Assembly: GCF_002214485.1 (NCBI RefSeq)
Contig: NZ_CP015102.1
Coordinates: forward strand, 1,178,001 to 1,242,000
Direction of reading: 5' to 3'
Source: Thermococcus pacificus
Lineage (GTDB): Archaea > Methanobacteriota_B > Thermococci > Thermococcales > Thermococcaceae
Length of the DNA: 64,000 bases
Shown here: positions 1 through 64,000 of the stretch, piece by piece
Layout of the letters: each line of letters begins with the position of its first letter
Position numbering within the stretch: the stretch's first letter is position 1
Notes under the pieces: model-generated
Database searches by the model: none
What the model was told of the DNA's origin: nothing
The model's input: only the letters and a program-made list of their open reading frames with translations
Translations under genes and position numbers: made by a program

Positions 1-1102
1 GGGTTTCGGTTATGCTCGGCGCGAGGCTGACTATACGCTGGGGCTCCTTGTCTATGGTTACAGTCCTGCCCTCGAAATCTGTAACCGTCAGCGGGTAGCT
101 TACTTTGAACGCCTCGGGGTGGAGGAGTCCGGCGATGGTCTTGAGCCCCTCTAAAACCCTCGGGCTTGGGTGTATCAGGTCGTTCTCATTTTCGATGACG
201 TAGACCTTCCCATCTCTGGCGGCCTTGGTGTTCGCCAGCGGGCCGTTGTAAACGTCCTGGACGGTCATACCGCAGTGGGGGGTGAGGATTATGACCTCCG
301 GGTTCCTTTCAATCACCTGCTCCTGGCTTACTGTGGGCCACCCGGTTGTGTCGTTGAATACGTTCCTTCCGCCGGCGAGCTCGATGACGTCGCTTATGAA
401 AGTACCCCCACCGGCGGTCATGAGCGGATTGTTCCAGACAACGTAGAAGACGCTGAGTTTTGGATAGCCCTTAACGGTGGAGTTTATCGCTTCAATGTTG
501 GATTTAAACTCACTGATAACTTTTCTGGCGTTGTTCTCCGCGTTGAACACCTTGCCGAGAAGCTCGAGAGCCAGAGGTATGTCGTCCATGCTGTGAGGAT
601 CAACGACGACAACCGGCGCTATCTTCTCCAGCTCGTCGAGAATAGCCATTGAATAGCTGTCCACGAGTATTATGTCCGGGTTGAGTGAGGCTATGATCTC
701 GAGGTTGGCGTACTTGCCGTAGCCGCCGACACGGGTGACGTTGCTGACCTCAGGCGGGAAGTCGTCGAACTGCGTGACACCGACGACCCTGTCGAAGAGC
801 CCCAGATAATAGAGGTCTTCCGTTATGCTGGGGGCCAGCGTGACAACCCTGCGGGGCTCTTTCTCTATCGTAACGGTTCTGTTGGAAAAGTCAGTGATAG
901 TCAGGGGATAGTATGGCTTCTCAGTCTCCGTTGCCGTGGGGCTGCTTGTAGTTGTGGTCTCAGTTGGTGTAAAGCTGGAAGTCGTCTCCGGGACGGATGT
1001 AGTCGGTGATGGGGTCTTAGTAGTGGTTTCGCCGCTTATGCAGCCGCTGGCCACGACGGCCCCGAGAAACAGTACAATGAGCAAGAGTGCGGTCCTTTTC
1101 AT
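1..1102 (-). CDS. Helical-backbone metal/cobalamin-type ABC substrate-binding lipoprotein, duplicated domain, C-terminus outside window
   Basis: The frame is open from an ATG at 1102 to the left edge, 367 residues, with no stop. Residues 1-20 are a signal peptide with lipobox V-A-S-G-C21, followed by a Thr/Ser/Pro-rich linker (about 25-62) that would tether the protein to the outer face of the membrane. A BtuF/FhuD-type periplasmic-binding domain (PF01497 family) begins near residue 64 with YPLTITDFSNRTVTIEKEP and LAPSITE. Near residue 334 the same motif returns (YPLTVTDFEGRTVTIDKEP, LAPSITE), so a second binding domain starts just before the edge. Members bind iron-siderophore, haem or cobalamin for import; the ligand is not readable. 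The start has GGTGG upstream and its own TATA at 1147-1157. Confidence 0.85.
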   Translation of the reverse strand, partial: MKRTALLLIVLFLGAVVASGCISGETTTKTPSPTTSVPETTSSFTPTETTTTSSPTATETEKPYYPLTITDFSNRTVTIEKEPRRVVTLAPSITEDLYYLGLFDRVVGVTQFDDFPPEVSNVTRVGGYGKYANLEIIASLNPDIILVDSYSMAILDELEKIAPVVVVDPHSMDDIPLALELLGKVFNAENNARKVISEFKSNIEAINSTVKGYPKLSVFYVVWNNPLMTAGGGTFISDVIELAGGRNVFNDTTGWPTVSQEQVIERNPEVIILTPHCGMTVQDVYNGPLANTKAARDGKVYVIENENDLIHPSPRVLEGLKTIAGLLHPEAFKVSYPLTVTDFEGRTVTIDKEPQRIVSLAPSITET

Positions 1103-1146
1103 TTCAACCACCTGGATTATTTGTCCACTAGTGATTGGGGTGGGGG

Positions 1147-1157
1147 TATATAAGCTT
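1147..1157 (-). promoter_or_regulatory. BRE/TATA box of the binding-protein gene
   Basis: Read on the minus strand this is AAGCTTATATA, an archaeal BRE plus TATA box about 45 bases before the ATG at 1102. It is followed by a C-run and CCCCAAT...ACT, which resembles the sequence after the TATA of the neighbouring HTH-CBS gene. Confidence 0.7.
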
Positions 1158-1212
1158 GTTGGATATTTTGGCCATAGAGGCATAATGAGAGAAAAGGTTG
1201 AATGCCGGGATT

Positions 1213-1785
1213 TCAGTCCCTGCCCCTTCCAATCCTGAATATATCCACGCGGGTTATGATTCCCACTATCCTCCCTTCCCGATCCTGGACAAGAACTGCC
1301 GGGTGTTCCTCTAGCAGGTACTTGACTACCTCAAGGTCCTCGTCCTCACTGACTATTGGGAACGGCTCCTCCATGACTTCCATGACCTTGTGATCGTAGA
1401 TGTCCTCGTACTCGAGGCTCTGCCTTACAAGGGTCTTCTCGGTGACTGAGCCGACAACCTTGTTGCCCGCTATCACGGGGATCTGGGAGATGTTGTGTTT
1501 GTTCATGAGCTTAATAACGTTTTCAATGGTCTCGTATGGTTTAACTGACAGAACAGGAGATGACATGACGTCTCTTGCCGTGAGCTGGGTCTTTTTGCAT
1601 TCCAGAAGGGCCTGAAGAATTCGGTTGAACGTGGAGAGCCTTGGGTCGACTTTACCCGTCTCAAGCTTGGCTATATACGCCTGCGTTACCCCCGCCCTCT
1701 CCGCGAGCTCCTCTTGGGTTATCCCCAGCTCCTTTCGAATTCGGCGTATCTCTCTGGGGTCTATCGGCCGGGGTATTGCTACCAT
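1213..1785 (-). CDS. XRE-family HTH regulator with paired CBS domains
   Basis: 190 residues. Residues 8-62 form an XRE-type helix-turn-helix (ELGITQEELAERAGVTQAYIAKLE). Residues about 70-188 are two CBS repeats (ARDVMSSPVLSVKP... and KVMEVMEEPFPIVSEDE...), a module that usually binds adenosine nucleotides or SAM. The architecture implies a DNA-binding repressor or activator tuned by a nucleotide ligand. The longer reading frame to 1929 would overlap the H/ACA RNA; the ATG at 1785 follows GGTGGTTATGT and a TATA at 1821-1831, so it is the better start. It lies directly upstream of the binding-protein gene on the same strand and may regulate it. Confidence 0.9.
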   Translation of the reverse strand: MVAIPRPIDPREIRRIRKELGITQEELAERAGVTQAYIAKLETGKVDPRLSTFNRILQALLECKKTQLTARDVMSSPVLSVKPYETIENVIKLMNKHNISQIPVIAGNKVVGSVTEKTLVRQSLEYEDIYDHKVMEVMEEPFPIVSEDEDLEVVKYLLEEHPAVLVQDREGRIVGIITRVDIFRIGRGRD

Positions 1786-1820
1786 ACATAACCACCGGTT
1801 ATTGACTCCAGTATTGGGGG

Positions 1821-1831
1821 GATATAAGCTT
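1821..1831 (-). promoter_or_regulatory. BRE/TATA box of the HTH-CBS gene
   Basis: AAGCTTATATC on the minus strand, about 36-46 bases before the ATG at 1785, followed by a C6 run and CCAATACTGG. The arrangement is very like the promoter at 1147-1157. Confidence 0.7.
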
Positions 1832-1851
1832 TCCGTAGAAACACGTCGAAA

Positions 1852-1980
1852 TGTGGGCCGGGCACAGAGGCCCGCGGTCATCGCTCGCGCGGGTGGATGC
1901 TCCCGGCCCTGTGGGCTCGGCGTGAGCACGCTCCGCTCACGGAACCCGATACCTCGCGGAGGCGGGTTAACCGAGCCCGT
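1852..1980 (-). ncRNA. Double-hairpin box H/ACA guide RNA
   Basis: GC-rich intergenic RNA with two hairpins, each closed by 8 perfect pairs and each followed by ACA. Hairpin 1: GGGCTCGG (1978-1971) pairs with CCGAGCCC (1920-1913), ACA at 1912-1910. Hairpin 2: GGGCCGGG (1909-1902) pairs with CCCGGCCC (1862-1855), ACA at 1854-1852. Hairpin 2 has a clean pseudouridine pocket, an upper stem CCCGCG/CGCGGG and a GA...GATGA loop suited to L7Ae binding; its top-of-pocket to ACA distance is 16. In hairpin 1 the pocket strands TTAACC and GCTCACG complement CGUGAGC-U-G-GGUU, the conserved 23S segment around E. coli U2580. A TATA-like TTTAAATTT lies at about 2031-2039. Target is inference. Confidence 0.75.
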
Positions 1981-2050
1981 GCGAGGAGACTTATTGTCCC
2001 CTCACTGTCGGCGATTAAGAATTGGTGGTGAAATTTAAAAACCTGCCCCT

Positions 2051-2920
2051 TCATGCGGTCGAGATCAGGATGACGCCCACAACCGCCAGAAGGAGTCCCT
2101 CGAGTATTTTCCTGTTAGGGGGCTCCTTCAGGAGGAGTATCGCGAGGGCAGAGGCTATGATGGGATTTATCGCCGACACTGGTGCGGCTATCTGAGAACC
2201 GACGCTGCTCACGGAGTACACAAAGAAGTACTGGCCTACTAGCAGGCCGCTGAGAGCGGCACCGGCGAGGATCGCCAGCTCCCGCAGGGTAACCCTTCTG
2301 AGCTCCGGAAGGTACTTCGGGAGGAAAATCGAAACCCCTATTGCCGCGGACATCATCCTCAGCCCGGCGAGCGCCAGCACGTCTATGTATCCGGTCAGCC
2401 AGTCCATTGTGAATATAGCGAGACTCCATGAGATTGGCGCAAGCACTGCGAAGATGAAGCCCTTTGGATCGGCCCGCTCCTCTTCTTCTGCCCTGCGGAC
2501 CAGGATTATCGCGGAAACAACCAGCCCCGCTCCGAGGAGTATCTGGGGGCTTATCTCCCTTCCGAGGAAGAGGAAGGCCCACAGTATCACCCAGAGCGGA
2601 TAGGTAGATGTTATAGGAACCGTCCTGGAGACGCCCATCATGTTGAGGGCGTGGAGGTAGAAGTAGTCCCCGATGACAAAGCCGAACATTGATGAGATGA
2701 AGGCTATGGCGAGCAGTTCCGGAGAGAGTGCTAGGACCTGCGAGAAAGTGCCGTTCACAAGGAATATCACCGCAAACGCCACAGCAACTATGTAAAGGCG
2801 GATTATGTTGACCGCTACCGGGGTTCTGTCCCTCATGCCCACCTTTAGGAGGATCGTTGAGCTTGCCCACGAGAGTGCCGAGATAAGTGCCGCCAAAATT
2901 CCGAGGATGAGCGTGCTCAT
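2051..2920 (-). CDS. EamA/DMT family membrane transporter
   Basis: 289 residues, the usual length for the drug/metabolite transporter family, with about ten hydrophobic helices arranged as two EamA repeats (roughly 5-135 and 150-285). The first repeat begins GILAALISALSWASSTILLKVG, the second FIFAVLAPISWSLAIFTMDW. The positive loop RRAEEEERADPKG separates the halves. It sits in the cytoplasmic membrane; substrate unknown (metabolites or amino acids in characterised relatives). A TATA TTTTTAAAT at about 2944-2952 places the transcription start within a few bases of the ATG and there is no Shine-Dalgarno, so it is probably leaderless. No operon partner. Confidence 0.9.
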   Translation of the reverse strand: MSTLILGILAALISALSWASSTILLKVGMRDRTPVAVNIIRLYIVAVAFAVIFLVNGTFSQVLALSPELLAIAFISSMFGFVIGDYFYLHALNMMGVSRTVPITSTYPLWVILWAFLFLGREISPQILLGAGLVVSAIILVRRAEEEERADPKGFIFAVLAPISWSLAIFTMDWLTGYIDVLALAGLRMMSAAIGVSIFLPKYLPELRRVTLRELAILAGAALSGLLVGQYFFVYSVSSVGSQIAAPVSAINPIIASALAILLLKEPPNRKILEGLLLAVVGVILISTA

Positions 2921-3012
2921 GAGAGATGAAAGGGAATGTTTAATTTAAAAACTTAGCGTTTAGATGCCTGACGAAATGCCACCAAAGTTATTAATCCTCT
3001 TGCAAACTTTGG

Positions 3013-3072
3013 GGCGATGATGACCTCGGCAGAGCTGACGCAAGGATGATGACGATCTTGAGTGCTGATTAG
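3013..3072 (+). ncRNA. Box C/D methylation guide RNA
   Basis: All four boxes are present with archaeal spacing: C ATGATGA 3017-3023, guide of 11 bases, D' CTGA 3035-3038, 7-base gap, C' ATGATGA 3046-3052, guide of 12 bases, D CTGA 3065-3068. By the N+5 rule the D guide would methylate C in CACUCAAGAUCG and the D' guide G in CUCUGCCGAGG. A TATA-like AGTTATTAAT at about 2984-2993 is correctly placed. The target RNA is not identified here. Confidence 0.85.
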
Positions 3073-3118
3073 AACGTCATGATGGGAAGATGTAGAAAAG
3101 AGGAGGGCTTGGCGGTGA

Positions 3119-4834
3119 TCAGCGAAGGATAACGCTCAGCCTCTTGAGGTTCATATTGACGCCGTACTCCCTAGACACGTCCTTGATGACCCTCTGGATC
3201 GTCGAAGTTATGTCTCTCTTTATCTTCTCGTCGGAGATTCCGGAGAACGAGCCGAAAAGGCCTCCGACATTTTCTCTAAGGAAGCTGGCCTCAATGTCAA
3301 CATAGACCGTTGAGCCTTTGACCTCGTGGTTGAGCTTGAGCCACTTGAAGGTCACCCTCGGCACGAGCTTCAGCTCAGCGTGCACCCTGTTCTTGAGGGT
3401 CTCTATGGCGGGCTCTATGCGGCTCTTGAGCACAGTCTCCTCGCTCTCCTTCTTCTTCTCCTCGGTGAGGGTTGAGAGTTCGTCTATCCCAGCCTGTTTG
3501 AGGAGCTGTTCAACCTCCTTCTCCAGGAGTTCTTTCTTGGCAAGGATTTCCGCGGCCTTGCTGCTTGCCTCAACGCCATCTGAAATCCTTGTGGTGGTCG
3601 AGGGTGCGGTCTTGGTTATTGTTTTTACCTCAACGTTGTGGACGGTTATGTAGCGGTTGAGAGTTCTCCCGAGCTCCCGGGCGTGCCTGCCGACAACATC
3701 TCTAACGACTCTCTGGACTTCGTCCTCTGCCATCTTGGCCTCGGCCACCATGGAGAGGTTGATCTCGAACTCCCTCCGTCCTTTAATGTCGAAGTGGGCC
3801 TTGTCGACCTTTATGCCCGCGCTCTCTATTTCGGCCACGACGGTTCTGGCGAATGCACTGAAGTAGGGCCAAACGTCCTCGAGGACCGAGAGGACTATCT
3901 TCCCGTCCTTGGTGACGTTGGCGGTCTTCTTCTTGTCCTTGTCCACTATCTCCTGTGGCCTTACCTCCTGACCGTCGATGATGACGCTTACGTCCCTGAT
4001 TATCGGCTTTATCTCGGCCTCCCTGAGGAGGACAGGAGCGTACTTGCTGACGGCGTGGAGCATCCTCTTCTCCGCTATCTCGATGTCCCTCGATCCACCC
4101 GTGGAATTTCCGTAGATGTGGACGTTAAGGTAGACTACCCCATCACCCACGTTTGCGTCGAACTCTATCCTGTTTATTGTCAGGCCCCTTATCCTCTTGG
4201 CCTCCTTGAGGAGGTCTTCCGCGTACACGTGGAACGCCTTCTCGGGCATCTTTCCCCCGCTCATCTTTATGATTACCTCTGGCTTTCCGAAGGGGGCGGG
4301 CTTCGGCTTTTCCGCTGGAGTTTCCACCACCGCTGGTGGCCGGGGAGTCGGGGTGGTACTGGTGCTCGTCGCTGAGGGGGGCTCTTTTTTCGGCAGTTCG
4401 GGCTCCTTCTCTTCCACGGGCTTCTTTTCCCCTGAGGGAGGCCCTCCTTCGTGAGCCTTAAGGAGTTCTTCCAGGGGCGTCTTGGGGGTCTGAGCGTACA
4501 CATCAACGTTATCTGCCACTGATAGTTTGAGCTCAAGCTCATCGAGAGGGTAAACGTCAACGACCATTGGTTTGCCAATGAATGACTTTAGCATTCTGAT
4601 TGCTTCCTCCCCCGAGAGGTTCTGTTTGGTGTCAAGAACGAGGCACTCCGCCGCGAGCACCTTGGACCTGTCGAGGAGGACGGTTACGTAGTATTTCCCT
4701 TTTGCATCTTTGGTGAATATCTTCAGAAATGCCCCATTCCCCTGGGATAACGCCCTCTGAATGAGTCCTGCAAGCTCCTCTGCAGAGGTCACCACCATGT
4801 TTTCCAGGAGCGGGCTCTTGTCAGGCAGTTGCAT
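3119..4834 (-). CDS. DUF2226-like large charged protein, function unknown
   Basis: 571 residues from the ATG that follows GGTGATGGGA; two further in-frame starts (4846 and 4798) are possible because a strong TATA at 4852-4860 is very close. The N-terminal 110 residues resemble the archaeal DUF2226 domain (LPDKSPLLENMVVTSAEELAG...). A Pro/Lys/Glu/Thr linker follows (about 135-185), then three similar alpha/beta repeats containing paired predicted helices (for example AEDEVQRVVRDVVGRHARELGR) and a coiled segment (ILAKKELLEKEVEQLLKQAG). The alternation of beta strands of polar sequence suggests a cytoplasmic, multi-domain scaffold, but no catalytic motif is visible. Divergent from the DHH protein gene. 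Confidence 0.75.
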   Translation of the reverse strand: MQLPDKSPLLENMVVTSAEELAGLIQRALSQGNGAFLKIFTKDAKGKYYVTVLLDRSKVLAAECLVLDTKQNLSGEEAIRMLKSFIGKPMVVDVYPLDELELKLSVADNVDVYAQTPKTPLEELLKAHEGGPPSGEKKPVEEKEPELPKKEPPSATSTSTTPTPRPPAVVETPAEKPKPAPFGKPEVIIKMSGGKMPEKAFHVYAEDLLKEAKRIRGLTINRIEFDANVGDGVVYLNVHIYGNSTGGSRDIEIAEKRMLHAVSKYAPVLLREAEIKPIIRDVSVIIDGQEVRPQEIVDKDKKKTANVTKDGKIVLSVLEDVWPYFSAFARTVVAEIESAGIKVDKAHFDIKGRREFEINLSMVAEAKMAEDEVQRVVRDVVGRHARELGRTLNRYITVHNVEVKTITKTAPSTTTRISDGVEASSKAAEILAKKELLEKEVEQLLKQAGIDELSTLTEEKKKESEETVLKSRIEPAIETLKNRVHAELKLVPRVTFKWLKLNHEVKGSTVYVDIEASFLRENVGGLFGSFSGISDEKIKRDITSTIQRVIKDVSREYGVNMNLKRLSVILR

Positions 4835-4851
4835 TCCCATCACCATTAGCT

Positions 4852-4922
4852 ATATATATCCCTCAACCAAAGAAATCCCGAGAGGAGTTTCATCGTCTTA
4901 GTATACTGACGCTTGTATTTAA
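4852..4922. promoter_or_regulatory. Divergent promoters between DUF2226-like and TrkA-N/DHH genes
   Basis: On the minus strand GATATATATA (4851-4860) serves the DUF2226-like gene; on the plus strand TATTTAAAC (4915-4923) serves the TrkA-N/DHH gene. Both lie so close to the start codons that very short leaders are expected. Confidence 0.55.
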
Positions 4923-4945
4923 ACATTATTGTGCAGGTGGGAATT

Positions 4946-6409
4946 ATGCGGGTGCTGGTGTTGGGAGGAGGTGCCCTCGGCCGTTCGGTGGCCGAGTCGC
5001 TAAAGGGAGAATTCGACGTAACGATAATCGAGAAGGACGAGATAAGGGCCCAGGCCCTTGAGGAGAGTGGCTTTACGGTCATCAAAGGAGACTTTTCCTA
5101 CACCGCGACGCTCCTGAAGGCCGGCATCGACCGGGCCGAACTGGTTATTATCACGACAATGGACCTGGACACGATAAGGAAGACGGTTTACGTCATCAGA
5201 ACCAACAACCGGGAAGTCCCAATACTCACGGTTCTTCCGGATGACGTAAACCTTGAGGATCTGGTTTCCCAGATAAACGAGGAGTACGAGGCGGAAGTTA
5301 AGATCGACTACACGATCTCCCCGAGGAGTGCTCTCAGGGATGCGATAGTCAAGACCGTTGAGATTACGGGAGAGAAAAAGAGCGCAAACCTCCTCGTCAG
5401 GAAGCTCAAGGAGCTCAAGGCCCAGGATGATTCCCTCCTCATACTGATGCACGACAACCCCGACCCGGACGCGATAGCCAGTGCCGCGGCACTCAGCGTC
5501 ATAGCCCAGACCCTCGGCTTCAAGACCCAGGTCGCTTACGGAGGCGAAATAGCCCATCACGAGAACAGAGCCTTCGTTAACCTCCTTGGGGTCGAGCTTA
5601 GAAAGGTCTCCCGGGGTTCCTACGAGCTGAAGCGCTATCCGTTCATCGCCCTCGTCGACTGCCAGCCCAACGGCAACCTCACCACGCTCGAACAGGAGGA
5701 CTACGAGAAGATAAAGGTTATAATCGACCATCACCAGATACTCCAGCACCTCCAGGAGCTCATTCCGGAGGACGCTTTCCTGGACATAAGGCCGGAAGTC
5801 CACTCTTCATCCTCCATACTCGCCGAGTACCTCAGAATGCTGAACATCTCACTCTCGCCCCTCCTCGCCACGGCCCTGTTCTACGGCATCTACATCGACA
5901 CCAAGAAGTTCTCCAAGCTCAGTCACGTTGACCTGAAGGCCATCGAGTTCCTTGCAGGTAAGGTGGACTACGAGCTGCTCGACAAGATAGAACACCCGGA
6001 CATCAGCACCGAGACCGCGGAGATACTCGCGAGGGCCATCCTCAACAGGCGCATCTACAAGAACGTCGTCATAAGCAACGTTGGCTTCATAACGAACCGC
6101 GACGCAATAGCTGAATCGGCGGATTTCCTGCTGAGGCTCGAGGGCATAACCACCGTCCTCGTTTTCGGTATCGTGGACGACAGGATAGAGATGTCCGCGA
6201 GAACGCGCGATGTTAGGGTCAACATTGGCGCTGTTCTGCGGGAGGCCTTTGGCGACATAGGCAGCGGTGGAGGTCATTCCCAGTCCGGTGGTGCGAGGGT
6301 TCCACTCGGAATCTTCAAGCTCGCCAAGGACAAGAATTCGCTCCTGAGACTGGTTGAAGAGGCAATAACAGAAAAGTTCCTCGAGGCGTTAAAAGTTAAA
6401 GAGGGCTGA
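4946..6409 (+). CDS. TrkA-N domain fused to DHH/DHHA1 phosphoesterase
   Basis: 487 residues. Residues 1-120 are an NAD-binding TrkA-N (RCK-like) Rossmann domain with GGGALGRSVAE and the acidic end of beta-2 (IIEKDE). From about 150 a DHH phosphoesterase follows with the metal ligands MHDNPDPDAIAS, VDCQ, IIDHHQ and YIDTKKF, then the DHHA1 domain with GSGGGHSQSGGA. DHH/DHHA1 enzymes of the NrnA/GdpP group cleave short oligonucleotides or cyclic dinucleotides; the RCK-like sensor in front suggests ligand control. Substrate cannot be told from sequence. The ATG chosen follows GGTGGGAATT. The stop abuts base for base the stop of the convergent PRC-barrel gene. Confidence 0.88.
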   Translation: MRVLVLGGGALGRSVAESLKGEFDVTIIEKDEIRAQALEESGFTVIKGDFSYTATLLKAGIDRAELVIITTMDLDTIRKTVYVIRTNNREVPILTVLPDDVNLEDLVSQINEEYEAEVKIDYTISPRSALRDAIVKTVEITGEKKSANLLVRKLKELKAQDDSLLILMHDNPDPDAIASAAALSVIAQTLGFKTQVAYGGEIAHHENRAFVNLLGVELRKVSRGSYELKRYPFIALVDCQPNGNLTTLEQEDYEKIKVIIDHHQILQHLQELIPEDAFLDIRPEVHSSSSILAEYLRMLNISLSPLLATALFYGIYIDTKKFSKLSHVDLKAIEFLAGKVDYELLDKIEHPDISTETAEILARAILNRRIYKNVVISNVGFITNRDAIAESADFLLRLEGITTVLVFGIVDDRIEMSARTRDVRVNIGAVLREAFGDIGSGGGHSQSGGARVPLGIFKLAKDKNSLLRLVEEAITEKFLEALKVKEG

Positions 6410-6619
6410 TTACTCCTCCTTTGCTTTTACCAGTATTATATCCCCTATCGCTGTAACCCTCTCATAGGGCACGCCGACCTTCTCCCCGGGCAGTCCAAGG
6501 GCGAGTACCTTTCCCCTGCCCCTGTCGATTTCAATCAGTATCTCGTCGACATAGCCGACGTAGTAGCCCCTGGTGTTGTAAATCTGCTTCCCGTAGAGCT
6601 TTGAGAGGCGCATCACCAT
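6410..6619 (-). CDS. PRC-barrel domain protein
   Basis: 69 residues, essentially one PRC-barrel domain: RLSKLYGKQIYNTRGYYVGYVDEILIEIDRG...VPYERVTAIGDIILV. Stand-alone archaeal PRC-barrel proteins are small beta-barrels related to RimM and photosynthetic reaction-centre H domains, and in archaea are linked to RNA processing or, as CdpB homologues, to cell division. The ATG follows GGTGATTAAA; a TATA GTTTAAATA lies at 6651-6659, so the gene is transcribed alone. A GTG nine bases upstream would only add three residues and cover the ribosome binding site. Confidence 0.88.
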   Translation of the reverse strand: MVMRLSKLYGKQIYNTRGYYVGYVDEILIEIDRGRGKVLALGLPGEKVGVPYERVTAIGDIILVKAKEE

Positions 6620-6660
6620 TTTAATCACCGGATTTAGTTGTCCGCGAACGTATTTAAACG

Positions 6661-7188
6661 TTACCTCCTTGAGATGTTCCTCGCCATCTCAAAGGCCCAC
6701 CTTGCGAAGAGCGCGAAGAAGACCAGTATCGCGCCCATTACCCCGACCACGAAAAGGCTCATCACGGCTCCCTCTGTGCCCTGCAGGGGCTCGTATCCTT
6801 TGAATGTTAGCATCGCCACTGCAAAGCCGCCAAAGTAGCTCAGGGGTGCGAGGAACATGTCCAGATAGTTCTCAGGTCCTATGGTCATCAGAACTGCCAT
6901 CACAACGGCTATGAAGGCGTAGATACGGGCCGGGTCAACGTTAGTCACCATCCAGAGGGCCGCCAGAAGCGACGTCGCGAGGAAGCCGAGGGGAAAAGCT
7001 GAGGCAGAGGCCCTCAGCTCGAGCCGGTACTTCAGGCTCAGCAGGATTCCCGCGACAAGTCCTGCATATATCAGGTACACGGCTTTTTCGTTCTCCCCGC
7101 TGGATGAGTATAGCGAGACGGCGATGGCGAAGCCGACGAAAGAGCCAACGCCTGCCCAGGTCAGCAGAGACTTCCAGTTCACCATCAT
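6661..7188 (-). CDS. Integral membrane protein of unknown function
   Basis: 175 residues with about six hydrophobic helices (for example [72 protein letters not shown]) and a short basic C-terminus. No family was recognised. It begins with an ATGA overlap on the stop of ribK, preceded by GGTCGTGAAAG, so it is translated as the last gene of the translin-nfi-ribK unit. Location with ribK hints at a flavin or riboflavin role, for instance transport, but nothing in the sequence proves this. Confidence 0.8.
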
Positions 7189-7823
7189 TCTTTCACGACC
7201 CTTATGGTTATTTTGGATCCGTCCCTCAGGCCAAGCTCCTTCCTGAGGTACACCGGGGCGACTATCTCCGCTATCTTGGGCGGGTGGACGGTCCTTGAGG
7301 GTATCACTATCGCCCCTTCGACGTTCCCGATTCTAACGCGGTAGGCTTTGACGTCGCCGAAGGTCCTTCCCTCCCTTACGAAGCCCGGCAGGATTACGGG
7401 CCTGACGTTGCAGAGGGCATCAAACACTGTTTTCGGAAAGATGACCTTAACGTTCAGGGTTCCTGGATAGGGCTCAAAGCCGAGGTACTCCTTGATGAGG
7501 TGGGAATACTGCCTCACGTAATAGGCACCCTCCCCGATGCCCGAGATGACTTCCCCGATTATGACCCCGTTGTAGAGAACCTCTGATATTGCATCACAGA
7601 GATCCTCCAGAAAAGCCAGCCCCTTAGGGGTTATCTCCACGTAGGTCTTTTTGCCCTCAACGAACCTCTCGATGAGTCCATCACCTTCCATCTCATCGAG
7701 GAGCCTGAGAACCGACTGGGGGGAAATTCCCAGCTCGTCGGCGAGCTCTCTCATCGTTATCTTGACCCTTTCACCAATGGCATCCCTCCTGGCGAGCAGG
7801 ATGAGCATCTTTACCCTTTTCAT
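7185..7823 (-). CDS. ribK: CTP-dependent riboflavin kinase with N-terminal winged helix
   Basis: 212 residues. Residues 1-85 are a MarR-like winged helix ([30 protein letters not shown]). Residues 86-212 are the archaeal RibK domain, a cradle-loop barrel with [25 protein letters not shown], and [23 protein letters not shown], which makes FMN from riboflavin using CTP rather than ATP. In archaea the HTH-fused form (RbkR type) also acts as a riboflavin-gene regulator, so it may be bifunctional. Starts with an ATGA overlap on the endonuclease V gene. Confidence 0.93.
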
Positions 7824-8413
7824 TGTTCACCCCTCTTTGACAGCCTGTCAGCCAGTTTAAGCGGTTTTGGATAGCCTCCCTCGAGCAGAGGCTCGACGAT
7901 TCCCACTGCAGATCCCAAGTCGATTAGATTGCCGACGCTTACATAAGCTTTTCCCGTCCTCCGGAAGAGTTCCTCAGGAACTCCCCTCAGTGGCCTTTTA
8001 GCAACCCCAACCGTCGGCCTCCCTGTGAGAAGGCCTATGTGTGACGCGAGACCGTATCCCCTCGGATGTGCCCTCCCGTGCCCTTCAACAAGCAGAACGT
8101 CAAAATCCTCCCCGCGGAGTGCCAGAAGAACCGGCCTCGTCTCGCGCAGGAAGAAGTAGGTGGGGATGTAGGGGACGCTCACTTCGATCTCCACGACATT
8201 TGCCCTCAGAAGCTCACACTCGGGGAAGGAACAGAGGACGAAAGCCGCCCTAGCGAGATCTCCCCGGTAGGAGACGTCCACGGCGGCAACTGTTTTCACA
8301 TTGGAAACGTCGAGGGGTCTCTCCACTATCTGCCCCGCCAGCTTTCTCTGGAGGGTGGCTATGAGTTCGAGCTTTCTCTCGGTAATTATGCAATTCTTTG
8401 ATTCATTAATCAC
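7820..8413 (-). CDS. nfi: Endonuclease V (deoxyinosine 3'-endonuclease)
   Basis: 197 residues, typical for EndoV. The catalytic aspartate lies in AAVDVSYRG (about 46), the second carboxylate in [22 protein letters not shown] (about 108-130) with the conserved G-H-G-x-x-H-P, and GVAKRPL is the family lysine motif. It cuts one base 3' of deoxyinosine, a deamination product that is frequent at high temperature. The start is a GTG following GGTGATTAC. It lies 24 bases after the translin gene and overlaps ribK by four bases. Confidence 0.93.
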
Positions 8414-8437
8414 GTAATCACCGAATTATGTGGTTAA

Positions 8438-9076
8438 CTACTGGTTTTCCCTATTCTCTAGAGCTTCAACCGCATTCCTAAGCCGGGACTCGAGCCTGGC
8501 GTTGAGCTTCGCCCTCGTTAGGTCCTCCAGAGTTCTCTCTAGTATTCCCCTCGCCTGATCCTGCTTCCCCCTCACGTTGACGAGGCCCTTCGGGTACTCC
8601 AGCGTCATTAGCTCCTCGTAAACGCTCTCCATGAAGCGGTAAGTTTTCTCTGCCTCATCCAGTTTTCCATCGAGCAGAAGGAGAAGGAAGTGCCTCCTCA
8701 GTTCCCCTATGAGGTCGCCGACTCCGAGGGCGTAGTCCGCGTGAGGGACGCCGAGCTCGGCAGGTGAAGGGAATTCGCTCCCTGTCATGTACGCGAAGAA
8801 CAGGCTCGCCTCCACGAACTCTTGGTGGGCGCTCTGGACGTAGCCGGTGTAGTAAAGGTCGGGATGTTCCCTTAGCTTTTCCTTCAGCTTCTCCACCTTT
8901 TCGCGCGCTACCTTCAGTCTCTCGCGGGCCTTTTCGGTCTCCCCGCGATGGAGGGCTTTTATCGTATCCCCGCTGAGCCTCACGATCTCGCGCGTCAGTC
9001 TGAGCGCCTCCTCCCGGAGTGAGTCCTTCTCGTCGAGGACTTTCCTTATCTCGGCTATTATTTCCTTTAGCTCCAT
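8438..9076 (-). CDS. Translin family RNA/DNA-binding protein
   Basis: 212 residues, all helical, matching the archaeal translin/TRAX family. Family marks include ALRLTREIVRLSGDTIKALHRG, YYTGYVQSAHQEFVEASLFFAYM, YALGVGDLIGELRRHFLLLLLDG and the C-terminal FMESVYEELMTLEYPKGL. Archaeal translins form octameric shells and some degrade RNA; the Asp/Glu residues of the E-x-x-E and G-D-L-x-G-E-L-R segments are kept. The ATG follows GGTGAGAGT and a TATA TTTTTAAGG at 9104-9112. First gene of the translin-nfi-ribK-membrane protein unit. Confidence 0.9.
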   Translation of the reverse strand: MELKEIIAEIRKVLDEKDSLREEALRLTREIVRLSGDTIKALHRGETEKARERLKVAREKVEKLKEKLREHPDLYYTGYVQSAHQEFVEASLFFAYMTGSEFPSPAELGVPHADYALGVGDLIGELRRHFLLLLLDGKLDEAEKTYRFMESVYEELMTLEYPKGLVNVRGKQDQARGILERTLEDLTRAKLNARLESRLRNAVEALENRENQ

Positions 9077-9113
9077 ACTCTCACCAAAGAGAGTTATGAA
9101 AGAACCTTAAAAA

Positions 9114-9262
9114 TGTGGGCCCGACCGATCCCCCACCCTCATCGACCGCCCGACGGCTCACTCAGGCAGTCCGGAGGGCGGGCCCTGTCCGCCCGGCATC
9201 GTCGCACCCGATCATCGACGGCTCAGCCCCCTCCCGGGCCCGGGCCACCGGGCGTCGTCGGA
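9114..9262 (-). ncRNA. Probable double-hairpin H/ACA-like RNA
   Basis: A very GC-rich, non-coding block between translin and metK. On the minus strand hairpin 1 is closed by CGCCCGG/CCGGGCG and followed, after one base, by ACA at 9188-9186; inside is a CCCGG/TCGGG stem with a GA...GATGA kink-turn. Hairpin 2 is closed by GGGCCCG (9185-9179) and CGGGCCC (9123-9117), then ACA at 9116-9114 and a T-run. A TATA-like CTTAAAATTT at about 9285-9294 would start the RNA at about 9262. The pocket of hairpin 2 is not clearly resolved and no target was recognised, so confidence is moderate. Confidence 0.5.
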
Positions 9263-9344
9263 TGCATACGGGGGATTTTCGAATGAAATTTTAAGGGTTT
9301 CGAGACCAATAACCGGCAGGAATATTCAACTTTCGGATTCATGC

Positions 9345-9358
9345 CGAAAAGTATATAA
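9345..9358 (+). promoter_or_regulatory. BRE/TATA box of metK
   Basis: AAAAGTATATAAAG, a near-consensus strong archaeal promoter. It predicts a start near 9383, giving a leader of about 20 bases with GAGGTG before the ATG at 9404. Confidence 0.8.
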
Positions 9359-9403
9359 AGCGATGAACAGACCCGCTCATACACACTTCGAGAGGTGGCG
9401 ATC

Positions 9404-10621
9404 ATGGCTGAGAAGGTTAGGAACATAGTTGTTGAGGAAATGGTAAGGACTCCGGTCGAGATGCAGAAGGTCGAGCTCGTCGAGAGGAAAGGTATAGGCC
9501 ACCCGGACAGCATTGCCGACGGCATAGCCGAGGCCGTCAGCAGGGCTCTCAGCAGGGAGTACATCAAGAGATACGGCATAATCCTCCACCACAACACCGA
9601 CCAGGTCGAAGTGGTTGGCGGAAGGGCCTACCCGCGCTTCGGCGGTGGTGAGGTCATCAAGCCGATCTACATCCTCCTCTCCGGAAGGGCCGTAGAGATG
9701 GTCGACCGCGAGTTCTTCCCGGTTCACGAGATAGCCATAAAAGCCGCCCGCGAGTACCTCAAGAAGGCCGTCAGGCACCTTGATCTGGAGCACCACGTCA
9801 TCATAGACTCCCGCATCGGCCAGGGAAGCGTTGATCTCGTTGGTGTCTTCAACAAGGCCAAGGAGAACCCGATTCCGCTCGCCAACGACACCTCCTTTGG
9901 AGTCGGCTACGCCCCGCTCAGCGAGACCGAGAGGATCGTTTATGAGACCGAAAAGCTCCTCAACAGCGACGAGTTCAAGAAGAAGTGGCCGGCAGTTGGC
10001 GAGGACATCAAGGTCATGGGCCTCAGGAAGGGTGACGAGATAGACCTGACAATAGCAGCCGCCATAGTGGACAGTGAAGTGGACAACCCGGACGACTACA
10101 TGGCTGTCAAGGAGGCCATCTACGAAGCTGCCAAGGAAGTTGTTGAGTCCCACACCCAGAGGAAGGTTAACATACACGTCAACACCGCCGACGACCCGAA
10201 GAAGGACATCTACTACATCACCGTCACCGGAACGAGCGCAGAGGCCGGAGACGACGGTTCCGTTGGAAGGGGCAACCGCGTTAACGGACTCATCACTCCG
10301 AACAGGCACATGAGCATGGAAGCAGCTGCCGGCAAGAACCCGGTCAGCCACGTTGGAAAGATATACAACCTCCTCTCGATGCTCATAGCAAACGACATAG
10401 CAGAGCAGGTCGAGGGCGTCGAGGAGGTCTACGTCAGAATCCTGAGCCAGATAGGCAAGCCGATCGACGAGCCGCTCGTTGCAAGCGTCCAGATAATACC
10501 GAAGAAGGGCTACTCACTCGACGTCATCGAGAGGCCGGCCTATGAGATAGCGGATGCATGGCTAGCTGACATAAACAAGATTCAGAAGATGATCCTCGAG
10601 GACAAGCTCAACGTCTTCTGA
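9404..10621 (+). CDS. metK: S-adenosylmethionine synthetase, archaeal type
   Basis: 405 residues, the length of the archaeal MAT family (COG1812), which is only distantly related to the bacterial enzyme. Visible family features are [18 protein letters not shown] near the N-terminus, [12 protein letters not shown], and [23 protein letters not shown] in the catalytic centre. It joins methionine and ATP to make SAM in the cytosol. The codon choice is strongly biased (AAG, GTC/GTT, CTC) and the promoter is strong, as expected of a highly expressed gene. The ATG at 9404 is preferred to the GTG at 9395 because GAGGTG precedes it by six bases. Confidence 0.97.
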
Positions 10622-10645
10622 GCCTTTTCCTTTTAATTCTGGCAA
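10622..10645 (+). terminator. T-rich terminator after metK
   Basis: Immediately after the stop comes CCTTTTCCTTTTAATTC, an oligo-T pattern of the kind that ends transcription in archaea without a hairpin. Confidence 0.5.
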
Positions 10646-10676
10646 TCAGTTCGCTTCTAAAAGTTTTGAAAACAGG

Positions 10677-10898
10677 TCAGAGTGCAGGGTAGGTGTTCTG
10701 CTTCAGGGCCCTGAGAAGCTTGGCCTCTTCCATCATAACGGCAAACTTCTCCTTTTTGACTTTAGTGAGCTGTGCAGCGGCGGCCTTCTTCTGGCGGGCA
10801 AGCCTCACGAGTCTGGCCTCTTCAAGGGCAAGGAGTTCCTTCCTCTTCTTAACAACCTCAAGCCTCTTCTCGAGGAGGGTGGATTTCAGCCTTTCCAT
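10677..10898 (-). CDS. Small lysine-rich coiled-coil protein, unknown
   Basis: 73 residues, about half Lys, Arg, Glu, Ala or Leu, predicted to be one continuous helix or coiled coil (KRLEVVKKRKELLALEEARLV...). It has a well-formed gene structure: TATA CTTATAAGG at 10932-10940, GGTGAT three bases before the ATG, and a convergent stop opposite metK. The basic helix suggests nucleic-acid or ribosome association, but no family was recognised. Confidence 0.75.
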   Translation of the reverse strand: MERLKSTLLEKRLEVVKKRKELLALEEARLVRLARQKKAAAAQLTKVKKEKFAVMMEEAKLLRALKQNTYPAL

Positions 10899-11024
10899 AG
10901 TATCACCTGCTTTATTTAGGCGACTCTAAACCTTATAAGTTTTTCGCTGAATGCTACATATACATTCGGCAATCGACGAGGAACATACCTATAAACCAGC
11001 GTGGCTCAGAGACTCCGGTGGGGG

Positions 11025-11222
11025 ATGATAATCGTGGTAACCGGAACTCCCGGCGTGGGCAAGACCACGATCTCAAAACTCCTCGCGGAGAGGCTCGGCT
11101 GCAGGTATGCGGGCATAAAGGAATCTGCCATCGAGAGGGGCGTTAAAAAGCGTGCTGGAATCGTTGACTGGAGCGACGCGTACGACGAGGTGCTGCCCTA
11201 TTCGATGCTTGGGGGTGATTGA
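11025..11222 (+). pseudogene. AK6/Fap7-type adenylate kinase with internal deletion
   Basis: 65 residues in one open frame. Residues 1-32 are a perfect P-loop start, [21 protein letters not shown], of the AK6/Fap7 family, normally about 180 residues long. The remaining part, [23 protein letters not shown], resembles what I recall as the C-terminal tail of the Thermococcales family members. The middle of roughly 110 codons, holding the NMP-binding and LID regions, is absent without a frameshift. It keeps a TATA CCTATAAAC (10989-10997), a GGTGG ribosome site and translational coupling to the next gene, so a short protein may still be made. A functional P-loop peptide is the alternative. Confidence 0.6.
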
Positions 11223-11879
11223 ATGCGCATCCTCGCCATCACGGACATTCACGGAAGGCTGGAGAAGGTAGAAACGCTGACCGCGGCCCTTGGGGGACTT
11301 GAGCCGGAGCTTGTGCTCGTGGCCGGCGATATAACGAACTTTAGCAGCGCCAACACCGCCAGGAAGGTTCTCAAGCCGCTCCTCGCCCTCGACATACCGG
11401 TGGTGGCGGTCCACGGCAACTGCGACGGCAGGGACGTTCCAGAACTGCTTGGGGAGCTCGGAATAGGTGCCCACGGCCGGCGCGTCGAGATAAACGGGTT
11501 AGGAATAGTCGGAATCGGCGGTTCGAACCTAACACCGTTCAACACCATTTGGGAGCTAAGTGAGGACGAGATAAAAGAAATCCTCGAGCGGAACTACCGG
11601 GTAGGGGACGTAATCCTCTCCCACGTCCCACCTAAGGACACAAAAGCCGACAAGGTTCACTCGGGGCTTCACGTTGGGAGCACTGCGCTCAGGGAGTTCA
11701 TAGAGAAAAACCAGCCGCCCCTCGTCATCTGTGGCCACATCCACGAGGCCAGGAGCGTTGACAGGATTGGAGAAACCTTCATCGTTAATCCGGGCCCACT
11801 CTTCAAGGGATACTACGCGGTGATAGAGTTCGATGAAGGGGAGAAAAGGGTGAAAAACGTGGAGCTGAGAAAGCTTTGA
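11223..11879 (+). CDS. Calcineurin-like metallophosphoesterase
   Basis: 218 residues with the complete di-metal phosphoesterase signature: D-x-H in ITDIHGR (8-10), GDITN (35-39), the GNCD motif (VHGNCDGRD, 64-72), SHVPP (about 136), and GHIHEA (about 172-177). The family hydrolyses phosphomono- or diesters; this short cytosolic form (YfcE/Icc-like, COG2129 group) has no assigned substrate. It begins directly after the AK6 remnant stop, with GGGGGTGAT as ribosome site, so the two are one operon. A CTTTTTCTTC run follows the stop. Confidence 0.92.
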   Translation: MRILAITDIHGRLEKVETLTAALGGLEPELVLVAGDITNFSSANTARKVLKPLLALDIPVVAVHGNCDGRDVPELLGELGIGAHGRRVEINGLGIVGIGGSNLTPFNTIWELSEDEIKEILERNYRVGDVILSHVPPKDTKADKVHSGLHVGSTALREFIEKNQPPLVICGHIHEARSVDRIGETFIVNPGPLFKGYYAVIEFDEGEKRVKNVELRKL

Positions 11880-11890
11880 CCTTTTTCTTC

Positions 11891-11925
11891 TGAAAGCCTC
11901 GCCCTTTAGGGCGGGAGGAGGTCAG
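11891..11925 (+). repeat. IS200/IS605 (TnpB) right-end-like relic, copy 1
   Basis: GAAAGCCTC then GCCCTTTAGGGC hairpin then GGAGGAGGTCAG. A second copy in this window (34622-34656, other strand) matches 30 of 35 positions. The hairpin followed by GGAGGAGGTCA closely resembles the right end of archaeal IS200/IS605 elements, where the TnpB guide RNA scaffold ends. No tnpB or tnpA is attached. It lies in the gap between two convergent genes and could now act as a terminator. Confidence 0.6.
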
Positions 11926-13095
11926 TCAGACCAGCTTCTTCTCCTTCAGGACTTTTTCCATCCTGTCCATCGCTTCCTCAAGCTTCTCGTAGGCTGTGGC
12001 GTAGCTTATCCTTATGTAACCCTCGCCGGCCTTTCCGAAGGCACTTCCGGGGACGACGGCAACCTTAGCCTCCTTCAGCATCAGCTCGCTGAACTCCTTG
12101 TCGGTGAGGCCGGTATCTTTGATGCGCGGGAAGATGTAGAAGGCGCCCTTTGGTTTAACCGTCGGCAGGCCCATCTCGTTCAAGCGCTTCCAGACGAGGT
12201 TCCTCCTCCTGTCGTACTCCTTCCTCATCTCCTCGACGGCCTCCCAGCTCCTCGGGTCATCGAGGGCCTTCGCAGCGGCGTACTGGACGAACGTTACTGG
12301 ACAGGTGGAGTTGTACATCTGGAAGCGGGTCATCTTCTCGATAATCCAGTCAGGGGCGGCGACGAAGCCGAGGCGCCAGCCGGTCATGGCAAAGGTCTTG
12401 GAGAAGCCGTTGACGGTTATCGTTCTCTCGAACATGCCGTCAAGGGAAGCGATGCTGTAGTTCTTAACGCCGTCGTAGACGAAGTGCTCGTAAACTTCAT
12501 CGCTTATGACCATGAGGTCGTGCTCCACCGCGAAGTCGGCAATCTCCTCGATGTCTTTCTTCGTTAGAACGGAACCCGTGGGATTGTTGGGGGTGTTTAT
12601 GATGAGTGCCCTCGTTTTTTCGGTGACGTGCTTCTCAAGGTCGTCAACGGAAAGGCGGAACTCGTTCTCCTCGTAGGTCGGAACCTCAACGGGCTTTCCG
12701 CCGGCGAGGACAACGGCTGGAGCGTAGCTCACGAACATCGGAGAGGGTATCAGAACTTCTTCGCCGTCCTTCAGGAACGTTGCGAAGCCCATTATGAAGG
12801 CCTGATTTGCACCAGTGAGTATCATTACCTCGGTTTTTGGATCCGCCTCGATGCCGTTCTGCTTTTTGAGCTTTCTGGCAACAGCCTCGCGGAGCATTGG
12901 CAGGCCGGCGTTGGGGCCGTAGTGGGTGTAGCCCTTATCGAGGGCCTCCTTGGCATACTCTTTTATATGCTCAGGAGTGTCGAAGTCCGGTTCGCCGATT
13001 CCGAGCGAGATTACATCTTCCATTCCGGCAGCCAAATCGAAGAGCTTTCTAATCTCAGAAGGGTTGACAAGCTCAAGTCTGTCGCTCAGCGCCAT
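11926..13095 (-). CDS. Class I/II PLP-dependent aminotransferase
   Basis: 389 residues, matching the Pyrococcus/Thermococcus aspartate/aromatic/alanine-type aminotransferases. PLP contacts visible: TGANQAFIMG (phosphate loop, about 98), NTPNNPTGSVL (about 170), ISDEVYEHF (about 198), and the Schiff-base lysine in NGFSKTFAMTGWRLGF (about 235). The substrate range cannot be set from sequence. The start ATG follows GGTGATGTTC; a TATA GGTTATAAA is at 13126-13134. The stop lies one base after the IS-like relic. Confidence 0.93.
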   Translation of the reverse strand: MALSDRLELVNPSEIRKLFDLAAGMEDVISLGIGEPDFDTPEHIKEYAKEALDKGYTHYGPNAGLPMLREAVARKLKKQNGIEADPKTEVMILTGANQAFIMGFATFLKDGEEVLIPSPMFVSYAPAVVLAGGKPVEVPTYEENEFRLSVDDLEKHVTEKTRALIINTPNNPTGSVLTKKDIEEIADFAVEHDLMVISDEVYEHFVYDGVKNYSIASLDGMFERTITVNGFSKTFAMTGWRLGFVAAPDWIIEKMTRFQMYNSTCPVTFVQYAAAKALDDPRSWEAVEEMRKEYDRRRNLVWKRLNEMGLPTVKPKGAFYIFPRIKDTGLTDKEFSELMLKEAKVAVVPGSAFGKAGEGYIRISYATAYEKLEEAMDRMEKVLKEKKLV

Positions 13096-13189
13096 GAACA
13101 TCACCGAAGGGTCTTCGTGTCGATGTTTATAACCTTACCTCAACGAATAGATGTACATTAAAACGCAGAAAAATACATTAAAGCACGGC

Positions 13190-14821
13190 TCAGCTGAGCT
13201 GGCCCGGCAGTCCCCTCGCGAAAACCGCGAAGCCCCCCACAACAAGAACGTCCAGCTTCGCGTTCCTGAAGGTCTTCAGAGCGTCCGCTGGAGAGCAAAC
13301 TATCGGCTCGCCGTGCATGTTGAAGCTCGTGTTCAGCACCGCGCCGATGCCAGTTTTCTTGTCGAATTCCTTAATTATGCGATAGTACGTGGGGTTAATT
13401 TCCTCCCTTACAGCCTGGGGCCTCGTCGTCCCATCAACGTGCACAACCGCTGGAGCGAGCTTTCTAAACTCTTCGCTCGCGGTGTAGCTCATCGTCATGA
13501 ACTCGTTGGGCCTTCCTCCAAGGTCTTCTAAGTATTCTTCGGCCCTTTCCCAGAGCATCGACGGCGCGAAGGGCTGGAAGACGTCCCTCCTCAGCGCGAC
13601 GTTGAGCCTCTCCTTCACGCTATCGTCGCGCGGGTCGGCCAGGATAGAGCGGTTGCCCAGGGCTCTCGGCCCGAACTCCATTCTTCCCTGGAAGAGGCCG
13701 ACAAGCTTTCCTTCTTCCAAGGCGTCTGCAACGAAGGATGGAACATCGACCTCCTCGTACTCGACCCCTTCGCTTCTCAGGAAGTCCTCAACGTAATCCG
13801 GCCCGTATCCTGGTCCGAGGTAGACGTGCTCGAGCCTGAAGGGCTTCCACTTTCCGTCCAGCCTCTCCATCTGGGCCTTGACGAAAACCGCCGCCCCGAA
13901 GGCAAGGCCGCCGTCGTCCATAGCTGGGAAGACCCACAGGTTATCATCGCCGAGAACGTGCCTCAGAACGGCGTTTGCCTTGACGTTCTGGGCAACTCCA
14001 CCAGCGTAAGCCACGGGAAGGGCACGGTTTTTCAGCCTGAGGCCCAGCTCTTCAATCAGCTTTTCAAGGTGGGCCTGGGCGCTGGCCGCTATCTCGATGG
14101 CCTTCTTCTGCAGCACTCCGTCGAGCTTTCCGCGCTTCATCTGGTTCGCTATCTCCTTTGCGTGCCTCAGCGGGTAGTCAAAGAGTTCCGCCAGCTTTCT
14201 CGTGGCTTCGACGCCGATGACGCCGAGGTGGTTCTCAAAAGTTAAACCGTTAAGCTCGATTATCGCGCTCAAATCGTACTTTGGCCTCCCGTAGGCGGCT
14301 AAGCTCATCACTTTGCCCTCGTGGCGCATGGGCTTAAAACCCAACAGCTCGGTAACCGAAGCATAGAAGTCGCCGAGGGAGTCAACGTAGGTGCTCTGGG
14401 CTATCCTTATCATCTCGCCCCCTCTCGCGACGTAGACCGACGAGCTCAGCCCGTCGCCGGCGGCATCAATGCTCACCGCTAAGGCATCCCGCCAGCCGGA
14501 GGTGTAGTAAGCCGAAGCGGAGTGAGCTAAGTGGTGTTCGACGAAGAGGACCTTCCTCTTGAAGTCCGGCCCAAAAACGGCCCGGAGGTTGGTTTCAAGC
14601 TCCTTAAGGCGGGCAAGCTTTCTGAAAACTCCGGCAACAGCTATTATTTCAACGTCCTCCGGAGAGGCGTTCGCCATTTCAAGAACCTTTCTTAGGCTAA
14701 GCTCTGGAAAACCGCGGTATTTCTTGACCCTGTTCAGGCGCTCCTCGTTCACGGCGAAGAGCCTATCTCCGTCTATCAGCACCGCCCCTGCGTCGTGGCC
14801 GTCGTGTATCCCGAGTATCAT
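13190..14821 (-). CDS. NodU/CmcH-family carbamoyltransferase
   Basis: 543 residues, full length for the family. The N-terminal ASKHA-fold domain has GIHDGHDAGAVLI, NEERLNRVKKYRGFP and the metal/carbamoyl-phosphate site VEHHLAHSASAYY. The C-terminal domain has GLFQGRMEFGPRALGNRSILADPR and LNTSFNMHGEPIV. Relatives move a carbamoyl group from carbamoyl phosphate, via carbamoyl-adenylate, to a hydroxyl of a sugar or antibiotic; the acceptor here is unknown. The start has GGGAGG, which can pair with CTCCC just before the ATG, and a long palindrome lies upstream at 14855-14878. Stands alone between proS and the aminotransferase gene. Confidence 0.92.
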   Translation of the reverse strand: MILGIHDGHDAGAVLIDGDRLFAVNEERLNRVKKYRGFPELSLRKVLEMANASPEDVEIIAVAGVFRKLARLKELETNLRAVFGPDFKRKVLFVEHHLAHSASAYYTSGWRDALAVSIDAAGDGLSSSVYVARGGEMIRIAQSTYVDSLGDFYASVTELLGFKPMRHEGKVMSLAAYGRPKYDLSAIIELNGLTFENHLGVIGVEATRKLAELFDYPLRHAKEIANQMKRGKLDGVLQKKAIEIAASAQAHLEKLIEELGLRLKNRALPVAYAGGVAQNVKANAVLRHVLGDDNLWVFPAMDDGGLAFGAAVFVKAQMERLDGKWKPFRLEHVYLGPGYGPDYVEDFLRSEGVEYEEVDVPSFVADALEEGKLVGLFQGRMEFGPRALGNRSILADPRDDSVKERLNVALRRDVFQPFAPSMLWERAEEYLEDLGGRPNEFMTMSYTASEEFRKLAPAVVHVDGTTRPQAVREEINPTYYRIIKEFDKKTGIGAVLNTSFNMHGEPIVCSPADALKTFRNAKLDVLVVGGFAVFARGLPGQLS

Positions 14822-14842
14822 GGGAGCGCCTCCCGGGTTGTA

Positions 14843-14878
14843 GTTTACCCGTAAGTAATTTACTCAGGAGTAAATTAC
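14843..14878. promoter_or_regulatory. Perfect 11-bp inverted repeat, likely operator of the carbamoyltransferase gene
   Basis: Arms GTAATTTACTC (14855-14865) and GAGTAAATTAC (14868-14878) are perfect complements around a central AG. A further half-site-like GTTTACCC lies at 14843-14850. The element overlaps the only AT-rich stretch able to serve as a TATA box for the gene starting at 14821, so a dimeric regulator bound here should control transcription. The regulator is not known. Confidence 0.65.
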
Positions 14879-14896
14879 CCAAAAGGGAAAGAGAAA

Positions 14897-16348
14897 TCAA
14901 TAAGTCCTCGCGAAGCGCGCGATGAACTTTGCCTCCCTGCCGCAGACCGGGCACTTCTTCCCTTCTGGTGCCTTAGCTGTCTCCTCCGGGTAGGGGATGC
15001 CCAGCATCTTGGCGTCCAGTTCTTCCTCCATCTTGAGGCCGCACTCCTCCTCGCCACACCAGGGAATCTCCACGATTCCGCGCCTGTTCTCAAAGACTCC
15101 TTTTGCCTCCTCAATCGTGTCAACGCGCTTGATGTGGCTCTCGAGGAACTCCCTGGCGCGGTTGTAGAGGTTCTCCATTATCTCGTCGAAGGTTCTCCTG
15201 ACGGCTTCAACGATCTCAGCCCTCTCAACGACCTCCTTCGTGAGGGTGTCGCGCCTAGCTATGACGGCTTTTCCGCCCTCAACGTCCTTCGGGCCGACCT
15301 CTATCCTCACCGGAACGCCCTTCAGCTCCCAGTCGTAGTACTTCCTGCCCGGCCTTATATCGCGCTCATCGACGTGGACGCGGATTCCGGCGTCCCTCAG
15401 CTCCTCCGCTATCTCCCTCGCGTAGGCGAAGACGTCCACCTCTGCATCCTTCTTCGGAATCGGGACTATAACCACCTGAATCGGCGCTATCGTCGGGGGC
15501 AGGACGAGGCCGTTGTCGTCGCCGTGGATGGCCATGACGGCAGCCAAAAGGCGCTCGCTCATTCCGAAGGTCGTCTGGTGGACGTACTCATGCTCGCCCT
15601 CCTCGGTCTCGTACTGGATGTTATATGCCTTAGCGAAGTTCTGCCTGTAGTTGTGCATCGTACCTATCTGGAGCGTCCTGCCGTCGGGCATCATGACCTC
15701 CGCGCCGAGGGAGTAGTAGGCCCCGGGGAACTTGTCCCAGTCCGGGCGCTTGGAGACTATGTACGGAATCGCGAGGAACTTCGCGAGCCTGTCGAATATC
15801 TCAAGGTCCTCCCTTATCTGCCTCTCGGCATCCTCATAGCTGTCGTGGGCTGTGTGGGCCTCAAAGAACCGGCTTATCTCCCTCACGCGGATGAGCGGCC
15901 TCGTATGCTTGGTCTCGTAGCGGTAGGTGTTGACTATCTGATAGACCTTGAACGGAAGGTCCGCGTGGGAGCGAATCCAGAGCGAGAACATCGAATACAT
16001 TGCCGTCTCGCTCGTGGGCCTGAGGATGAGCCTGACGTCGAGCGGATCTAAACCGGCATGTGTGACCCAGTAAACCTCGCCCTCGAAGCCCTTTATGTGC
16101 TCCGCCTCCTTCTGGAACTCAGTTTCGGGGATGAGCGCGGGGAAGAGAACCTCGTCATGGCCGGTTCTCTCCATCTCGGAGTGTATAAAGCGCTCGATGT
16201 TGCGCATGATTTTGAGGCCGTAGGGGAGCCAGATGTTCATCCCCTTGACCGGATAGCGCTTGTCCTGGATTCCAGCGGTCTCGATAAGCTCGTTGTACCA
16301 CTCGCTGAAATTCTCGCTCCACTTTTCCCTCTTAACTTTACCCCCCAT
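14897..16348 (-). CDS. proS: Prolyl-tRNA synthetase, archaeal/eukaryote type
   Basis: 483 residues ending in Tyr, the hallmark of type 3 (archaeal/eukaryotic) ProRS. Class II motifs: motif 1 around [17 protein letters not shown], motif 2 [21 protein letters not shown], motif 3 around [14 protein letters not shown]. The C-terminal zinc domain has WCGEEECG and [10 protein letters not shown]. It charges tRNA-Pro in the cytosol. The ATG follows GGTGGTGCAG; a TATA-like CTTAAAAAC lies at 16379-16387. Confidence 0.97.
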
Positions 16349-16473
16349 CTGCACCACCTAAAGGGAGAAACCGGAAAAGTTTTTAAGTTTTCCCGGAGGT
16401 GGCCCGGCTTTTTGACAAACCGTAAAGGAAAACCTTATTAGGGTCGTTTCGATAAGCGTCTTAAGGTGATAAC

Positions 16474-17475
16474 ATGAGGCCAAAGGTAGCGGTTCTTTTT
16501 AAGATGAAGAGCAAACCGACCGAGGAGCTAAAGAAGTACGCGGACGTCGAGTTCATCCTCTATCCGACTGTTGAAGAGCTCAAAGAACGCATAGGAGAGT
16601 TCGACGGCGTAATAATCTCGCCCCTCAATAAGCTTCCCCGTGAGGTCATCGAGAGGGCAGGGAGGCTGAAGGTCATAAGCTGTCATTCAGCTGGCTACGA
16701 CCACGTTGACGTGAAAGCGGCAACAGAGCGCGGGATTTACGTTACCAAAGTTTCGGGAGTTCTGAGCGAGGCAGTTGCTGAATTCGCCGTCGGCTTGACC
16801 ATTGCTCTCCTCAGGAAGATCGCATACACCGACAAGCTCATCCGTTCCGGCAAGTGGGAGAACCAGGCGATTATATGGAGCTCTTTCAAGGACGTAGAAA
16901 CGGTTTACGGCAAAAAGGTGGGAATCCTCGGCATGGGCGCCATAGGGAAGGCGATAGCGAGGAGAATGAAGGCGATGGGAACGGAAATCCTCTACTGGTC
17001 GCGCTCGAGGAAGGAGGATGTCGAGAAGGATGTTGGTGCAGTTTACAAACCGCTGGAGGACGTCCTGAGGGAGAGCGACATAGTGATCTTAGCGCTTCCC
17101 GCAACGCCCGAGACCTACCACATTATCAACGAGGAGAGGATAAAGCTCCTCGAGGGCAAGTATCTGGTGAACATTGGAAGAGGGACCCTCGTGGACGAGA
17201 AAGCTGTAGTTAAGGCCATCGAGGAGGGCAAACTCAAGGGCTACGCCACCGATGTCTTCGAGAAGGAACCCATCCAGGAGCACGAACTCTTCAAGTACGA
17301 ATGGGAGACCGTCTTAACGCCCCACCACGCTGGCCTCTCAAAGGAGGCGATGGAGGACATGGGATTCCAGGCGGTAAAGAACCTCCTCGCGGTTCTGCGT
17401 GGCGAAGTTCCGAAAGACCTCGTGAACCGTGAGGTTCTTAAAATCCGCCCGCCCGAAGAAGTCAAGATGCTCTGA
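16474..17475 (+). CDS. D-isomer 2-hydroxyacid dehydrogenase (glyoxylate reductase-like)
   Basis: 333 residues. NAD(P)-binding GILGMGAIGKAIARRM (about 150-165), catalytic Arg in NIGRGTLVDEKAVV (about 231), Glu in DVFEKEPI (about 262), and His in PHHAGLS (about 282). These are the four functional elements of the D-hydroxyacid dehydrogenase family, which reduces keto acids such as glyoxylate or hydroxypyruvate. The residue after beta-2 is WSRSRK, suggesting NADPH preference. GGTGATAAC precedes the ATG, and a CCTTATTAGG TATA-like box is at 16433-16442. Probably cotranscribed with the M42 peptidase gene 10 bases downstream. Confidence 0.92.
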   Translation: MRPKVAVLFKMKSKPTEELKKYADVEFILYPTVEELKERIGEFDGVIISPLNKLPREVIERAGRLKVISCHSAGYDHVDVKAATERGIYVTKVSGVLSEAVAEFAVGLTIALLRKIAYTDKLIRSGKWENQAIIWSSFKDVETVYGKKVGILGMGAIGKAIARRMKAMGTEILYWSRSRKEDVEKDVGAVYKPLEDVLRESDIVILALPATPETYHIINEERIKLLEGKYLVNIGRGTLVDEKAVVKAIEEGKLKGYATDVFEKEPIQEHELFKYEWETVLTPHHAGLSKEAMEDMGFQAVKNLLAVLRGEVPKDLVNREVLKIRPPEEVKML

Positions 17476-17485
17476 GGCGGTTGAG

Positions 17486-18481
17486 ATGCTAGTTGAGGAG
17501 CTTAGGGAGATTACACGGATTCCGGGTATTTCCGGCTATGAGGAGAAGGTCAGGGAAAAGCTCATCGAGTGGATAGAGCCCTACGCGGACTACACCGTTG
17601 ACACCATCGGGAACCTCGTCGTCGAGCTCGGCGAGGGCGAGCTTAAGGCCATCTTCATGGCCCACATGGACGAGATAGGTCTGCTCATCACGGGAATAAG
17701 GCCCGATGGGAAGCTGACCTTTAGAAAAATCGGGGGAATAGACGACCGCCTTCTGTACGGAAGGCATTTGGACGTCATCACTGAAAACGGGAAGCTCGAC
17801 GGCGTTATCGGGGCACTTCCGGTGCACCTCAACCTTGAGCGGAAGTTCGACACGGTTCCGTGGAGCAAGCTCGTCATAGACATAGGTGCGGAGAGCAGGG
17901 AAGAAGCTGAAAAGCTCGGCGTTAAGGTTCTCGACTACGCGGTCTTCAAGAAGCACTTCGCGGTTCTGAACGACCGCTACGTCTCGACCCGCTCGCTGGA
18001 TGATCGCTTCGGCGTTGTGGCGCTCGTTGAGGCAATCAAAGACCTCGTTGACCACGACCTCGATGGGCGCTACATCTTCGCCTTCACCGTCCAGGAGGAG
18101 ATAGGCCTCAAGGGCGCGCGCTTTCTGGCGGAGAAGTACTCGCCCAAGTACGCCTTTGCAGTGGATTCTTTCGCCTGCTGTGGTGACTTAACCGGCGACG
18201 TCAGGCTCGGCGGGGGCGCTGTGATAAGGGCTGTAGACAACTCGGCCATATACACCAGAGCCCTTGCAAGAAAGGTCGCTGAAATCGCCCGCAGGAACGA
18301 GATTCCTCTCCAGGTCGGCGTTACCGGCGGTGGGACAGACGCGTCAGTCTTCCAGCACAAGAGTGAAGTCTTGGCTTTGAGCGTGCCCATCAAGTACCTC
18401 CACAGCGAGGTCGAGACGCTCCATTTGGCTGACCTTGAGGCACTGATAAAGCTCATCGAGGCAATAGCGTTTGAGCTTTAG
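17486..18481 (+). CDS. M42 family (TET) metallo-aminopeptidase
   Basis: 331 residues. Metal and catalytic residues of the M42 family are all present: MAHMDEIGLLITG (His, Asp), SLDDRFGVVAL (bridging Asp), VQEEIGLKGAR (catalytic Glu and metal Glu), VDSFACCGD, GGGTDASVF and the last ligand in KYLHSEVETLH. Such enzymes form dodecameric tetrahedra that trim peptides from the N-terminus in the cytosol. The reading frame is open further upstream, but the ATG at 17486 is the first that aligns with the family start and does not run into the dehydrogenase gene. Confidence 0.93.
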   Translation: MLVEELREITRIPGISGYEEKVREKLIEWIEPYADYTVDTIGNLVVELGEGELKAIFMAHMDEIGLLITGIRPDGKLTFRKIGGIDDRLLYGRHLDVITENGKLDGVIGALPVHLNLERKFDTVPWSKLVIDIGAESREEAEKLGVKVLDYAVFKKHFAVLNDRYVSTRSLDDRFGVVALVEAIKDLVDHDLDGRYIFAFTVQEEIGLKGARFLAEKYSPKYAFAVDSFACCGDLTGDVRLGGGAVIRAVDNSAIYTRALARKVAEIARRNEIPLQVGVTGGGTDASVFQHKSEVLALSVPIKYLHSEVETLHLADLEALIKLIEAIAFEL

Positions 18482-18548
18482 TCTTTTAACCCCTTTCAAT
18501 TCCATGCTTGGATGGAGATGAAACAACGAGAACAGTGGAGGTGGTCGT

Positions 18549-19313
18549 TTGCTTAAATACCTGGGCTACTTTGGCGTTGGAATCTTCATCGGAATCCTTG
18601 CGGCGATGTTCGGCCTCGGCGGGGGATTCCTGGTAGTGCCTACCCTCAACTTCCTCGGCGTCGAGATACACCACGCCGTTGGAACTTCGAGCGCGGCGGT
18701 TGTCTTCACATCGCTCAGCTCGGCCATAGCCTACCACAGGCAGCGCAGAATCCACTATAAAGCCGGTCTCCTGCTCGCTTCAACCGCCGTGGTCGGCGCC
18801 TACATAGGCGCGTGGGCGACGAGCTACATAAGCGCCTCCCAGCTCAAGGTGATCTTCGGTATAGTCCTCTTCCTCGTTGCGATAAGGATTTACAGGAAGA
18901 AGAGCGCCGAGCCGCACGAGGTCAGGCTTGAGGACGTAGAGCTCGACTACAGGCTTATCCCGGTTGGCGGCTTCATAGCGGGAATAGCCAGCGGGCTTTT
19001 AGGCATAGGGGGAGGAGCGATAAACGTGCCGTTTCTGACGGCGATGGGACTGCCAATCCACTACGCGGTGGCGACTTCAAGCTTTGCAATAGTCTTCACG
19101 GCAACGAGCGGGGCTTTGAAGCACTACATGATGGGCAACGTTGAGGTGGAGTGGCTTCTCCTCCTCGTGCCGGGCCTCATAATCGGAGCCCAGCTCGGTG
19201 CGAGGATAGCGAAGAGAACCAAAGCTTCCTCACTCGGCAAGGCTTTCGCCGTTGTTCTGGCCTTTCTGGCCATCAGGATGGTGCTCAAGGGGCTTGGCTT
19301 CGCGGTTCCGTGA
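18549..19313 (+). CDS. TauE/SafE family anion permease, paralogue 1
   Basis: 254 residues, eight or so membrane helices in two repeats. Each repeat has the family motif: MFGLGGGFLVVPTL near 22 and LLGIGGGAINVPFL near 155, followed by HHAVGTSSAAVVFTS and HYAVATSSFAIVFTA. The family exports or imports sulfite, sulfonates and other organic anions in the cytoplasmic membrane. The only start that fits is a TTG preceded by a strong GGAGGTGGT. Its last 84 bases overlap the convergent membrane protein gene. A second family member lies at 19894. Confidence 0.9.
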   Translation: MLKYLGYFGVGIFIGILAAMFGLGGGFLVVPTLNFLGVEIHHAVGTSSAAVVFTSLSSAIAYHRQRRIHYKAGLLLASTAVVGAYIGAWATSYISASQLKVIFGIVLFLVAIRIYRKKSAEPHEVRLEDVELDYRLIPVGGFIAGIASGLLGIGGGAINVPFLTAMGLPIHYAVATSSFAIVFTATSGALKHYMMGNVEVEWLLLLVPGLIIGAQLGARIAKRTKASSLGKAFAVVLAFLAIRMVLKGLGFAVP

Positions 19314-19838
19314 GTTCCTTCCCCTTCTGATTTTTACGTAAATCACCAGGAGCGTTGCTGAAACCGCCAGGGAGACGAGCCACGCAACGATAAGGGGCAT
19401 GTCGTAGGAGTAGTAAAACCCGTCCAGTCCTTCTACAAAGATATAGATTATCATTGGAAAGAGCAACATCAGGGCCAGCAAAAGCCCGATAAAGCCTCCG
19501 ATAATGAAAACAAGAATGTTTGAACTCCCGTAGCCCATCTCACCCCTGATAAATCCCTCTGCCCAGTAGTCGAGGAGAATCGTGAACGTGCTCAGAATTC
19601 CGGCACCGAGGGGATGGATGGGCCTCAGTCTCTCCCTTCTCCACTCAATTATACCGTAGGCAGTTATGAGGATGAGAAAGGCTCCGGCACAACTCAGCCA
19701 CGTGGAGAGGTCTTTGTAAAAACCGTAGGGAGCGTCCCAGTTGGCGAAGGTTATTGCCCCTGGCTGGGTGAGGGTAAACGCCAGACTGACGAGGAGCCAG
19801 TAGAGAACAACTCTGTGTTCCATAATCAAGGTTATCAT
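19230..19838 (-). CDS. Integral membrane protein, unknown, convergent overlap with TauE gene
   Basis: 202 residues with about five hydrophobic helices (VVLYWLLVSLAFTLTQPG, FLILITAYGIIEW, NILVFIIGGFIGLLLALMLL, MIIYIFVEGLDGFYY, LIVAWLVSLAVSATLLVIYV) and a basic, polar tail. The tail of about 28 residues is read from the antisense of the permease gene's 3' end, an unusually long convergent overlap. No family recognised. The TATA-like stretch at 19862-19876 is shared with the divergent second permease; the start may be the ATG at 19838 or the one at 19823. Confidence 0.75.
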   Translation of the reverse strand: MITLIMEHRVVLYWLLVSLAFTLTQPGAITFANWDAPYGFYKDLSTWLSCAGAFLILITAYGIIEWRRERLRPIHPLGAGILSTFTILLDYWAEGFIRGEMGYGSSNILVFIIGGFIGLLLALMLLFPMIIYIFVEGLDGFYYSYDMPLIVAWLVSLAVSATLLVIYVKIRRGRNSRNREAKPLEHHPDGQKGQNNGESLAE

Positions 19839-19861
19839 TCAATCCACAAAAGACTTTCGTC

Positions 19862-19876
19862 AATTTTTTAAGAGTC
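19862..19876. promoter_or_regulatory. Single AT-rich element able to serve two divergent genes
   Basis: CAATTTTTTAAGAG reads TTTTTTAAG on plus and CTTAAAAAATTG on minus. It lies about 24 bases from the likely start of each flanking gene (19838 minus, 19894 plus) and no other TATA is present in the 55-base gap. Confidence 0.45.
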
Positions 19877-19893
19877 CTACCTAATCCACCCCT

Positions 19894-20628
19894 ATGATCT
19901 CCTATTTCATCGATTTTATCCTCGGCCTTGGCATTGGCTTCATTGCAGGTTTACTCGGCGTCGGTGGCGGCTTCCTCATAGTGCCGACCTTAGTTCTCCT
20001 TGGGGAGCCGATACACCTGGCGATAGGCACGAGCTTGGCCTGCATAACGATAAGCGCCCTTGCATCAGCTTACACGCATCTCCGCAGGGGGGCGGTTCTC
20101 TTCAAGGTCGTCCTCATAAAAGAGGCCTTCTCAGTACCTTTCGCTATAATCGGGGCCTACCTTTCCGCGGTAACGCCCGAGCGGGCGCTTCGGCTTATCT
20201 TTGCAGGTCTTCTACTTTACCTGACGTACACCCTCCTGCGAAGCGGGGGGAAATCCCTCCAGGAGTCCGCTGGGGAGGTGAACTACCTCCGCGTTCCGAT
20301 CGTTGGAATCCTCGCTGGTTTGACGAGCGGCCTGCTCGGCATAAGCGGAGGAATCCTGAACGTTCCGCTGTTTCACACCTACGTTGGTATTCCGATGCGC
20401 TACTCCGTCGGAACCTCAAGCCTCTCTCTGTTATTCACTGCCTTAGCTGGTACCATTGCCCACTACCGCCTCGAACAGGTTGACGTCAATATGGTCCTCC
20501 TCCTTGCCCCGGGCCTCATGCTGGGGGCGCACTACGGTGCTCTAACCGTCCACAGGGTTGAACCGTCCCTAATAAGGCGCCTGTTCGCGGTTCTGCTCGT
20601 GATAATAGCGCTTAAGATGCTCCTGTGA
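19894..20628 (+). CDS. TauE/SafE family anion permease, paralogue 2
   Basis: 244 residues, same two-repeat architecture as the permease at 18549: LLGVGGGFLIVPTLVLLGEPIHLAIGTSLA in repeat 1 and LLGISGGILNVPLFHTYVGIPMRYSVGTSSL in repeat 2, with about eight helices. Anion transport at the membrane is inferred from the family; the substrate is unknown. No Shine-Dalgarno is visible and the predicted start site is within a few bases of the ATG, so the mRNA is probably leaderless. Confidence 0.9.
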   Translation: MISYFIDFILGLGIGFIAGLLGVGGGFLIVPTLVLLGEPIHLAIGTSLACITISALASAYTHLRRGAVLFKVVLIKEAFSVPFAIIGAYLSAVTPERALRLIFAGLLLYLTYTLLRSGGKSLQESAGEVNYLRVPIVGILAGLTSGLLGISGGILNVPLFHTYVGIPMRYSVGTSSLSLLFTALAGTIAHYRLEQVDVNMVLLLAPGLMLGAHYGALTVHRVEPSLIRRLFAVLLVIIALKMLL

Positions 20629-20673
20629 GCGAAGGTGTTTAAAGGGCAACGTCCAAGTTCAGCCGGTGGGAGA

Positions 20674-20955
20674 ATGAACGAGCTATTCGAAAGGGTGAAG
20701 GAAGAGTACGGCGTTGAGATACGCGATGAGAACGACATGACTAACGCCTGGAAGCTGGTTGAGGCCCTCAAGGAGAAGGGCTGGGTGGTCTACATCATCA
20801 CCGCCAAGGGACGGGAGCAGGTCGATGCATGGCACCCCTCCTTCGGGTCCTTATTCGCCCAGTTCGGCGAGAATCCAAACTTTGGAAGCGTTCTGGAGGG
20901 CATTTGCAACATAGCGCTCCTTGTGAAGGAGCTTGAGAAGAATGGAACGCTCTGA
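20674..20955 (+). CDS. Conserved small hypothetical protein
   Basis: 93 residues, soluble, alpha/beta. Notable features are VVYIITAKGREQVDAWHPSFGSLFAQFGENPNFGSVLEGICNIALLVKELEK; no catalytic motif or family was recognised. The start is well supported: TATA GTTTAAAGG at 20637-20645 and GGTGGGAGA before the ATG. The stop codon lies inside a perfect inverted repeat (20953-20968). Confidence 0.75.
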   Translation: MNELFERVKEEYGVEIRDENDMTNAWKLVEALKEKGWVVYIITAKGREQVDAWHPSFGSLFAQFGENPNFGSVLEGICNIALLVKELEKNGTL

Positions 20956-20968
20956 AACGTTCGTTTCA
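20953..20968. promoter_or_regulatory. Inverted repeat TGAAACG-TT-CGTTTCA
   Basis: Seven perfect base pairs around TT, covering the stop codon of the preceding gene and ending about five bases before the TATA-like CCTAAAATAAG of the secreted coiled-coil gene. It could be an operator for that gene or a weak terminator hairpin. Confidence 0.4.
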
Positions 20969-21015
20969 CCGAAGTCCTAAAATAAGATGTGGGCCTCCCT
21001 ACATCGGTGATGCCC

Positions 21016-22233
21016 ATGAATGGGATGAAGGGCCTTGCACTGGCCCTGGCAGTGTTGCTGCTTGGAAGTTTGATGCCCCTCGGACTGGCCAAGAGCAACG
21101 GCACCGCCTCCAACAGCACCGGGACCTATACTGGAATGCTTGACAACAGCACCAGGGAGATGGTTATAGCCGGCAACCTCGTTGAGAAGCTCCAGCACCT
21201 CAGCAAGTTAGCGGAAGATAAGATTGAACCTATAAAGGACAAACTTCCCGAGAACTCGAGCATACTGAAGAACTACGGCCTCGCCGAGGAGTTCAAGGAC
21301 AGGGCAATCGAGGAGTACAACGCGGGCGACTACCACAACTCCATCCTCGACAGTCTCACAGCAATGCACTACTACCGGCTGGCACTCGAGGGGCTCAAAG
21401 AAGGAAAGGAGAAGGCTCAGGACATCAGGGAGCACATCCGCATGGAAGTGGAGAGGCTCCAGGAATACTTCAGGTTCGTCGAGAAGACCATCAGAATCGC
21501 AGAGAGCAGGGGTATAGACGTTAGCAACCTCACCGGGCTCTACAACGAGACAAAGGAAGCCTACGGAACGGTCCTTGAAGAGCTGAATGCGGGGGACTAC
21601 GAGAAGGCGAAGGCCGACCTAGAGGTGGCCCAGGAGAAGAAGGCCCTCCTCGACGAGGAGCTAAGAAAGGTAAGGGAGGAGTTGGCCTACAAGAACGCCG
21701 ACAAGATTGTCAAGGACTTCCTCGTGAAGGGAGAGAAAGGAATCGAGATGGCAGAGAAGGCCATTCAGCTCGGTCAGGAGAAGGGCTACAACGTCACCGA
21801 ACTCCAGGAGAGGCTCAACGCCTTCACGGCCGTCTACAACCAGGTTAAGGAGCTGGCCGATGAGGGCCAGTGGGAGGAGGCACTGAGCGTCATGCAGGAG
21901 AACAGGGAGACGATTGAGGAGTTCCACAAGGCGATAGAGTTCATAATGAGGAAGGTTCACGAGAGGGAGCTCCAGGAGAAGCTTACGGACATGAGGGCGT
22001 TCCTCAGGGAGATGAATGAGAGGATTCAGAAGGACGCGAGGGCCCTCAGAGAGCTCAAGGGGCAGGGTGTTGATACCCGCAGGGCAGAGGCTCAGCTTAA
22101 GGTCGCTGTCCAAGAGCTAAAGGTAGGGGTTGAGCTGCTCAAGGCTCAAAAGCCAGCAGGGGCTAGAGCGCACTTTGCAGTGGTGCTGGAGATGCTCCGC
22201 CGCGTCGACGAGTTCATACTAGCCCACTCCTGA
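21016..22233 (+). CDS. Secreted coiled-coil protein, unknown
   Basis: 405 residues. Residues 1-25 are a signal peptide (GLALALAVLLLGSLMPLGLA), then a Ser/Thr/Asn-rich stretch with several N-glycosylation sequons, then about 330 residues of helical repeats rich in Glu and Lys. Similar units recur: YNAGDYHNSILDSLTAMHYYRLAL, LNAGDYEKAKADLEVAQEKKAL and DEGQWEEALSVMQENRETI, each a TPR-like hairpin with G-D-Y or G-Q-W at the turn. It should lie on the outer face of the cell. GGTGAT precedes the chosen ATG. The next gene, 29 bases on, encodes a membrane-anchored winged-helix protein, suggesting a sensor pair. Confidence 0.8.
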   Translation: MNGMKGLALALAVLLLGSLMPLGLAKSNGTASNSTGTYTGMLDNSTREMVIAGNLVEKLQHLSKLAEDKIEPIKDKLPENSSILKNYGLAEEFKDRAIEEYNAGDYHNSILDSLTAMHYYRLALEGLKEGKEKAQDIREHIRMEVERLQEYFRFVEKTIRIAESRGIDVSNLTGLYNETKEAYGTVLEELNAGDYEKAKADLEVAQEKKALLDEELRKVREELAYKNADKIVKDFLVKGEKGIEMAEKAIQLGQEKGYNVTELQERLNAFTAVYNQVKELADEGQWEEALSVMQENRETIEEFHKAIEFIMRKVHERELQEKLTDMRAFLREMNERIQKDARALRELKGQGVDTRRAEAQLKVAVQELKVGVELLKAQKPAGARAHFAVVLEMLRRVDEFILAHS

Positions 22234-22262
22234 CCTTTCCTTCTTTTTACGGAGGGATGTTA

Positions 22263-23133
22263 ATGAAGGGGCTGAAATTGTTTGTTATCCTCCTGCTCGC
22301 GCTCATTCCAGTTGCTCATCTGGTTAGCGCTTATACCGTCTCTTCCCTCATTCTGACCGTTTACGGGGACGGTTACGTTGAGGTAAGCTATGAGATACTC
22401 CCCGATGATTATTCATCTCAAATCGTCCTCCCCCTGCTTGGCTCCTACTATGAGAACGTTATCGTGGAGGATGAGAACGGTGAGCCCCTGAACTACCGGC
22501 TTGAGAACGGGACGCTGCTCATCTACAACAGGTAGCGCGGAGCTGGTGAACGTCACCTACTACACCCCCGATCTGACCTCCAAGGAGGGAATTGTGTGGA
22601 CGCTGAGCGTTTCGTCCAACGAGTCCTTCACCGTTGTGCTCCCTGAGAGCGCGATAGTCGTTGACCTGAGCGACATCCCGCTTGAGATAGCCGGAAACTC
22701 AATCACCATGCCGCCAGGGAACCAGAGCATTTCGTATACCTTAGAGGGGAGAACGACAACGTCCGGAACCGGCGGAGCTGGAGGGGAGCCAACCGGGGGC
22801 TCAGCTACCGTTCTCTTTGTCATCGTGGCTATCGCCCTCGCCGTGGGGGCTGCTTACTTCGGGCTGAAAAAGAAGTCCGGAAGCTTCGGCGGCAAGATGC
22901 CGACGAAGGAAGAATTTGAGGCAAAGCTGGCCAACCTCGACCTCACAGAGGAAGAGAGGAGGGCCCTGCTGTATCTGTTTGACAAGGGCGGAAAAGCGAG
23001 CCAGGCAGAGGTCAGAGAAGCGATAGGTCTGCCGAAGACGACCGCCTGGAGGATGTTCAAGCGCCTCGAGAGAAAGGGCCTCGTGAAGATACTGAAGGGG
23101 AAGAAAGAGAACTGGGTGGAGCTCAGGTTCTGA
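22263..23133 (+). pseudogene. Membrane-anchored winged-helix protein, frameshifted
   Basis: Two overlapping frames make one recognisable protein. Frame A (from 22263, with GGAGGG six bases upstream) gives a signal peptide and a beta-rich outer domain ending LLIYNR-stop at 22533-22535. Frame B, one base on, continues without gap: GSAELVNVTYYTPDLTSKEG..., then a Thr/Gly linker, a membrane helix (ATVLFVIVAIALAVGAAYFG) and a cytoplasmic MarR-like winged helix (GGKASQAEVREAIGLPKTTAWRMFKRLERKGLV). The intact protein of about 289 residues would sense something outside and bind DNA inside. Either the gene is broken by one base near 22525-22535, the sequence has an error, or translation shifts +1 there. 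Likely cotranscribed with the secreted coiled-coil gene. Confidence 0.75.
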
Positions 23134-23139
23134 GCTCCC

Positions 23140-25374
23140 TCACCTTATTCTTGAACCAAGCTTTATTTCTTTGTCTGGCATGAGCAGGGCGACGTTCTCT
23201 CCATCGTCGGCAGCGAGGAGCATTCCCTGGCTCTCAACGCCGCGGAGCTTCTTGGGCTCGAGGTTCGCTATAATGACGACGTAGTGGTTGAGCAGCTCTT
23301 CCGGCTTGTAGTACTTCTTCAGCCCGGCGACGAGCTGCCTGACCTCGTCTCCGAGGTCGACCTTTACCACGTAGAGTCTGTCGGCGTTGGGGTGGTCCTT
23401 GACCTCGATTATCTTTCCAACCCTCAAATCAAGCTTCGCAAAGTCGTCAAAGCTTATGTACTCCATCTTTTTACCCTCCTTTTTTGCATTCTCCTTCTTT
23501 CCGGGAGATTTGGCCTTTTCGGCCTTTCCACCTTTTACCTCGGGAACCTCCTTGTAGATAGCCTCAAGGAGCGCAAGGGCTTCCTTCTTTCTCTCCTCAC
23601 CGAAGCGCTCGAGGATGACCTTGAAGACGTCATCCTTCTTGTAGTACTTCTCAAGGAGCAGTTTGGCACTCTCGGGGTTGCCCCTTCCTATGTAGTTCAC
23701 GATGAAGTGGATTATCTCCTCGTCGGTCACCTTCCTGAACATCGGGAAGGCCTTCCTGACGCGGTGGCCAGCTTTAAGCTCGCTGAACTCCCAGCTCTTT
23801 GACTCCTCAAGGTTGAGGAGGTGCCATATCTTCTCGCTCGCGTCCGGTAGGAACGGCTCGAGGAGGATTCCAAGGGCCTTGACGATCTGGAGCGAGACGT
23901 TCACTGTCGTTGCCGTCCTCTCGCGGTCGGTCTTGGCAGTCTTCCAGGGCTTCTGGTAGTCGAAGTAGCGGTTTCCGAAGATTGCCAGCTCCATAACGCG
24001 CTTAAGGGCATCCTTGAAGCGATAGTTCATTATAAGCTCGCCGACCTCTTCAAACGCCTTCTCAATCTCCTCGAAGGCTTGCCTGTCGAGGTCGTCGAGC
24101 TCTCCCCTCTCCGGCACAATGCCGTCGAAGTACCTGTTCACGAAGGTCATTGCACGGTGCACGAAGTTTCCGAGGTTGTTGACGAGCTCCTCATTTATCT
24201 TACTCTTGAAGTCGGCGAAGTTGAAGTCGCTGTCCCTCGTTTCCGGCATTATGGCTGTGAGGTAGTAGCGCAGGTAATCTGCAGGGAATGCATCCAGGAA
24301 CTCGTGGACCCATATCGCCCAGTTCCTGCTCGTCGAGAACTTCCTGCCCTCGAGGTTGAGGTACTCGTTGGCCGGGATGTCGTAGGGCAGGTTCCACTCT
24401 GCCTCGACTTCCTCATCCTTGTATTTGCCGTAAGCCATCAGGAAGGCGGGCCAGAATATCGCGTGGAATGGCACGTTGTCCTTGCCGATGAAGTGGATGA
24501 CCTTAGTCTGCCCGTCGAGGTTGAGCCAGAACTTCTTCCACTCGTTTTCCCTTCCTTCCCTCTTCAGGTGCTCGATGGTGATGCTGATGTAGCCTATCGG
24601 GGCCTCGAACCAGACGTAGAGGACCTTACCCCTGACGTCCTCTTCGTCGAGCGGAACCGGGATTCCCCAGTCGAGGTCGCGAGTCATGGCCCTCTCTTCA
24701 AGCCCCTCGTTTATCCAGCCGAGGACGGTGTTGCGAACGTTCGGTTTCCAGTGCTCCTGGCTCTCGACCCACTTCTTGAGCCTCTCCTGAAAGTCCTGCA
24801 TTTTTATGTAGTAGTGAGCCGAGCCCTTGAAGGTCACCGGGTTGCCGCAGATGTTGCAGCGCGGGTTGATGAGTATCTCAGGCGTGAGGGGATGGCCGCA
24901 GACCTCACACTGGTCTCCCCTCTGGTTTTCCGCTCCACAGTAGGGGCAAGTTCCGATGACGTATCTGTCCGGCAGGAACATCTTGTCGTGCTCGCAGTAG
25001 GCCTGCTTGCTGACCTTCTTAACGAGGTGGCCGTTTTCGAGCGCCTTTAGAAAGAACTCCTGGCTGAGCCTGTAGTGGACGGGCAGTTCAGTCCTTCCAA
25101 AGAAATCGAAGCTTATCTTCGCCCTCTCGAAGGTCGTCTTTATGTGCTCGTGGAACTCATCGACGATCTCCCTTGGGCTCCTACCCTCTTTGAGCGCGCG
25201 GAATGTTATCGGGGTTCCATGCTCGTCGGTTCCGCAGATGAAGAGCACTTCCTCGCCCTTGAGCCTTAGATAGCGCACGAAGATGTCCGCTGGAAGGTAA
25301 GCCCCGGCGAGGTGTCCCGCGTGAATCGGCCCGTTAGCGTAAGGTAACGCCGAGGTGACCATGTACCTGACCAT
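23140..25374 (-). CDS. metG: Methionyl-tRNA synthetase with C-terminal tRNA-binding domain
   Basis: 744 residues. Class I HIGH motif as IHAGHLAG (17-24), zinc knuckles CPYC...CEVC and a second pair around CNIC, and a KFSTSRNW sequence in place of KMSKS. An alpha-helical anticodon domain follows, then a Lys-rich linker (about 612-635) and a fused EMAP/Trbp111 OB-fold (FAKLDLRVGKIIEVKDHPNADRLYVVKVDLG) that binds tRNA. In many archaea the OB-fold is a separate protein; here it is joined. The ATG follows GGTGGTTAAA. Confidence 0.97.
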   Translation of the reverse strand: MVRYMVTSALPYANGPIHAGHLAGAYLPADIFVRYLRLKGEEVLFICGTDEHGTPITFRALKEGRSPREIVDEFHEHIKTTFERAKISFDFFGRTELPVHYRLSQEFFLKALENGHLVKKVSKQAYCEHDKMFLPDRYVIGTCPYCGAENQRGDQCEVCGHPLTPEILINPRCNICGNPVTFKGSAHYYIKMQDFQERLKKWVESQEHWKPNVRNTVLGWINEGLEERAMTRDLDWGIPVPLDEEDVRGKVLYVWFEAPIGYISITIEHLKREGRENEWKKFWLNLDGQTKVIHFIGKDNVPFHAIFWPAFLMAYGKYKDEEVEAEWNLPYDIPANEYLNLEGRKFSTSRNWAIWVHEFLDAFPADYLRYYLTAIMPETRDSDFNFADFKSKINEELVNNLGNFVHRAMTFVNRYFDGIVPERGELDDLDRQAFEEIEKAFEEVGELIMNYRFKDALKRVMELAIFGNRYFDYQKPWKTAKTDRERTATTVNVSLQIVKALGILLEPFLPDASEKIWHLLNLEESKSWEFSELKAGHRVRKAFPMFRKVTDEEIIHFIVNYIGRGNPESAKLLLEKYYKKDDVFKVILERFGEERKKEALALLEAIYKEVPEVKGGKAEKAKSPGKKENAKKEGKKMEYISFDDFAKLDLRVGKIIEVKDHPNADRLYVVKVDLGDEVRQLVAGLKKYYKPEELLNHYVVIIANLEPKKLRGVESQGMLLAADDGENVALLMPDKEIKLGSRIR

Positions 25375-25502
25375 TTTAACCACCGTCCGCCAATGATTCT
25401 GCTCCCTTATAAGCCCTGCGGGTTTTAAACATTACGGTGAGTTATTAAGCGGTGGAGAAAATATGTAGATTTTGATATAAAATCACTCCCCAGTGAGATT
25501 CT

Positions 25503-25636
25503 TCAACTATTACGAGGGGACTTCTCCTTCAGCTCGAGGAACTTTTTGAAGACCCCGGCTCGACGAAGACGAGAACCCCAGCGGTTATAACGCGGTTGGC
25601 ACTGGCGGTCATGCCGCAGCCCACAGGCACCACCCT
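25503..25636 (-). pseudogene. Decayed gene fragment, family unknown
   Basis: In the 300-base gap between metG and the PTPS gene the minus strand still looks like coding sequence, in two frames joined at a GGGG run near 25555: RVVPVGCGMTASANRVITAG, then VLVFVEPG, then after a one-base shift VFKKFLELKEKSPRNS and a stop. Codon use resembles neighbouring genes. No family was recognised. The rest of the gap (25384-25500) has a TATA for metG and a weak inverted repeat but no gene. Confidence 0.35.
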
Positions 25637-25680
25637 AAAAGTTTAAGACGTTGGGGCTGATTTGATTTTCGGTGTGAAAA

Positions 25681-26028
25681 ATGAAATCCCGCGTCATAGA
25701 GCGCTTTAAATTTGAGGCCGCCCACGCAGTCGTCATAGATGGCCAAGCGGAGGAGATACACGGACACACCTTCCGGCTTGAAATAGCCGTTGAAGGTCCG
25801 CTGAGGAACGGCTACGTCATCGACTTTCTCCAGCTGAGGGCGATCGTTGAGGATATCCTCGAACAGCTCGATCACAGAAATCTAAACACGTTCTTCGATA
25901 ATCCGACGACGGAGAACATTGCCCTCTGGATTGCCGGTGAGGTTGAGAAGAGACTGCCGGAGGGGGTTAAGCTCCACCGCTTGAGGCTCTGGGAGGGCGA
26001 CGAGAACGGGGTTGAGTTTGAGTTCTGA
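25681..26028 (+). CDS. 6-pyruvoyl-tetrahydropterin synthase family protein (QueD-like)
   Basis: 115 residues, one T-fold domain. Zinc ligands are visible as FEAAHAV (His15) and IHGHTF (His27, His29); the Asp-His pair is in LDHRNLN and the substrate-anchoring Glu in RLWEGDE. The catalytic Cys usually four residues before H-G-H in QueD/PTPS is Ala here, with Glu next to it, a pattern closer to the PTPS variants used in archaeal pterin or folate synthesis than to queuosine QueD. It most likely acts on dihydroneopterin triphosphate or a relative. GGTGTG lies before the ATG. Confidence 0.85.
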   Translation: MKSRVIERFKFEAAHAVVIDGQAEEIHGHTFRLEIAVEGPLRNGYVIDFLQLRAIVEDILEQLDHRNLNTFFDNPTTENIALWIAGEVEKRLPEGVKLHRLRLWEGDENGVEFEF

Positions 26029-26073
26029 AAAAAATTCTGTTTGGAATACAACGGTAAAAAGTTCTTCGGCCCT

Positions 26074-26562
26074 TTAACCCTCTCTTGGTCGGGGTGAATC
26101 GGCTCTAACTTCCTTCACGCTTTCAACCATCGCCACGCCGTTCTTAGAGCCGTTCAGGTCGATCTTTCCCGGAAGCAGGGACTTAACTGGAATGGCCTTT
26201 CCCTTCTCCTCTGTTGGAGACCAGTCTATCAGGTCGCCCTCTTCCACTTCAAGCGTCCTTATCAGTCCGACCGGGCCCTCGATGATGTACTTCGCGGCCT
26301 TCTTTGGGGAGTAGAGCCGCCACTTTTTGGCCCTCTTGAAGTCCACAACGCGCCTCGCCGAGTCCAGCCAGATGACGTCTATCTCCGAGAGCATGAAGAA
26401 CATGTGAATCGAGGCGTTGGCCTTTGTTTCAGCTGGCAGAACGAAGACTAGGGCGTAGTTGATGTTCTTGGCCAGCATTAACCCCCTGAAGCGCTTGAAG
26501 AAAGTGTCCGCCATCCTGACGGGCCCATGCCAGACCCTGCCCTTGGTCTCGTTGGTTATCAT
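26074..26562 (-). CDS. DUF192 family protein
   Basis: 162 residues. The DUF192 core is clear: [29 protein letters not shown], then [30 protein letters not shown] and [25 protein letters not shown]. The family is a small beta-barrel of unknown function; many bacterial members are exported but this one has no signal peptide. A Lys/Gly/Glu tail of about 45 residues extends past the domain. Probably leaderless: TATA at about 26585-26594 and no ribosome site. Confidence 0.85.
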
Positions 26563-26597
26563 GGTAAGAAATGGAGGGGATAGATTGATAAGGTTTT

Positions 26598-26613
26598 GGG
26601 AGGGAAGAAAAAA
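26598..26613 (-). terminator. Oligo-T terminator of the 2-oxoacid oxidoreductase operon
   Basis: Just after the last stop the minus strand reads GATTTTTTCTTCCC, a T6 tract typical of archaeal intrinsic termination. Confidence 0.5.
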
Positions 26614-27174
26614 TCAGAGCTCCCCTGCCTTGGCCTTTTCCCCGATCTCAAAGCCTTTTTTGAGGGCTCTTTTGTTTATCTCCTCCGTGCCCTTCGGGAC
26701 CGTGTCGAGGACGGCCTTCTCAATTGCCTCCTTGCTTACAACGTCTGTCCACGCCGTCAGAATTCCGAGGGTCAGGATGTTCATGGTAAGGCTCAGCCCG
26801 GTGGTCTCCTCGGCTATCTCTGTCAGCGGGAGGGCTATGACGTCAAGCTTCTTCTCGAACTCAAGATCACGGTGGGGAACGAGATCCTTCTCGATTATCA
26901 CCTTCGCACCTTCCTTAACCGTGTGGAGGTACTTGCTGTAGGCCTCCTGGGAGAAGAAGACCGCGTAGTCCGGCTCAAGAGTCTTGGGGTAGTCTATCGG
27001 CTCGTCGCTGATGACCACCTCCGCCTTACTTGCACCGCCCCTTGACTCTGGGCCATAGCTCTGCGTTTGGACCGCGTAGAGGCCCTCATAGACGGCAGCG
27101 GCCCTTCCGAGGATGACACTCGCTAATATGACTCCCTGGCCGCCGAACCCGCTGAAGAGAACTTCCTTTCTCAT
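26614..27174 (-). CDS. 2-oxoacid:ferredoxin oxidoreductase gamma subunit, second set
   Basis: 186 residues, gamma (POR-N-like) fold: VLFSGFGGQGVILASVILGRAA at the N-terminus, VQTQSYGPESRGGASKAEVVIS and the C-terminal VPKGTEEINKRALKKGFEIG. The gamma subunit forms part of the CoA-binding shell of the alpha-beta-gamma(-delta) complex, which decarboxylates 2-oxoacids to acyl-CoA and reduces ferredoxin. Starts with an ATGA overlap on the beta gene. Last gene of a seven-gene operon running from 31997 down. Confidence 0.92.
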   Translation of the reverse strand: MRKEVLFSGFGGQGVILASVILGRAAAVYEGLYAVQTQSYGPESRGGASKAEVVISDEPIDYPKTLEPDYAVFFSQEAYSKYLHTVKEGAKVIIEKDLVPHRDLEFEKKLDVIALPLTEIAEETTGLSLTMNILTLGILTAWTDVVSKEAIEKAVLDTVPKGTEEINKRALKKGFEIGEKAKAGEL

Positions 27175-28019
27175 TCTTCCCACCCCATCATCTTCTTGGC
27201 GCGCTTCTTATAGGCCTCGTACTCCCTAACCAGTCCGGGCCTGTCCCTGTCGGCGAACTCACCGATGACTATCTTGCCCTCGAGCTCTTCCGGCGGCATC
27301 TTCTTGGCCTTTGCGAGCGGGACGGTTATCTTCTGGTACCAGCGGAGCAGCTCTGGCGAAGTCTTCATCCTGTTCCTCCTTCCGAAGCTGATCGGGCACG
27401 GCGAGAGGAACTCGACGAGCGAGAAGCCCTCCTTCTGAAGGGCCTTCTTTATGCTGTTGATGCCCTGGAGGTAGTTGAAGACGCTCCACCTTGCCACGTA
27501 GTTGGCTCCAGCCGAGACTGCTAAATCCGCTATGTCAAAGGGGTTCTCAAACTGGCCGTAAGGGGCGGTGGTGCCCTTGAGCCCCTTGAGGGCCGTTGGT
27601 GCCACCTGTCCACCCGTCATTCCGTAGGTGAAGTTGTTGATGAGTATCACCGTAACGTCGAGGTTCCTCCTTATGGCGTGGATGAAGTGGTTTCCGCCTA
27701 TCGCAGCGGCATCGCCGTCGCCCATGAAGGCGATTATCTTGAGGTCAGGGTTGGTGAGCTTTATCCCGGTAGCGAAGGCCAAAGCCCTCCCGTGGGTGGT
27801 GTGAAGGCCGTCGAAGTTCACAAAACCAGGAACGCGGGAGGAGCAGCCTATTCCGCTGACCCACACTATCTCATCCTGGTTGAGGCCGAGGTCGTCTATC
27901 GCGCGGAGCGTGTACTGTAACGCCGAGCCTATTCCACAGCCCGGACAGAATATCGTCGGAAGCATGTCCTTCCTCAGGTACTTCTCGCGGATCTCGTAAG
28001 CGGGCTTCAGGTACATCAT
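27171..28019 (-). CDS. 2-oxoacid:ferredoxin oxidoreductase beta subunit, second set
   Basis: 282 residues. The thiamine-diphosphate motif is FMGDGDAAAIGGNHFIHAIRR...LINN (G-D-G to N-N). Iron-sulfur ligands of the beta subunit are in FCPGCGIGSA, with further Cys in GIGCSSR and PCPISFGRRNRM. Catalyses decarboxylation and passes electrons to an iron-sulfur cluster. Coupled by ATGA to the alpha gene upstream and to the gamma gene downstream. Similar to the first-set beta but clearly divergent, so substrate specificity probably differs. Confidence 0.93.
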   Translation of the reverse strand: MMYLKPAYEIREKYLRKDMLPTIFCPGCGIGSALQYTLRAIDDLGLNQDEIVWVSGIGCSSRVPGFVNFDGLHTTHGRALAFATGIKLTNPDLKIIAFMGDGDAAAIGGNHFIHAIRRNLDVTVILINNFTYGMTGGQVAPTALKGLKGTTAPYGQFENPFDIADLAVSAGANYVARWSVFNYLQGINSIKKALQKEGFSLVEFLSPCPISFGRRNRMKTSPELLRWYQKITVPLAKAKKMPPEELEGKIVIGEFADRDRPGLVREYEAYKKRAKKMMGWEE

Positions 28020-29164
28020 CCCACCACCCTTTCAACGATCTCCATTGGAGTGTGAACCTCACCGCCTATCTTCGATATCAGCTCGACCTCTGCCTTTCCG
28101 TTTGCTCCTTCCTTAACGAGGTGGTAGAGCTGTCCGAGGTTCATCTCCGGGACGTATATCTTCTTCACGCGCTCCGCCAGTTCTTCGATCATATCGAAGT
28201 CGAAGGGCCATATCGTGTTGAGCTTGAGAAGTCCCGCCTTAACACCGCGCTCGCGGAGTATCTTGACGGCCCTTACGGCTGAGCGCGAAACTATTCCGGT
28301 TGTAACTATCGCTATCTCAGCGTCTTCAAGCTCGTAGGCGTCGTAGGTGATTATATCGGCCTTGTTGCACTCCAGCTTGTCAATGATTCTCTTGATGAGC
28401 CTCTCGTGAACCTCAGCATCCACGGTTTTCGGCCTCCCGCGCTCGTCGTGGGTGAGGCCGGTCACGTAGGTGCGGTAGCCCTTTCCAAAGACGGGCATCG
28501 GCGGGACGCCGTCGCCGTGAATGTCCCCGAAGGGGTACTTCGCCTCCTCCTCGTTTGCCGGGAGCTTCCTGTTGACGATTTCAATCTCATCCGGGTTCGG
28601 GATGTGAACTCTCTCGCGCATGTGGGCTATCTCGGCGTCGGTGAGCAGAACGACAGGGGTTCTGTACTTCTCGGCGAGGTTGAATGCCCTTATCGTGAAG
28701 TCAAAGGCCTCCTGGACTGTGGACGGGGAGAGCACTATGAGGCTGTGGTCGCCGTGCGTTCCCCATATGGCCTGCATTATGTCGCCCTGTGCCGCGAGCG
28801 TCGGCTGGCCGGTGCTCGGGCCTCCACGCTGGACGTCAACGATGACTATCGGCGTTTCAGTCATTATCGCGTAGCCTATGTTTTCCTGCATCAGAGAGAA
28901 GCCCGGGCCGCTCGTTGCGGTCATCGCCTTCGCCCCTGCCCAAGAAGCACCTATTATCGCGGCTATGCTCGCTATCTCGTCCTCCATCTGTATGCTAACC
29001 CCATCGACGAGAGGCATGTAAAGGGCCATTGCCTCGAATATCTCGCTGGCCGGTGTAATTGGATATCCGGCGTAAAACCTGCAGCCGGCAAGGATAGCCG
29101 CCCTCGCTATGGCCTCATCTCCTTGAATGAAGTCAGATTTTCCGACGGGAAACGGGTATCTCAT
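28016..29164 (-). CDS. 2-oxoacid:ferredoxin oxidoreductase alpha subunit, second set
   Basis: 382 residues. Opens with FIQGDEAIARAAILAGCRFYAGYPITPASEI and carries ATSGPGFSLMQENIGYAIMTETPIVIVDVQRGGPSTGQPT, the signatures of alpha subunits in the 2-oxoglutarate/2-oxoacid subfamily. The transketolase C-terminal domain (EIAIVTTGIVSRSAVRAVKILRE) ends the protein. The ATG overlaps the stop of the first gamma gene. No delta gene is attached to this set; the single ferredoxin subunit at 31725 may serve both complexes. Confidence 0.93.
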   Translation of the reverse strand: MRYPFPVGKSDFIQGDEAIARAAILAGCRFYAGYPITPASEIFEAMALYMPLVDGVSIQMEDEIASIAAIIGASWAGAKAMTATSGPGFSLMQENIGYAIMTETPIVIVDVQRGGPSTGQPTLAAQGDIMQAIWGTHGDHSLIVLSPSTVQEAFDFTIRAFNLAEKYRTPVVLLTDAEIAHMRERVHIPNPDEIEIVNRKLPANEEEAKYPFGDIHGDGVPPMPVFGKGYRTYVTGLTHDERGRPKTVDAEVHERLIKRIIDKLECNKADIITYDAYELEDAEIAIVTTGIVSRSAVRAVKILRERGVKAGLLKLNTIWPFDFDMIEELAERVKKIYVPEMNLGQLYHLVKEGANGKAEVELISKIGGEVHTPMEIVERVVG

Positions 29165-29673
29165 TTCAATCCCTCCTCAAATCCGGCTCTAAAAGCCCTG
29201 ATGTTTATCTCCTCAGTCCCCTTGGGGACACGCCTCCTTATCGCTTCTTCAACGTTCTCCTTCTTCACGACTCCGGTCTTTGCAACGAGATATCCAAGGG
29301 CCACCATGTTCACCGTCAGGGCAAGTCCAGTTGTTTCCTCGGCGAGCCTCGTGAAGGGGGCACCTATGTAGTCCCTATCTGGCTTGACCAGGTCCGTGTC
29401 AATGATGAGCAGGCCGCCCTCCTTCAGCTCGTCCTTTACTGTGTCGTAGCCGAGCTGTGCAAGGGCCACGAGAACGTCAGCTTTAGTCACGATAACGTCG
29501 TAAATCGGCTCCTTCGAGATTATAACGTCAGCTATGGAATGACCACCCCTGCTGGCAGAGCTGTAGTCCTGGGTCTGGACGACGTTGAGGCCCTCTATGG
29601 CAGCGGCCTCCCCGAGGATGACGCCGGCCAGGACGACGCCCTGGCCACCTATACCGGCGAACCTAATCTGCAT
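29161..29673 (-). CDS. 2-oxoacid:ferredoxin oxidoreductase gamma subunit, first set
   Basis: 170 residues: RFAGIGGQGVVLAGVILGEAAA, VQTQDYSSASRGGHSIADVIIS and VPKGTEEINIRAFRAGFEEGL. Same fold and role as the second-set gamma subunit and about as long. It follows the beta gene by three bases and overlaps the next alpha gene by four, so the two enzyme sets are translated from one message. Confidence 0.92.
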   Translation of the reverse strand: MQIRFAGIGGQGVVLAGVILGEAAAIEGLNVVQTQDYSSASRGGHSIADVIISKEPIYDVIVTKADVLVALAQLGYDTVKDELKEGGLLIIDTDLVKPDRDYIGAPFTRLAEETTGLALTVNMVALGYLVAKTGVVKKENVEEAIRRRVPKGTEEINIRAFRAGFEEGLK

Positions 29674-29676
29674 CTC

Positions 29677-30531
29677 TCACTCCCCCTTAAGCCCGAAGTG
29701 CTCCTGGACCTCATCAATCAGCTTGTTAAGCTCGGTAACGAACTCCGGCCTCTCCCTGTTGACGAACTCACCGATGACGAACTTACCCTCAAGCTCCTCC
29801 GGCTTCATTTTCTTGGCTTTGCTTACCGGCACGCTGTTCTTGAGGAACCAGCGGAGCATCTCGGCCGGCTCTTTCATCCTGTTCCTCCTTCCGAACTGGA
29901 CCGGACACTGGGAAACGACCTCCACGAGCGAGAACCCCTTGACCTGAAGGGCCTTCTTGATGCTCTCTATGAGCTGGTAGACGTGGGCTGTAGTCCATCT
30001 GGCAACATAGCTCGCTCCCGCAGCTGCGACTGTCTCGCTTATGTTGAGCGGGTGCTCGATGTTCCTGTAGGGGCTGGTGGTGGTCTTTGCCCCAAAAGGA
30101 GTCGTAGGAGCAACCTGTCCGCCGGTCATGCCGTATATCATGTTGTTAACGAGGATGACCGTTATGTCGATGTTCCTCCTCGCGGCGTGGAGTAAGTGGT
30201 TTCCACCAATGCTCGCCAGATCTCCATCACCGCTTATGACGACGACCTTCTTGTCCGGCAGACCAACCTTTACTCCGGTTGCAAAGGCTATCGCCCTTCC
30301 GTGGGTCGTGTGGAGTGTATCAGCCAGGAAGTAGGGCGAGGCTATCCAAGCGGAACAGCCTATTCCACTTACTACCACCAGGTCCTTCGGGTCAATCTTG
30401 AGCCCGTCAACAGCGTTGGCAAAGGCGTTCAGGACGGTTCCACCGCCACAACCGGGACAGAGGGCCGTGGGAAGGGCCTCCTTCCTCAGATACTTGATGA
30501 GCGGATACTTGGAGTAAATCTCCTTGGCCAT
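29677..30531 (-). CDS. 2-oxoacid:ferredoxin oxidoreductase beta subunit, first set
   Basis: 284 residues with CPGCGGGTVLNAFANAVDG for the cluster, ISGDGDLASIGGNHLLHAARRNIDITVILVNNMIYG as the thiamine-diphosphate motif, and CPVQFGRRNRMKEPAEML near the end. The C-terminal EELEGKFVIGEFVNRERPEFV also occurs in the second-set beta subunit, so the two sets arose by duplication. The start codon overlaps the alpha stop as TGATG. Confidence 0.93.
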   Translation of the reverse strand: MAKEIYSKYPLIKYLRKEALPTALCPGCGGGTVLNAFANAVDGLKIDPKDLVVVSGIGCSAWIASPYFLADTLHTTHGRAIAFATGVKVGLPDKKVVVISGDGDLASIGGNHLLHAARRNIDITVILVNNMIYGMTGGQVAPTTPFGAKTTTSPYRNIEHPLNISETVAAAGASYVARWTTAHVYQLIESIKKALQVKGFSLVEVVSQCPVQFGRRNRMKEPAEMLRWFLKNSVPVSKAKKMKPEELEGKFVIGEFVNRERPEFVTELNKLIDEVQEHFGLKGE

Positions 30532-31721
30532 CAGGCAACACCCCTTATCTCGCGCAGGATTTCCTCAACTGTCAGCGGGACGCCGCCTATCTTGTTAACG
30601 CCCTTAAGCAGAACGTCGTCGTTGACAAAGCGCTGAACCTCAAGGATCATCTGTCCGAGGTTCATCTCGGCGACGAGGACTGCCCTGACCTTCTTTCCGA
30701 GCTGCTTCATCCTCTCACCAGGGAACGGGTGGACGGTCTTCGGCACAAAGAGGCCGGCCTTTATTCCCTCTTCCCTCGCCTTGAGAACCGCTCCGAGGGC
30801 CGGGCGAGCAGTTACACCCCAGCTGACCACAAGGATTTCGGCGTCGTCCGCGAAGTGCTCCTCGTACTTTTCGTAAACGTCTCTATTCTGTTCTATCTTT
30901 CTGTGGATTCTCCTGACAAGCCTGTCATGAACCTCAGGGGTGTAAACGTCCCTCAGTCCGTTCTCCTTGTGGGTTGAACCTGTGACGTGGGTGAAGTAGC
31001 CGTGGCCGAAAAGCGGCATTGGTGGAACGCCGTCACCGTGCGGGTCGCCGAAGGGGAGTCTCGCTTCCTCTTCGTTGGCAGGGAGCTTGCGGTAGGCTAT
31101 CTCGACCTCCTCAACGTCGGGAATCCTTATCTGCTCCCTCGTGTGCGCTAAAACGCCGTCGAAGAGCACAACGACGGGCGTCCTCAGCTTCTCTGCGATG
31201 TTGAAGGCGCGAATGGTTTCCCAGAAGGCGTCCTGCCCGCTGGTGGGGGAGACTGCAACTATCGGGTGGTCTCCGTGGGTCCCCCACCTGGCTTGGAAGA
31301 AGTCTCCTTGAGCGCCCTTCGTTGCCTGTCCTGTGCTGGGTCCGCTCCTCTGGACATCAACGAGAACGAGCGGTGTCTCGGTCATCACGGCGTAGCCGAG
31401 GTTCTCCTGCATCAGGCTGAAACCGGGGCCGGCGGTGGCGGTCATGACCTTGAAGCCGGTCCAGGAGGCCCCAACCATCGCGGCGATGCTTCCAATCTCG
31501 TCCTCCATCTGGAGGTAGTAGCCGCCGAGCTTCGGAAGCTCCCTGGCCATCGTCTCGGCTATCTCACTCGACGGCGTTATGGGATAACCAGCGTAGAAGC
31601 GGCAGCCCGCGAAGATTGCCCCGTAGGCAACGGCCTCGTTGCCCTGCATGAAGTAGTTGCCGGGTTTGTAGAGCTTCTTTATGAGCCTGACCTGTTCAGG
31701 CTCGTCGCCGCGGATGATCAT
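30531..31721 (-). CDS. 2-oxoacid:ferredoxin oxidoreductase alpha subunit, first set
   Basis: 396 residues. An N-terminal extension (MIIRGDEPEQVRLIKKLYKPGN) precedes the alpha core FMQGNEAVAYGAIFAGCRFYAGYPITPSSEIAETM, then ATAGPGFSLMQENLGYAVMTETPLVLVDVQRSGPSTGQAT. Family and gene order (delta-alpha-beta-gamma) match what is annotated as 2-oxoglutarate:ferredoxin oxidoreductase in Pyrococcus. GGTGGTGACGC before the ATG overlaps the delta stop. Confidence 0.93.
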   Translation of the reverse strand: MIIRGDEPEQVRLIKKLYKPGNYFMQGNEAVAYGAIFAGCRFYAGYPITPSSEIAETMARELPKLGGYYLQMEDEIGSIAAMVGASWTGFKVMTATAGPGFSLMQENLGYAVMTETPLVLVDVQRSGPSTGQATKGAQGDFFQARWGTHGDHPIVAVSPTSGQDAFWETIRAFNIAEKLRTPVVVLFDGVLAHTREQIRIPDVEEVEIAYRKLPANEEEARLPFGDPHGDGVPPMPLFGHGYFTHVTGSTHKENGLRDVYTPEVHDRLVRRIHRKIEQNRDVYEKYEEHFADDAEILVVSWGVTARPALGAVLKAREEGIKAGLFVPKTVHPFPGERMKQLGKKVRAVLVAEMNLGQMILEVQRFVNDDVLLKGVNKIGGVPLTVEEILREIRGVA

Positions 31722-31724
31722 GCG

Positions 31725-31997
31725 TCACCACCTTACCGCGATGGCGAAGTCCGGGCAGAGGAGCTCGCAGAGCTTGCACTTGACGCACTTCTCGGCGTGA
31801 ACCGGGACAGGGTAATGCACACCCTTTTCGCTTAGCTCTTTGCTCCACTCGAAGACCTTCCTCGGGCACATCTCGACGCAGATTCCGCAGCCCTTACAGA
31901 GAAAAGTGTCGACGTCGATTTCAACTATTCCCTCCGCCTTACCGACCACGAGGTAGCCGTTCTTTTCAACGGTGGTTTTCCCTTCGACATCTGCCAT
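31725..31997 (-). CDS. 2-oxoacid:ferredoxin oxidoreductase delta (2[4Fe-4S]) subunit
   Basis: 90 residues. Two 4Fe-4S motifs, CKGCGICVEMCPRKVFEW and CVKCKLCELLCPDFAI, carry electrons from the catalytic cluster to external ferredoxin. First gene of the operon; the ATG at 31997 follows GGTGATGGTT. A TATA CTTTAAATG at 32041-32049 lies about 50 bases upstream and is preceded by an inverted repeat at 32083-32108. Only one delta gene exists for the two alpha-beta-gamma sets. Confidence 0.93.
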   Translation of the reverse strand: MADVEGKTTVEKNGYLVVGKAEGIVEIDVDTFLCKGCGICVEMCPRKVFEWSKELSEKGVHYPVPVHAEKCVKCKLCELLCPDFAIAVRW

Positions 31998-32082
31998 AAC
32001 CATCACCCGCGATTTGCTAAACCCGTTTACGTTTGTCAACATTTAAAGGTTTCGTGGATGTCCAAAATTGAACATCAAAGAA

Positions 32083-32108
32083 CCGCGGAGGGGGTTATAA
32101 ACCCCGCG
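32083..32108 (-). terminator. Hairpin between RaSEA and the oxidoreductase operon
   Basis: GGGGTT-ATA-AACCCC with flanking CGCGG/CGCG pairs forms a stable stem 40-65 bases beyond the RaSEA stop and 34 bases before the TATA of the delta gene. It may end the RaSEA transcript or be a control site of the operon. Confidence 0.4.
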
Positions 32109-32147
32109 AAAAGAAAGCATGAAGATACATTCAAAAACGAAATAACT

Positions 32148-33122
32148 TCACCAGGTCACCAGCTGCCAGTCAAGGAGGCCGTTCTCAACTATGTACTCCC
32201 AGCGCTCGCGACACTCGGGCTTGAGACTCTCGATGTGGCTGAGATCCTGGGTGGCAGAGAACTTCTTTATCGCCCTTCCAATAACCCTGTCGTAATCGGT
32301 GAGGCAGTTGTGCGGTCCACGCTTTGAACCCGCTCCTACCGGATCGCTGAGAATTCTCTTCTCCGGGAACTTCCTCTTGGCCCAGATGAGAAGCTCAACC
32401 GCACTCCAGAGCCATGGCGGGCGGTACTCCCCTTTCTCCCAGAGCCTCTCATAGAGCGTCCCCTTCTGTATATCGGTTATGTTAATCGAGAAGGTATCGG
32501 TGTAGGGCTCGGCCTTGATTATGCTCTCCTTTGCGTCTCTTATCCCGTCCCTCTCGCTCAGGAAGATTGGCTTGAGGAGAAGGTAAGTTTTGACCTTCGC
32601 CCCGGCCTTGTGGACTATTTCAGCGGCCTTCACGAAGTCCGCGAAGGTGTTGCCCTTGTTGATGGAGATGTTGGCAATATCGTCGTTCGCGGTCTCCAAG
32701 CCGATGGCAACCTCAAAGTGCTTGTCCGGGACTATCTCGGCGAGCTCCTTAACCGCATCGTAGCGCACAAGCTCGCTCCTGCTCTCGATGACTATCTCCT
32801 CAACGTTGTCCATTTTTGCCAGAATCTCGAAGATTTTCCTCCTCGTCTCCGGCTTCAGCTCGCCGTTGTCGAGGAAAGAGCCCGAGGTAAACATTCTCAC
32901 CGCGAAGGGTCCTTTCTTTCCTTCAATCTTCTTCAATGCCTCGCGGACGTAGTCCACTATCGCTTCTTGACTCCACTTTATCTTAGGCGCGGCGGTTGGA
33001 TAGGCACACATGTAGCAGGCTTCCCCTATGCGGAAGCGGTAGCAGCCTATCGTTGGCAGGATTATGAAGAGCGCCGTTCCCGGCTTTCCGGCCACGTTGT
33101 CCTCACTCGTCCAGTACGTCAT
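32148..33122 (-). CDS. Archaeosine biosynthesis radical SAM enzyme RaSEA
   Basis: 324 residues. The radical-SAM cluster cysteines are in GCYRFRIGEACYMCAYPTAAP, spaced C-x8-C-x2-C, the atypical spacing seen in the archaeosine RaSEA/Elp3-like group. Other family marks: VRMFTSGSFLDNGEL, IVIESRSELV, EVAIGLETANDDIANISINKGNTF and LSDPVGAGSKRGPHNC. RaSEA works with ArcS to turn preQ0-lysine at tRNA position 15 into archaeosine, which stabilises the tRNA core. ATG after GGTGAGAAA; TATA at about 33151-33160. Transcribed alone. Confidence 0.9.
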   Translation of the reverse strand: MTYWTSEDNVAGKPGTALFIILPTIGCYRFRIGEACYMCAYPTAAPKIKWSQEAIVDYVREALKKIEGKKGPFAVRMFTSGSFLDNGELKPETRRKIFEILAKMDNVEEIVIESRSELVRYDAVKELAEIVPDKHFEVAIGLETANDDIANISINKGNTFADFVKAAEIVHKAGAKVKTYLLLKPIFLSERDGIRDAKESIIKAEPYTDTFSINITDIQKGTLYERLWEKGEYRPPWLWSAVELLIWAKRKFPEKRILSDPVGAGSKRGPHNCLTDYDRVIGRAIKKFSATQDLSHIESLKPECRERWEYIVENGLLDWQLVTW

Positions 33123-33219
33123 TTTCTCACCTGAAGGCCGCTGGTGGTTAGGGTTTTTAAAGGTGAGTGCTGGCGGAAGCTATTTATATCTGGTGGGCAG
33201 ATTCCAAAATGGTGAGAGA

Positions 33220-33438
33220 ATGGAAGTTGTGGTGAAGAGGATAGACCCTCAGGGGAGGATTCTCCTTCCAAAGGAGATTAGGGAAAAGCTCGGAGAGGAG
33301 GTAATACTCGTTGATCTCGGTGATAGGGTTGAGATATTGCCGAGGAGAAAGTGGGACCTTACACGGTTCTTCGACACGGTTGAGGTCGAGGAGCTGAAGG
33401 AATGGGAAGAGCTGAAGAAGGAGCTGTGGGAACGGTGA
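33220..33438 (+). CDS. vapB: AbrB/MazE-type antitoxin (VapB)
   Basis: 72 residues. The N-terminal half is a swapped-hairpin AbrB DNA-binding domain (VVKRIDPQGRILLPKEIREKLG...VDLGDRVEILPRRK). The C-terminal half (DLTRFFDTVEVEELKEWEELKKELWE) is an acidic helix suited to wrap the toxin. ATG after GGTGAGAGA, with a TATA CTATTTATATC at 33180-33190. The downstream vapC starts inside its stop codon, the classic antitoxin-first pair. Confidence 0.9.
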   Translation: MEVVVKRIDPQGRILLPKEIREKLGEEVILVDLGDRVEILPRRKWDLTRFFDTVEVEELKEWEELKKELWER

Positions 33439-33851
33439 GGTTCATAGACGCCAACGTCTTCATATACGCCTTCCTCAAGCCTCGCAGAGAACCTCCAGAT
33501 ACCGTCAAAGCCATCAAAGAGAAAGCCAAAGGGATTCTCAGGAGGGTCAGCGATGGTGAAGAAGTCGTTACGACTGTGATCCACCTCAGCGAAGTGGCAA
33601 ATGTCGTGGAAAGCAGAGCCGGAAAGGGGAAGGCAGCCGAAATCGTTCTTTCAGTGCTTACCTCCCAAAATATCAGGGTCCTTGACGTTTCAACTGCGGA
33701 TTACCTCCGGGCGGCGTTGATCGCTGAGGAAAGGAATCTGGGGATAAACGATGCACTCGCATACCTTAAAATGCGGGAACTTGGTATTGATGAAATCTAC
33801 ACCTTTGACAGGGATTTTGAAAAGCTCGATGTGAAAATCGTGAGGGAGTAG
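33435..33851 (+). CDS. vapC: PIN-domain ribonuclease toxin (VapC)
   Basis: 138 residues from the GTG that overlaps the vapB stop (GTGA). PIN-domain acids are Asp5 in RFIDANVFIYAFL, Glu in VIHLSEVANVVE (about 46), Asp in NLGINDALAYLKM (about 105) and Asp in IYTFDRDFEKL (about 124), so the Mg-dependent RNase site is intact. VapC toxins cut specific tRNAs or rRNA when the antitoxin is lost. It lies 2 bases before surE, which shares its transcript. Confidence 0.92.
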   Translation: MRFIDANVFIYAFLKPRREPPDTVKAIKEKAKGILRRVSDGEEVVTTVIHLSEVANVVESRAGKGKAAEIVLSVLTSQNIRVLDVSTADYLRAALIAEERNLGINDALAYLKMRELGIDEIYTFDRDFEKLDVKIVRE

Positions 33852-33853
33852 CG

Positions 33854-34648
33854 ATGAGAATCCTACTAACCAACGACGACGGCATTTACTCCAACGGCAT
33901 CAGGGCGGCAGTGAAAGCCCTGAGCGAGCTCGGCGAGGTCTATGTTGTCGCCCCGCTCTTCCAGAGGAGCGCCAGCGGGAGGGCGATGACGCTCCACAGA
34001 CCGATAAGGGCAAAGCGCATTGAGCTTCCAGGGGCTAAAGCCGCTTATGGGATAGACGGCACCCCCACGGACTGTGTCATCTTCGCCATAGCGCGCTTCG
34101 GAGACTTTGACCTCGCCGTCAGCGGCATAAACCTCGGGGAAAACCTGAGCACTGAAATAACCGTTTCGGGGACCGCTTCTGCCGCAATTGAGGCAGCAAC
34201 TCACGGGATTCCGAGCATTGCCATAAGCCTTGAGGTTGAGTGGAAGAAGACGCTCGGTGAGGGAGAGGGAATAGACTTCTCGGTTTCAGCATATTTCCTT
34301 AAGAAAATAGCCAGGGCAATACTGGAGAACGGCCTTCCAGAGGGTGTTGACATGCTCAACGTTAACGTCCCGAGCGATGCAACTGAAGAGACTGAGATAA
34401 CGATAACAAGGCTCGCGAGAAAGCGCTACTGTCCAACGGTTGAGGAGAGAATAGACCCGCGGGGGCACCCCTATTACTGGATAGTCGGAAAGAGAACCAC
34501 CGAATTCGAGCCGGGGACTGACGCCTACGCCCTGAAAGTCGAACGGAAGGTCAGCGTGACGCCGATAAACATAGATATGACGGCGGAAGTGGATTTTAGG
34601 ATGGTTATGGAAATATTAAATCTGATCTCCTCCGGCCCTGAAGGGTGA
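33854..34648 (+). CDS. surE: 5'/3'-nucleotidase SurE
   Basis: 264 residues. Metal site: LLTNDDGIYSNGI (Asp8, Asp9), the Ser in LFQRSASGRAMTLHRP and Asn in VSGINLGENLSTEITVSGTASAAIEA. It dephosphorylates nucleoside monophosphates and polyphosphate as a dimer. The last eight residues (LISSGPEG) are encoded by the IS-like relic at 34622-34656, so the native end of the protein has been replaced. GAGGGAG precedes the ATG; probably cotranscribed with vapBC. Confidence 0.95.
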   Translation: MRILLTNDDGIYSNGIRAAVKALSELGEVYVVAPLFQRSASGRAMTLHRPIRAKRIELPGAKAAYGIDGTPTDCVIFAIARFGDFDLAVSGINLGENLSTEITVSGTASAAIEAATHGIPSIAISLEVEWKKTLGEGEGIDFSVSAYFLKKIARAILENGLPEGVDMLNVNVPSDATEETEITITRLARKRYCPTVEERIDPRGHPYYWIVGKRTTEFEPGTDAYALKVERKVSVTPINIDMTAEVDFRMVMEILNLISSGPEG

Positions 34649-34656
34649 GGCTTTCG
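34622..34656 (-). repeat. IS200/IS605 (TnpB) right-end-like relic, copy 2
   Basis: Minus-strand GAAAGCCTC, ACCCTTCAGGGC hairpin and GGAGGAGATCAG; 30 of 35 positions match copy 1 at 11891-11925. It starts inside surE and supplies that gene's stop codon. Confidence 0.6.
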
Positions 34657-34751
34657 GAAAAAAGTAACCCTTTAACTTAATAAAAGTTCACAAAAACTTT
34701 TAGGGAGTTTTGCACATATTGAGTTCAGTAATTCCCAGGGGATGTGAACCC

Positions 34752-35204
34752 ATGAAGCTTCGCTCGCTCCTCTATCTTCTCATCTTTCCCGCATGGGAGT
34801 TCCTGCTCATGATTTTGCTCCCCCCAGAATACTACGTCGGGGCTTCTTGCCTTCAGACTCATCCCTATCCAATCTGCAGCTTCCACTTTAGCCCATCAGC
34901 AACTTTTGTCCTTCTCGTAATAGCACCGTTTCTAATTTCAATTATCCTTGGCCTCTGGAAGGAATGGAGTGAACTCGTGGCGTTTGGAGTCCCTTCGCTT
35001 GCCCTCGTTTTAATAGCAGTCATCCTCCTGTATCTCTTCGATGGGTCATTGATTTCCTTCCTCGTGCCTGCAACAGTCTCGGTGGTCCTGTACAGCCTCC
35101 CACGGATAAAAAGAGCGGAAAGGCCAATATGGATAGCCACGTCACTCATAGTCTTGTTTATTCTCTGCACTATGGTATGGAGTGGAACCTCCGTTTCGGT
35201 GTGA
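34752..35204 (+). CDS. Small integral membrane protein, unknown
   Basis: 150 residues with four or five hydrophobic helices: LLYLLIFPAWEFLLMILL, FVLLVIAPFLISIILGLW, LVAFGVPSLALVLIAVILLYLF, LISFLVPATVSVVLYSL and WIATSLIVLFILCTMVW. A pair of cysteines in ASCLQTHPYPICSF lies in the first outer loop and may form a disulfide. No family recognised. Codon use is more AT-rich than neighbouring genes, consistent with recent acquisition or low expression. GGGGATGTG lies before the ATG. Confidence 0.75.
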   Translation: MKLRSLLYLLIFPAWEFLLMILLPPEYYVGASCLQTHPYPICSFHFSPSATFVLLVIAPFLISIILGLWKEWSELVAFGVPSLALVLIAVILLYLFDGSLISFLVPATVSVVLYSLPRIKRAERPIWIATSLIVLFILCTMVWSGTSVSV

Positions 35205-35210
35205 AATATT

Positions 35211-36203
35211 TCACTCCTCCCCGAAAATCCTCTCCACGAACCACTTCTCGTCGAAGGGCCTTAGGTCGTCGTAGCCCTGGCCGACGCCGACGAAGAGTAT
35301 CGGCGCTCCAATGGCGTGGCTTATGCTCAGCGCCGCCCCACCCCTGGCATCTGCGTCGAGCTTCGTCAAAATCACGCCGTCTATCCTAACCGCCTCGTTG
35401 AACTGTTTTGCCTGCTCGACGACGGAGTTTCCGCCGAGGGAGTCGCCGACGAATATGACGAGGTCCGGCTTGGTAACCCTCGCTATCTTCTTCATCTCGT
35501 CCATGAGGTTCCTGTTGAGCTCGTTCCTTCCGGCGGTGTCGATGAGGACCACATCAATTCCCCTGGCCTTCGCGTGCTGGATCGCGTCGTAGGCGACGGC
35601 GGCTGGATCGGCGCCGTAGGAGTGTTTTATGACCTTGACACCAACCCTTTTCGCGTGCTCCTCCAGCTGCTCTATTGCACCGGCCCTGAAGGTATCGCTC
35701 GCCGCGATGACGACCGAAAGGCCGTTCTTCTTGAGCCCGTGGGCGAGCTTGGCTATGGTGGTGGTCTTTCCGGAGCCGTTGAAGCCGACGAAGGCTATGA
35801 CGAAGGGCTTCTCCTCCTTTGATTTGATCATCTCAATGAGGTCTATCCTCTTCTCGGGGGTGAGGATCTCGGTTATCGCCTCGCGGAGGGCCTCCTCGAT
35901 GATTTTCCCCTTGTTCGTTCCGACCCTTACCTTTCTCCCGACGAGCTTCTCCTTTATCTTCTCCCTGAGGGCTTCAACCGTCTCAAGGGCAACGTCCGCC
36001 TCGAGGAGCTCCAGCTCAAGCTCATCGAGGGCGTCCTCGATGTCCTTCTCCTTTATTTCGACCTGGAGGAGCCGCTCTATGAACCCTTTCTTCTCCTCAG
36101 TTTCTTCGGGGGTTTTCTTCTCAACGACCTTTTCCTCTTCCTCTATCTTCTCCTCGACGGTCTGTGTGAACTTTTTGAGCTTCTCCCTGAGCTTTCCAAA
36201 CAT
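35211..36203 (-). CDS. ftsY: Signal recognition particle receptor FtsY
   Basis: 330 residues. An acidic N-terminal A region ([23 protein letters not shown]) leads into the N domain helices and the SRP GTPase: P-loop [55 protein letters not shown] and [14 protein letters not shown]. It docks SRP-ribosome complexes at the membrane for co-translational insertion. ATG after GGTGGTGAAG. Stop is five bases from that of the convergent membrane protein gene. Confidence 0.97.
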
Positions 36204-36252
36204 CTTCACCACCTGATTAGCGGGCGGCTCTTTCCTATATAATAGTTATGAA

Positions 36253-36312
36253 CGCCCTCGGCGATAGCTGGTGTCATCATACCTCAGACCCGAAGCCACT
36301 CGTCATCGGGCG
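36253..36312 (-). ncRNA. Box C/D methylation guide RNA
   Basis: Minus strand: CGCCC, C box ATGACGA (36306-36300), 12-base guide, D' CTGA (36287-36284), three bases, C' ATGATGA (36280-36274), 12-base guide, D CCGA (36261-36258), GGGCG. The ends CGCCC and GGGCG pair as a terminal stem. C and D differ by one base each from consensus. A TATA TTTATAAAC (36331-36339) sits at exactly the right distance. The complement of the D guide contains GAUAGCUGGU, a conserved 23S domain II sequence, so the predicted 2'-O-methylation is on the A before GCUGGU. Confidence 0.75.
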
Positions 36313-36353
36313 AACCACCTTGTCTCTGCGGTTTATAAATTCTCCCGCTTCAG

Positions 36354-36803
36354 TCAGTATCTCCTGATGTAGGTTTTACTCCCCACGACCTTCCCTTCCT
36401 CAAGGCGCATCACATCCACCTGCTCGAAACCGACGGTCTCCCTCTTGTATGCGATTAGATAATCGATGAATTCCTTAATTCCATAGCGCGCTATCGAGTC
36501 CTTGACATACTTCTGCTCGTAGAGGAGGATGAGTTTGTCCCTGTGCCCCGCGAGCCAGCGGTGGAGCTTCTCCCGTTCCGCCTTCGGGCGCGAGAGGGGA
36601 TTGACTATCAGGTAGACCTCGAAGTCGTCGCTCTCAAAGGGCGAACCGATGTAGACGTCACCGTTCACCTGAAACGGCAGGTATTCTGCAAGCACGCGCC
36701 TTCCGCCCCTGCTCCAGGCATTGATGTATATTCTCGCAAGTCTCTTCCCGTCTCCAGTTATTAAAACGGCTCCCGAATCCAGTTCGGCTAGTTCCTTCAG
36801 CAT
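36354..36803 (-). CDS. Conserved hypothetical protein
   Basis: 149 residues, soluble alpha/beta. The segment SGAVLITGDGKRLARIYINAWSRGG...VLAEYLPFQ followed by FEVYLIVNPLSRPKAEREKLHRWLAG and RDKLILLYEQKYVKDS looks like a RecA-like fold without a Walker A motif, but no family was recognised. The start may be the ATG at 36803, preceded by GTGATG, or nine bases further up. Transcribed alone; stop lies 15 bases before the C/D RNA promoter. Confidence 0.7.
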   Translation of the reverse strand: MLKELAELDSGAVLITGDGKRLARIYINAWSRGGRRVLAEYLPFQVNGDVYIGSPFESDDFEVYLIVNPLSRPKAEREKLHRWLAGHRDKLILLYEQKYVKDSIARYGIKEFIDYLIAYKRETVGFEQVDVMRLEEGKVVGSKTYIRRY

Positions 36804-36870
36804 GGTCATCACAAAAAACTTTTACCGGATGGTTAAAATCCTTTCCCAAATTTTCGGTTTTCAGGGGACC

Positions 36871-36883
36871 GCAAACTATATAT
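36871..36883 (+). promoter_or_regulatory. TATA box of the nucleoside transporter operon
   Basis: ACTATATATTCC, about 45-55 bases before the ATG of the binding protein. The leader carries GGGGTG as ribosome site. Confidence 0.6.
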
Positions 36884-36926
36884 TCCATGCAGGGGGTATC
36901 CTTTTGAAAACTCGCGGGGTGTTACT

Positions 36927-38159
36927 ATGAAGAAGTGGCTGAGTCTGTTTTTAATCGGCCTCCTGGCCATAAGCGTCGTGGCCAGCGGCTGTATCTCCTC
37001 CGGTGGAGAAGAGTCCAAAACGGGTGCCATTGCCATCGTTTACGACGTCGGTGGCAGGGGTGACCTGAGCTTCAACGATATGGCCTATCTCGGTGCCAGC
37101 AAGGCCGCCAAGGACTTTAACCTCGACCTCGTTGAGCTTCAGAGCAACAGCGAGGATGACTACGTCGAGAACCTTCGCACCCTTGCCAGCGAAGGGAAGT
37201 ACGCCGTTATCATCGCCGTTGGTTTCATGATGACCGATGCCGTTAAGCAGGTTGCGAGCGAGTATCCGGACCAGAAGTTCGCAATCATAGATGGTTCTGA
37301 CCCCGAAATGCCCGACAACGTTATGATGATCCTCTTCAAGGAGAACGAGGGTTCGGCCCTCGCCGGAGCCCTTGCAGGCCTTATCGCGGCCAACGACGGT
37401 AAGGACAAGGTTGGAATAGTTCTCGGTATGGAGATTCCGGTTCTCTACAAGTTCGAGGCCGGCTACCGCTTTGGCGTCAAGTGGGCCGAGGACTACTACA
37501 AGCAGAAGGAGGGCAAGGACGTTAACATAGACGTCCTCTACCAGTACACCGGCTCTTTCGGAGACGCCGCCAAGGGTAAGGCCGCGGCCCAGGCTCAACT
37601 CAGCCAGGGTGCGTGGGTTATCTACCAGGTGGCTGGAGGAACGGGACTCGGTGTCTTCGATGCCGTTGAAGAGGCCCTCAAGGCCCAGAACAAGAAGATG
37701 GGTCCGCCGTTTGCCATCGGTGTCGATTCAGCCCAGGACTGGATAAAGCCGGGCGTTATAATCGCCTCAATGACGAAGCGCGTTGACGTCGGTGTGTACA
37801 CCGCCGTTAAGGATGCCGTTGAGGGCACTTTCAAGGGCGGTGTTGTCGAGCTTGGCCTCGAGGAGGGCGGTGTTGGTCTCAGCACCGTCGACGACGTCAT
37901 GGCCATGTTCGACTCCCTCCCTGAAGACACCCAGAAGCAGAAGCTTAAGGACCTCGGCTTCAACAGCAGGGACGAGCTCAAGCAGTACCTCGAGCAGACC
38001 AGGGGCCAGGTTCCTGACTGGATATGGGACGCCGTCAAGCAGCTCCAGGACAAGATAGTCAGCGGCGAGATCAAGGTTCCCGCCCCGATGGACAAGGACG
38101 GCATAGAGAAGGTCAGGCAGGCCAAGACCTGGCAGGACATGCAAGAGCTCGCCCAGTGA
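36927..38159 (+). CDS. BMP-family nucleoside-binding lipoprotein
   Basis: 410 residues. Signal peptide with lipobox VVASGC (Cys22). The BMP/PnrA domain follows: AIVYDVGGRGDLSFNDMAYLGASKAAKDF, AVGFMMTDAVKQVASEYPDQKFAIIDG, LFKENEGSALAGALAGLIA and VIYQVAGGTGLGVFDA. A C-terminal extension of about 80 charged residues (from SLPEDTQKQK on) goes beyond the usual domain. It captures purine nucleosides outside the cell for the ABC importer encoded next. Codon use indicates high expression. A T6 tract after the stop may lower expression of the downstream genes. Confidence 0.93.
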   Translation: MKKWLSLFLIGLLAISVVASGCISSGGEESKTGAIAIVYDVGGRGDLSFNDMAYLGASKAAKDFNLDLVELQSNSEDDYVENLRTLASEGKYAVIIAVGFMMTDAVKQVASEYPDQKFAIIDGSDPEMPDNVMMILFKENEGSALAGALAGLIAANDGKDKVGIVLGMEIPVLYKFEAGYRFGVKWAEDYYKQKEGKDVNIDVLYQYTGSFGDAAKGKAAAQAQLSQGAWVIYQVAGGTGLGVFDAVEEALKAQNKKMGPPFAIGVDSAQDWIKPGVIIASMTKRVDVGVYTAVKDAVEGTFKGGVVELGLEEGGVGLSTVDDVMAMFDSLPEDTQKQKLKDLGFNSRDELKQYLEQTRGQVPDWIWDAVKQLQDKIVSGEIKVPAPMDKDGIEKVRQAKTWQDMQELAQ

Positions 38160-38160
38160 A

Positions 38161-38185
38161 CATTTACTTTTTTCTCTCAACTTTC
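38161..38185 (+). terminator. T-rich partial terminator between binding protein and ATPase genes
   Basis: ACTTTTTTCTCTCAACTTTC in the 46-base gap. The ABC genes have no separate TATA, so read-through from here is the likely way in which the binding protein is made in excess. Confidence 0.35.
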
Positions 38186-38205
38186 TTAGCATAGGGGGTG
38201 TGGCA

Positions 38206-39753
38206 ATGGGGACAACGGAGAGAAGGCCGATAATCGAGATGAAGGGAATAGTTAAGGTGTACCCTGACGGCACGAGGGCCCTCAAGGGTGTTGATCTTAC
38301 GGTTAATAAAGGCGAGATTTTGGGTCTCCTCGGTGAGAACGGTGCCGGAAAAACTACGCTCATGAAGATCCTCTTTGGTATGCTCCAACCCACCTCCGGT
38401 AAAATTTTCATCAACGGGGAGGAGGTTCGCTTTAAGAGCCCGTCCGATGCCATATCCAAGGGCATCGGCATGGTTCACCAGCACTTCACGCTCGTTGAGG
38501 TTTTCGACGCCCTCCACAACATAATCCTCGGAATGGAGGGCCACGGACTGTTCTCAAAGATAGACGTTGAGAGGGCAAGGAAAAAGCTCCAGAAGCTTAT
38601 GGACGACCTGAACTTTCAGGTGCCGCTGGATATTCCCGTTGAGGATCTCCCCGTCGGCGTCCAGCAGAGGATTGAGATACTGAAGATGCTCTACCGCGAC
38701 GTCGACGTGCTCATTCTCGACGAACCAACGGCGGTGCTGACCCCCATAGAGGTCGAGGAGCTTTTCAGGGTTCTGAGGCAGCTCAAGGCTGAGGGTAAGA
38801 CGATAATTTTCATCAGCCACAAGCTCAACGAGGTTCTTGAACTCACCGACCGCGTCACGGTAATCAGAAAGGGAGAGGTCGTGGGGACGGTCAACACGAA
38901 TGAGGCTACTCCCCAACTCCTTGCAAGGATGATGGTAGGCAGGGACGTTGTCCTCAGGATAGAGAAGCCCCCAAAGGAGGCGGGAGAGCCGATACTCAAG
39001 GTGGAGAACCTCAAGGTCATGGGAGACCGCGGTGAGGTGGCAGTCAAAAACCTCTCCTTCGAGGTTCGCGCCGGCGAGATATTCGGCATAGCCGGCGTTG
39101 AGGGCAACGGACAGACCGAGCTTATAGAGGCCATATCCGGACTCAGAAAGGTGAGTGGGGGAAGGATTTATCTCAACGGAAAGGACATAACCGGGAAGAC
39201 CCCCCGGGAGCTCTACGACATGGGGATGGCCCACGTCCCTGAGGACAGGACGCATATGGGTCTCATACTGGACATGACCGTTACGGAGAATTCAGTCCTC
39301 GGCCTGCACTGGCGGCCGAAGTTTCAGCGCTTTAAGGGGGTTATCCACTGGGGCAAGGTCAGGAAGCATGCGCAGGCCCTCATAGAGCAGTTCGACATCT
39401 CTGCGCCAGGAACAGAGGCCCCTGTCAAGTCCCTCAGCGGTGGAAACCAGCAGAAGCTCATCGTTGCGAGGGAAGTGAGCAAGGAGCCGGTCTTCATCAT
39501 AGCAGCACAACCGACGCGCGGTGTTGACGTTGCCTCCACGGAGTACATCAGGAACTACCTCGTCAAGCTGAGGAACGAGGGCAAAGCTGTTCTCCTCGTC
39601 TCGGCCGACCTCGATGAGGTCCTCCAGCTCAGCGACAGGATGGGGATTATCTATGAGGGCGAGTTCATGGGCGTTGTGAAGCCCGAGGAAGTAACCACAG
39701 AAGAGATAGGAATGATGATGGGGGGAATACGCTATGAAGAAATCAGGAAGTGA
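38206..39753 (+). CDS. Nucleoside ABC importer ATPase (two nucleotide-binding domains)
   Basis: 515 residues, sugar/nucleoside-type (RbsA/YufO-like) with two fused ATPase domains. Domain 1: Walker A GENGAGKTTL (about 40), Q-loop VHQHFTL, LPVGVQQRIEILKMLY and Walker B DVLILDEPTAVLTP. Domain 2 has a degenerate Walker A, GVEGNGQTEL, with LSGGNQQKLIVAREV and FIIAAQPTRGVDVAS, as usual in this group. It powers uptake with the permeases at 39734 and 40783. The ATG at 38206 follows GGGGGTGTGGCA. Confidence 0.95.
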   Translation: MGTTERRPIIEMKGIVKVYPDGTRALKGVDLTVNKGEILGLLGENGAGKTTLMKILFGMLQPTSGKIFINGEEVRFKSPSDAISKGIGMVHQHFTLVEVFDALHNIILGMEGHGLFSKIDVERARKKLQKLMDDLNFQVPLDIPVEDLPVGVQQRIEILKMLYRDVDVLILDEPTAVLTPIEVEELFRVLRQLKAEGKTIIFISHKLNEVLELTDRVTVIRKGEVVGTVNTNEATPQLLARMMVGRDVVLRIEKPPKEAGEPILKVENLKVMGDRGEVAVKNLSFEVRAGEIFGIAGVEGNGQTELIEAISGLRKVSGGRIYLNGKDITGKTPRELYDMGMAHVPEDRTHMGLILDMTVTENSVLGLHWRPKFQRFKGVIHWGKVRKHAQALIEQFDISAPGTEAPVKSLSGGNQQKLIVAREVSKEPVFIIAAQPTRGVDVASTEYIRNYLVKLRNEGKAVLLVSADLDEVLQLSDRMGIIYEGEFMGVVKPEEVTTEEIGMMMGGIRYEEIRK

Positions 39754-40786
39754 TCTGACCAAAGCATTGAATCCCCGCCCCTTCATCGAGAGCCTCATAG
39801 CCATACTCGTCGGCTTCATAATCGGTGCTATAGTGCTCGTGGCCTTCGGATACGACCCGCTGGCTGCTTACTACTGGCTGTTCACTGGTGCATTGGGTTC
39901 GGCCAGGGGTATAGCATCAACCCTCAAGTACGCCACACCGATAATGCTCACGGCTTTGACCTTCGCGATAGGCACGAGGACCGGAATCTTCAACATCGGT
40001 GCGGAGAGCTCCTTCTACTTCGGCGCAATAGCGGCTGTCATCTTCACCAACATCTGGGCCAACATGTGGTTCGGCCTCCTGATGGGCATGCTCTTCGGAG
40101 CCCTGTGGGCGCTCCCTGCGGCGGCCCTCAAGGTCTACCGCGGCGTCCACGAGGTCATATCCACCATCATGCTCAACTGGATCGGCTGGTTCTTCGTCCT
40201 CTGGCTCATAGTCGGCCCCTACGCCAACCCCAACGACCCCAACAAGACCATAAGGATACCTGAAGCGGCCAGGCTTCCCGAGATAGGCTACGGCCTCTCC
40301 ATAGCGATAATCATCGCGGTCATAGCGGCGCTCCTCACCTACTTCCTGCTTTGGCACACCACGATGGGCTTCGGCATGCGTGCAAGTGGAATCAACCAGA
40401 AAGCGGCGCGCTACGCTGGAATGAACCCTAAGTTGGCCGTCATGTGGTCCTTCATCATCGGCGGCCTGCTCAGCGGCCTCGGCGGCGCCATGAAGATAAT
40501 GGGTGAGGGGCCGGGATACGCGATAAGCCAGGGCGGGGCCAACATCTACGGGTTCGGTTTCGATGGAATCGGCGTTTCCCTCGTCGGCAGGAACCATCCG
40601 CTTGGAATAATTCTCTCGGCTCTGTTCTTTGGAATGCTCCGCGCCGGAACTGCCATGATGCAGGCCAGGGCCCAGGTTCCGCTGGAAATCATCAAGGTTA
40701 TCCAGGGAATCATCGTCATAGCAGTAGCCATTCCGAGCCTCTACGACCTGGTTAAGAAAGCCGTCCACAGGGGGGCTGCCCAATGA
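39734..40786 (+). CDS. Nucleoside ABC importer permease 1
   Basis: 350 residues, about ten membrane helices, BPD_transp_2 family (YufP-like). Landmarks: ASTLKYATPIMLTALTFAIGTRTGIFNIGAESSFYFGAIAA and MGFGMRASGINQKAARYAGMN, the coupling-helix region that meets the ATPase, and SGLGGAMKIMGEGPGY. The ATG lies 20 bases inside the ATPase gene after GGGGGG. Confidence 0.94.
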   Translation: MKKSGSDLTKALNPRPFIESLIAILVGFIIGAIVLVAFGYDPLAAYYWLFTGALGSARGIASTLKYATPIMLTALTFAIGTRTGIFNIGAESSFYFGAIAAVIFTNIWANMWFGLLMGMLFGALWALPAAALKVYRGVHEVISTIMLNWIGWFFVLWLIVGPYANPNDPNKTIRIPEAARLPEIGYGLSIAIIIAVIAALLTYFLLWHTTMGFGMRASGINQKAARYAGMNPKLAVMWSFIIGGLLSGLGGAMKIMGEGPGYAISQGGANIYGFGFDGIGVSLVGRNHPLGIILSALFFGMLRAGTAMMQARAQVPLEIIKVIQGIIVIAVAIPSLYDLVKKAVHRGAAQ

Positions 40787-41676
40787 ACGCGGGTGACGTG
40801 ATTACCATCCTCATAACCTCCCTCATGGCCATGGTTCCCATCGTCCTGACCAGCGTTGGTGCCGCGTGGAGCGAGCGCGCCGGTGTTGTCAGCATCGGCT
40901 ACGAAGGCGTCCTCCTGATGAGCGCCTTCTTTGGGGCGATATTCGCGGAGCTGAGCGGTCATGCCACCATAGGTCTCCTTGGGGGCGTCCTGACGGGAGT
41001 GCTTCTGGGCATGCTCCACGGTGCACTCACGGTCTACCTCAAGGGAGACCACGTCATCCCGGGTATAGGCATCAACCTCCTGGCGATGGGTGTCGTCCCA
41101 TTCGGCATCCTCGCCTACTGGGGAACCGCGGGCCAGCACCAGCTCCCGGACAACGCGGAGCTCTGGCACATAAAAACCTCAACCGTGGAGCTCAGCCCCA
41201 TGGTCTTCGTGACCATACTCATCGCCCTCGTGACGTGGTGGGTGCTCTTCAAGACCCCGCTCGGGCTCAGGGTCAGGGCGGTTGGTGAGAACCCCGAAGC
41301 AGCTGACGCCCTCGGCATAAACGTTGAGAAGTACCGCTTCTGGTCGGCCGTTTATGGCCACGCACTCGCGGGCCTTGCAGGGGCCTACATGAGCGTCGAC
41401 TGGCTTGGACTGGTCCACAAGACGATGTCCGGCGGAAGGGGTTTCATAGCGCTTGCCAACATGGTCTTCAGCGGCTGGAACCCGCTGGTTTCGCTCATAG
41501 GCGGCTGGCTCTTCGGTTTCTTCGAGGCACTGGCCACTTGGCTCGCACCGAAGCACATCATTCCGGGGCAGTTCATCCTGATGCTGCCCTACATAATGAC
41601 CCTCATCATTGTGGCAGGAATCATCGGCAAGGCCAGGCCGCCAAAGGCCGATGGAAGGCCCTACAAGAGGGAGTGA
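40783..41676 (+). CDS. Nucleoside ABC importer permease 2
   Basis: 297 residues, about eight to nine helices, YufQ-like partner of the preceding permease. Landmarks: AAWSERAGVVSIGYEGVLLMSAFFGAIFAELSG, LGLRVRAVGENPEAADALGINVEKYRFW (coupling helix) and AGAYMSVDWLG. It starts with an ATGA overlap on permease 1 and closes the four-gene importer. Confidence 0.94.
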   Translation: MNAGDVITILITSLMAMVPIVLTSVGAAWSERAGVVSIGYEGVLLMSAFFGAIFAELSGHATIGLLGGVLTGVLLGMLHGALTVYLKGDHVIPGIGINLLAMGVVPFGILAYWGTAGQHQLPDNAELWHIKTSTVELSPMVFVTILIALVTWWVLFKTPLGLRVRAVGENPEAADALGINVEKYRFWSAVYGHALAGLAGAYMSVDWLGLVHKTMSGGRGFIALANMVFSGWNPLVSLIGGWLFGFFEALATWLAPKHIIPGQFILMLPYIMTLIIVAGIIGKARPPKADGRPYKRE

Positions 41677-41684
41677 GCTCCCCT

Positions 41685-41702
41685 TTTCCTTGTTTTTTTG
41701 CT
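41685..41702 (+). terminator. Oligo-T terminator after the nucleoside importer
   Basis: CTTTTCCTTGTTTTTTTGC just after the last stop, a T7 tract with a second T-rich block. Confidence 0.55.
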
Positions 41703-41738
41703 TTGGGCTTTCGAGGAACAAAATTGGAAAAGAAAAGC

Positions 41739-42725
41739 TCATTTCTTGAGTACCACGCCCAGGGCAGTGCCGAGGACTATTCCCACGACCAGGGAGATGA
41801 GAACGTATTGTGTAACGTCGCTCCTCCCTTCGGGTTTCTCGACTGGGGCGTTTCCGGAGAGGGCTTTGACCACTGCGGCGCTGTTCTCGATCAGGACTTC
41901 CGTGTATGGTCTGTCGCTCCAGAAAACGGTTATCTCGGCGGCCGGCTTTCCGCTCTTGGAAGCCAGTTCCAGGGCGGCCCTCTTCATTTGATCCGGACTG
42001 TCTATACCGTAGACTATCAGGTCGGCCGTTTTCGCGGTGGGAACCAGGTCATCGACTCCTATAGCCGGAACTTCCTCCTCGGGCTTTATCGAGGCGACGG
42101 CCTTTATCCCCAGCCACTCGATGGCGTACTGGTCCGGGGGCATCTGGATAACCGCGGTGTGGTTCTGGCCGACGAGGGCGCGGTAAGAGTCAGCTATTGC
42201 TTTCACCCTCCCCTCAAATCTCTCGTATTCCTCCGCGTAGACTTCAGCGTTCCCGGGGTCTGCTTTCTCCAGTGCCCTTTCGGCGGCTCTAGCTATCGCG
42301 AGTGCGTTGGTCGGGTCGAGCCAGACGCCGTGGGGGTTGTCCTTGCCGCTGTACCAGTGCTCCTTCAGGTAGCGGAACCCGTTCGCTTTGTAGTCCTCAA
42401 TGAAGAGGGCCTCCCCTGTTATTGTGCCCTCTTCCCTCAGCTCCGCTATCCTCTTCTCCACTGGGAGATGCCCGCCGGTCGTGACTATAACGTCTGCCTT
42501 TCTCAGGAGTTCTATCTGGCTCGGCGTCAACTGGTACTCGTGTGGATCCGCTCCGGGCGGAATCAGGTAGACCACGTCAACGGAGTTCCCAAACGCGTCG
42601 CTGATTATCCCCGCCAGCGGTCCGATGGTGGTCACCACCAGCGGCTTCCCCTCGCTCCCTGAAACACCTGGTGTGAACAGTACTCCAGCAATGAGCAGTA
42701 CGAACAGTACAGCTTTCACCTTCAT
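41739..42725 (-). CDS. ZnuA-like metal-binding protein with C-terminal membrane anchor
   Basis: 328 residues. Signal peptide (VLFVLLIAGVLFTPGVSG), then a cluster A-I metal-binding fold: VTTIGPLAGIISDAFG, PPGADPHEYQLTPSQ (first His ligand), VWLDPTNALAIA, MPPDQYAIEWLGIKAVASIKPEEE. Compared with true ZnuA the His-rich loop is missing and a Met/Pro segment replaces the second region, so the ligand set is altered. A helix YVLISLVVGIVLGTALGVVLKK anchors the C-terminus. No permease or ATPase gene is adjacent. ATG after GGTGACCGAAA. Confidence 0.85.
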   Translation of the reverse strand: MKVKAVLFVLLIAGVLFTPGVSGSEGKPLVVTTIGPLAGIISDAFGNSVDVVYLIPPGADPHEYQLTPSQIELLRKADVIVTTGGHLPVEKRIAELREEGTITGEALFIEDYKANGFRYLKEHWYSGKDNPHGVWLDPTNALAIARAAERALEKADPGNAEVYAEEYERFEGRVKAIADSYRALVGQNHTAVIQMPPDQYAIEWLGIKAVASIKPEEEVPAIGVDDLVPTAKTADLIVYGIDSPDQMKRAALELASKSGKPAAEITVFWSDRPYTEVLIENSAAVVKALSGNAPVEKPEGRSDVTQYVLISLVVGIVLGTALGVVLKK

Positions 42726-42816
42726 TTTCGGTCACCCTAATAACTGGAGAACTGGGGCTTTAAAAGCTGTCGGAAAATTTATAAGCCCCCCTCCATAGAT
42801 ACTACGGGGCGTCGTC

Positions 42817-44658
42817 ATGAAGCGACTGTTTGCGTTGATAATCACCCTGCTTTTCATCGTCCTCCCGCCGGCGGAAGTTGCCGGGGTAGCTCAGCACAGT
42901 GCGGACTCAGAAGTTGTGGCCGAGATAGACCCGAACGCGGAGCTTTTGGGCGTGGTTTACTACCTCGCATTTGGCAGGGACGATCCCTTCGTGATAGACC
43001 GGGGGAGCTACCTCGACGACGTTGAGGCCTGGTTTGGCCCCTACAGAGACCACCCGGCCGTAAAGATTCTCAGAGACTACCTTGGGGGGCGTACCTCAAT
43101 CCCCGATCGGGACTATCAGCTCATGCTCATCGAGTACTACCTCCTGCTCTGCTCTGGGCCACCGGAGATTGAACCCCTCGTCCCCCCGAACTTCCCGTGG
43201 TTTGAGGACGAGTTCCTGCCTGCACTGAGGGACTTTGCCAGGAAGACCGGCTTCATGAAGTTCTACTCCTCCCACGAGGATCACTATGCGGAAGACCTAA
43301 CCATCTACACCGGCGCCCTCCACATGCTCCCTCCAGACGGGTTCATGGAGGACTATTCCGGCTTCTCCGGGGTTCAGTACCGCTTTGAGCACCCGTTCTT
43401 AGTGGCAGTCCACGGCCACAGCTTTAATCCTGTGATAAACGGAACCCAGATATGGGGCGCCGGTGGCATGCTCCCGCTCGTCAGAAGAACCCCTCAAAGG
43501 ACGCTCTGGAGCTACAGAACTGCCAGGGACACCATGTTCGGCCTGCCCCTCAACAGGGATATCATAAATAGCACGTACCTCAACGAGCTCCTCTACCTCG
43601 GCTTCATTTACCATGAACTCGGCCACGATGTGACTTTGCCCGCTCTATACGCCAGCTACGCCGCCGTTCAGAACCTGACCTACCTCCAGGAAGCCATAGA
43701 GGAGGACATGCCCTATCTGGCCAGATATGACATGCATTTCTGGAGCGAGGACGGGATGCTCTACGAGGGCTTTGCCGATGCGTGGGAGGACTTTGCACTT
43801 GCGCACGTTGACGGGAACTACACCCGCCTGGCGATGGAGATGCAGAAAGCCTGGGGCGAGTTCTGGATTGAGAGACTGTTCTACGGCGTTCAGGACTGTG
43901 CCCTCTCGGTCAAGGCAGGGGAGGTTGACGACTTCTCGGCCTGCGTTCCCAGGTTGCTGGGAAGCCTCCAGCGCTTTGCTTCCCCGGAGAACGTCAGCAC
44001 GGTGTACGAGATGGAAGTTCCTGTGACCCCACTGAGGGCCTTTGATAGGGGCGCCCAGGCCGGAAAGGTCATCGTCGTTTACGGGACGCGGAATCCAGAT
44101 CCAAGCGGAACCGATTACGACAGGGAAACGGCGGATATAATAGCTGAGAACCTCAGGAAGTTCTACTCCTCCTGGCCCGCCAATGTGGACGTTGAAGTTA
44201 AGGCGGACGTGAGCGTGACTGACGAAGACCTCAGCGGGAACCTCGTCCTCGTCGGTGGCCCGGTTGCCAACTCTATCGCGGCTGACATGCAGAAGGACTT
44301 CCCCTTCGGGTTCGTTAGAGAGGACGGGAAATGGGTCATCTGGAGAAACGAGAGCTGGTGGTACGGGTGGAAGCCTGATTACTTCATCATCCTTGCCGAC
44401 GACTCTCCTTACAGGCGCGCCTTTAACTCCACCATCATCAGAGGCCACTTTGGGATTGCCGAGGATGCCAGCCTAATAATGGCTGTAAGGAACCCCAACA
44501 ATCCCGAAAATTACATCGTCTGGATAGCAGGCACTGACAGAAACCTGACCCGGCTTTTCACGAACCCAACATACTACCTGAGCAGCTACGAGGTATACTC
44601 CAAAGAATATAAGAAGATTGAGGTGGGCTTCTACGTTCAGCCGCTGGCATCTTCCTGA
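42817..44658 (+). CDS. Secreted HExxH metallopeptidase-like protein (DUF4932-like)
   Basis: 613 residues. Signal peptide (LFALIITLLFIVLPPAEVAG). A zinc site YHELGHDVTLP (H-E-x-x-H) lies near residue 268, and a downstream glutamate in YEGFADAWEDFALAHVDG (near 313) would be the third ligand, as in gluzincins. The first 400 residues look like DUF4932; the last 200, from GKVIVVYGTRNPDPSG through LVLVGGPVANSIAADM and IMAVRNPNNPENYIVWIAG, form a separate alpha/beta domain like those on S-layer-associated proteins. Acts outside the cell; substrate unknown. TATA ATTTATAAGC at 42776-42785 gives a leader of about 10 bases. Confidence 0.8.
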   Translation: MKRLFALIITLLFIVLPPAEVAGVAQHSADSEVVAEIDPNAELLGVVYYLAFGRDDPFVIDRGSYLDDVEAWFGPYRDHPAVKILRDYLGGRTSIPDRDYQLMLIEYYLLLCSGPPEIEPLVPPNFPWFEDEFLPALRDFARKTGFMKFYSSHEDHYAEDLTIYTGALHMLPPDGFMEDYSGFSGVQYRFEHPFLVAVHGHSFNPVINGTQIWGAGGMLPLVRRTPQRTLWSYRTARDTMFGLPLNRDIINSTYLNELLYLGFIYHELGHDVTLPALYASYAAVQNLTYLQEAIEEDMPYLARYDMHFWSEDGMLYEGFADAWEDFALAHVDGNYTRLAMEMQKAWGEFWIERLFYGVQDCALSVKAGEVDDFSACVPRLLGSLQRFASPENVSTVYEMEVPVTPLRAFDRGAQAGKVIVVYGTRNPDPSGTDYDRETADIIAENLRKFYSSWPANVDVEVKADVSVTDEDLSGNLVLVGGPVANSIAADMQKDFPFGFVREDGKWVIWRNESWWYGWKPDYFIILADDSPYRRAFNSTIIRGHFGIAEDASLIMAVRNPNNPENYIVWIAGTDRNLTRLFTNPTYYLSSYEVYSKEYKKIEVGFYVQPLASS

Positions 44659-44972
44659 GGGGGCACGTTCCCCTCTGCTTCCTCTTCCCCTTTTCCGTCA
44701 CCATTGCTCTTTATGTGGGGCTTTCCAATGGCTATCGTGAAGCCCTTGAAGCTGTCGTCCTTCCTGTTGAACTCTATCGCGAGTGGAAGGCCGTTGTCCT
44801 CGTTGAAGACGATCCTGACGATTCTCGCGCGAGAGTGGTCGTTGAGATAGCTCTCCTTGAGGCCCTCGTATTTATCGAGCACCTCGTTGATGCTGTCGCT
44901 GTGCATCTCATATATCTCGTTCGCGTAGACGCTGTGGCTCTTGATTTCCTCGACTTTCTTCTCCCTGTCCAA
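44637..44972 (-). CDS. Small hypothetical protein
   Basis: 111 residues, hydrophilic. VLDKYEGLKESYLNDHSRARIVRIVFNEDNGLPLAIEFNRKDDSFKGFTIAIG could be one alpha-beta domain; the tail is acidic and low-complexity (GDGKGEEEAEG). The start is a TTG with GGGAGTGGGAG before it, 12 bases after the phosphoribosyltransferase stop, so they are one operon. Its last 22 bases overlap the secreted metallopeptidase gene on the other strand. No family recognised. Confidence 0.7.
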   Translation of the reverse strand: MDREKKVEEIKSHSVYANEIYEMHSDSINEVLDKYEGLKESYLNDHSRARIVRIVFNEDNGLPLAIEFNRKDDSFKGFTIAIGKPHIKSNGDGKGEEEAEGNVPPQEDASG

Positions 44973-44984
44973 GCTCCCACTCCC

Positions 44985-45632
44985 TCAGGCTTTGCGCCAG
45001 GCTCCCTCACGGAACTTAAAAACCTTCCTGCGCTCAGCCATGCGGAGTGCCTCTTCGAGCTTGCCTTTAGGAACGTCCATATTGTGAAGCTCCTTGAACA
45101 GGTCGACGATTTCATCGGTGGTTAAAGCGTCCTTCTCCTCGAAGAGATTGTTTACTAGGTTTATCATGTCCTCGACGAAGTTCCAGGGGAAGACTATCCA
45201 GGCCCAGTCGATCTCCTCGCCGTAGTAGTCGGGCTTGAAGCGCGAGCCCCTGATCGTGAGAAGCGTGGCGACCCTTATCTCCGCCGGTTTCTGGCTTTCG
45301 ACGTAGTTCTTCGCGAGGGTCAGGCTCTCGCCGGTGTCGCTGATGTCGTCAACGATGAGAACCTTCTTGCCGCTCAGGTCGTAGTTGCTTCCGTACTTGA
45401 GCTTCGCCTTTCCATCTGGCGTTGCCGTAACGCCCCAGTGCTCGACCTTGAGGCTGACGAGGTCCTTAACGCCGAGGTAGTCACAGTACAAACGCGCGGC
45501 GACCCAGCCGCCCCTTGCGAGCCCAACGACAACGTCGGGAATCCAGCCGTCCTCGAGTACCTTCCAAGCCCCTTCCTTGGCCCATCTCTCAATATCGTCC
45601 CAAGAAGCCAGATACGCCGGAAACTTCTTCAT
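44985..45632 (-). CDS. Phosphoribosyltransferase (xanthine/hypoxanthine type)
   Basis: 215 residues. The PRPP loop is VLIVDDISDTGESLTLA (about 100-116), and VVGLARGGWVAARLYCDYLGV is the pyrophosphate-binding region. The C-terminal part (TTDEIVDLFKELHNMDVPKGKLEEALRMAERRKVFKFREGAWRKA) is an extra winged-helix-like segment seen in archaeal Gpt/Xpt-like (COG2236) proteins. It salvages a purine base by joining it to PRPP, probably xanthine, guanine or hypoxanthine. TATA CTTAAATATAAC at 45663-45674. Confidence 0.9.
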   Translation of the reverse strand: MKKFPAYLASWDDIERWAKEGAWKVLEDGWIPDVVVGLARGGWVAARLYCDYLGVKDLVSLKVEHWGVTATPDGKAKLKYGSNYDLSGKKVLIVDDISDTGESLTLAKNYVESQKPAEIRVATLLTIRGSRFKPDYYGEEIDWAWIVFPWNFVEDMINLVNNLFEEKDALTTDEIVDLFKELHNMDVPKGKLEEALRMAERRKVFKFREGAWRKA

Positions 45633-45721
45633 TGGATTTCCCTTAACTAAGCGGACGGGGGGTTATATTTAAGGGTTTTGCTCCCGGTTTTGACTGAAAT
45701 TTGGCAAAAGTAAAGGAGAAA

Positions 45722-47152
45722 TCAAACCTTTACTCTCTTCCACACCGTGCCCTGAGGCGTATCCTCGAGCTGAATTCCAAGCTCCCTCAGCTCGGCCCTT
45801 ATCTTGTCCGCCAGGGCGAAGTTCCTCTCCTTCCTGAGCTGGGCGCGGACCTCTACGAGGAGCTTTATTAGTTCCTCCTCCTCACCGGCCTTCTGCTCCT
45901 TGAAGTAGTCCTCGAAGATTCCGAAGACCTCGCTTACAACCTTGAAGAACTCCCAGGCCTTCCTTAGGATGCTCTCCTTCGGCGTCTCCACCTGGGTTAA
46001 ATAGCGGTTGACCGCGTTCGATGCCTCGAAGACGGCCTTCAGAGCCTCGGCCGTGTTGAAGTCATCGTCCATCGCCTCGTAGAACTTTTTCCTTGCCTCC
46101 CTTACCGCCTCGTAGGCTTCAAACTCCGGCTCCTCCCAGCGGAAGGAAATCTCTGCCCTCTCCATCGCCACGCGAATGTTCTCGAGGGTGTTGTACAGGC
46201 GCTCAAGGTTGTTCTTCGCGTGCTCCATGCCCTCCTCCGTGTAGTCAAGCGGCGAGCGGTAGTGCCTCTGGAGCACGAAGAGCCTTATCACCTCGGGGTC
46301 GTAGCGCTTCAGGGCCTCCCTAATGGTTATGAAGTTCCCGAGGCTCTTGCTCATCTTCTCGCCGTTGACCATGAGGAAGCCCGTGTGCATCCAGTAGCGG
46401 ACCCACTCGTGGCCGGTGCAGGCTTCAGTTTGGGCAATCTCGTTCTCGTGGTGCGGGAAGATGAGGTCGTTGCCGCCGCCGTGGATGTCGAAGCTCTCAC
46501 CGAGGTATTTGGTGCTCATCGTGGAGCATTCTATGTGCCAGCCGGGCCTTCCCTCGCCCCAGGGGCTTTCCCATTTGGGTTCTCCCGGCTTCGCCTTCTT
46601 CCAGAGGGCAAAGTCTTCGGGGTTCTTCTTCCCCTCGCCAGGCTCAACCCTTGCGCCCTTGACGAGGTCTTCCAGCTTTATCTTGCTCAGCTTGCCGTAG
46701 TCCTTGAACTTGCGAACCTCGAAGTAAACCCCGTCGCTCCCCTCGTAGGCGTAGCCCTTCTCCTGGAGCTTTCTTATGAAGTCTATGATGTCCTCGATGT
46801 GTTCGGTGACACGGGGATATATGTCGGCCGGCTTGACCTTTAAAGCCGCCATATCCTCCAGGAAGTAGCGCAGAAACTTCTCGGCGAGCTTCTTCGGGTC
46901 TTCACCGGTCTCGTTCGCCCTCTTGATGATTTTATCGTCTATGTCCGTGAAGTTCATGACCATCAGGACAGTATATCCCTTGTGCTCGAAGTAGCGCCTA
47001 ACCACATCGAATGCTATGTATGTTCTCGCGTGGCCTATGTGGGTGTAATCGTAAACCGTCGGCCCGCAGACGTACATTCTCACCTCGCCCTCTCTGAGCG
47101 GTCTGAACTCTTCCTTCTGCCTCGTCTGAGTGTTGTATATCTTTATAGCCAT
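45722..47152 (-). CDS. cysS: Cysteinyl-tRNA synthetase
   Basis: 476 residues, the standard length. Class I motifs: [16 protein letters not shown] (zinc Cys and HIGH), WHIECSTMS (zinc Cys), [14 protein letters not shown] (zinc His and Glu), [11 protein letters not shown] (KMSKS) and the C-terminal anticodon domain. It charges tRNA-Cys directly, so the organism does not depend only on the SepRS route. The start at 47152 follows GGTGGTGGAG. A TATA-like CCTAATAAAAC at 47183-47193 is divergent from that of the FKBP gene. Confidence 0.97.
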
Positions 47153-47303
47153 CTCCACCACCGGGAGAACTTTATGGCGGCGTTTTATTAGGTTATCGCC
47201 TTCGCTTTGGTCAGGTCTGTGTACCGGAACTTCCCATGGTGCCGGCAAAAGCTTAAAAACGGTGGCCTTGAATGCCACTCAGGAGTTAAAGGAGGTAATG
47301 ATC

Positions 47304-48377
47304 ATGACGAAGGTTCAGAGGGGAGACGTCATAAGGCTCCACTACACCGGGAAGGTCAAGGAGACTGGTGAGGTATTCGACACCACCTACGAGGAGGTCG
47401 CCAAGGAGGCTGGAATTTACAACGAGAAGGGCATCTACGGCCCGGTTCCTATAGCCGTTGGAGCCGGCCACGTCCTCAAGGGTCTCGATGAGCAGCTGGA
47501 GGGCCTTGAGGTCGGGGAGAAGTACGAGATAATCGTCCCCCCCGAGAAGGGCTTCGGCAAGCGCGACCCCAAGCTCATAAAGACCTTCACGCTCGGCCAG
47601 TTCAGGAGGCAGGGCATCTACCCGTTCCCTGGCATGCCCGTTGAGATAGAAACCGAGGGCGGTAGGAAGCTCAGGGGAAGGGTTCTCACCGTCAGCGGCG
47701 GCCGCGTCAGGGTCGACTTCAACCACCCCTACGCCGGCAAGCACCTCGTTTACGAGGTCGAGGTAGTCGAGAAGATAGACGACCCGATCGAGAAGGTCAA
47801 GGCCCTCATGGAGCTCCGCATGCCGAACGTTGACAGGGAGAAGGTCATCATCGAGGTCGGCGAGAATGACGTCACAGTTGACTTCACCCCCGTTCTCGGC
47901 GAGGTTGACAAGAACACCCTCATCCTTGGTGAGATAATCCTCGAGAGCGACCTTAAGTTCCTCGGTTACGAGGAGATAACCTTCAAGCCGAGCGTTGATG
48001 AGCTGCTCAAGCCACCTGAGGAAGAAGAGGAGTCCAAAGAGGTCGTGGAGCTTGAGGAGGAGGTCAGCGAGCCTCTCGTCGAGAAGGCGGAGGAAACCGA
48101 GGAGAAAGAGGCCACTGCTGAGGATACAGAGGAGAAGCCTGCTGAGGAGAAGCCGGCCGAGGAAGAGACCAAGGAAGAAGAGAAGGCCGAGGCTGCCGAG
48201 GCCAAGGAAGAGGAGAAAGAAGTAACCGAGGAGAAGACTGAGGAGAAGACCAAGAAGACGACCGGCAAGAAGAAGACCACCAAGGGCAGGAAGACGAGGA
48301 GAACCACCACCAGGAAGACCACCAGCAAGAAGAAGACCAAGGCATCTGAGAAGAAGGAAGAGCCCAAGGAGGAGTGA
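47304..48377 (+). CDS. FKBP-type peptidyl-prolyl isomerase with long charged tail
   Basis: 357 residues, where archaeal long FKBPs (SlyD-like) are about 230-260. Residues 1-155 are the FKBP domain with inserted flap: RLHYTGKVKETGEVFDTTYEE, VGAGHVLKGLDEQLEGLEVGEKYEI and VDFNHPYAGKHLVYEVEV. A second alpha/beta domain follows to about 235. Then comes an acidic Glu-rich stretch (about 236-312) and a basic tail (about 313-345) of Lys, Arg and Thr resembling histone or topoisomerase tails. It folds proteins at proline bonds; the tail suggests binding to nucleic acid or ribosomes. GGAGG lies before the ATG, and TATA AAGCTTAAAAAC at about 47250-47261. Confidence 0.93.
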   Translation: MTKVQRGDVIRLHYTGKVKETGEVFDTTYEEVAKEAGIYNEKGIYGPVPIAVGAGHVLKGLDEQLEGLEVGEKYEIIVPPEKGFGKRDPKLIKTFTLGQFRRQGIYPFPGMPVEIETEGGRKLRGRVLTVSGGRVRVDFNHPYAGKHLVYEVEVVEKIDDPIEKVKALMELRMPNVDREKVIIEVGENDVTVDFTPVLGEVDKNTLILGEIILESDLKFLGYEEITFKPSVDELLKPPEEEEESKEVVELEEEVSEPLVEKAEETEEKEATAEDTEEKPAEEKPAEEETKEEEKAEAAEAKEEEKEVTEEKTEEKTKKTTGKKKTTKGRKTRRTTTRKTTSKKKTKASEKKEEPKEE

Positions 48378-48410
48378 AAAGCTTTTATCCCTCCTCCCCA
48401 ACTTTTCTAC

Positions 48411-49013
48411 ATGGAGCTCAGGCGGAACCCCTACATCCTTTACTTCATCCTGCTCCCGCTGATTCTCGTCGTCAGGTACAGCGACGGCGGAGTCTTTCGC
48501 TGGGCGCTCTACAATCTGCTGTTCTACTTCGCGGTTCCGTTGCTGGTCGGGAGGGTTATGGGCTTCAGGAGGGACGAACTTGGGGTTCAGATTGGAAAGG
48601 GCCCCAGCTACAGGTGGGCGCTGATTCTGTTCATCGCCACGATACCTCTGAGTCTCTACGGCACGACCGTGCCCGAGATGAAGGACTACTACCCGATATT
48701 TGAGTACTCCGGATGGGGTGACTTCTTCGTCAAGGAGCTCGCGGTTGGGGCCATCATGTTCGCCCACGAGGCCTTCTTTCGCGGTATGCTCCTCTTTCCG
48801 CTGGCGAAAAAGAACGAGTGGCTGGCCATCCTTGCCCAAGACGTTCCCTACGCCCTCGCCCATATTGGAAAGCCCGGCATCGAGGTGCCCTACTCCTTTG
48901 TGGCAGGTATAATCTTCGCCAAGATGGATTTGAAGGGTGAGAGCTTCCTGCCCAGCTTCCTCCTCCACTGGCTCGGCTCCGTTCTCTTTGACGTCCTCTG
49001 CGTCATCTTTTAA
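48411..49013 (+). CDS. CPBP family intramembrane metalloprotease
   Basis: 200 residues with about six hydrophobic helices. Catalytic motifs: HEAFFRGMLLFPL (His-Glu...Arg, a variant of E-E-x-x-x-R), YALAHIGKPGIE and SFLLHWLGSVLFD. The family (Rce1/CAAX-like) cleaves membrane-bound or prenylated proteins within the bilayer. Probably leaderless: TATA AAGCTTTTATCC at 48378-48389, no ribosome site. Confidence 0.88.
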   Translation: MELRRNPYILYFILLPLILVVRYSDGGVFRWALYNLLFYFAVPLLVGRVMGFRRDELGVQIGKGPSYRWALILFIATIPLSLYGTTVPEMKDYYPIFEYSGWGDFFVKELAVGAIMFAHEAFFRGMLLFPLAKKNEWLAILAQDVPYALAHIGKPGIEVPYSFVAGIIFAKMDLKGESFLPSFLLHWLGSVLFDVLCVIF

Positions 49014-49039
49014 CCGAAAGCCCTATTGGGGTTCCTATG

Positions 49040-49404
49040 ATGGTCGTCTCGAACTTTGTGATGGACCTGTGCTCTCCTCGGCTACTTCCCGTGGAGAACC
49101 TCCACGACGGACTGTTCCTCCTGCCCATAGGAATAACCCCCACCCATTACTTCGCGCCGGACCACTTCCCTATACCCCCGGGTTCGGCGTCTACCTCTTA
49201 GAAATGGCGGCTGGGGCCCCTCTTCTGCCCGACGGGAGAAGGAAACGCGGGATAGAGCTGTCAACCAGCGGCCTCCTCCACTTCGTAGCCTTCGCGGGCA
49301 GGTATACCCTGCTGATATACCTCATTCACCAGCCGGTACTCGTGGGGCTGCTGAGGCTTTTCTATGGGTGCTCCCCGGACTGTCAGTTTAACCGGAAAGC
49401 TTAA
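49040..49404 (+). pseudogene. Decayed multi-helix acyltransferase-like gene (DUF1624/HGSNAT-type)
   Basis: The gap of about 400 bases holds coding-like sequence broken by frameshifts. One frame gives FLLPIGITPTHYFAPDHFPIPP and stops at 49200; another, joined at a CCCCCGGG run near 49180, gives PGFGVYLLEMAAGAPLLPDGRRKR, then FAGRYTLLIYLIHQPVLVGLLRLFYG and a stop at 49404. The D-x-F-P-x-x-P, F-G-V-x-L-L-x and R-x-x-L-L-I-Y-L-x-H-Q-P-V sequences are those of DUF1624/HGSNAT-like membrane acyltransferases. Only the C-terminal third remains, and the start is gone. Identity is by recall of family motifs. Confidence 0.5.
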
Positions 49405-49429
49405 AAAGTTAATTTCAACTTCAAATCGT

Positions 49430-50056
49430 ATGGAAGTGAAAATTAGGGCAATGCTGGATGAGGACAATCTTGAAGAGTGCATACGGAAGGCCGCGCTGGA
49501 GGCCCTTGTGGACGAGGCGACTCGGAACGAGAGTGACTTTGTTGGAAAGCTCTTTTCACCCGGATTAAACTACAGGATAAGGGAATGCGCCAGGCCGAAG
49601 GCGGAGGTCGAGTTCTCCCTCGGGAGGTGGCTTGTTGCAGGTGGTAGGGCCGATTACCTTGGTTTTCTGGAGGGCCTGCTCTGCCTCATAGCGTGGATCG
49701 ATGGGCGGTTTCGAGAGGCGCAGGAAATAGCCCGCATCACAGGTGTGAAACTCTCAGGCAGGATCAGGGGCGGCATGCTCGTACACGGGTTTGGCACTGG
49801 AAGATGGACTTCCTTCGCGGTGAAGGGTGACTCTCTGGTGGCCACTGGGGACGATGACCAAAGGGAGGTCCCCCTAAACGAAGTGAGGGACAAGGTGGTG
49901 GACTTCCTTCTGGGTTCACTCACGTGGCAGATGAAAGAACTCTGGGAGAGGTACTCCTCCGCTAGGCTGGAAAGGGAGTTCCTGCACAACACGGCCCCGA
50001 TCAGGCTGCTCTTCAAGGTGATCGACCATGGAGGTAAACTGGAAGTTCGGGACTGA
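49430..50056 (+). CDS. Hypothetical protein, first of an overlapping pair
   Basis: 208 residues, mainly helical, with a run of basic/hydrophobic helices (LGRWLVAGGRADYLGFLEGLLCLIAWIDGRFREAQEI) and a beta segment (GGMLVHGFGTGRWTSFAVKGDSLVATGDDD). No family was recognised. TATA AAGCTTAAAAAG at 49397-49408 puts the start site at the ATG, so it is probably leaderless. The next gene overlaps its end by 29 bases. Confidence 0.75.
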   Translation: MEVKIRAMLDEDNLEECIRKAALEALVDEATRNESDFVGKLFSPGLNYRIRECARPKAEVEFSLGRWLVAGGRADYLGFLEGLLCLIAWIDGRFREAQEIARITGVKLSGRIRGGMLVHGFGTGRWTSFAVKGDSLVATGDDDQREVPLNEVRDKVVDFLLGSLTWQMKELWERYSSARLEREFLHNTAPIRLLFKVIDHGGKLEVRD

Positions 50057-51155
50057 CAGGGAAACCCTCCTCAACAACCTGAGGGAGCTTTCTGCGACGG
50101 GAGACGTTGAGTATTACCGCTCATACGTCCTGGAAGACAGAGACTACCTCGTCATCGCCAGAGATGTTCCCATATTCTCCGCCGACTGCGGAATTCTAAG
50201 GGCTATCGAGGAGCTGGCGGCGTTTAATTTCTCCATCCTTGGAGTGAGGAGGGCCATCAGGCCGGTCAAACTCCGGACGGGGCGCGTTGAGGCTTCACCC
50301 TACCTCGATGCCCTCACCGACGGGAACCTCCGGCCGTTCTTGGAGGAACACCCCGTTCTCAGCCTTGGTTCCTACGATCCCTTCATAGACCTCCACCTCG
50401 TCCTGGATGGTGAAAGAATCCACGTCCTCTCGCTTGAGTGGTATGGCCCCCACCAGTGGATTTACGACGTCATTCCCGTCGACGAGTGGCTCGACGGCAC
50501 GGTCAGGTTCATCGCGATGGCGGTCAGGGACATGGAGGCAATGAGGGAAACCCTTCTCCGCTTCGGCTACTCCAACTATCCCCGTGCCCTCGGCCGGGCT
50601 AAGGCCCTGCTGCGCCTTCTGCTCGACGCTTACCCAGTTGACATTGACTCGTTACCGCCTGCCTACGCCCCCTGGGAGGTGGAGGAAATCTCGCGACTCG
50701 CCTCCATGCTCCTCTTAAAGGGCAACGTTGCTGGGGCCTTGGAGGTGATCTCGACCCTCAAGAATCCAAACCACTTCCTCACGGCGGTCTTTGAGATAGG
50801 TTCCGACGTGCCCTTCAACGTGGTGGAGGAATTTTACCGCCGCCTTCCGGCAGGTCACAGGGAGAGAGCTCTGGCGCATCTCGTGTACAGAATTACTTGG
50901 GGAGGACTCTACGGTAGCGGGATCAAACTGGCCAGAGAACTCGGGGACGACTTGGCGTACCACTCCGCCGCAGTGGCACTCATCGACTCCGGACTCCACG
51001 AGGCCGCTCTAAAAATGGCCGAGAAGATCGAAAACCGGTGGCGCAAGGGAGAGGTCCTCCTCAAAGTTTACTTCGAACGGCCCGATCTGGCTGAAGAAAT
51101 AAAGAAGATGGCCCCCAGGCATGTGAGAACTTTCATCGACTGGAGAGGGCCCTGA
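50028..51155 (+). CDS. Hypothetical protein with TPR-like C-terminus
   Basis: 375 residues. The N-terminal half is alpha/beta (YYRSYVLEDRDYLVIARDVPIFSADCGILRAIEELAAFNF...). The C-terminal half is made of short helical pairs such as LASMLLLKGNVAGALEVISTL, LARELGDDLAYHSAAVALIDSGLHEAALKMAEKI, resembling TPR/SEL1 repeats. No enzyme motif. The ATG follows GGTGATCGACC inside the preceding gene, so they are co-translated and probably act together. Its end overlaps the convergent thiDN gene by 23 bases. Confidence 0.75.
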   Translation: MEVNWKFGTDRETLLNNLRELSATGDVEYYRSYVLEDRDYLVIARDVPIFSADCGILRAIEELAAFNFSILGVRRAIRPVKLRTGRVEASPYLDALTDGNLRPFLEEHPVLSLGSYDPFIDLHLVLDGERIHVLSLEWYGPHQWIYDVIPVDEWLDGTVRFIAMAVRDMEAMRETLLRFGYSNYPRALGRAKALLRLLLDAYPVDIDSLPPAYAPWEVEEISRLASMLLLKGNVAGALEVISTLKNPNHFLTAVFEIGSDVPFNVVEEFYRRLPAGHRERALAHLVYRITWGGLYGSGIKLARELGDDLAYHSAAVALIDSGLHEAALKMAEKIENRWRKGEVLLKVYFERPDLAEEIKKMAPRHVRTFIDWRGP

Positions 51156-52419
51156 CCCGCTCAACGACCTCCATTGCGCTCCTCCCGAAGATCAAAACCA
51201 TCGGCTCCTTGCCCCAATCGCCGAGGTGGTAGATTAAATCGGGCCTCTTTCCAACCCTCTTCACAGCGCTCTCGATGCCCCACTCCATCGTGCCCTTCTC
51301 GGCCCTCTTCACGTCCTCCGGCTCCTCCCTCCTGTCGTAGAAGGAAACGACGAGGCCGAGCTTTTTAGCCTTCTCAACGAGTTCTTCTGAATAGCGGAGG
51401 TTCAGGACGGCCCTAACTTCTGGATAAAACTCGCGCATCTTGAGCAAAGCCCTCCTAAGGTGGTCGCTGGCGTTGAACTCAACCGGGCCGACGGGCTTAA
51501 TCGTTCCACCGTATCGGACTATCCTGCCCTTTACGGCAAAGACCTCGCTGAAAGGCGTCGCTAAGGCGAAGTTCGTCCCCACCTCCGGAACGTGCGGGTT
51601 CAGCTTTTCTCCGAGCTCCATGAGTTCTTTAACGGCTTCCTCAAGCTCTCCCTTAGCTCTCCAGCGGTGGGCGTCCCTCTCAAGCTCCCAGAGGGGATTC
51701 ACCGCTCTGGCCTCAGCCTTCGAGAACCTTATCGAGCCTTCGACGAAGCGCTTTGCCCTCTCAACGGTCTCTGGAAGCTCAAACCCTTTAGCGAGGAACA
51801 CCGCCAGAGCAGAGGAAAAGACACAGCCTGTCCCGTGGGTGAAGCCTTCCACTCTCTCGCCGGGGAACTCGTAAAGCTTGCCTTTCCAGTAGAGGACGTC
51901 GGTGTAGCTTAAATGTCCGCCCTTAATGACCACCGCTTCTGCCCCCAGTTCTTCGGCGATTACTTTTGCCGCCTCTTTCATTTCCTCTATCGAGCGGATT
52001 TTTAGGCCGCTCAGTGCTTCCGCCTCGGGGACGTTTGGAGTTACTATTGAACCCAGGATGAGGACCTTGACGGACTCAACTGAGTCCACGAGCTTTGCTC
52101 CTGTGCTTGATTCCATGACCGGGTCAAGAACCCTCGTTAGGCCCTCCGTCTCCTGCTTTACTGCCTCGGCAATCTCTCTGCTTCCGAGCATTCCGATTTT
52201 GACGGCCCCGATTTTGAAGCTCCCCCTGACTGCCCGTATCTGCTCCCTCACGACCTCCGGCGGGAGGGTGTGATAACCTCTCACTTCCGAGGGGTTCTGG
52301 TAGGTGACGGAGGTAAGAACGGGGAGGGGGTGCTCCCCTAAGGCGGAGACAGTCTCGATATCGGCCTTTAAGCCCGCACCTCCTCCTGTGTCGAGGCCCG
52401 CTACGATCAAAACGGCCAT
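51133..52419 (-). CDS. thiDN: HMP/HMP-P kinase fused to thiamine-phosphate synthase ThiN
   Basis: 428 residues. Residues 1-255 are ThiD (ribokinase fold): IVAGLDTGGGAGLKADIETVSALG, DPVMESSTGAKL, VVIKGGHL and the anion-hole GFTHGTGCVFSSALAVFLAKG. Residues about 260-428 are ThiN, with NPHVPEVGTNFALATPFS and RIVRYGGTIKPVGPVEFNASDHLRRALLKM. The pair phosphorylates the pyrimidine HMP-P and couples it to thiazole phosphate to give thiamine phosphate, in place of bacterial ThiE. It starts five bases after thi4, with GGTGATGTG as ribosome site. Confidence 0.95.
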   Translation of the reverse strand: MAVLIVAGLDTGGGAGLKADIETVSALGEHPLPVLTSVTYQNPSEVRGYHTLPPEVVREQIRAVRGSFKIGAVKIGMLGSREIAEAVKQETEGLTRVLDPVMESSTGAKLVDSVESVKVLILGSIVTPNVPEAEALSGLKIRSIEEMKEAAKVIAEELGAEAVVIKGGHLSYTDVLYWKGKLYEFPGERVEGFTHGTGCVFSSALAVFLAKGFELPETVERAKRFVEGSIRFSKAEARAVNPLWELERDAHRWRAKGELEEAVKELMELGEKLNPHVPEVGTNFALATPFSEVFAVKGRIVRYGGTIKPVGPVEFNASDHLRRALLKMREFYPEVRAVLNLRYSEELVEKAKKLGLVVSFYDRREEPEDVKRAEKGTMEWGIESAVKRVGKRPDLIYHLGDWGKEPMVLIFGRSAMEVVERVRALSSR

Positions 52420-52423
52420 CACA

Positions 52424-53179
52424 TCACCCCAGCTTTTGAAGGATTTCGAGGGCCGCTTTTCTGCCGCTCAGGAACATCCCGCCGAATATCGGCCCCATCC
52501 TCGGCGCTCCAGCTAAAGCGTTCGCCGCCATTCCGGTTACGTAGAGGCCGGGGAACACCTCCCCCGTGTGCTTTACCGTCAGCTCCTCGCCCTTCTCGGC
52601 CCACATCGGCCCCTCACCGGGGATCTTCTCAATGAGCCCGCGCTTGAGGAGGTGCTGGCTTATCTGTGCCCCGTGGCCTGTCGAGTCCACCACGAACTTG
52701 GCCTCGACCGTGAGGGGGTCGACGTGAAGACCCGTCATCTTGACAGGCGTCCAGTTGATGACGATTCCAGCGACGCGGTTCTCCTTGACAACCAAATCCT
52801 CGACCTCGATCATGTTGAATACCTTAACTCCCGCCTTTACCGCCCTGCTCGCGAGGGTCGTTGCCGTTTCTATGGCGTCGGCAACGTAGAGGCCGTTTTT
52901 GAAGGGCCTGTATCTTATCCCGAACTCGTCGAGGATTTCCTTAGCTTCCTCCTGGACGACTATCCTGTTGAAGCCCATAGCTCCCCCCCAGATGCCGCCG
53001 CCGATGGAGAGCTTCTTCTCGAAGATGGCCACCTTCGCCCCGTTCTTGGCCAGATAATAGCCGGCGACCATCCCGGAGGGGCCCGCTCCCACTATGGCAA
53101 CATCCAAAGAGAGGTTCTCAAGGAGGTCGTTGAAGTAGGCCTCAACTATTGCCCTGCTTATCTCCACATCCTTCAGCAT
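52424..53179 (-). CDS. thi4: Archaeal Thi4 thiazole synthase
   Basis: 251 residues. FAD/NAD-type Rossmann start VAIVGAGPSGMVAGYYLAKNGAKVAIFEKK, then SIGGGIWGGAMGFNRIVV, and the C-terminal GMAANALAGAPRMGPIFGGMFLSG. Yeast THI4 gives up a cysteine as sulfur donor; at the matching place here the sequence is DSTGHGAQ, with His, so sulfur must come from free sulfide and the enzyme can turn over. It makes the thiazole of thiamine from NAD and glycine. First gene of the thi4-thiDN operon, divergent from thiC. Confidence 0.93.
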   Translation of the reverse strand: MLKDVEISRAIVEAYFNDLLENLSLDVAIVGAGPSGMVAGYYLAKNGAKVAIFEKKLSIGGGIWGGAMGFNRIVVQEEAKEILDEFGIRYRPFKNGLYVADAIETATTLASRAVKAGVKVFNMIEVEDLVVKENRVAGIVINWTPVKMTGLHVDPLTVEAKFVVDSTGHGAQISQHLLKRGLIEKIPGEGPMWAEKGEELTVKHTGEVFPGLYVTGMAANALAGAPRMGPIFGGMFLSGRKAALEILQKLG

Positions 53180-53209
53180 CGCCACCACCCAAAACCTTTT
53201 AAGCCGCGT

Positions 53210-53262
53210 TCAAAACTGAGTTTTGAGATTTAAAAACTTTGTTATAAACGGGTTTTAAAACC
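53210..53262. promoter_or_regulatory. Shared control region of the divergent thiamine operons
   Basis: Contains TCAAAAC-TGA-GTTTTGA (53210-53226), the AT box GATTTAAAAAC (53227-53237) that can act as TATA in both directions, GTTATAAAC (53241-53249), and a perfect 12-base palindrome GGTTTTAAAACC (53251-53262). The two palindromes flank the TATA region between thi4 and thiC, the layout expected of a repressor that controls both operons, such as an archaeal ThiR-type regulator. No riboswitch-like fold was seen. Confidence 0.6.
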
Positions 53263-53273
53263 GGGTGATAGGC

Positions 53274-54560
53274 ATGACGCAGCTCGAAGCCGCGAAGAGG
53301 GGAGAGATAACCGAAGAGATGAAGTTCGTCGCGGAAAGGGAAGGAATAAGCCCTGAAAAGCTCAGGAAGAGCATAGCGAAGGGCCACACCGTCATATTCA
53401 GAAACGTGAGGCACGACTGGGTTAAGCCCGTCGCCGTCGGCAACGTCGTTAGGGTCAAGGTGAACGCGAACATAGGCACGTCGAGGGATATAGTGGACGT
53501 CAAGGCCGAGATAGAGAAGGCCAAAGTAGCAGTTAAGTACGGCGCCGACACCATAATGGACCTCTCCACCGGCGGGGACCTAGACGAGATCAGAAAAACC
53601 ATAATGCACGCCGTTGACGTGCCGATAGGGACTGTCCCAATCTATCAGGCGGCGGAGGAGATGCTCGCTAAGGGAAAGGCCATCATCGAGATGAGCGAGG
53701 ACGACATGTGGAAGGCCGTTGAGAAGCACTTCAGGGACGGCGTTGACTACACGACGATCCACGTCGGCGTCACCAAGGAAGTCGTTGAGAAGATGAAGAG
53801 GACAAAGAGAGTAGTCGGCATGGTATCTCGTGGCGGGACGTTTTTGGCGGCCTGGATACTCCACTGGGGAGAGGAGAACCCGTTCTACAGGGACTATGAC
53901 TATTTGCTCGAGCTTGCAAAGGAATACGACGTTGTCCTCAGCCTGGGCGATGGCCTGAGGCCCGGCGGACTGCCAGATGCAGGCGACGAGCTTCAGATAG
54001 CCGAACTTTACACCCTCGGGAGGCTCGTGAGGAGGGCGAGGGAAGCGGGCGTTCAGACGATGGTCGAGGGGCCAGGGCATGTGCCGATAGACCAGATAGC
54101 GGCCCAGGTGAAACTGGCAAAGGTGGCGACGGACAACGCGCCCTTCTACGTCCTCGGGCCGATAGTGACGGACATCTTTCCAGGTTATGACCACATAAGC
54201 GCGGCCATAGGCGGTGCAATAGCCGCCCTGAACGGCGCGGATTTTCTCTGCTACGTAACGCCGGCCGAACACCTCGGCCTTCCCGATGTCGAGCACGTCC
54301 GCCAGGGCGTCATAGCGGCGAAGATAGCGGCCCACGCGGTAAACCTAACCCGCTTCGAGGCCGACTTCAGGAAAGACTACCTCATGAGCCTGGCGAGGGG
54401 AAGGCTCAACTGGGCCGAGCAGTTCGAGCTGAGCCAGGACAAAGAGCGGTTCATCGAGATAAGGAATGAGAGGCCGACCAAGACAGAGGCCTGCTCGATG
54501 TGCGGCGACCTCTGCGCGATAAAGATAATCAACGACATGCTCGCGGGTGGGAAGGAATGA
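53274..54560 (+). CDS. thiC: Phosphomethylpyrimidine synthase ThiC
   Basis: 428 residues, the shorter form lacking the N-terminal extension of plant and E. coli enzymes. The iron-sulfur motif CSMCGDLC (C-x2-C-x4-C) lies at the end, and NANIGTSRD, MDLSTGGD, MVEGPGHVPIDQI, GPIVTDIFPGYDHISAAIGGA and YVTPAEHLGLP are the substrate site. It rearranges the purine intermediate AIR into HMP-P by radical SAM chemistry. ATG after GGGTGATAGGC. The next gene, purC, starts in its stop codon. Confidence 0.97.
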   Translation: MTQLEAAKRGEITEEMKFVAEREGISPEKLRKSIAKGHTVIFRNVRHDWVKPVAVGNVVRVKVNANIGTSRDIVDVKAEIEKAKVAVKYGADTIMDLSTGGDLDEIRKTIMHAVDVPIGTVPIYQAAEEMLAKGKAIIEMSEDDMWKAVEKHFRDGVDYTTIHVGVTKEVVEKMKRTKRVVGMVSRGGTFLAAWILHWGEENPFYRDYDYLLELAKEYDVVLSLGDGLRPGGLPDAGDELQIAELYTLGRLVRRAREAGVQTMVEGPGHVPIDQIAAQVKLAKVATDNAPFYVLGPIVTDIFPGYDHISAAIGGAIAALNGADFLCYVTPAEHLGLPDVEHVRQGVIAAKIAAHAVNLTRFEADFRKDYLMSLARGRLNWAEQFELSQDKERFIEIRNERPTKTEACSMCGDLCAIKIINDMLAGGKE

Positions 54561-55216
54561 GGCTCCTCTACTCCGGCAAGACCAAGGACGTCTACGAGGA
54601 CGGCCCTTATCTTATCTTTCACTTCAAGGACACCGTCCTCGGCAGGAACGGCGAGGAGGACAGCGGGGGCAACGAGGTTGTTGGCGAAAAGGCCGGGAAG
54701 GGGAGCGTCGTTTTGGATCAAACCGAGTTCTTCTTCAAACTGCTCGAAAAGAACGGCGTAAAGACTCACTTCGTCGAGAGGATTGACGGGAGGAAGGCCC
54801 GCCTCCTGAAGGCCGAGAGGATTCCGCTTGAGGTGATCTACCGGGAGCTGGCCTACGGGAGCTTCCTGAGGAGATACAATGGGTGGGTAAGGCCCTTTCA
54901 GTGGCTAAGAATAGTCGAGTTCACACTGAAGGACGACCGCCTCGACGACCCAGTGATAGCTGAAGACGCTATAAGTTCCCTCGGAATCGCGAGCAGGGAA
55001 GAGGTCGAGGAGATGAAGAGAACGACGGTGAAGGTGGCCGAAATTCTCAGGGGATTCCTCGCATCGAAGGGCCTCCAGCTGGTTGACTTCAAGCTTGAGT
55101 TTGGAAGACTAAACGGGGAGCTTCTGGTTATAGACGAGCTGAGCGGGGACACGATGCGCGTTGCAAAAGACGGGAGGATTCTAACCCGGGAAGAGCTTCT
55201 GGAGGTGGTCGGATGA
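54557..55216 (+). CDS. purC: SAICAR synthetase
   Basis: 219 residues. RLLYSGKTKDVYEDG, the ATP-binding start; EVIYRELAYGSFLRRYN; LVDFKLEFGR and VIDELSGDTMRVAK, the metal and phosphate site. It adds aspartate to CAIR, which is made from AIR. ATGA overlap with thiC places an enzyme that competes for the AIR pool directly after the one that drains it into thiamine. Confidence 0.96.
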   Translation: MRLLYSGKTKDVYEDGPYLIFHFKDTVLGRNGEEDSGGNEVVGEKAGKGSVVLDQTEFFFKLLEKNGVKTHFVERIDGRKARLLKAERIPLEVIYRELAYGSFLRRYNGWVRPFQWLRIVEFTLKDDRLDDPVIAEDAISSLGIASREEVEEMKRTTVKVAEILRGFLASKGLQLVDFKLEFGRLNGELLVIDELSGDTMRVAKDGRILTREELLEVVG

Positions 55217-56178
55217 TAATCTCAACGATAGCTTCTCACTCCTCCCTTCAGATTCTCCTTGGAGCTAAAGACGAGGGCCTTAAGACGAGGCTCTACGTGA
55301 AGCCCGGGAGAAAGGCCTTCTACGCCTCGACGAGGCTCGCCGACGAGCTCGTCGTCACCGAAAACATGGACGCGATACTCAACGACGAGGGGATAGTGGT
55401 CCCGCACGGCTCCTTCGTTGCCTACCTCGGCCTTGAGGCGATAGAAAAAGCAAAAGTAAGGTTCTTCGGCAACAGGCGCTTCCTCAAGTGGGAGACGACC
55501 TTTGAACTGCAGGACAGGGCCCTCGATAAGGCAGGGATACCGCGCGTTGAGGTGGTGGAGCCTGAGGACATCAGGTCAGATGAGCTCTACTTCGTCCGCC
55601 TTGAGGGGCCGAGGGGCGGCAGCGGGCACTTCATCGTCCGTGGGGATGAGATTGAGGAAAGGCTGAAGAGAGTTGAGGGGAACTACCGGGTCGAGCGCTT
55701 TATTCCTGGCGTTTACCTCTACGTCCACTTCTTCTACTCGCCGATCTTGGATAGGCTCGAACTCCTCGGCGTGGACGAGCGGGTAGTTATAGCGGACGGA
55801 AACGCTCGCTGGCCGGTTAAACCGCTTCCCTACACGATAGCTGGCAACGTTGGCGTTGCCCTCAGGGAGTCGCTCCTCCCGAGGCTCTACGACTACGGCC
55901 TGGCCTTCGTCGAGGCTATGAGAAAGCTTGAACCGCCCGGGATAATCGGGCCTTTCGCCCTGCACTTCGCCTACGACGGGGAGTTCAAGGCCATCGGCTT
56001 CGCCTCGCGGATAGACGGCGGGAGCAACGCCCTCCACTGGTACGGGCGGCTCTACTGGGATGAGCCAATGAGCGCTGGAAGGAGGATAGCGCGGGAGATA
56101 AAGCTCGCCCTTGAGGAGGAGAGGCTTGAGGAGGTGGTAACTTGGCCTACACAGGCAGGACGCTCGGGATTGGCCTGA
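55213..56178 (+). CDS. purP: FAICAR synthetase PurP (formate/ATP-dependent)
   Basis: 321 residues, an ATP-grasp enzyme unique to archaea. Landmarks: STIASHSSLQILLGAKDEG, VVPHGSFVAYLGLEAIE, VRLEGPRGGSGHFIV (ATP loop), YRVERFIPGVYLYVHFFYSPI and ASRIDGGSNALHWYG. It formylates AICAR from formate and ATP, replacing one half of bacterial PurH. ATGA overlap with purC. Confidence 0.95.
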   Translation: MIISTIASHSSLQILLGAKDEGLKTRLYVKPGRKAFYASTRLADELVVTENMDAILNDEGIVVPHGSFVAYLGLEAIEKAKVRFFGNRRFLKWETTFELQDRALDKAGIPRVEVVEPEDIRSDELYFVRLEGPRGGSGHFIVRGDEIEERLKRVEGNYRVERFIPGVYLYVHFFYSPILDRLELLGVDERVVIADGNARWPVKPLPYTIAGNVGVALRESLLPRLYDYGLAFVEAMRKLEPPGIIGPFALHFAYDGEFKAIGFASRIDGGSNALHWYGRLYWDEPMSAGRRIAREIKLALEEERLEEVVTWPTQAGRSGLA

Positions 56179-56735
56179 TGAACGGGAAGCCCTTCGCCTT
56201 CTACCTCCTCTGCTCCCGTTCCTTCCCGAACAGGAAGGCCGTGATTCGGGGAAATGCAGCCTACATCATCAACCAGACCGAGACGGACAACCCCTACGTG
56301 AGCTATCCAGTGGTTAGGGTAAACGAGAGGTACGCGGTGGTTACCAACGGCCTCCACACTGACTTCATCTTCCAGGCCCTTGAATGGGAGAAGCCGAGGA
56401 AGGCTTTGATCCACGTTCTCGACGCGATGGACTACGAGAGAGATGACCACAACACGCCGAGGATAGCCGGAGTTGTAGAGCGCGGGAGCGAGCGGGGCTG
56501 GCTCGGCTTCGTCGGAAGGGACGGCTTCTGGGTGAGGGAGCTTGAGCTGAGGGAAGGCAAAGCCTTAGTTACGGCAACATACAACGTGGATGGCTTCATC
56601 AAAATCGGTCTGAGCAACTTCAGCTCTGCCAGAGAACTCGCCACAGAGATCCTTAAGCTTCCTTTTGAGCACAAGATAATCTCAATAGGGATTGCAGAAA
56701 AGAAAGATGGGTGGGAGATCGAAGCGGCCTCTTGA
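56142..56735 (+). CDS. purO: Archaeal IMP cyclohydrolase PurO
   Basis: 197 residues. Fits the PurO family: YTGRTLGIGLMNGKPFAFYLLCSRSFPNR, VVTNGLHTDFIFQALE, MDYERDDHNTPRIAGVV and ATYNVDGFIKIGLSNF. It closes FAICAR to IMP, the last step, replacing the other half of PurH. The start is a TTG preceded by GGAGGTGGTAAC, 36 bases inside purP; no in-frame ATG exists nearby. Last gene of the thiC-purC-purP-purO operon. Confidence 0.95.
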   Translation: MAYTGRTLGIGLMNGKPFAFYLLCSRSFPNRKAVIRGNAAYIINQTETDNPYVSYPVVRVNERYAVVTNGLHTDFIFQALEWEKPRKALIHVLDAMDYERDDHNTPRIAGVVERGSERGWLGFVGRDGFWVRELELREGKALVTATYNVDGFIKIGLSNFSSARELATEILKLPFEHKIISIGIAEKKDGWEIEAAS

Positions 56736-58179
56736 TCAGCCGAAGGCCGCTTTAAGCTCCTCATCGATCTCCTCGACTTCAGTCAGGACGCTGACTATTA
56801 CCATGACTATTGCCGAGACCAGTGCGCCGCTCACGTAGATGTACTCCCAGTACGGGAAGTTCAGGACTCCCGCGGCCCCTAAAATGGCCACAAGCGACCC
56901 GGCGACCATCCCCGCCAGAGCCCCCTCCTTGGTAGCCCTCTTCCAGTAGAGGCCCAGCACCAGGGGGACGAAGACCCCGGAGGTGTAGACGTCGTAGGAG
57001 TAGATGAGCAGCTCGACTATGCCCTGGATCGCCAGCGCCGCCCCGAGGGAGAGGAGTCCCACCGCTACCGTGGTGAGCACCGAGAGCCTCAATAGCTTTT
57101 TCTCGTCGCTCTTCTCCCCCACGATTCCCTCGTAGAAGTCTTTAACGATGTGCGAGGTCGCAGCGGAGAGCAGGGAATCGGCGGTGCTCATGATGGCCGC
57201 AAGTACAGCCGCCACGAATATCGCTCCCACGGTGCCATCGAAGACCGAGATGACCAGCATCGGGACGGCGATCTTCGGCGAGTCTATCACCGCCTCGGGG
57301 TTGCCCGAAAGTGCCACCGCCAGCATTCCCGCGAGGGCCGGCAGCACCGAGAGCGCCATTAGCAGTACTCCCGCGTACACCGCTCCCTTCCTGGCTGTCC
57401 TCTCGTCCTTCGCCGCGAAGAGCCTCTGGTAGAAGTCCTGGCCGATGAGGGTGTACATGACCGTTGCTATCAGGGTCAGCGCCAGCAGTGACAGGCCGAG
57501 CGAGGTCAGGCTGAAGTATTCGCTTGGAGGCTGCGGGAGTCCGCTCATGCCGTCCAGGGCCGTCTTGAGGCCGGAGATACCCCCAACCTTGACCAGGCCA
57601 AGGACCACCGCCACGAATATTCCGATGCTCCCTATTATAATCTGGATAAAGTCCGTTAACGCCACAGCCCACAGTCCAGAGAGGGCAGTGTATGCTATGA
57701 AGACGAGCGTCGCGAAGACAGCTCCAGCCGTCCCCGGAAGGCCTATCGCCTCGAACACCGCCGAGGCCGCCCAGACCTGTGCCCCAAGAATGCCCACGAG
57801 CGCGAGCAGGGACAGGCCGGCCGCAAGCAGGCGGATCGCCTTGCTTTTGTAACGCATCTCAAGGACTTCGGGGACAGTATAGCGGGCCAGAACGCGCATT
57901 GGCCGCGCGAGCGTCAGTCCAAGGACCAGAAGCCCGAGACCGCAGGCGAAGCCGTACCAAATACCACCTAACCCGTACGTTGCTCCCCAGCTAGCTCCGC
58001 CCAGGATGAAAGCCACCACCGTAGTGGGTGGCTGCCAGAGTACCTACGGTAAGTCCAAGTCCCAGCCTCCTTCCGGCAAGGAGGAAGTCGGCCGAGGTCT
58101 TGATGTACTTCCGCGCGTATGCTGAAACTGCTAGCATTGCTCCCATGTAAACCGCTATCGTCGTCCACATCACGTCCAT
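56736..58179 (-). pseudogene. Sodium:solute symporter, broken by a one-base frameshift
   Basis: Two frames together make a complete SSS-family (PutP/PanF-like) transporter of about 480 residues and 13 helices. The first runs from the ATG at 58179 (after GGTGTCGAAG) through SADFLLAGRRLGLGLTVGTLAATHYGGG, then fails at FHPGRS-stop (57991). The other begins FILGGASWGATYGLGG and runs to the stop at 56736 with ALVGILGAQVWAASAVFEA, LSGLWAVALTDFIQ and AAIMSTADSLLSAA. Removing one T from GGCTTTCATC near 58008 restores G-G-G-F-I-L-G-G. The gene is either inactive or there is a base-calling error. Confidence 0.85.
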
Positions 58180-58210
58180 CTTCGACACCTCGGAGTGTCG
58201 CCGGAAGAAT

Positions 58211-58236
58211 GTGGAAGCGAATATAAATCTTTCCAC
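58211..58236. promoter_or_regulatory. Inverted repeat flanking the symporter TATA box
   Basis: GTGGAA (58211-58216) and TTCCAC (58231-58236) frame the TATA GATTTATAT (58229-58221, minus strand). A regulator bound to both arms would cover the promoter. Confidence 0.5.
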
Positions 58237-58244
58237 AAAATCAT

Positions 58245-58660
58245 TGGAAAAGTGGCAAAAAAATAAGAAGATCCTCCAGTTATCTGTCACTATGGCAAAT
58301 ACCCTGGTGCTGACATCCCCCTCCACGTGGACGTTCAGTTGCGGGAAAGGTATTCCGGTGCATTCCTTCGTGTAGAGCTCGTATATGTCCTTCGTAAGGT
58401 TTAAGTGTTCCGTGGAGGGGCTTGTGGTTAAAGCGGACTTACTCGGTGCCTTAAATATTTTGATGAAGGCAGTTAAAACGATAATCTCGACCCCCTGCAT
58501 TGTCGGGAGGTAGGAGTAACTGGCTCAGAACCCCGACCAGAGGGGTTCTCCGAACCCCTTCCAAAGAGGGTGGTGAGGATTACCCCCAACATCTCCACCT
58601 TTGGCGAAGGAGTTAAGCCCGAATTCTCATCGTTCACGGTAGGGAAAAAGTCAGACAGAC
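58245..58660. other. Gap of 500 bases with two coding-like relics
   Basis: Minus strand, 58260-58440: an open stretch reading LNLTKDIYELYTKECTGIPFPQLNVHVEGDVSTRVFAIVTDNW with a TATA-like ATATTTAAGG at about 58450, but no good start. Plus strand, 58515-58660: a start-less frame reading VTGSEPRPEGFSEPLPKR, VVRITPNISTFGEGVKPEFSSF, TVGKKSDRP and stop, reminiscent of the low-complexity C-terminal end of archaeal TnpB proteins. Neither is a convincing gene; both look like debris of past insertions. Confidence 0.35.
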
Positions 58661-58734
58661 CTTAATTGTTTCCCAACCACTCTACACATCGAAAGTTTAA
58701 TATTCCCATGCTTAAACTCTTGCGGGGGAGAGTT

Positions 58735-58962
58735 ATGGACGGATTTGATAAATACAGACAACTGCTCTTTTTCCTGACCTGGTTTTTCGTGCTGAGCCTG
58801 TTTGCCCTTGTAGTATTGAGGGAAGAGACCGGGACAGTGACTTTCAAGGCCGCCCTGGCGACATTTTTCCTAACACTGGTGGGGATTGTGGGGACGGCGA
58901 TAAAAATCCGGAGAAAGATAAGAGAAGAGATGGCTGGACTACCTCCTCACGAGGAAGTCTAA
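58735..58962 (+). CDS. Small two-helix membrane protein
   Basis: 75 residues with two membrane helices (LLFFLTWFFVLSLFALVVL and AALATFFLTLVGIVGTAIKI) and a basic then acidic tail. GGGGGAGAG precedes the ATG and a TATA-like GTTTAATATTC is at 58692-58702. Function unknown. Its last 24 bases overlap the convergent beta-glycosidase gene. Confidence 0.75.
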   Translation: MDGFDKYRQLLFFLTWFFVLSLFALVVLREETGTVTFKAALATFFLTLVGIVGTAIKIRRKIREEMAGLPPHEEV

Positions 58963-60402
58963 GCTGGAAAGGTGCTCAAGTTCTTCCGGAATCTCTTTTC
59001 TGGTCGCTATTTCTCTGAAAACAAGAGCACTTGGACGTAAATAGCGTTTCTTGGTCCCCATATCCACGTATACGAGCCCAAACCTCATCCTGAAGCCCTG
59101 GGCCCATTCATAGTTATCGGTTAGCGACCAGTGGAGGTAGCCCCTCACATCGGCGCCCTCTTTCATGGCCTCGTAAACGGCCCTGAGGTGGCTTACAAGG
59201 TAGTGGGAGCGGTACCTGTCAGCGGCATCGGCTATGCCATTCTCTGTTATCATCATGGGGAGGCCGTATCTTTTTGCAAGGTCCTTAAGGAGCTTTTCAA
59301 GGCCTTCGGGGTAAATCTCCCACCCGAAGTCGCTGCAGGCCCTTCCGGACCTGGCGTAGCCACCCCTCTCTCCGGAGAATCCATAACCCGACACAGGGAG
59401 GACGTGACCGTTCACCCTGTCAAAGGCCAGCCTTGAGTAGTAGTTCACGCCGAGCCAGTCCACCTTTCCCTGGAGGTCGTCCCTTTCTTCGATGTCGGCG
59501 GCTTTCCCAAAGTGGACGGCATCAACGAAGCTGTAGAGTTCCCTCTCCCTTATCGCCCGCACTTCATCTTCGACCTCTTCCCTGAGCGGGTCGGGCCATG
59601 TGTATGCGTATATTATCCCCACATCTTTGTCAGAGTACTCTTTGATAACATCGTAGGCCCGGGCATGGGCCTGGATGAGGTTCATCTTTGCCTTTCTTTC
59701 GGCCTCAAAGCTCAGATATCCCGGTGGAAAACCACTGGTCGGCCTTGTGTAGCCGTTCTGATACACGACGTTTGGCTCGTTCATCGTGCTCCAGCTGTCA
59801 ACGAGGTCATCGAGGTGGTATGCAACGAATGCCGCAAACTTGGCGAACTCAACAACACTCTTATCGTCAAGCCATCCTGCTGGAGCTCTATCGGGTCCGA
59901 GTTTTCTTACCTTAAGAGGATCATGGAGCCACAGGGGCAATGGCCAGTGGTAGAGGTTGAGTATGAATGTCTTTCCTCTCTCTTTCCAGTCCGCGTAGAT
60001 CTCACGGTAGTGCTCGAGGGCCTTCATGTCGGCTATTTTTTCGAGTTCCTTAATTGAACTTTCAGGGACTTCCACCGAGACTATGTTGCCCTCTTCATCC
60101 TTCTCAACGCGGGCTTTCACGTCAAACGTTGGCTTGGGGAAGATTCTCGCCCACTCTATTCCTCCCCTAATCGCGTCCATCCCGAGGCTTTCCGCTATAT
60201 CGTGGTCTTTCTTATAGAGATCCCAGTAAGCGGGCCCGTTCTCCGGCAGGTCCCCACTAACGAGACCCGTTGCTATGTTTTCAATGTCATGAACCCATAC
60301 CCACCAGTCGCTGTTTGGAACCTCGCTCCCGGGGAGTCCCATCTCAAACTGGAACCCGGACCAGGAATATCCAAAGAGAAAATCTTTAGGAAACTTATAC
60401 AT
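58939..60402 (-). CDS. GH1 beta-glycosidase (CelB type)
   Basis: 487 residues, a retaining (alpha/beta)8 barrel. Acid/base Glu in WSTMNEPNVVYQ (about 207), nucleophile Glu in MITENGIADAADRYR (about 387), sugar-binding FGYSWSGFQFEMG at the N-terminus and WSLTDNYEWAQGFRMRFG at the end. Close in sequence to the broad-specificity Thermococcus/Pyrococcus beta-glucosidase/galactosidase/mannosidase enzymes. No signal peptide, so it cleaves imported oligosaccharides in the cytosol. It starts inside the stop of the ABC ATPase gene, after GGAGGTGTGAAG, so transporter and enzyme form one operon. Confidence 0.95.
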   Translation of the reverse strand: MYKFPKDFLFGYSWSGFQFEMGLPGSEVPNSDWWVWVHDIENIATGLVSGDLPENGPAYWDLYKKDHDIAESLGMDAIRGGIEWARIFPKPTFDVKARVEKDEEGNIVSVEVPESSIKELEKIADMKALEHYREIYADWKERGKTFILNLYHWPLPLWLHDPLKVRKLGPDRAPAGWLDDKSVVEFAKFAAFVAYHLDDLVDSWSTMNEPNVVYQNGYTRPTSGFPPGYLSFEAERKAKMNLIQAHARAYDVIKEYSDKDVGIIYAYTWPDPLREEVEDEVRAIRERELYSFVDAVHFGKAADIEERDDLQGKVDWLGVNYYSRLAFDRVNGHVLPVSGYGFSGERGGYARSGRACSDFGWEIYPEGLEKLLKDLAKRYGLPMMITENGIADAADRYRSHYLVSHLRAVYEAMKEGADVRGYLHWSLTDNYEWAQGFRMRFGLVYVDMGTKKRYLRPSALVFREIATRKEIPEELEHLSSLDFLVRR

Positions 60403-60405
60403 TCT

Positions 60406-61224
60406 TCACACCTCCAGGAAGTCCTCCCATTTTCTGTATATCGTCGGAACACTCTCCACCAGGGTTTTTGTGTACTCGTGCTTCGGGTTGTCAATTACTT
60501 CCTGGGGAGTCCCTTCTTCGATTATTTTCCCCTTGTACATTATGAAAATCCTGTCCGAGATGAAGTAAGACAGGCCTATGTCATGCGATATAAAAATGAT
60601 GGAGCTTCCCAGCTTATTTCTGAGCTCCTTGAAAATTTCCACTATCTTGCCCCTCGTTGAGACATCGAGCATTGACACTGCCTCGTCCGCTATCAGGAGC
60701 TTGGGTCTCAGTATCCAGCTCCTCGCAATCATTACTCTCTGGAGCTGTCCTCCTGAAAGCTGGTGGGGATATTTTCCCAGGAGTTCATCGGGGTTCAGGC
60801 CCACTGCCTTTAGGGATTCTTCCTTTAATAGCATCCCCTCTTCTGATTTAGGGTCAGCGCCTATAAGCTCTAAAGCCTGGTCAAGAACTCTGTCTATCCT
60901 GTAGAACTCATTGAAACTCCCCATGGGGTTTTGAAAGACTGCATGCACCTGTCTCCAGTATTCTTTTCGTTCTTCCTTTGTTTTTATGTCCTTCCATATG
61001 TCCTTGCCGTAGAAGAGCACTCTTCCAGAAGTAGGGGGTATCAGTCTGAGGATAATCTTTCCTAGGGTCGTTTTTCCTGAACCGCTCTGTCCTATTAGTG
61101 ATATTATCTCTCCCTCCCTCACGGTGAAGGACACGTCATCAACAGCTTTGACCTCAATCTTTTTTATGAAACCGGAAGTGAAGATTTTGGTGACATGGTC
61201 ACAGACGAGCATTTCTTTAGACAT
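60406..61224 (-). CDS. Oligosaccharide/peptide ABC importer ATPase 2 (OppF/DppF-like)
   Basis: 272 residues. Walker A GQSGSGKTTLGKIIL, Q-loop VFQNPMGSFNEFYRI, signature LSGGQLQRVMIARSWI, Walker B KLLIADEAVSMLDVS and switch His in ISHDIGLSYF. Family Opp/Dpp; in Thermococcales this family often imports beta-linked sugars rather than peptides, and the adjacent GH1 gene favours sugars. Overlaps the preceding ATPase gene by eight bases. Confidence 0.93.
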   Translation of the reverse strand: MSKEMLVCDHVTKIFTSGFIKKIEVKAVDDVSFTVREGEIISLIGQSGSGKTTLGKIILRLIPPTSGRVLFYGKDIWKDIKTKEERKEYWRQVHAVFQNPMGSFNEFYRIDRVLDQALELIGADPKSEEGMLLKEESLKAVGLNPDELLGKYPHQLSGGQLQRVMIARSWILRPKLLIADEAVSMLDVSTRGKIVEIFKELRNKLGSSIIFISHDIGLSYFISDRIFIMYKGKIIEEGTPQEVIDNPKHEYTKTLVESVPTIYRKWEDFLEV

Positions 61225-62233
61225 TTTCCCTACCCCCTTTGTACAGCCAGCAGGCTACCTGAGTCTCACCAATCTTTACCAACTCAGGTTCCTCTTTTCT
61301 ACAAACCTCCATGGCATAGGGGCATCTTGGATAGAACCTGCACCCTGTCGGGGGATTTATTAAGTTGGGTGGCTGTCCTGGAATGTAAGAAAGGCCTTTT
61401 TCTCTCCCTTCCGGTTCTATTGATGCCACAGCCTCGATGAGGGCCTTGGTATATGGGTGAAGGGGCTCCTTGATGATTGATTCTGTTGGCCCAGCCTCCA
61501 CGATTTTTCCGGCGTACATAACGGCTATGCGGTTTGCTATCTGCCTCACCGTGGATATATCGTGAGTTATGAAAACTATGCTGTCAACGAGTTCAAGTTT
61601 CCTCAGCTTGAGTAGAGACTTCAGAACTATTTTCTGCGTCGTCACATCAAGTGCCGAGGTCGGCTCGTCCACTATCAAAATCTCGGGGTTCAGTAGTGTT
61701 GCCATAGCCAGCACTGCCCTCTGCCTCATTCCTCCACTTAGCTGGAAGGGGTAAAGCTCGGTCACGTAATCGGGGAGATCCAGTTCGGTTAGCCTTTCTT
61801 TTGCCTTTTTAACAGCCTCTTGGAAGGTAATGCCGCTCTCGTTGGACCTCAGGACATCATAGGCTATTTTCTTAATTTTTATCGTTGGCATAAGGGCGTT
61901 CAAAGCATCCTGAGGAACATACGCTATGTGCTTTCCCCATAAAGTTCTCTTGACTTGGTCTTTACTTTTAAACTGGGTTATGTCGAATACGGTCCCATCC
62001 CTGCTTATAATCTGTAGTTTTCCTCCCATGTACTGCAGGGGAGGAGTAAGGTCCATCATCATGGTTTTTGCGAGGGTGGATTTTCCACATCCGCTCTCAC
62101 CAACTAAGCCCAAGATATCGCCCTCATAGATTTCCAGGTTAACGCCATCAACCGCCTTTACAAGATACTCGGTGGTTCCCTTTAGCTGTCGGTAGTACGC
62201 CCTTAGATTTTCCAACACCATTCTTTTGTTCAT
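61217..62233 (-). CDS. Oligosaccharide/peptide ABC importer ATPase 1 (OppD/DppD-like)
   Basis: 338 residues. Walker A GESGCGKSTLAKTMM, signature LSGGMRQRAVLAMATLL, Walker B EILIVDEPTSALDVT, and the C-terminal oligo_HPY domain with CRFYPRCPYAMEVCRKEEP, whose four cysteines bind an iron-sulfur cluster in relatives. An unusual insertion, GGKLQIISRDGTVFDITQFKSKDQVKRT, sits between Walker A and the Q-loop region. The ATG at 62233 follows AAGGTGATGGCA. Confidence 0.93.
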   Translation of the reverse strand: MNKRMVLENLRAYYRQLKGTTEYLVKAVDGVNLEIYEGDILGLVGESGCGKSTLAKTMMMDLTPPLQYMGGKLQIISRDGTVFDITQFKSKDQVKRTLWGKHIAYVPQDALNALMPTIKIKKIAYDVLRSNESGITFQEAVKKAKERLTELDLPDYVTELYPFQLSGGMRQRAVLAMATLLNPEILIVDEPTSALDVTTQKIVLKSLLKLRKLELVDSIVFITHDISTVRQIANRIAVMYAGKIVEAGPTESIIKEPLHPYTKALIEAVASIEPEGREKGLSYIPGQPPNLINPPTGCRFYPRCPYAMEVCRKEEPELVKIGETQVACWLYKGGRENV

Positions 62234-62243
62234 TGCCATCACC

Positions 62244-63092
62244 TTACATCTCCCTTAATCTTGGGTTGAACACCTGCTCTATTCCGGTGGCTATCAGAAG
62301 CAGGGAGGTTGATAGCGCAACGAGCAGAATTCCTGGAGGTATGAAGACCCACCAGTGGCCCAGGAAGTATGATTGAGTCACTGCAGCGAAGTAGAGCATT
62401 TTTCCGAGGGTCATTATGTGTATTGGCGTCAGTCCCAGTATGCTTAAGCCAACTTCCGCGTTTATTCCTATGTTCATAAAATTCACAAACGACACTAGGG
62501 TATACGTGGTGACGTAGGGGAGCAGGTCAAAAACTGCTATCTTGAGGTCTCCGTATCCTGTCATCCTGGAGAAATGCACAAAGTCCCTCTCCCTAAGGCT
62601 CAGGAACTGCGCTCTTATTGCCCTTGCAAACCATGGCCAGGCTGTTAAGGAGATTATAACTGCCACAAGGGTTAGTCCCGCATTTTCAAGACCCATGTAG
62701 GTGGCTATGATAATGGCCAGCAACACGTTGGGTATTGTGAGGACGACGTTGGTGAATGCCATCAGACTTTCATCTATGAGTCCTCCTTTTATCCCCGCTA
62801 TTGTTCCTATTGTAAGGCCTATGGCAATGGAAAAGATTCCAGTCAGTACTCCCACATAAAGGGAATTCCTAATGCCAACTACCACCTGAGCAAGGATGTC
62901 CCTACCAAATTGGTCCGTTCCAAGGAGGTAGTAACTGTTTGGAGGAGACGCCGGAGGCCCTGCGGGGCTAAAGGGGTCAACTGGATAGAGGTAGGCCCCG
63001 AATAGTGACAGTAAAATCTCGAATACCAGTATACTGAAGCCTATCACGAACCTTTTGTTCCTGAAGAGCACATAAAATATTTCCTTGTTCAT
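62244..63092 (-). CDS. Oligosaccharide/peptide ABC importer permease (DppC-like)
   Basis: 282 residues, six helices; the N-terminal OppC segment (FVIGFSILVFEILLSLFGAYLYPVDPF) and LLGTDQFGRDILAQVVVGIRNSLYVG are typical, and the coupling helix is RERDFVHFSRMTGYGDLKIAVFDLLPY. GAGGTGAGAAC precedes the ATG. Partner of the permease at 63102. Confidence 0.93.
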   Translation of the reverse strand: MNKEIFYVLFRNKRFVIGFSILVFEILLSLFGAYLYPVDPFSPAGPPASPPNSYYLLGTDQFGRDILAQVVVGIRNSLYVGVLTGIFSIAIGLTIGTIAGIKGGLIDESLMAFTNVVLTIPNVLLAIIIATYMGLENAGLTLVAVIISLTAWPWFARAIRAQFLSLRERDFVHFSRMTGYGDLKIAVFDLLPYVTTYTLVSFVNFMNIGINAEVGLSILGLTPIHIMTLGKMLYFAAVTQSYFLGHWWVFIPPGILLVALSTSLLLIATGIEQVFNPRLREM

Positions 63093-63101
63093 GTTCTCAC
63101 C

Positions 63102-64000
63102 TCACTCCCTAGCCCCCAGGCGTATTCTCGGGTCTATCAGCACGTAGATGAACTCGACTATGAAGTTGGCAAGGAGCAGTGTTCCAATGAGAATCAGGAA
63201 TATTCCCTGTATCATGGGATAATCCCTGGATCCGAGAGCTCTGGCGAGTAAAATGCCCATTCCCTGGTAGTTGAAAAGCTGCTCCGTGATTATCTGTCCG
63301 GCCATGACGGTTCCCAGCTGAATAGCTATTCCTGTCACTTGCGGAAGTAGGGAGTTTCTGAGGACATACCTAAATATAATCTCGCCATCGACATTGAGCA
63401 TTTCGGAGAATTTGACATAGGTTGACCCAAGCTCCATTGCCGCTAAGACTCTCATTCCTATTATCCATCCGCCCGTGCTAACCAGGGCTATGGAAAGGAA
63501 GGGGAGTATATAGTGACGCAGATAGCTTTTTATAAACTCCCAGTTGAGGGAAGGAGCTAAAGTCGGATCATATGCCGAACCGGAGGGGAGCCAACCCAGT
63601 TTAATTGCAAAGACGTATATGAGCACCATCGCCATCCAGTAGTAGGGGATCTGGGAGAGTATTATGCCCGTTGAGACAACGGTCTTCTCGAAGAGAGTGC
63701 CTCTCCTGTACGCGGCCCTTGCACCCAGGTAATTTCCTATTGTCCATGCAACCAGAGTAGCCGGCACAAGGAGAAGCAGAGTCCATGGAAGGTGCCATGC
63801 TATCAGCTGTGTCACCGGTTGCCTGTAAGAGGAGATGGAGGTTCCAAGATCTCCTGAGAATGCATTTTTAAGGAACTCCAAATATTGAACGTAGAGGGGT
63901 TTGTTTAATCCAAATTCCTCCACAAGTCTTTTTTGGTACTGGTCCAGCAACTCCGGAGAGAGCGAACCCTGGGAAAGTCCAGCCACAATTTGCTGCACTG
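63102..64000 (-). CDS. Oligosaccharide/peptide ABC importer permease (DppB-like), N-terminus outside window
   Basis: The frame is open to the right edge (299 codons visible). It reads QQIVAGLSQGSLSPELLDQYQKRL, LNKPLYVQYLEFLKNAFSGDLGTSI, then five helices, the coupling segment GSTYVKFSEMLNVDGEIIFRYVLRNSLLP and VEFIYVLIDPRIRLGA. DppB proteins normally have a first membrane helix before the Q-Q-I-V-type segment, so the true start lies beyond 64000 and the GTG at 63998 is not the start. The binding-protein gene is expected further right. Confidence 0.92.
   Translation of the reverse strand, partial: VQQIVAGLSQGSLSPELLDQYQKRLVEEFGLNKPLYVQYLEFLKNAFSGDLGTSISSYRQPVTQLIAWHLPWTLLLLVPATLVAWTIGNYLGARAAYRRGTLFEKTVVSTGIILSQIPYYWMAMVLIYVFAIKLGWLPSGSAYDPTLAPSLNWEFIKSYLRHYILPFLSIALVSTGGWIIGMRVLAAMELGSTYVKFSEMLNVDGEIIFRYVLRNSLLPQVTGIAIQLGTVMAGQIITEQLFNYQGMGILLARALGSRDYPMIQGIFLILIGTLLLANFIVEFIYVLIDPRIRLGARE

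Follow-up and report, generated by a model that had tools for sequence, protein, structure and literature searches.

The HgcF (Pab35) H/ACA guide RNA of Thermococcus pacificus has a conserved 5' leader that may pair with 23S rRNA

Introduction

The HgcF family of Rfam (RF00058), whose member in Pyrococcus abyssi is called Pab35, groups archaeal H/ACA guide RNAs of about 170 nt. For the P. abyssi orthologue, the reported guide:target pairs include Pa35.1-L2672 and Pa35.2-L2549, both of them pseudouridines, and the pairing at L2549 has a 3' duplex of one base pair (PMC4652768). In the same study, the Thermococcus guides were described as orthologues of the Pyrococcus guides, and the homologue of hairpin 2 in Thermococcus kodakarensis was found to have switched its internal-loop subfamily (PMC4652768). 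Seven H/ACA RNAs have been detected in T. kodakarensis (PMC4247193), and formation of pseudouridine 2589 in this species depends on Cbf5, Nop10, Gar1 and L7Ae together with an RNA still to be identified (PMC6138745). In eukaryotes, the rRNA contact of the H/ACA RNAs snR30/U17 and snR10 serves ribosome assembly besides, or instead of, modification (PMC7277114, PMC7601244), and both RNAs take part in rRNA processing. Roles of H/ACA RNAs on rRNA beyond modification have not yet been found in archaea (PMC7991803).

In this study, we analysed a stretch of 64,000 nucleotides of T. pacificus (contig NZ_CP015102.1, positions 1,178,001 to 1,242,000), here called the window, to which all coordinates refer unless they are given for 23S rRNA.

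Results and discussion

A previous sequence-only reading of the window had proposed a two-hairpin archaeal H/ACA guide RNA at 1852-1980 and had suggested a covariance-model search. This search (cmscan/Infernal) returned RF00058 on the minus strand at 2012-1841, with 156 bits and an E value of 2.2e-36 (gathering score 70), over model positions 1-168 of 168. The proposal is thus borne out by the family match, as well as by both 8-bp stems and their ACA boxes, and the RNA as first noted is the already known HgcF/Pab35 family. Since the match, of 172 nt, runs from 2012 to 1841, the interval 1852-1980 contains both H/ACA hairpins but misses the 5' leader and the leader hairpin; the strand had not been given. 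We placed the HgcF gene at 1841-2012, minus strand, on the basis of this match and of an alignment of 90 homologous loci (88 distinct sequences). The fold of the minus strand beats 200 of 200 shuffles (z -4.4).

RF00058 was present in 91 of the 94 Thermococcaceae genomes searched. In the rest of the class the covariance model had zero matches, and the leader pattern gave scattered hits with two mismatches and nothing more. The locus of the P. abyssi genome (G007), at 318231-318398, has exactly the coordinates published for Pab35/HgcF (PMC4652768). The RNA of T. pacificus shares sequence, length, two hairpins, pockets, 5' leader and leader hairpin with HgcF/Pab35 of P. abyssi and other Thermococcaceae, and differs from these relatives by small sequence changes only.

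Upstream of the leader lies a TATA/BRE-type promoter, GGTTTTTAAA (2034-2043, minus strand), with the centre of its T-rich/A box at about -26 from the first G of the leader. Across 88 loci, the TATA element is found at about -26, the base at -1 is a pyrimidine in all, and a G occupies +1 in 99%. Hence, the transcript is predicted to begin exactly with the leader. In P. abyssi, RNA-seq puts the 5' end 4 nt further upstream (PMC4652768). Downstream of HgcF, the gene of an HTH-CBS domain protein (1213-1785, minus strand) has a reading frame that extends without a stop as far as a GTG at 1929, which lies within the HgcF RNA. The 65 homologues that lie beside HgcF align from M1 at 1785; apart from two, which have an ATG at the next codon, all carry ATG or GTG there. 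This alignment supports the ATG at 1785, which the sequence-only reading had already taken as the start.

Both hairpins were confirmed on the minus strand. Hairpin 1 with its ACA box covers 1910-1978, and its lower stem GGGCUCGG/CCGAGCCC (1978-1971 with 1920-1913) is a perfect 8-bp helix directly followed by ACA. The same holds for hairpin 2 (1852-1909), with the lower stem GGGCCGGG/CCCGGCCC (1909-1902 with 1862-1855). Compensatory changes are found in both hairpins across the Thermococcaceae loci. In the alignment, the lower stem and the upper (GA) stem of hairpin 1 are 96.9% and 98.3% paired, with two-sided changes in 4 of 8 and 5 of 6 pairs, respectively; in hairpin 2, the corresponding values are 94.8% (3 of 8 pairs) and 98.7% (3 of 6 pairs). 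UGA/GA elements are conserved at the ends of the GA stems, and binding of L7Ae to these stems, as K-turn or K-loop, would be expected in both hairpins. On the other hand, the inner helix ACCCG/CGGGU that Rfam draws in hairpin 1 is 82.1% paired, with two-sided change in 1 of 6 pairs, and copies whose apical loop is truncated (e.g., L087, L089, and L095) lack its partner strand. Judging from the alignment, which favours a GA stem of the CUCCGC/GCGGAG type, the RF00058 consensus structure of hairpin 1 appears to be wrong.

When hairpin 1 is folded as naked RNA, an alternative structure that sequesters the guide arms is better by about 4 kcal/mol (-39.8 versus -35.5). As this fold is not conserved, it is probably blocked by the proteins. 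We considered that this three-way-junction fold, which pairs CGUGAGC with the guide arm GCUCACG, represents a regulatory off state built on a copy of the RNA's own target. Energy minimisation predicts this fold for the naked RNA of T. pacificus. However, the outer pairs of this mimic helix are gone in most genomes, and its constant UGAGC core coincides with the UGA of the K-turn plus the adjoining stem. Moreover, the mimic helix is 82.6% paired with two-sided change in 1 of 7 pairs, against the figures given above for the competing GA stem. A switch based on a self-target mimic is therefore highly improbable, and we rejected it because the helix is not conserved.

The pocket of hairpin 1 fits CGUGAGC-U-G-GGUU at 2668-2680 of the 23S rRNA of T. 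pacificus, where the central U is U2675. This is the target that had been read from the pocket before, at the equivalent of U2580. For hairpin 2, the same reading had written the target as CACAGAGG-UN-UGGAUGCU, for which it knew no match. In this form the target is absent from the rRNA of T. pacificus, as the register was out by one nucleotide; after a shift by one, the pocket fits ACAGG-U-C-GGAUGCU (U2700) and ACAGAG-U-C-G (U2552) of the 23S rRNA. In E. coli numbering, U2675, U2700 and U2552 correspond to U2580, U2605 and U2457. At these three sites, complementarity is found on both sides of U-N, 14-15 nt upstream of the ACA box as read from the sequence. All three lie within the peptidyl-transferase region of domain V, and they are identical in 24 further Thermococcaceae copies of 23S rRNA.

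In P. abyssi 23S rRNA, the predicted uridines become 2672, 2697 and 2549 after subtraction of a constant offset of 26 from the model numbering; with the same offset, the published U2585, U2588 and U2603 fall on uridines as well. U2675 and U2552 of T. pacificus thus stand for Pab35.1-L2672 and Pab35.2-L2549, and the pocket match at U2552 has exactly the one-base-pair 3' duplex reported for L2549. In a permissive bipartite scan of 16S and 23S rRNA, shuffles equal the real matches in 21 of 60 and 22 of 60 cases, which is not beyond chance. The assignments thus rest on conservation and on the published P. abyssi data. Activity at L2672 and L2549 is a literature result on the P. abyssi orthologue and not on T. 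pacificus, for which we infer guide activity, including activity at U2700.

In the mechanism that we propose, L7Ae (at the K-turn or K-loop), Cbf5, Nop10 and Gar1 would bind each hairpin. The internal pocket would pair on either side of an unpaired U-N in 23S rRNA, and Cbf5 would turn that U into pseudouridine, with hairpin 1 guiding U2675 and hairpin 2 guiding U2700 and U2552. Altogether, we are highly confident that the locus is HgcF/Pab35, an archaeal H/ACA guide RNA that is transcribed on the minus strand under a promoter of its own, and that its hairpins would guide these three uridines.

The leader of HgcF did not figure in the sequence-only reading. It consists of GCCGACAG-YGAGG and stands at the 5' end predicted from the promoter. 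The invariant part, GCCGACAG (2005-2012, minus strand), is identical in 83 of the 86 aligned copies, two of the others having A7G and one G1A. The five bases upstream of it vary, so that conservation sets in abruptly where transcription is predicted to start. GCCGACAG is complementary to 23S rRNA at 2598-2605, and inclusion of the following five bases extends the complementarity to 13 bp, at 2593-2605, CCUCGCUGUCGGC, a stretch that corresponds to about 2498-2510 of E. coli, in H89/H90. This is the strongest continuous match of the HgcF RNA to 23S rRNA, and every leader variant except G1A keeps the pairing. Moreover, G2603, on the strand that the leader would bind, is paired with U2675, the target of hairpin 1, in a predicted fold of this part of 23S rRNA. 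These observations suggest that the leader is a testable novelty of this RNA, with moderate support.

A plausible reading is that the near-invariant leader pairs with 23S rRNA at 2593-2605, beside the guided sites, and holds the RNP on that region. It would then act as a tether by antisense pairing or as a chaperone arm, and would position the peptidyl-transferase region or delay its folding during modification, in addition to the guide function. We consider this role possible, although somewhat short of an even chance. The match is rarely reached by chance, since its score is attained by 16 of 20000 shuffles of the same composition and by 29 of 20000 14-mers of the window. In addition, the complement of the 13-mer is confined, in the genome of T. 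pacificus, to 23S rRNA and the HgcF gene itself. We estimated a net binding of -4 to -6 kcal/mol at 37 C and of -1 to -3.5 kcal/mol at 85 C. Against this role, the whole 172-nt RNA finds an equally good best match to 23S rRNA in 17 of 100 shuffles, and the leader was examined on account of its conservation rather than from a blind scan of the whole RNA. The target of hairpin 1 gained no more accessibility from masking of the leader site than from masking of random 8-mers, of which 18 of 52 and 21 of 54 performed as well. Given the weak to moderate net binding and the unspecific effect of masking, we make no claim that the leader opens H90, and opening of H90 to expose U2675 was rejected on the masking result. 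Covariation cannot test the pairing, because the rRNA site is invariant within the family.

The leader is followed by a hairpin (1981-2005, minus strand; RNA G8-C17 with G23-C32 in the minimum-energy fold), which would compete for about five of the 13 pairs with 23S rRNA. Its stem sequence differs between genera while the hairpin is retained, and a column-wise count gives only 88% pairing because of alignment gaps. Within this hairpin, the block at 1993-1997 (minus strand; RNA positions 16-20) contains an invariant ACA, although the bases that pair with it differ from genus to genus. As a separate observation, the CAA of this block could pair with UUG at 2587-2589 of 23S rRNA.

The main alternative is that the leader is conserved for RNA stability, for protein binding or for an intramolecular contact, and that its complementarity to 23S rRNA is coincidental. 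In favour of this explanation, when the invariant 8-mer is taken on its own, about 10% of shuffles of the same composition have an exact complement in rRNA, and the leader hairpin imposes constraints on positions 9-13 as well. Conversely, a match over all 13 bp is seldom reached by chance, the one observed lies in the peptidyl-transferase region, on which both hairpins act, and no conserved intramolecular partner of the leader was seen. We give this explanation about an even chance.

A natural variant also bears on the tether or chaperone role. The divergent copy L096 (genome G090, about 490-655) is a leaderless HgcF in which a TATA element lies directly before hairpin 1 and both guide hairpins are kept. 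The leader is therefore separable from the guide function, and this copy counts against the tether or chaperone role. The assembly of G090 contains no 23S rRNA sequence. In two relatives from the class without RF00058 match (L126 and L127), 23S rRNA has a different final base in the leader site (CUGUCGGU) and further changes around the targets of hairpin 2.

The site of the leader also raises the question of whether the leader hairpin could guide the orphan pseudouridine 2589 of T. kodakarensis, which corresponds to 2585 in P. abyssi and to U2588 in T. pacificus. This uridine sits 5 nt from the stretch complementary to the leader, and the published 17-nt substrate, which corresponds to 2582-2598 of T. 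pacificus, includes six bases that would pair with the leader. However, the perfect helix stops at C2593, so that U2588 is not framed in an internal loop, and no ANA box follows the leader hairpin. In addition, no RNP of a P. abyssi guide RNA formed that pseudouridine (PMC6138745), in a report that does not specify which part of Pab35 was tested. On account of the wrong geometry and the lacking ANA box, we consider this reading very unlikely and rejected the idea that the leader guides modification of the orphan site in an H/ACA-like manner. Tentatively, we regard a tether or chaperone role as more plausible than a role as orphan guide.

Another guide RNA meets the same stretch of 23S rRNA. 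The 5' guide arm GCGAGG of hairpin 1 of HgcG (Pab40, RF00064; locus L121, G000:C1:1388016-1388286:+) pairs with 2593-2598 of 23S rRNA, within the stretch complementary to the HgcF leader. In HgcG, this arm forms one side of a canonical pocket for U2591 (L2588 of P. abyssi), whereas the HgcF leader is a continuous antisense element without a pocket. Because the target of GCGAGG lies inside the leader stretch, HgcG and HgcF would compete for this site or succeed each other on it. Antisense 5' ends resembling the HgcF leader were not found in HgcE, HgcG or snoR9: the overlap of HgcG is that of its guide arm, and GGGCCGACAG of snoR9 is the end of its stem plus the ACA box. HgcE (Pab105, RF00060) is itself encoded in the window, about 7 kb from HgcF (9097-9223, minus strand, 87 bits); it also has a conserved 5' extension, and its best rRNA matches fall outside that extension. 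The window further contains the C/D box guide RNA sR28 (RF01136; 36256-36310, minus strand, 56 bits).

Conclusions

The results of our study show that a known guide RNA was recovered independently from raw sequence, with its main target read correctly. We further propose, with considerable reservation, that HgcF is a bifunctional archaeal H/ACA RNA, in which two guide hairpins are combined with a leader GCCGACAG-YGAGG that would pair with 23S rRNA at 2593-2605 to tether the RNP or to chaperone the region. No account of a function of the HgcF/Pab35 leader, or of its pairing with 23S rRNA, was found in the literature that we searched, which fell short of the primary Pab35 paper, and an earlier notice is possible. 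With regard to snR30/U17 and snR10, we claim no homology, and the role of the archaeal leader is only proposed; a pairing of the leader outside the pockets is predicted, and the masking analysis does not support an opening effect.

If the leader does pair with 23S rRNA, HgcF would be an archaeal H/ACA RNA with an rRNA contact beyond its modification pockets, and an archaeal counterpart of the out-of-pocket rRNA contacts of eukaryotic snR30 and snR10. Such a pairing would bear on the open question of non-modification roles of these RNAs in archaea (PMC7991803). Moreover, the leader site adjoins a pseudouridine whose guide RNA is still to be found (PMC6138745), in a family that includes genetically usable organisms such as T. 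kodakarensis.
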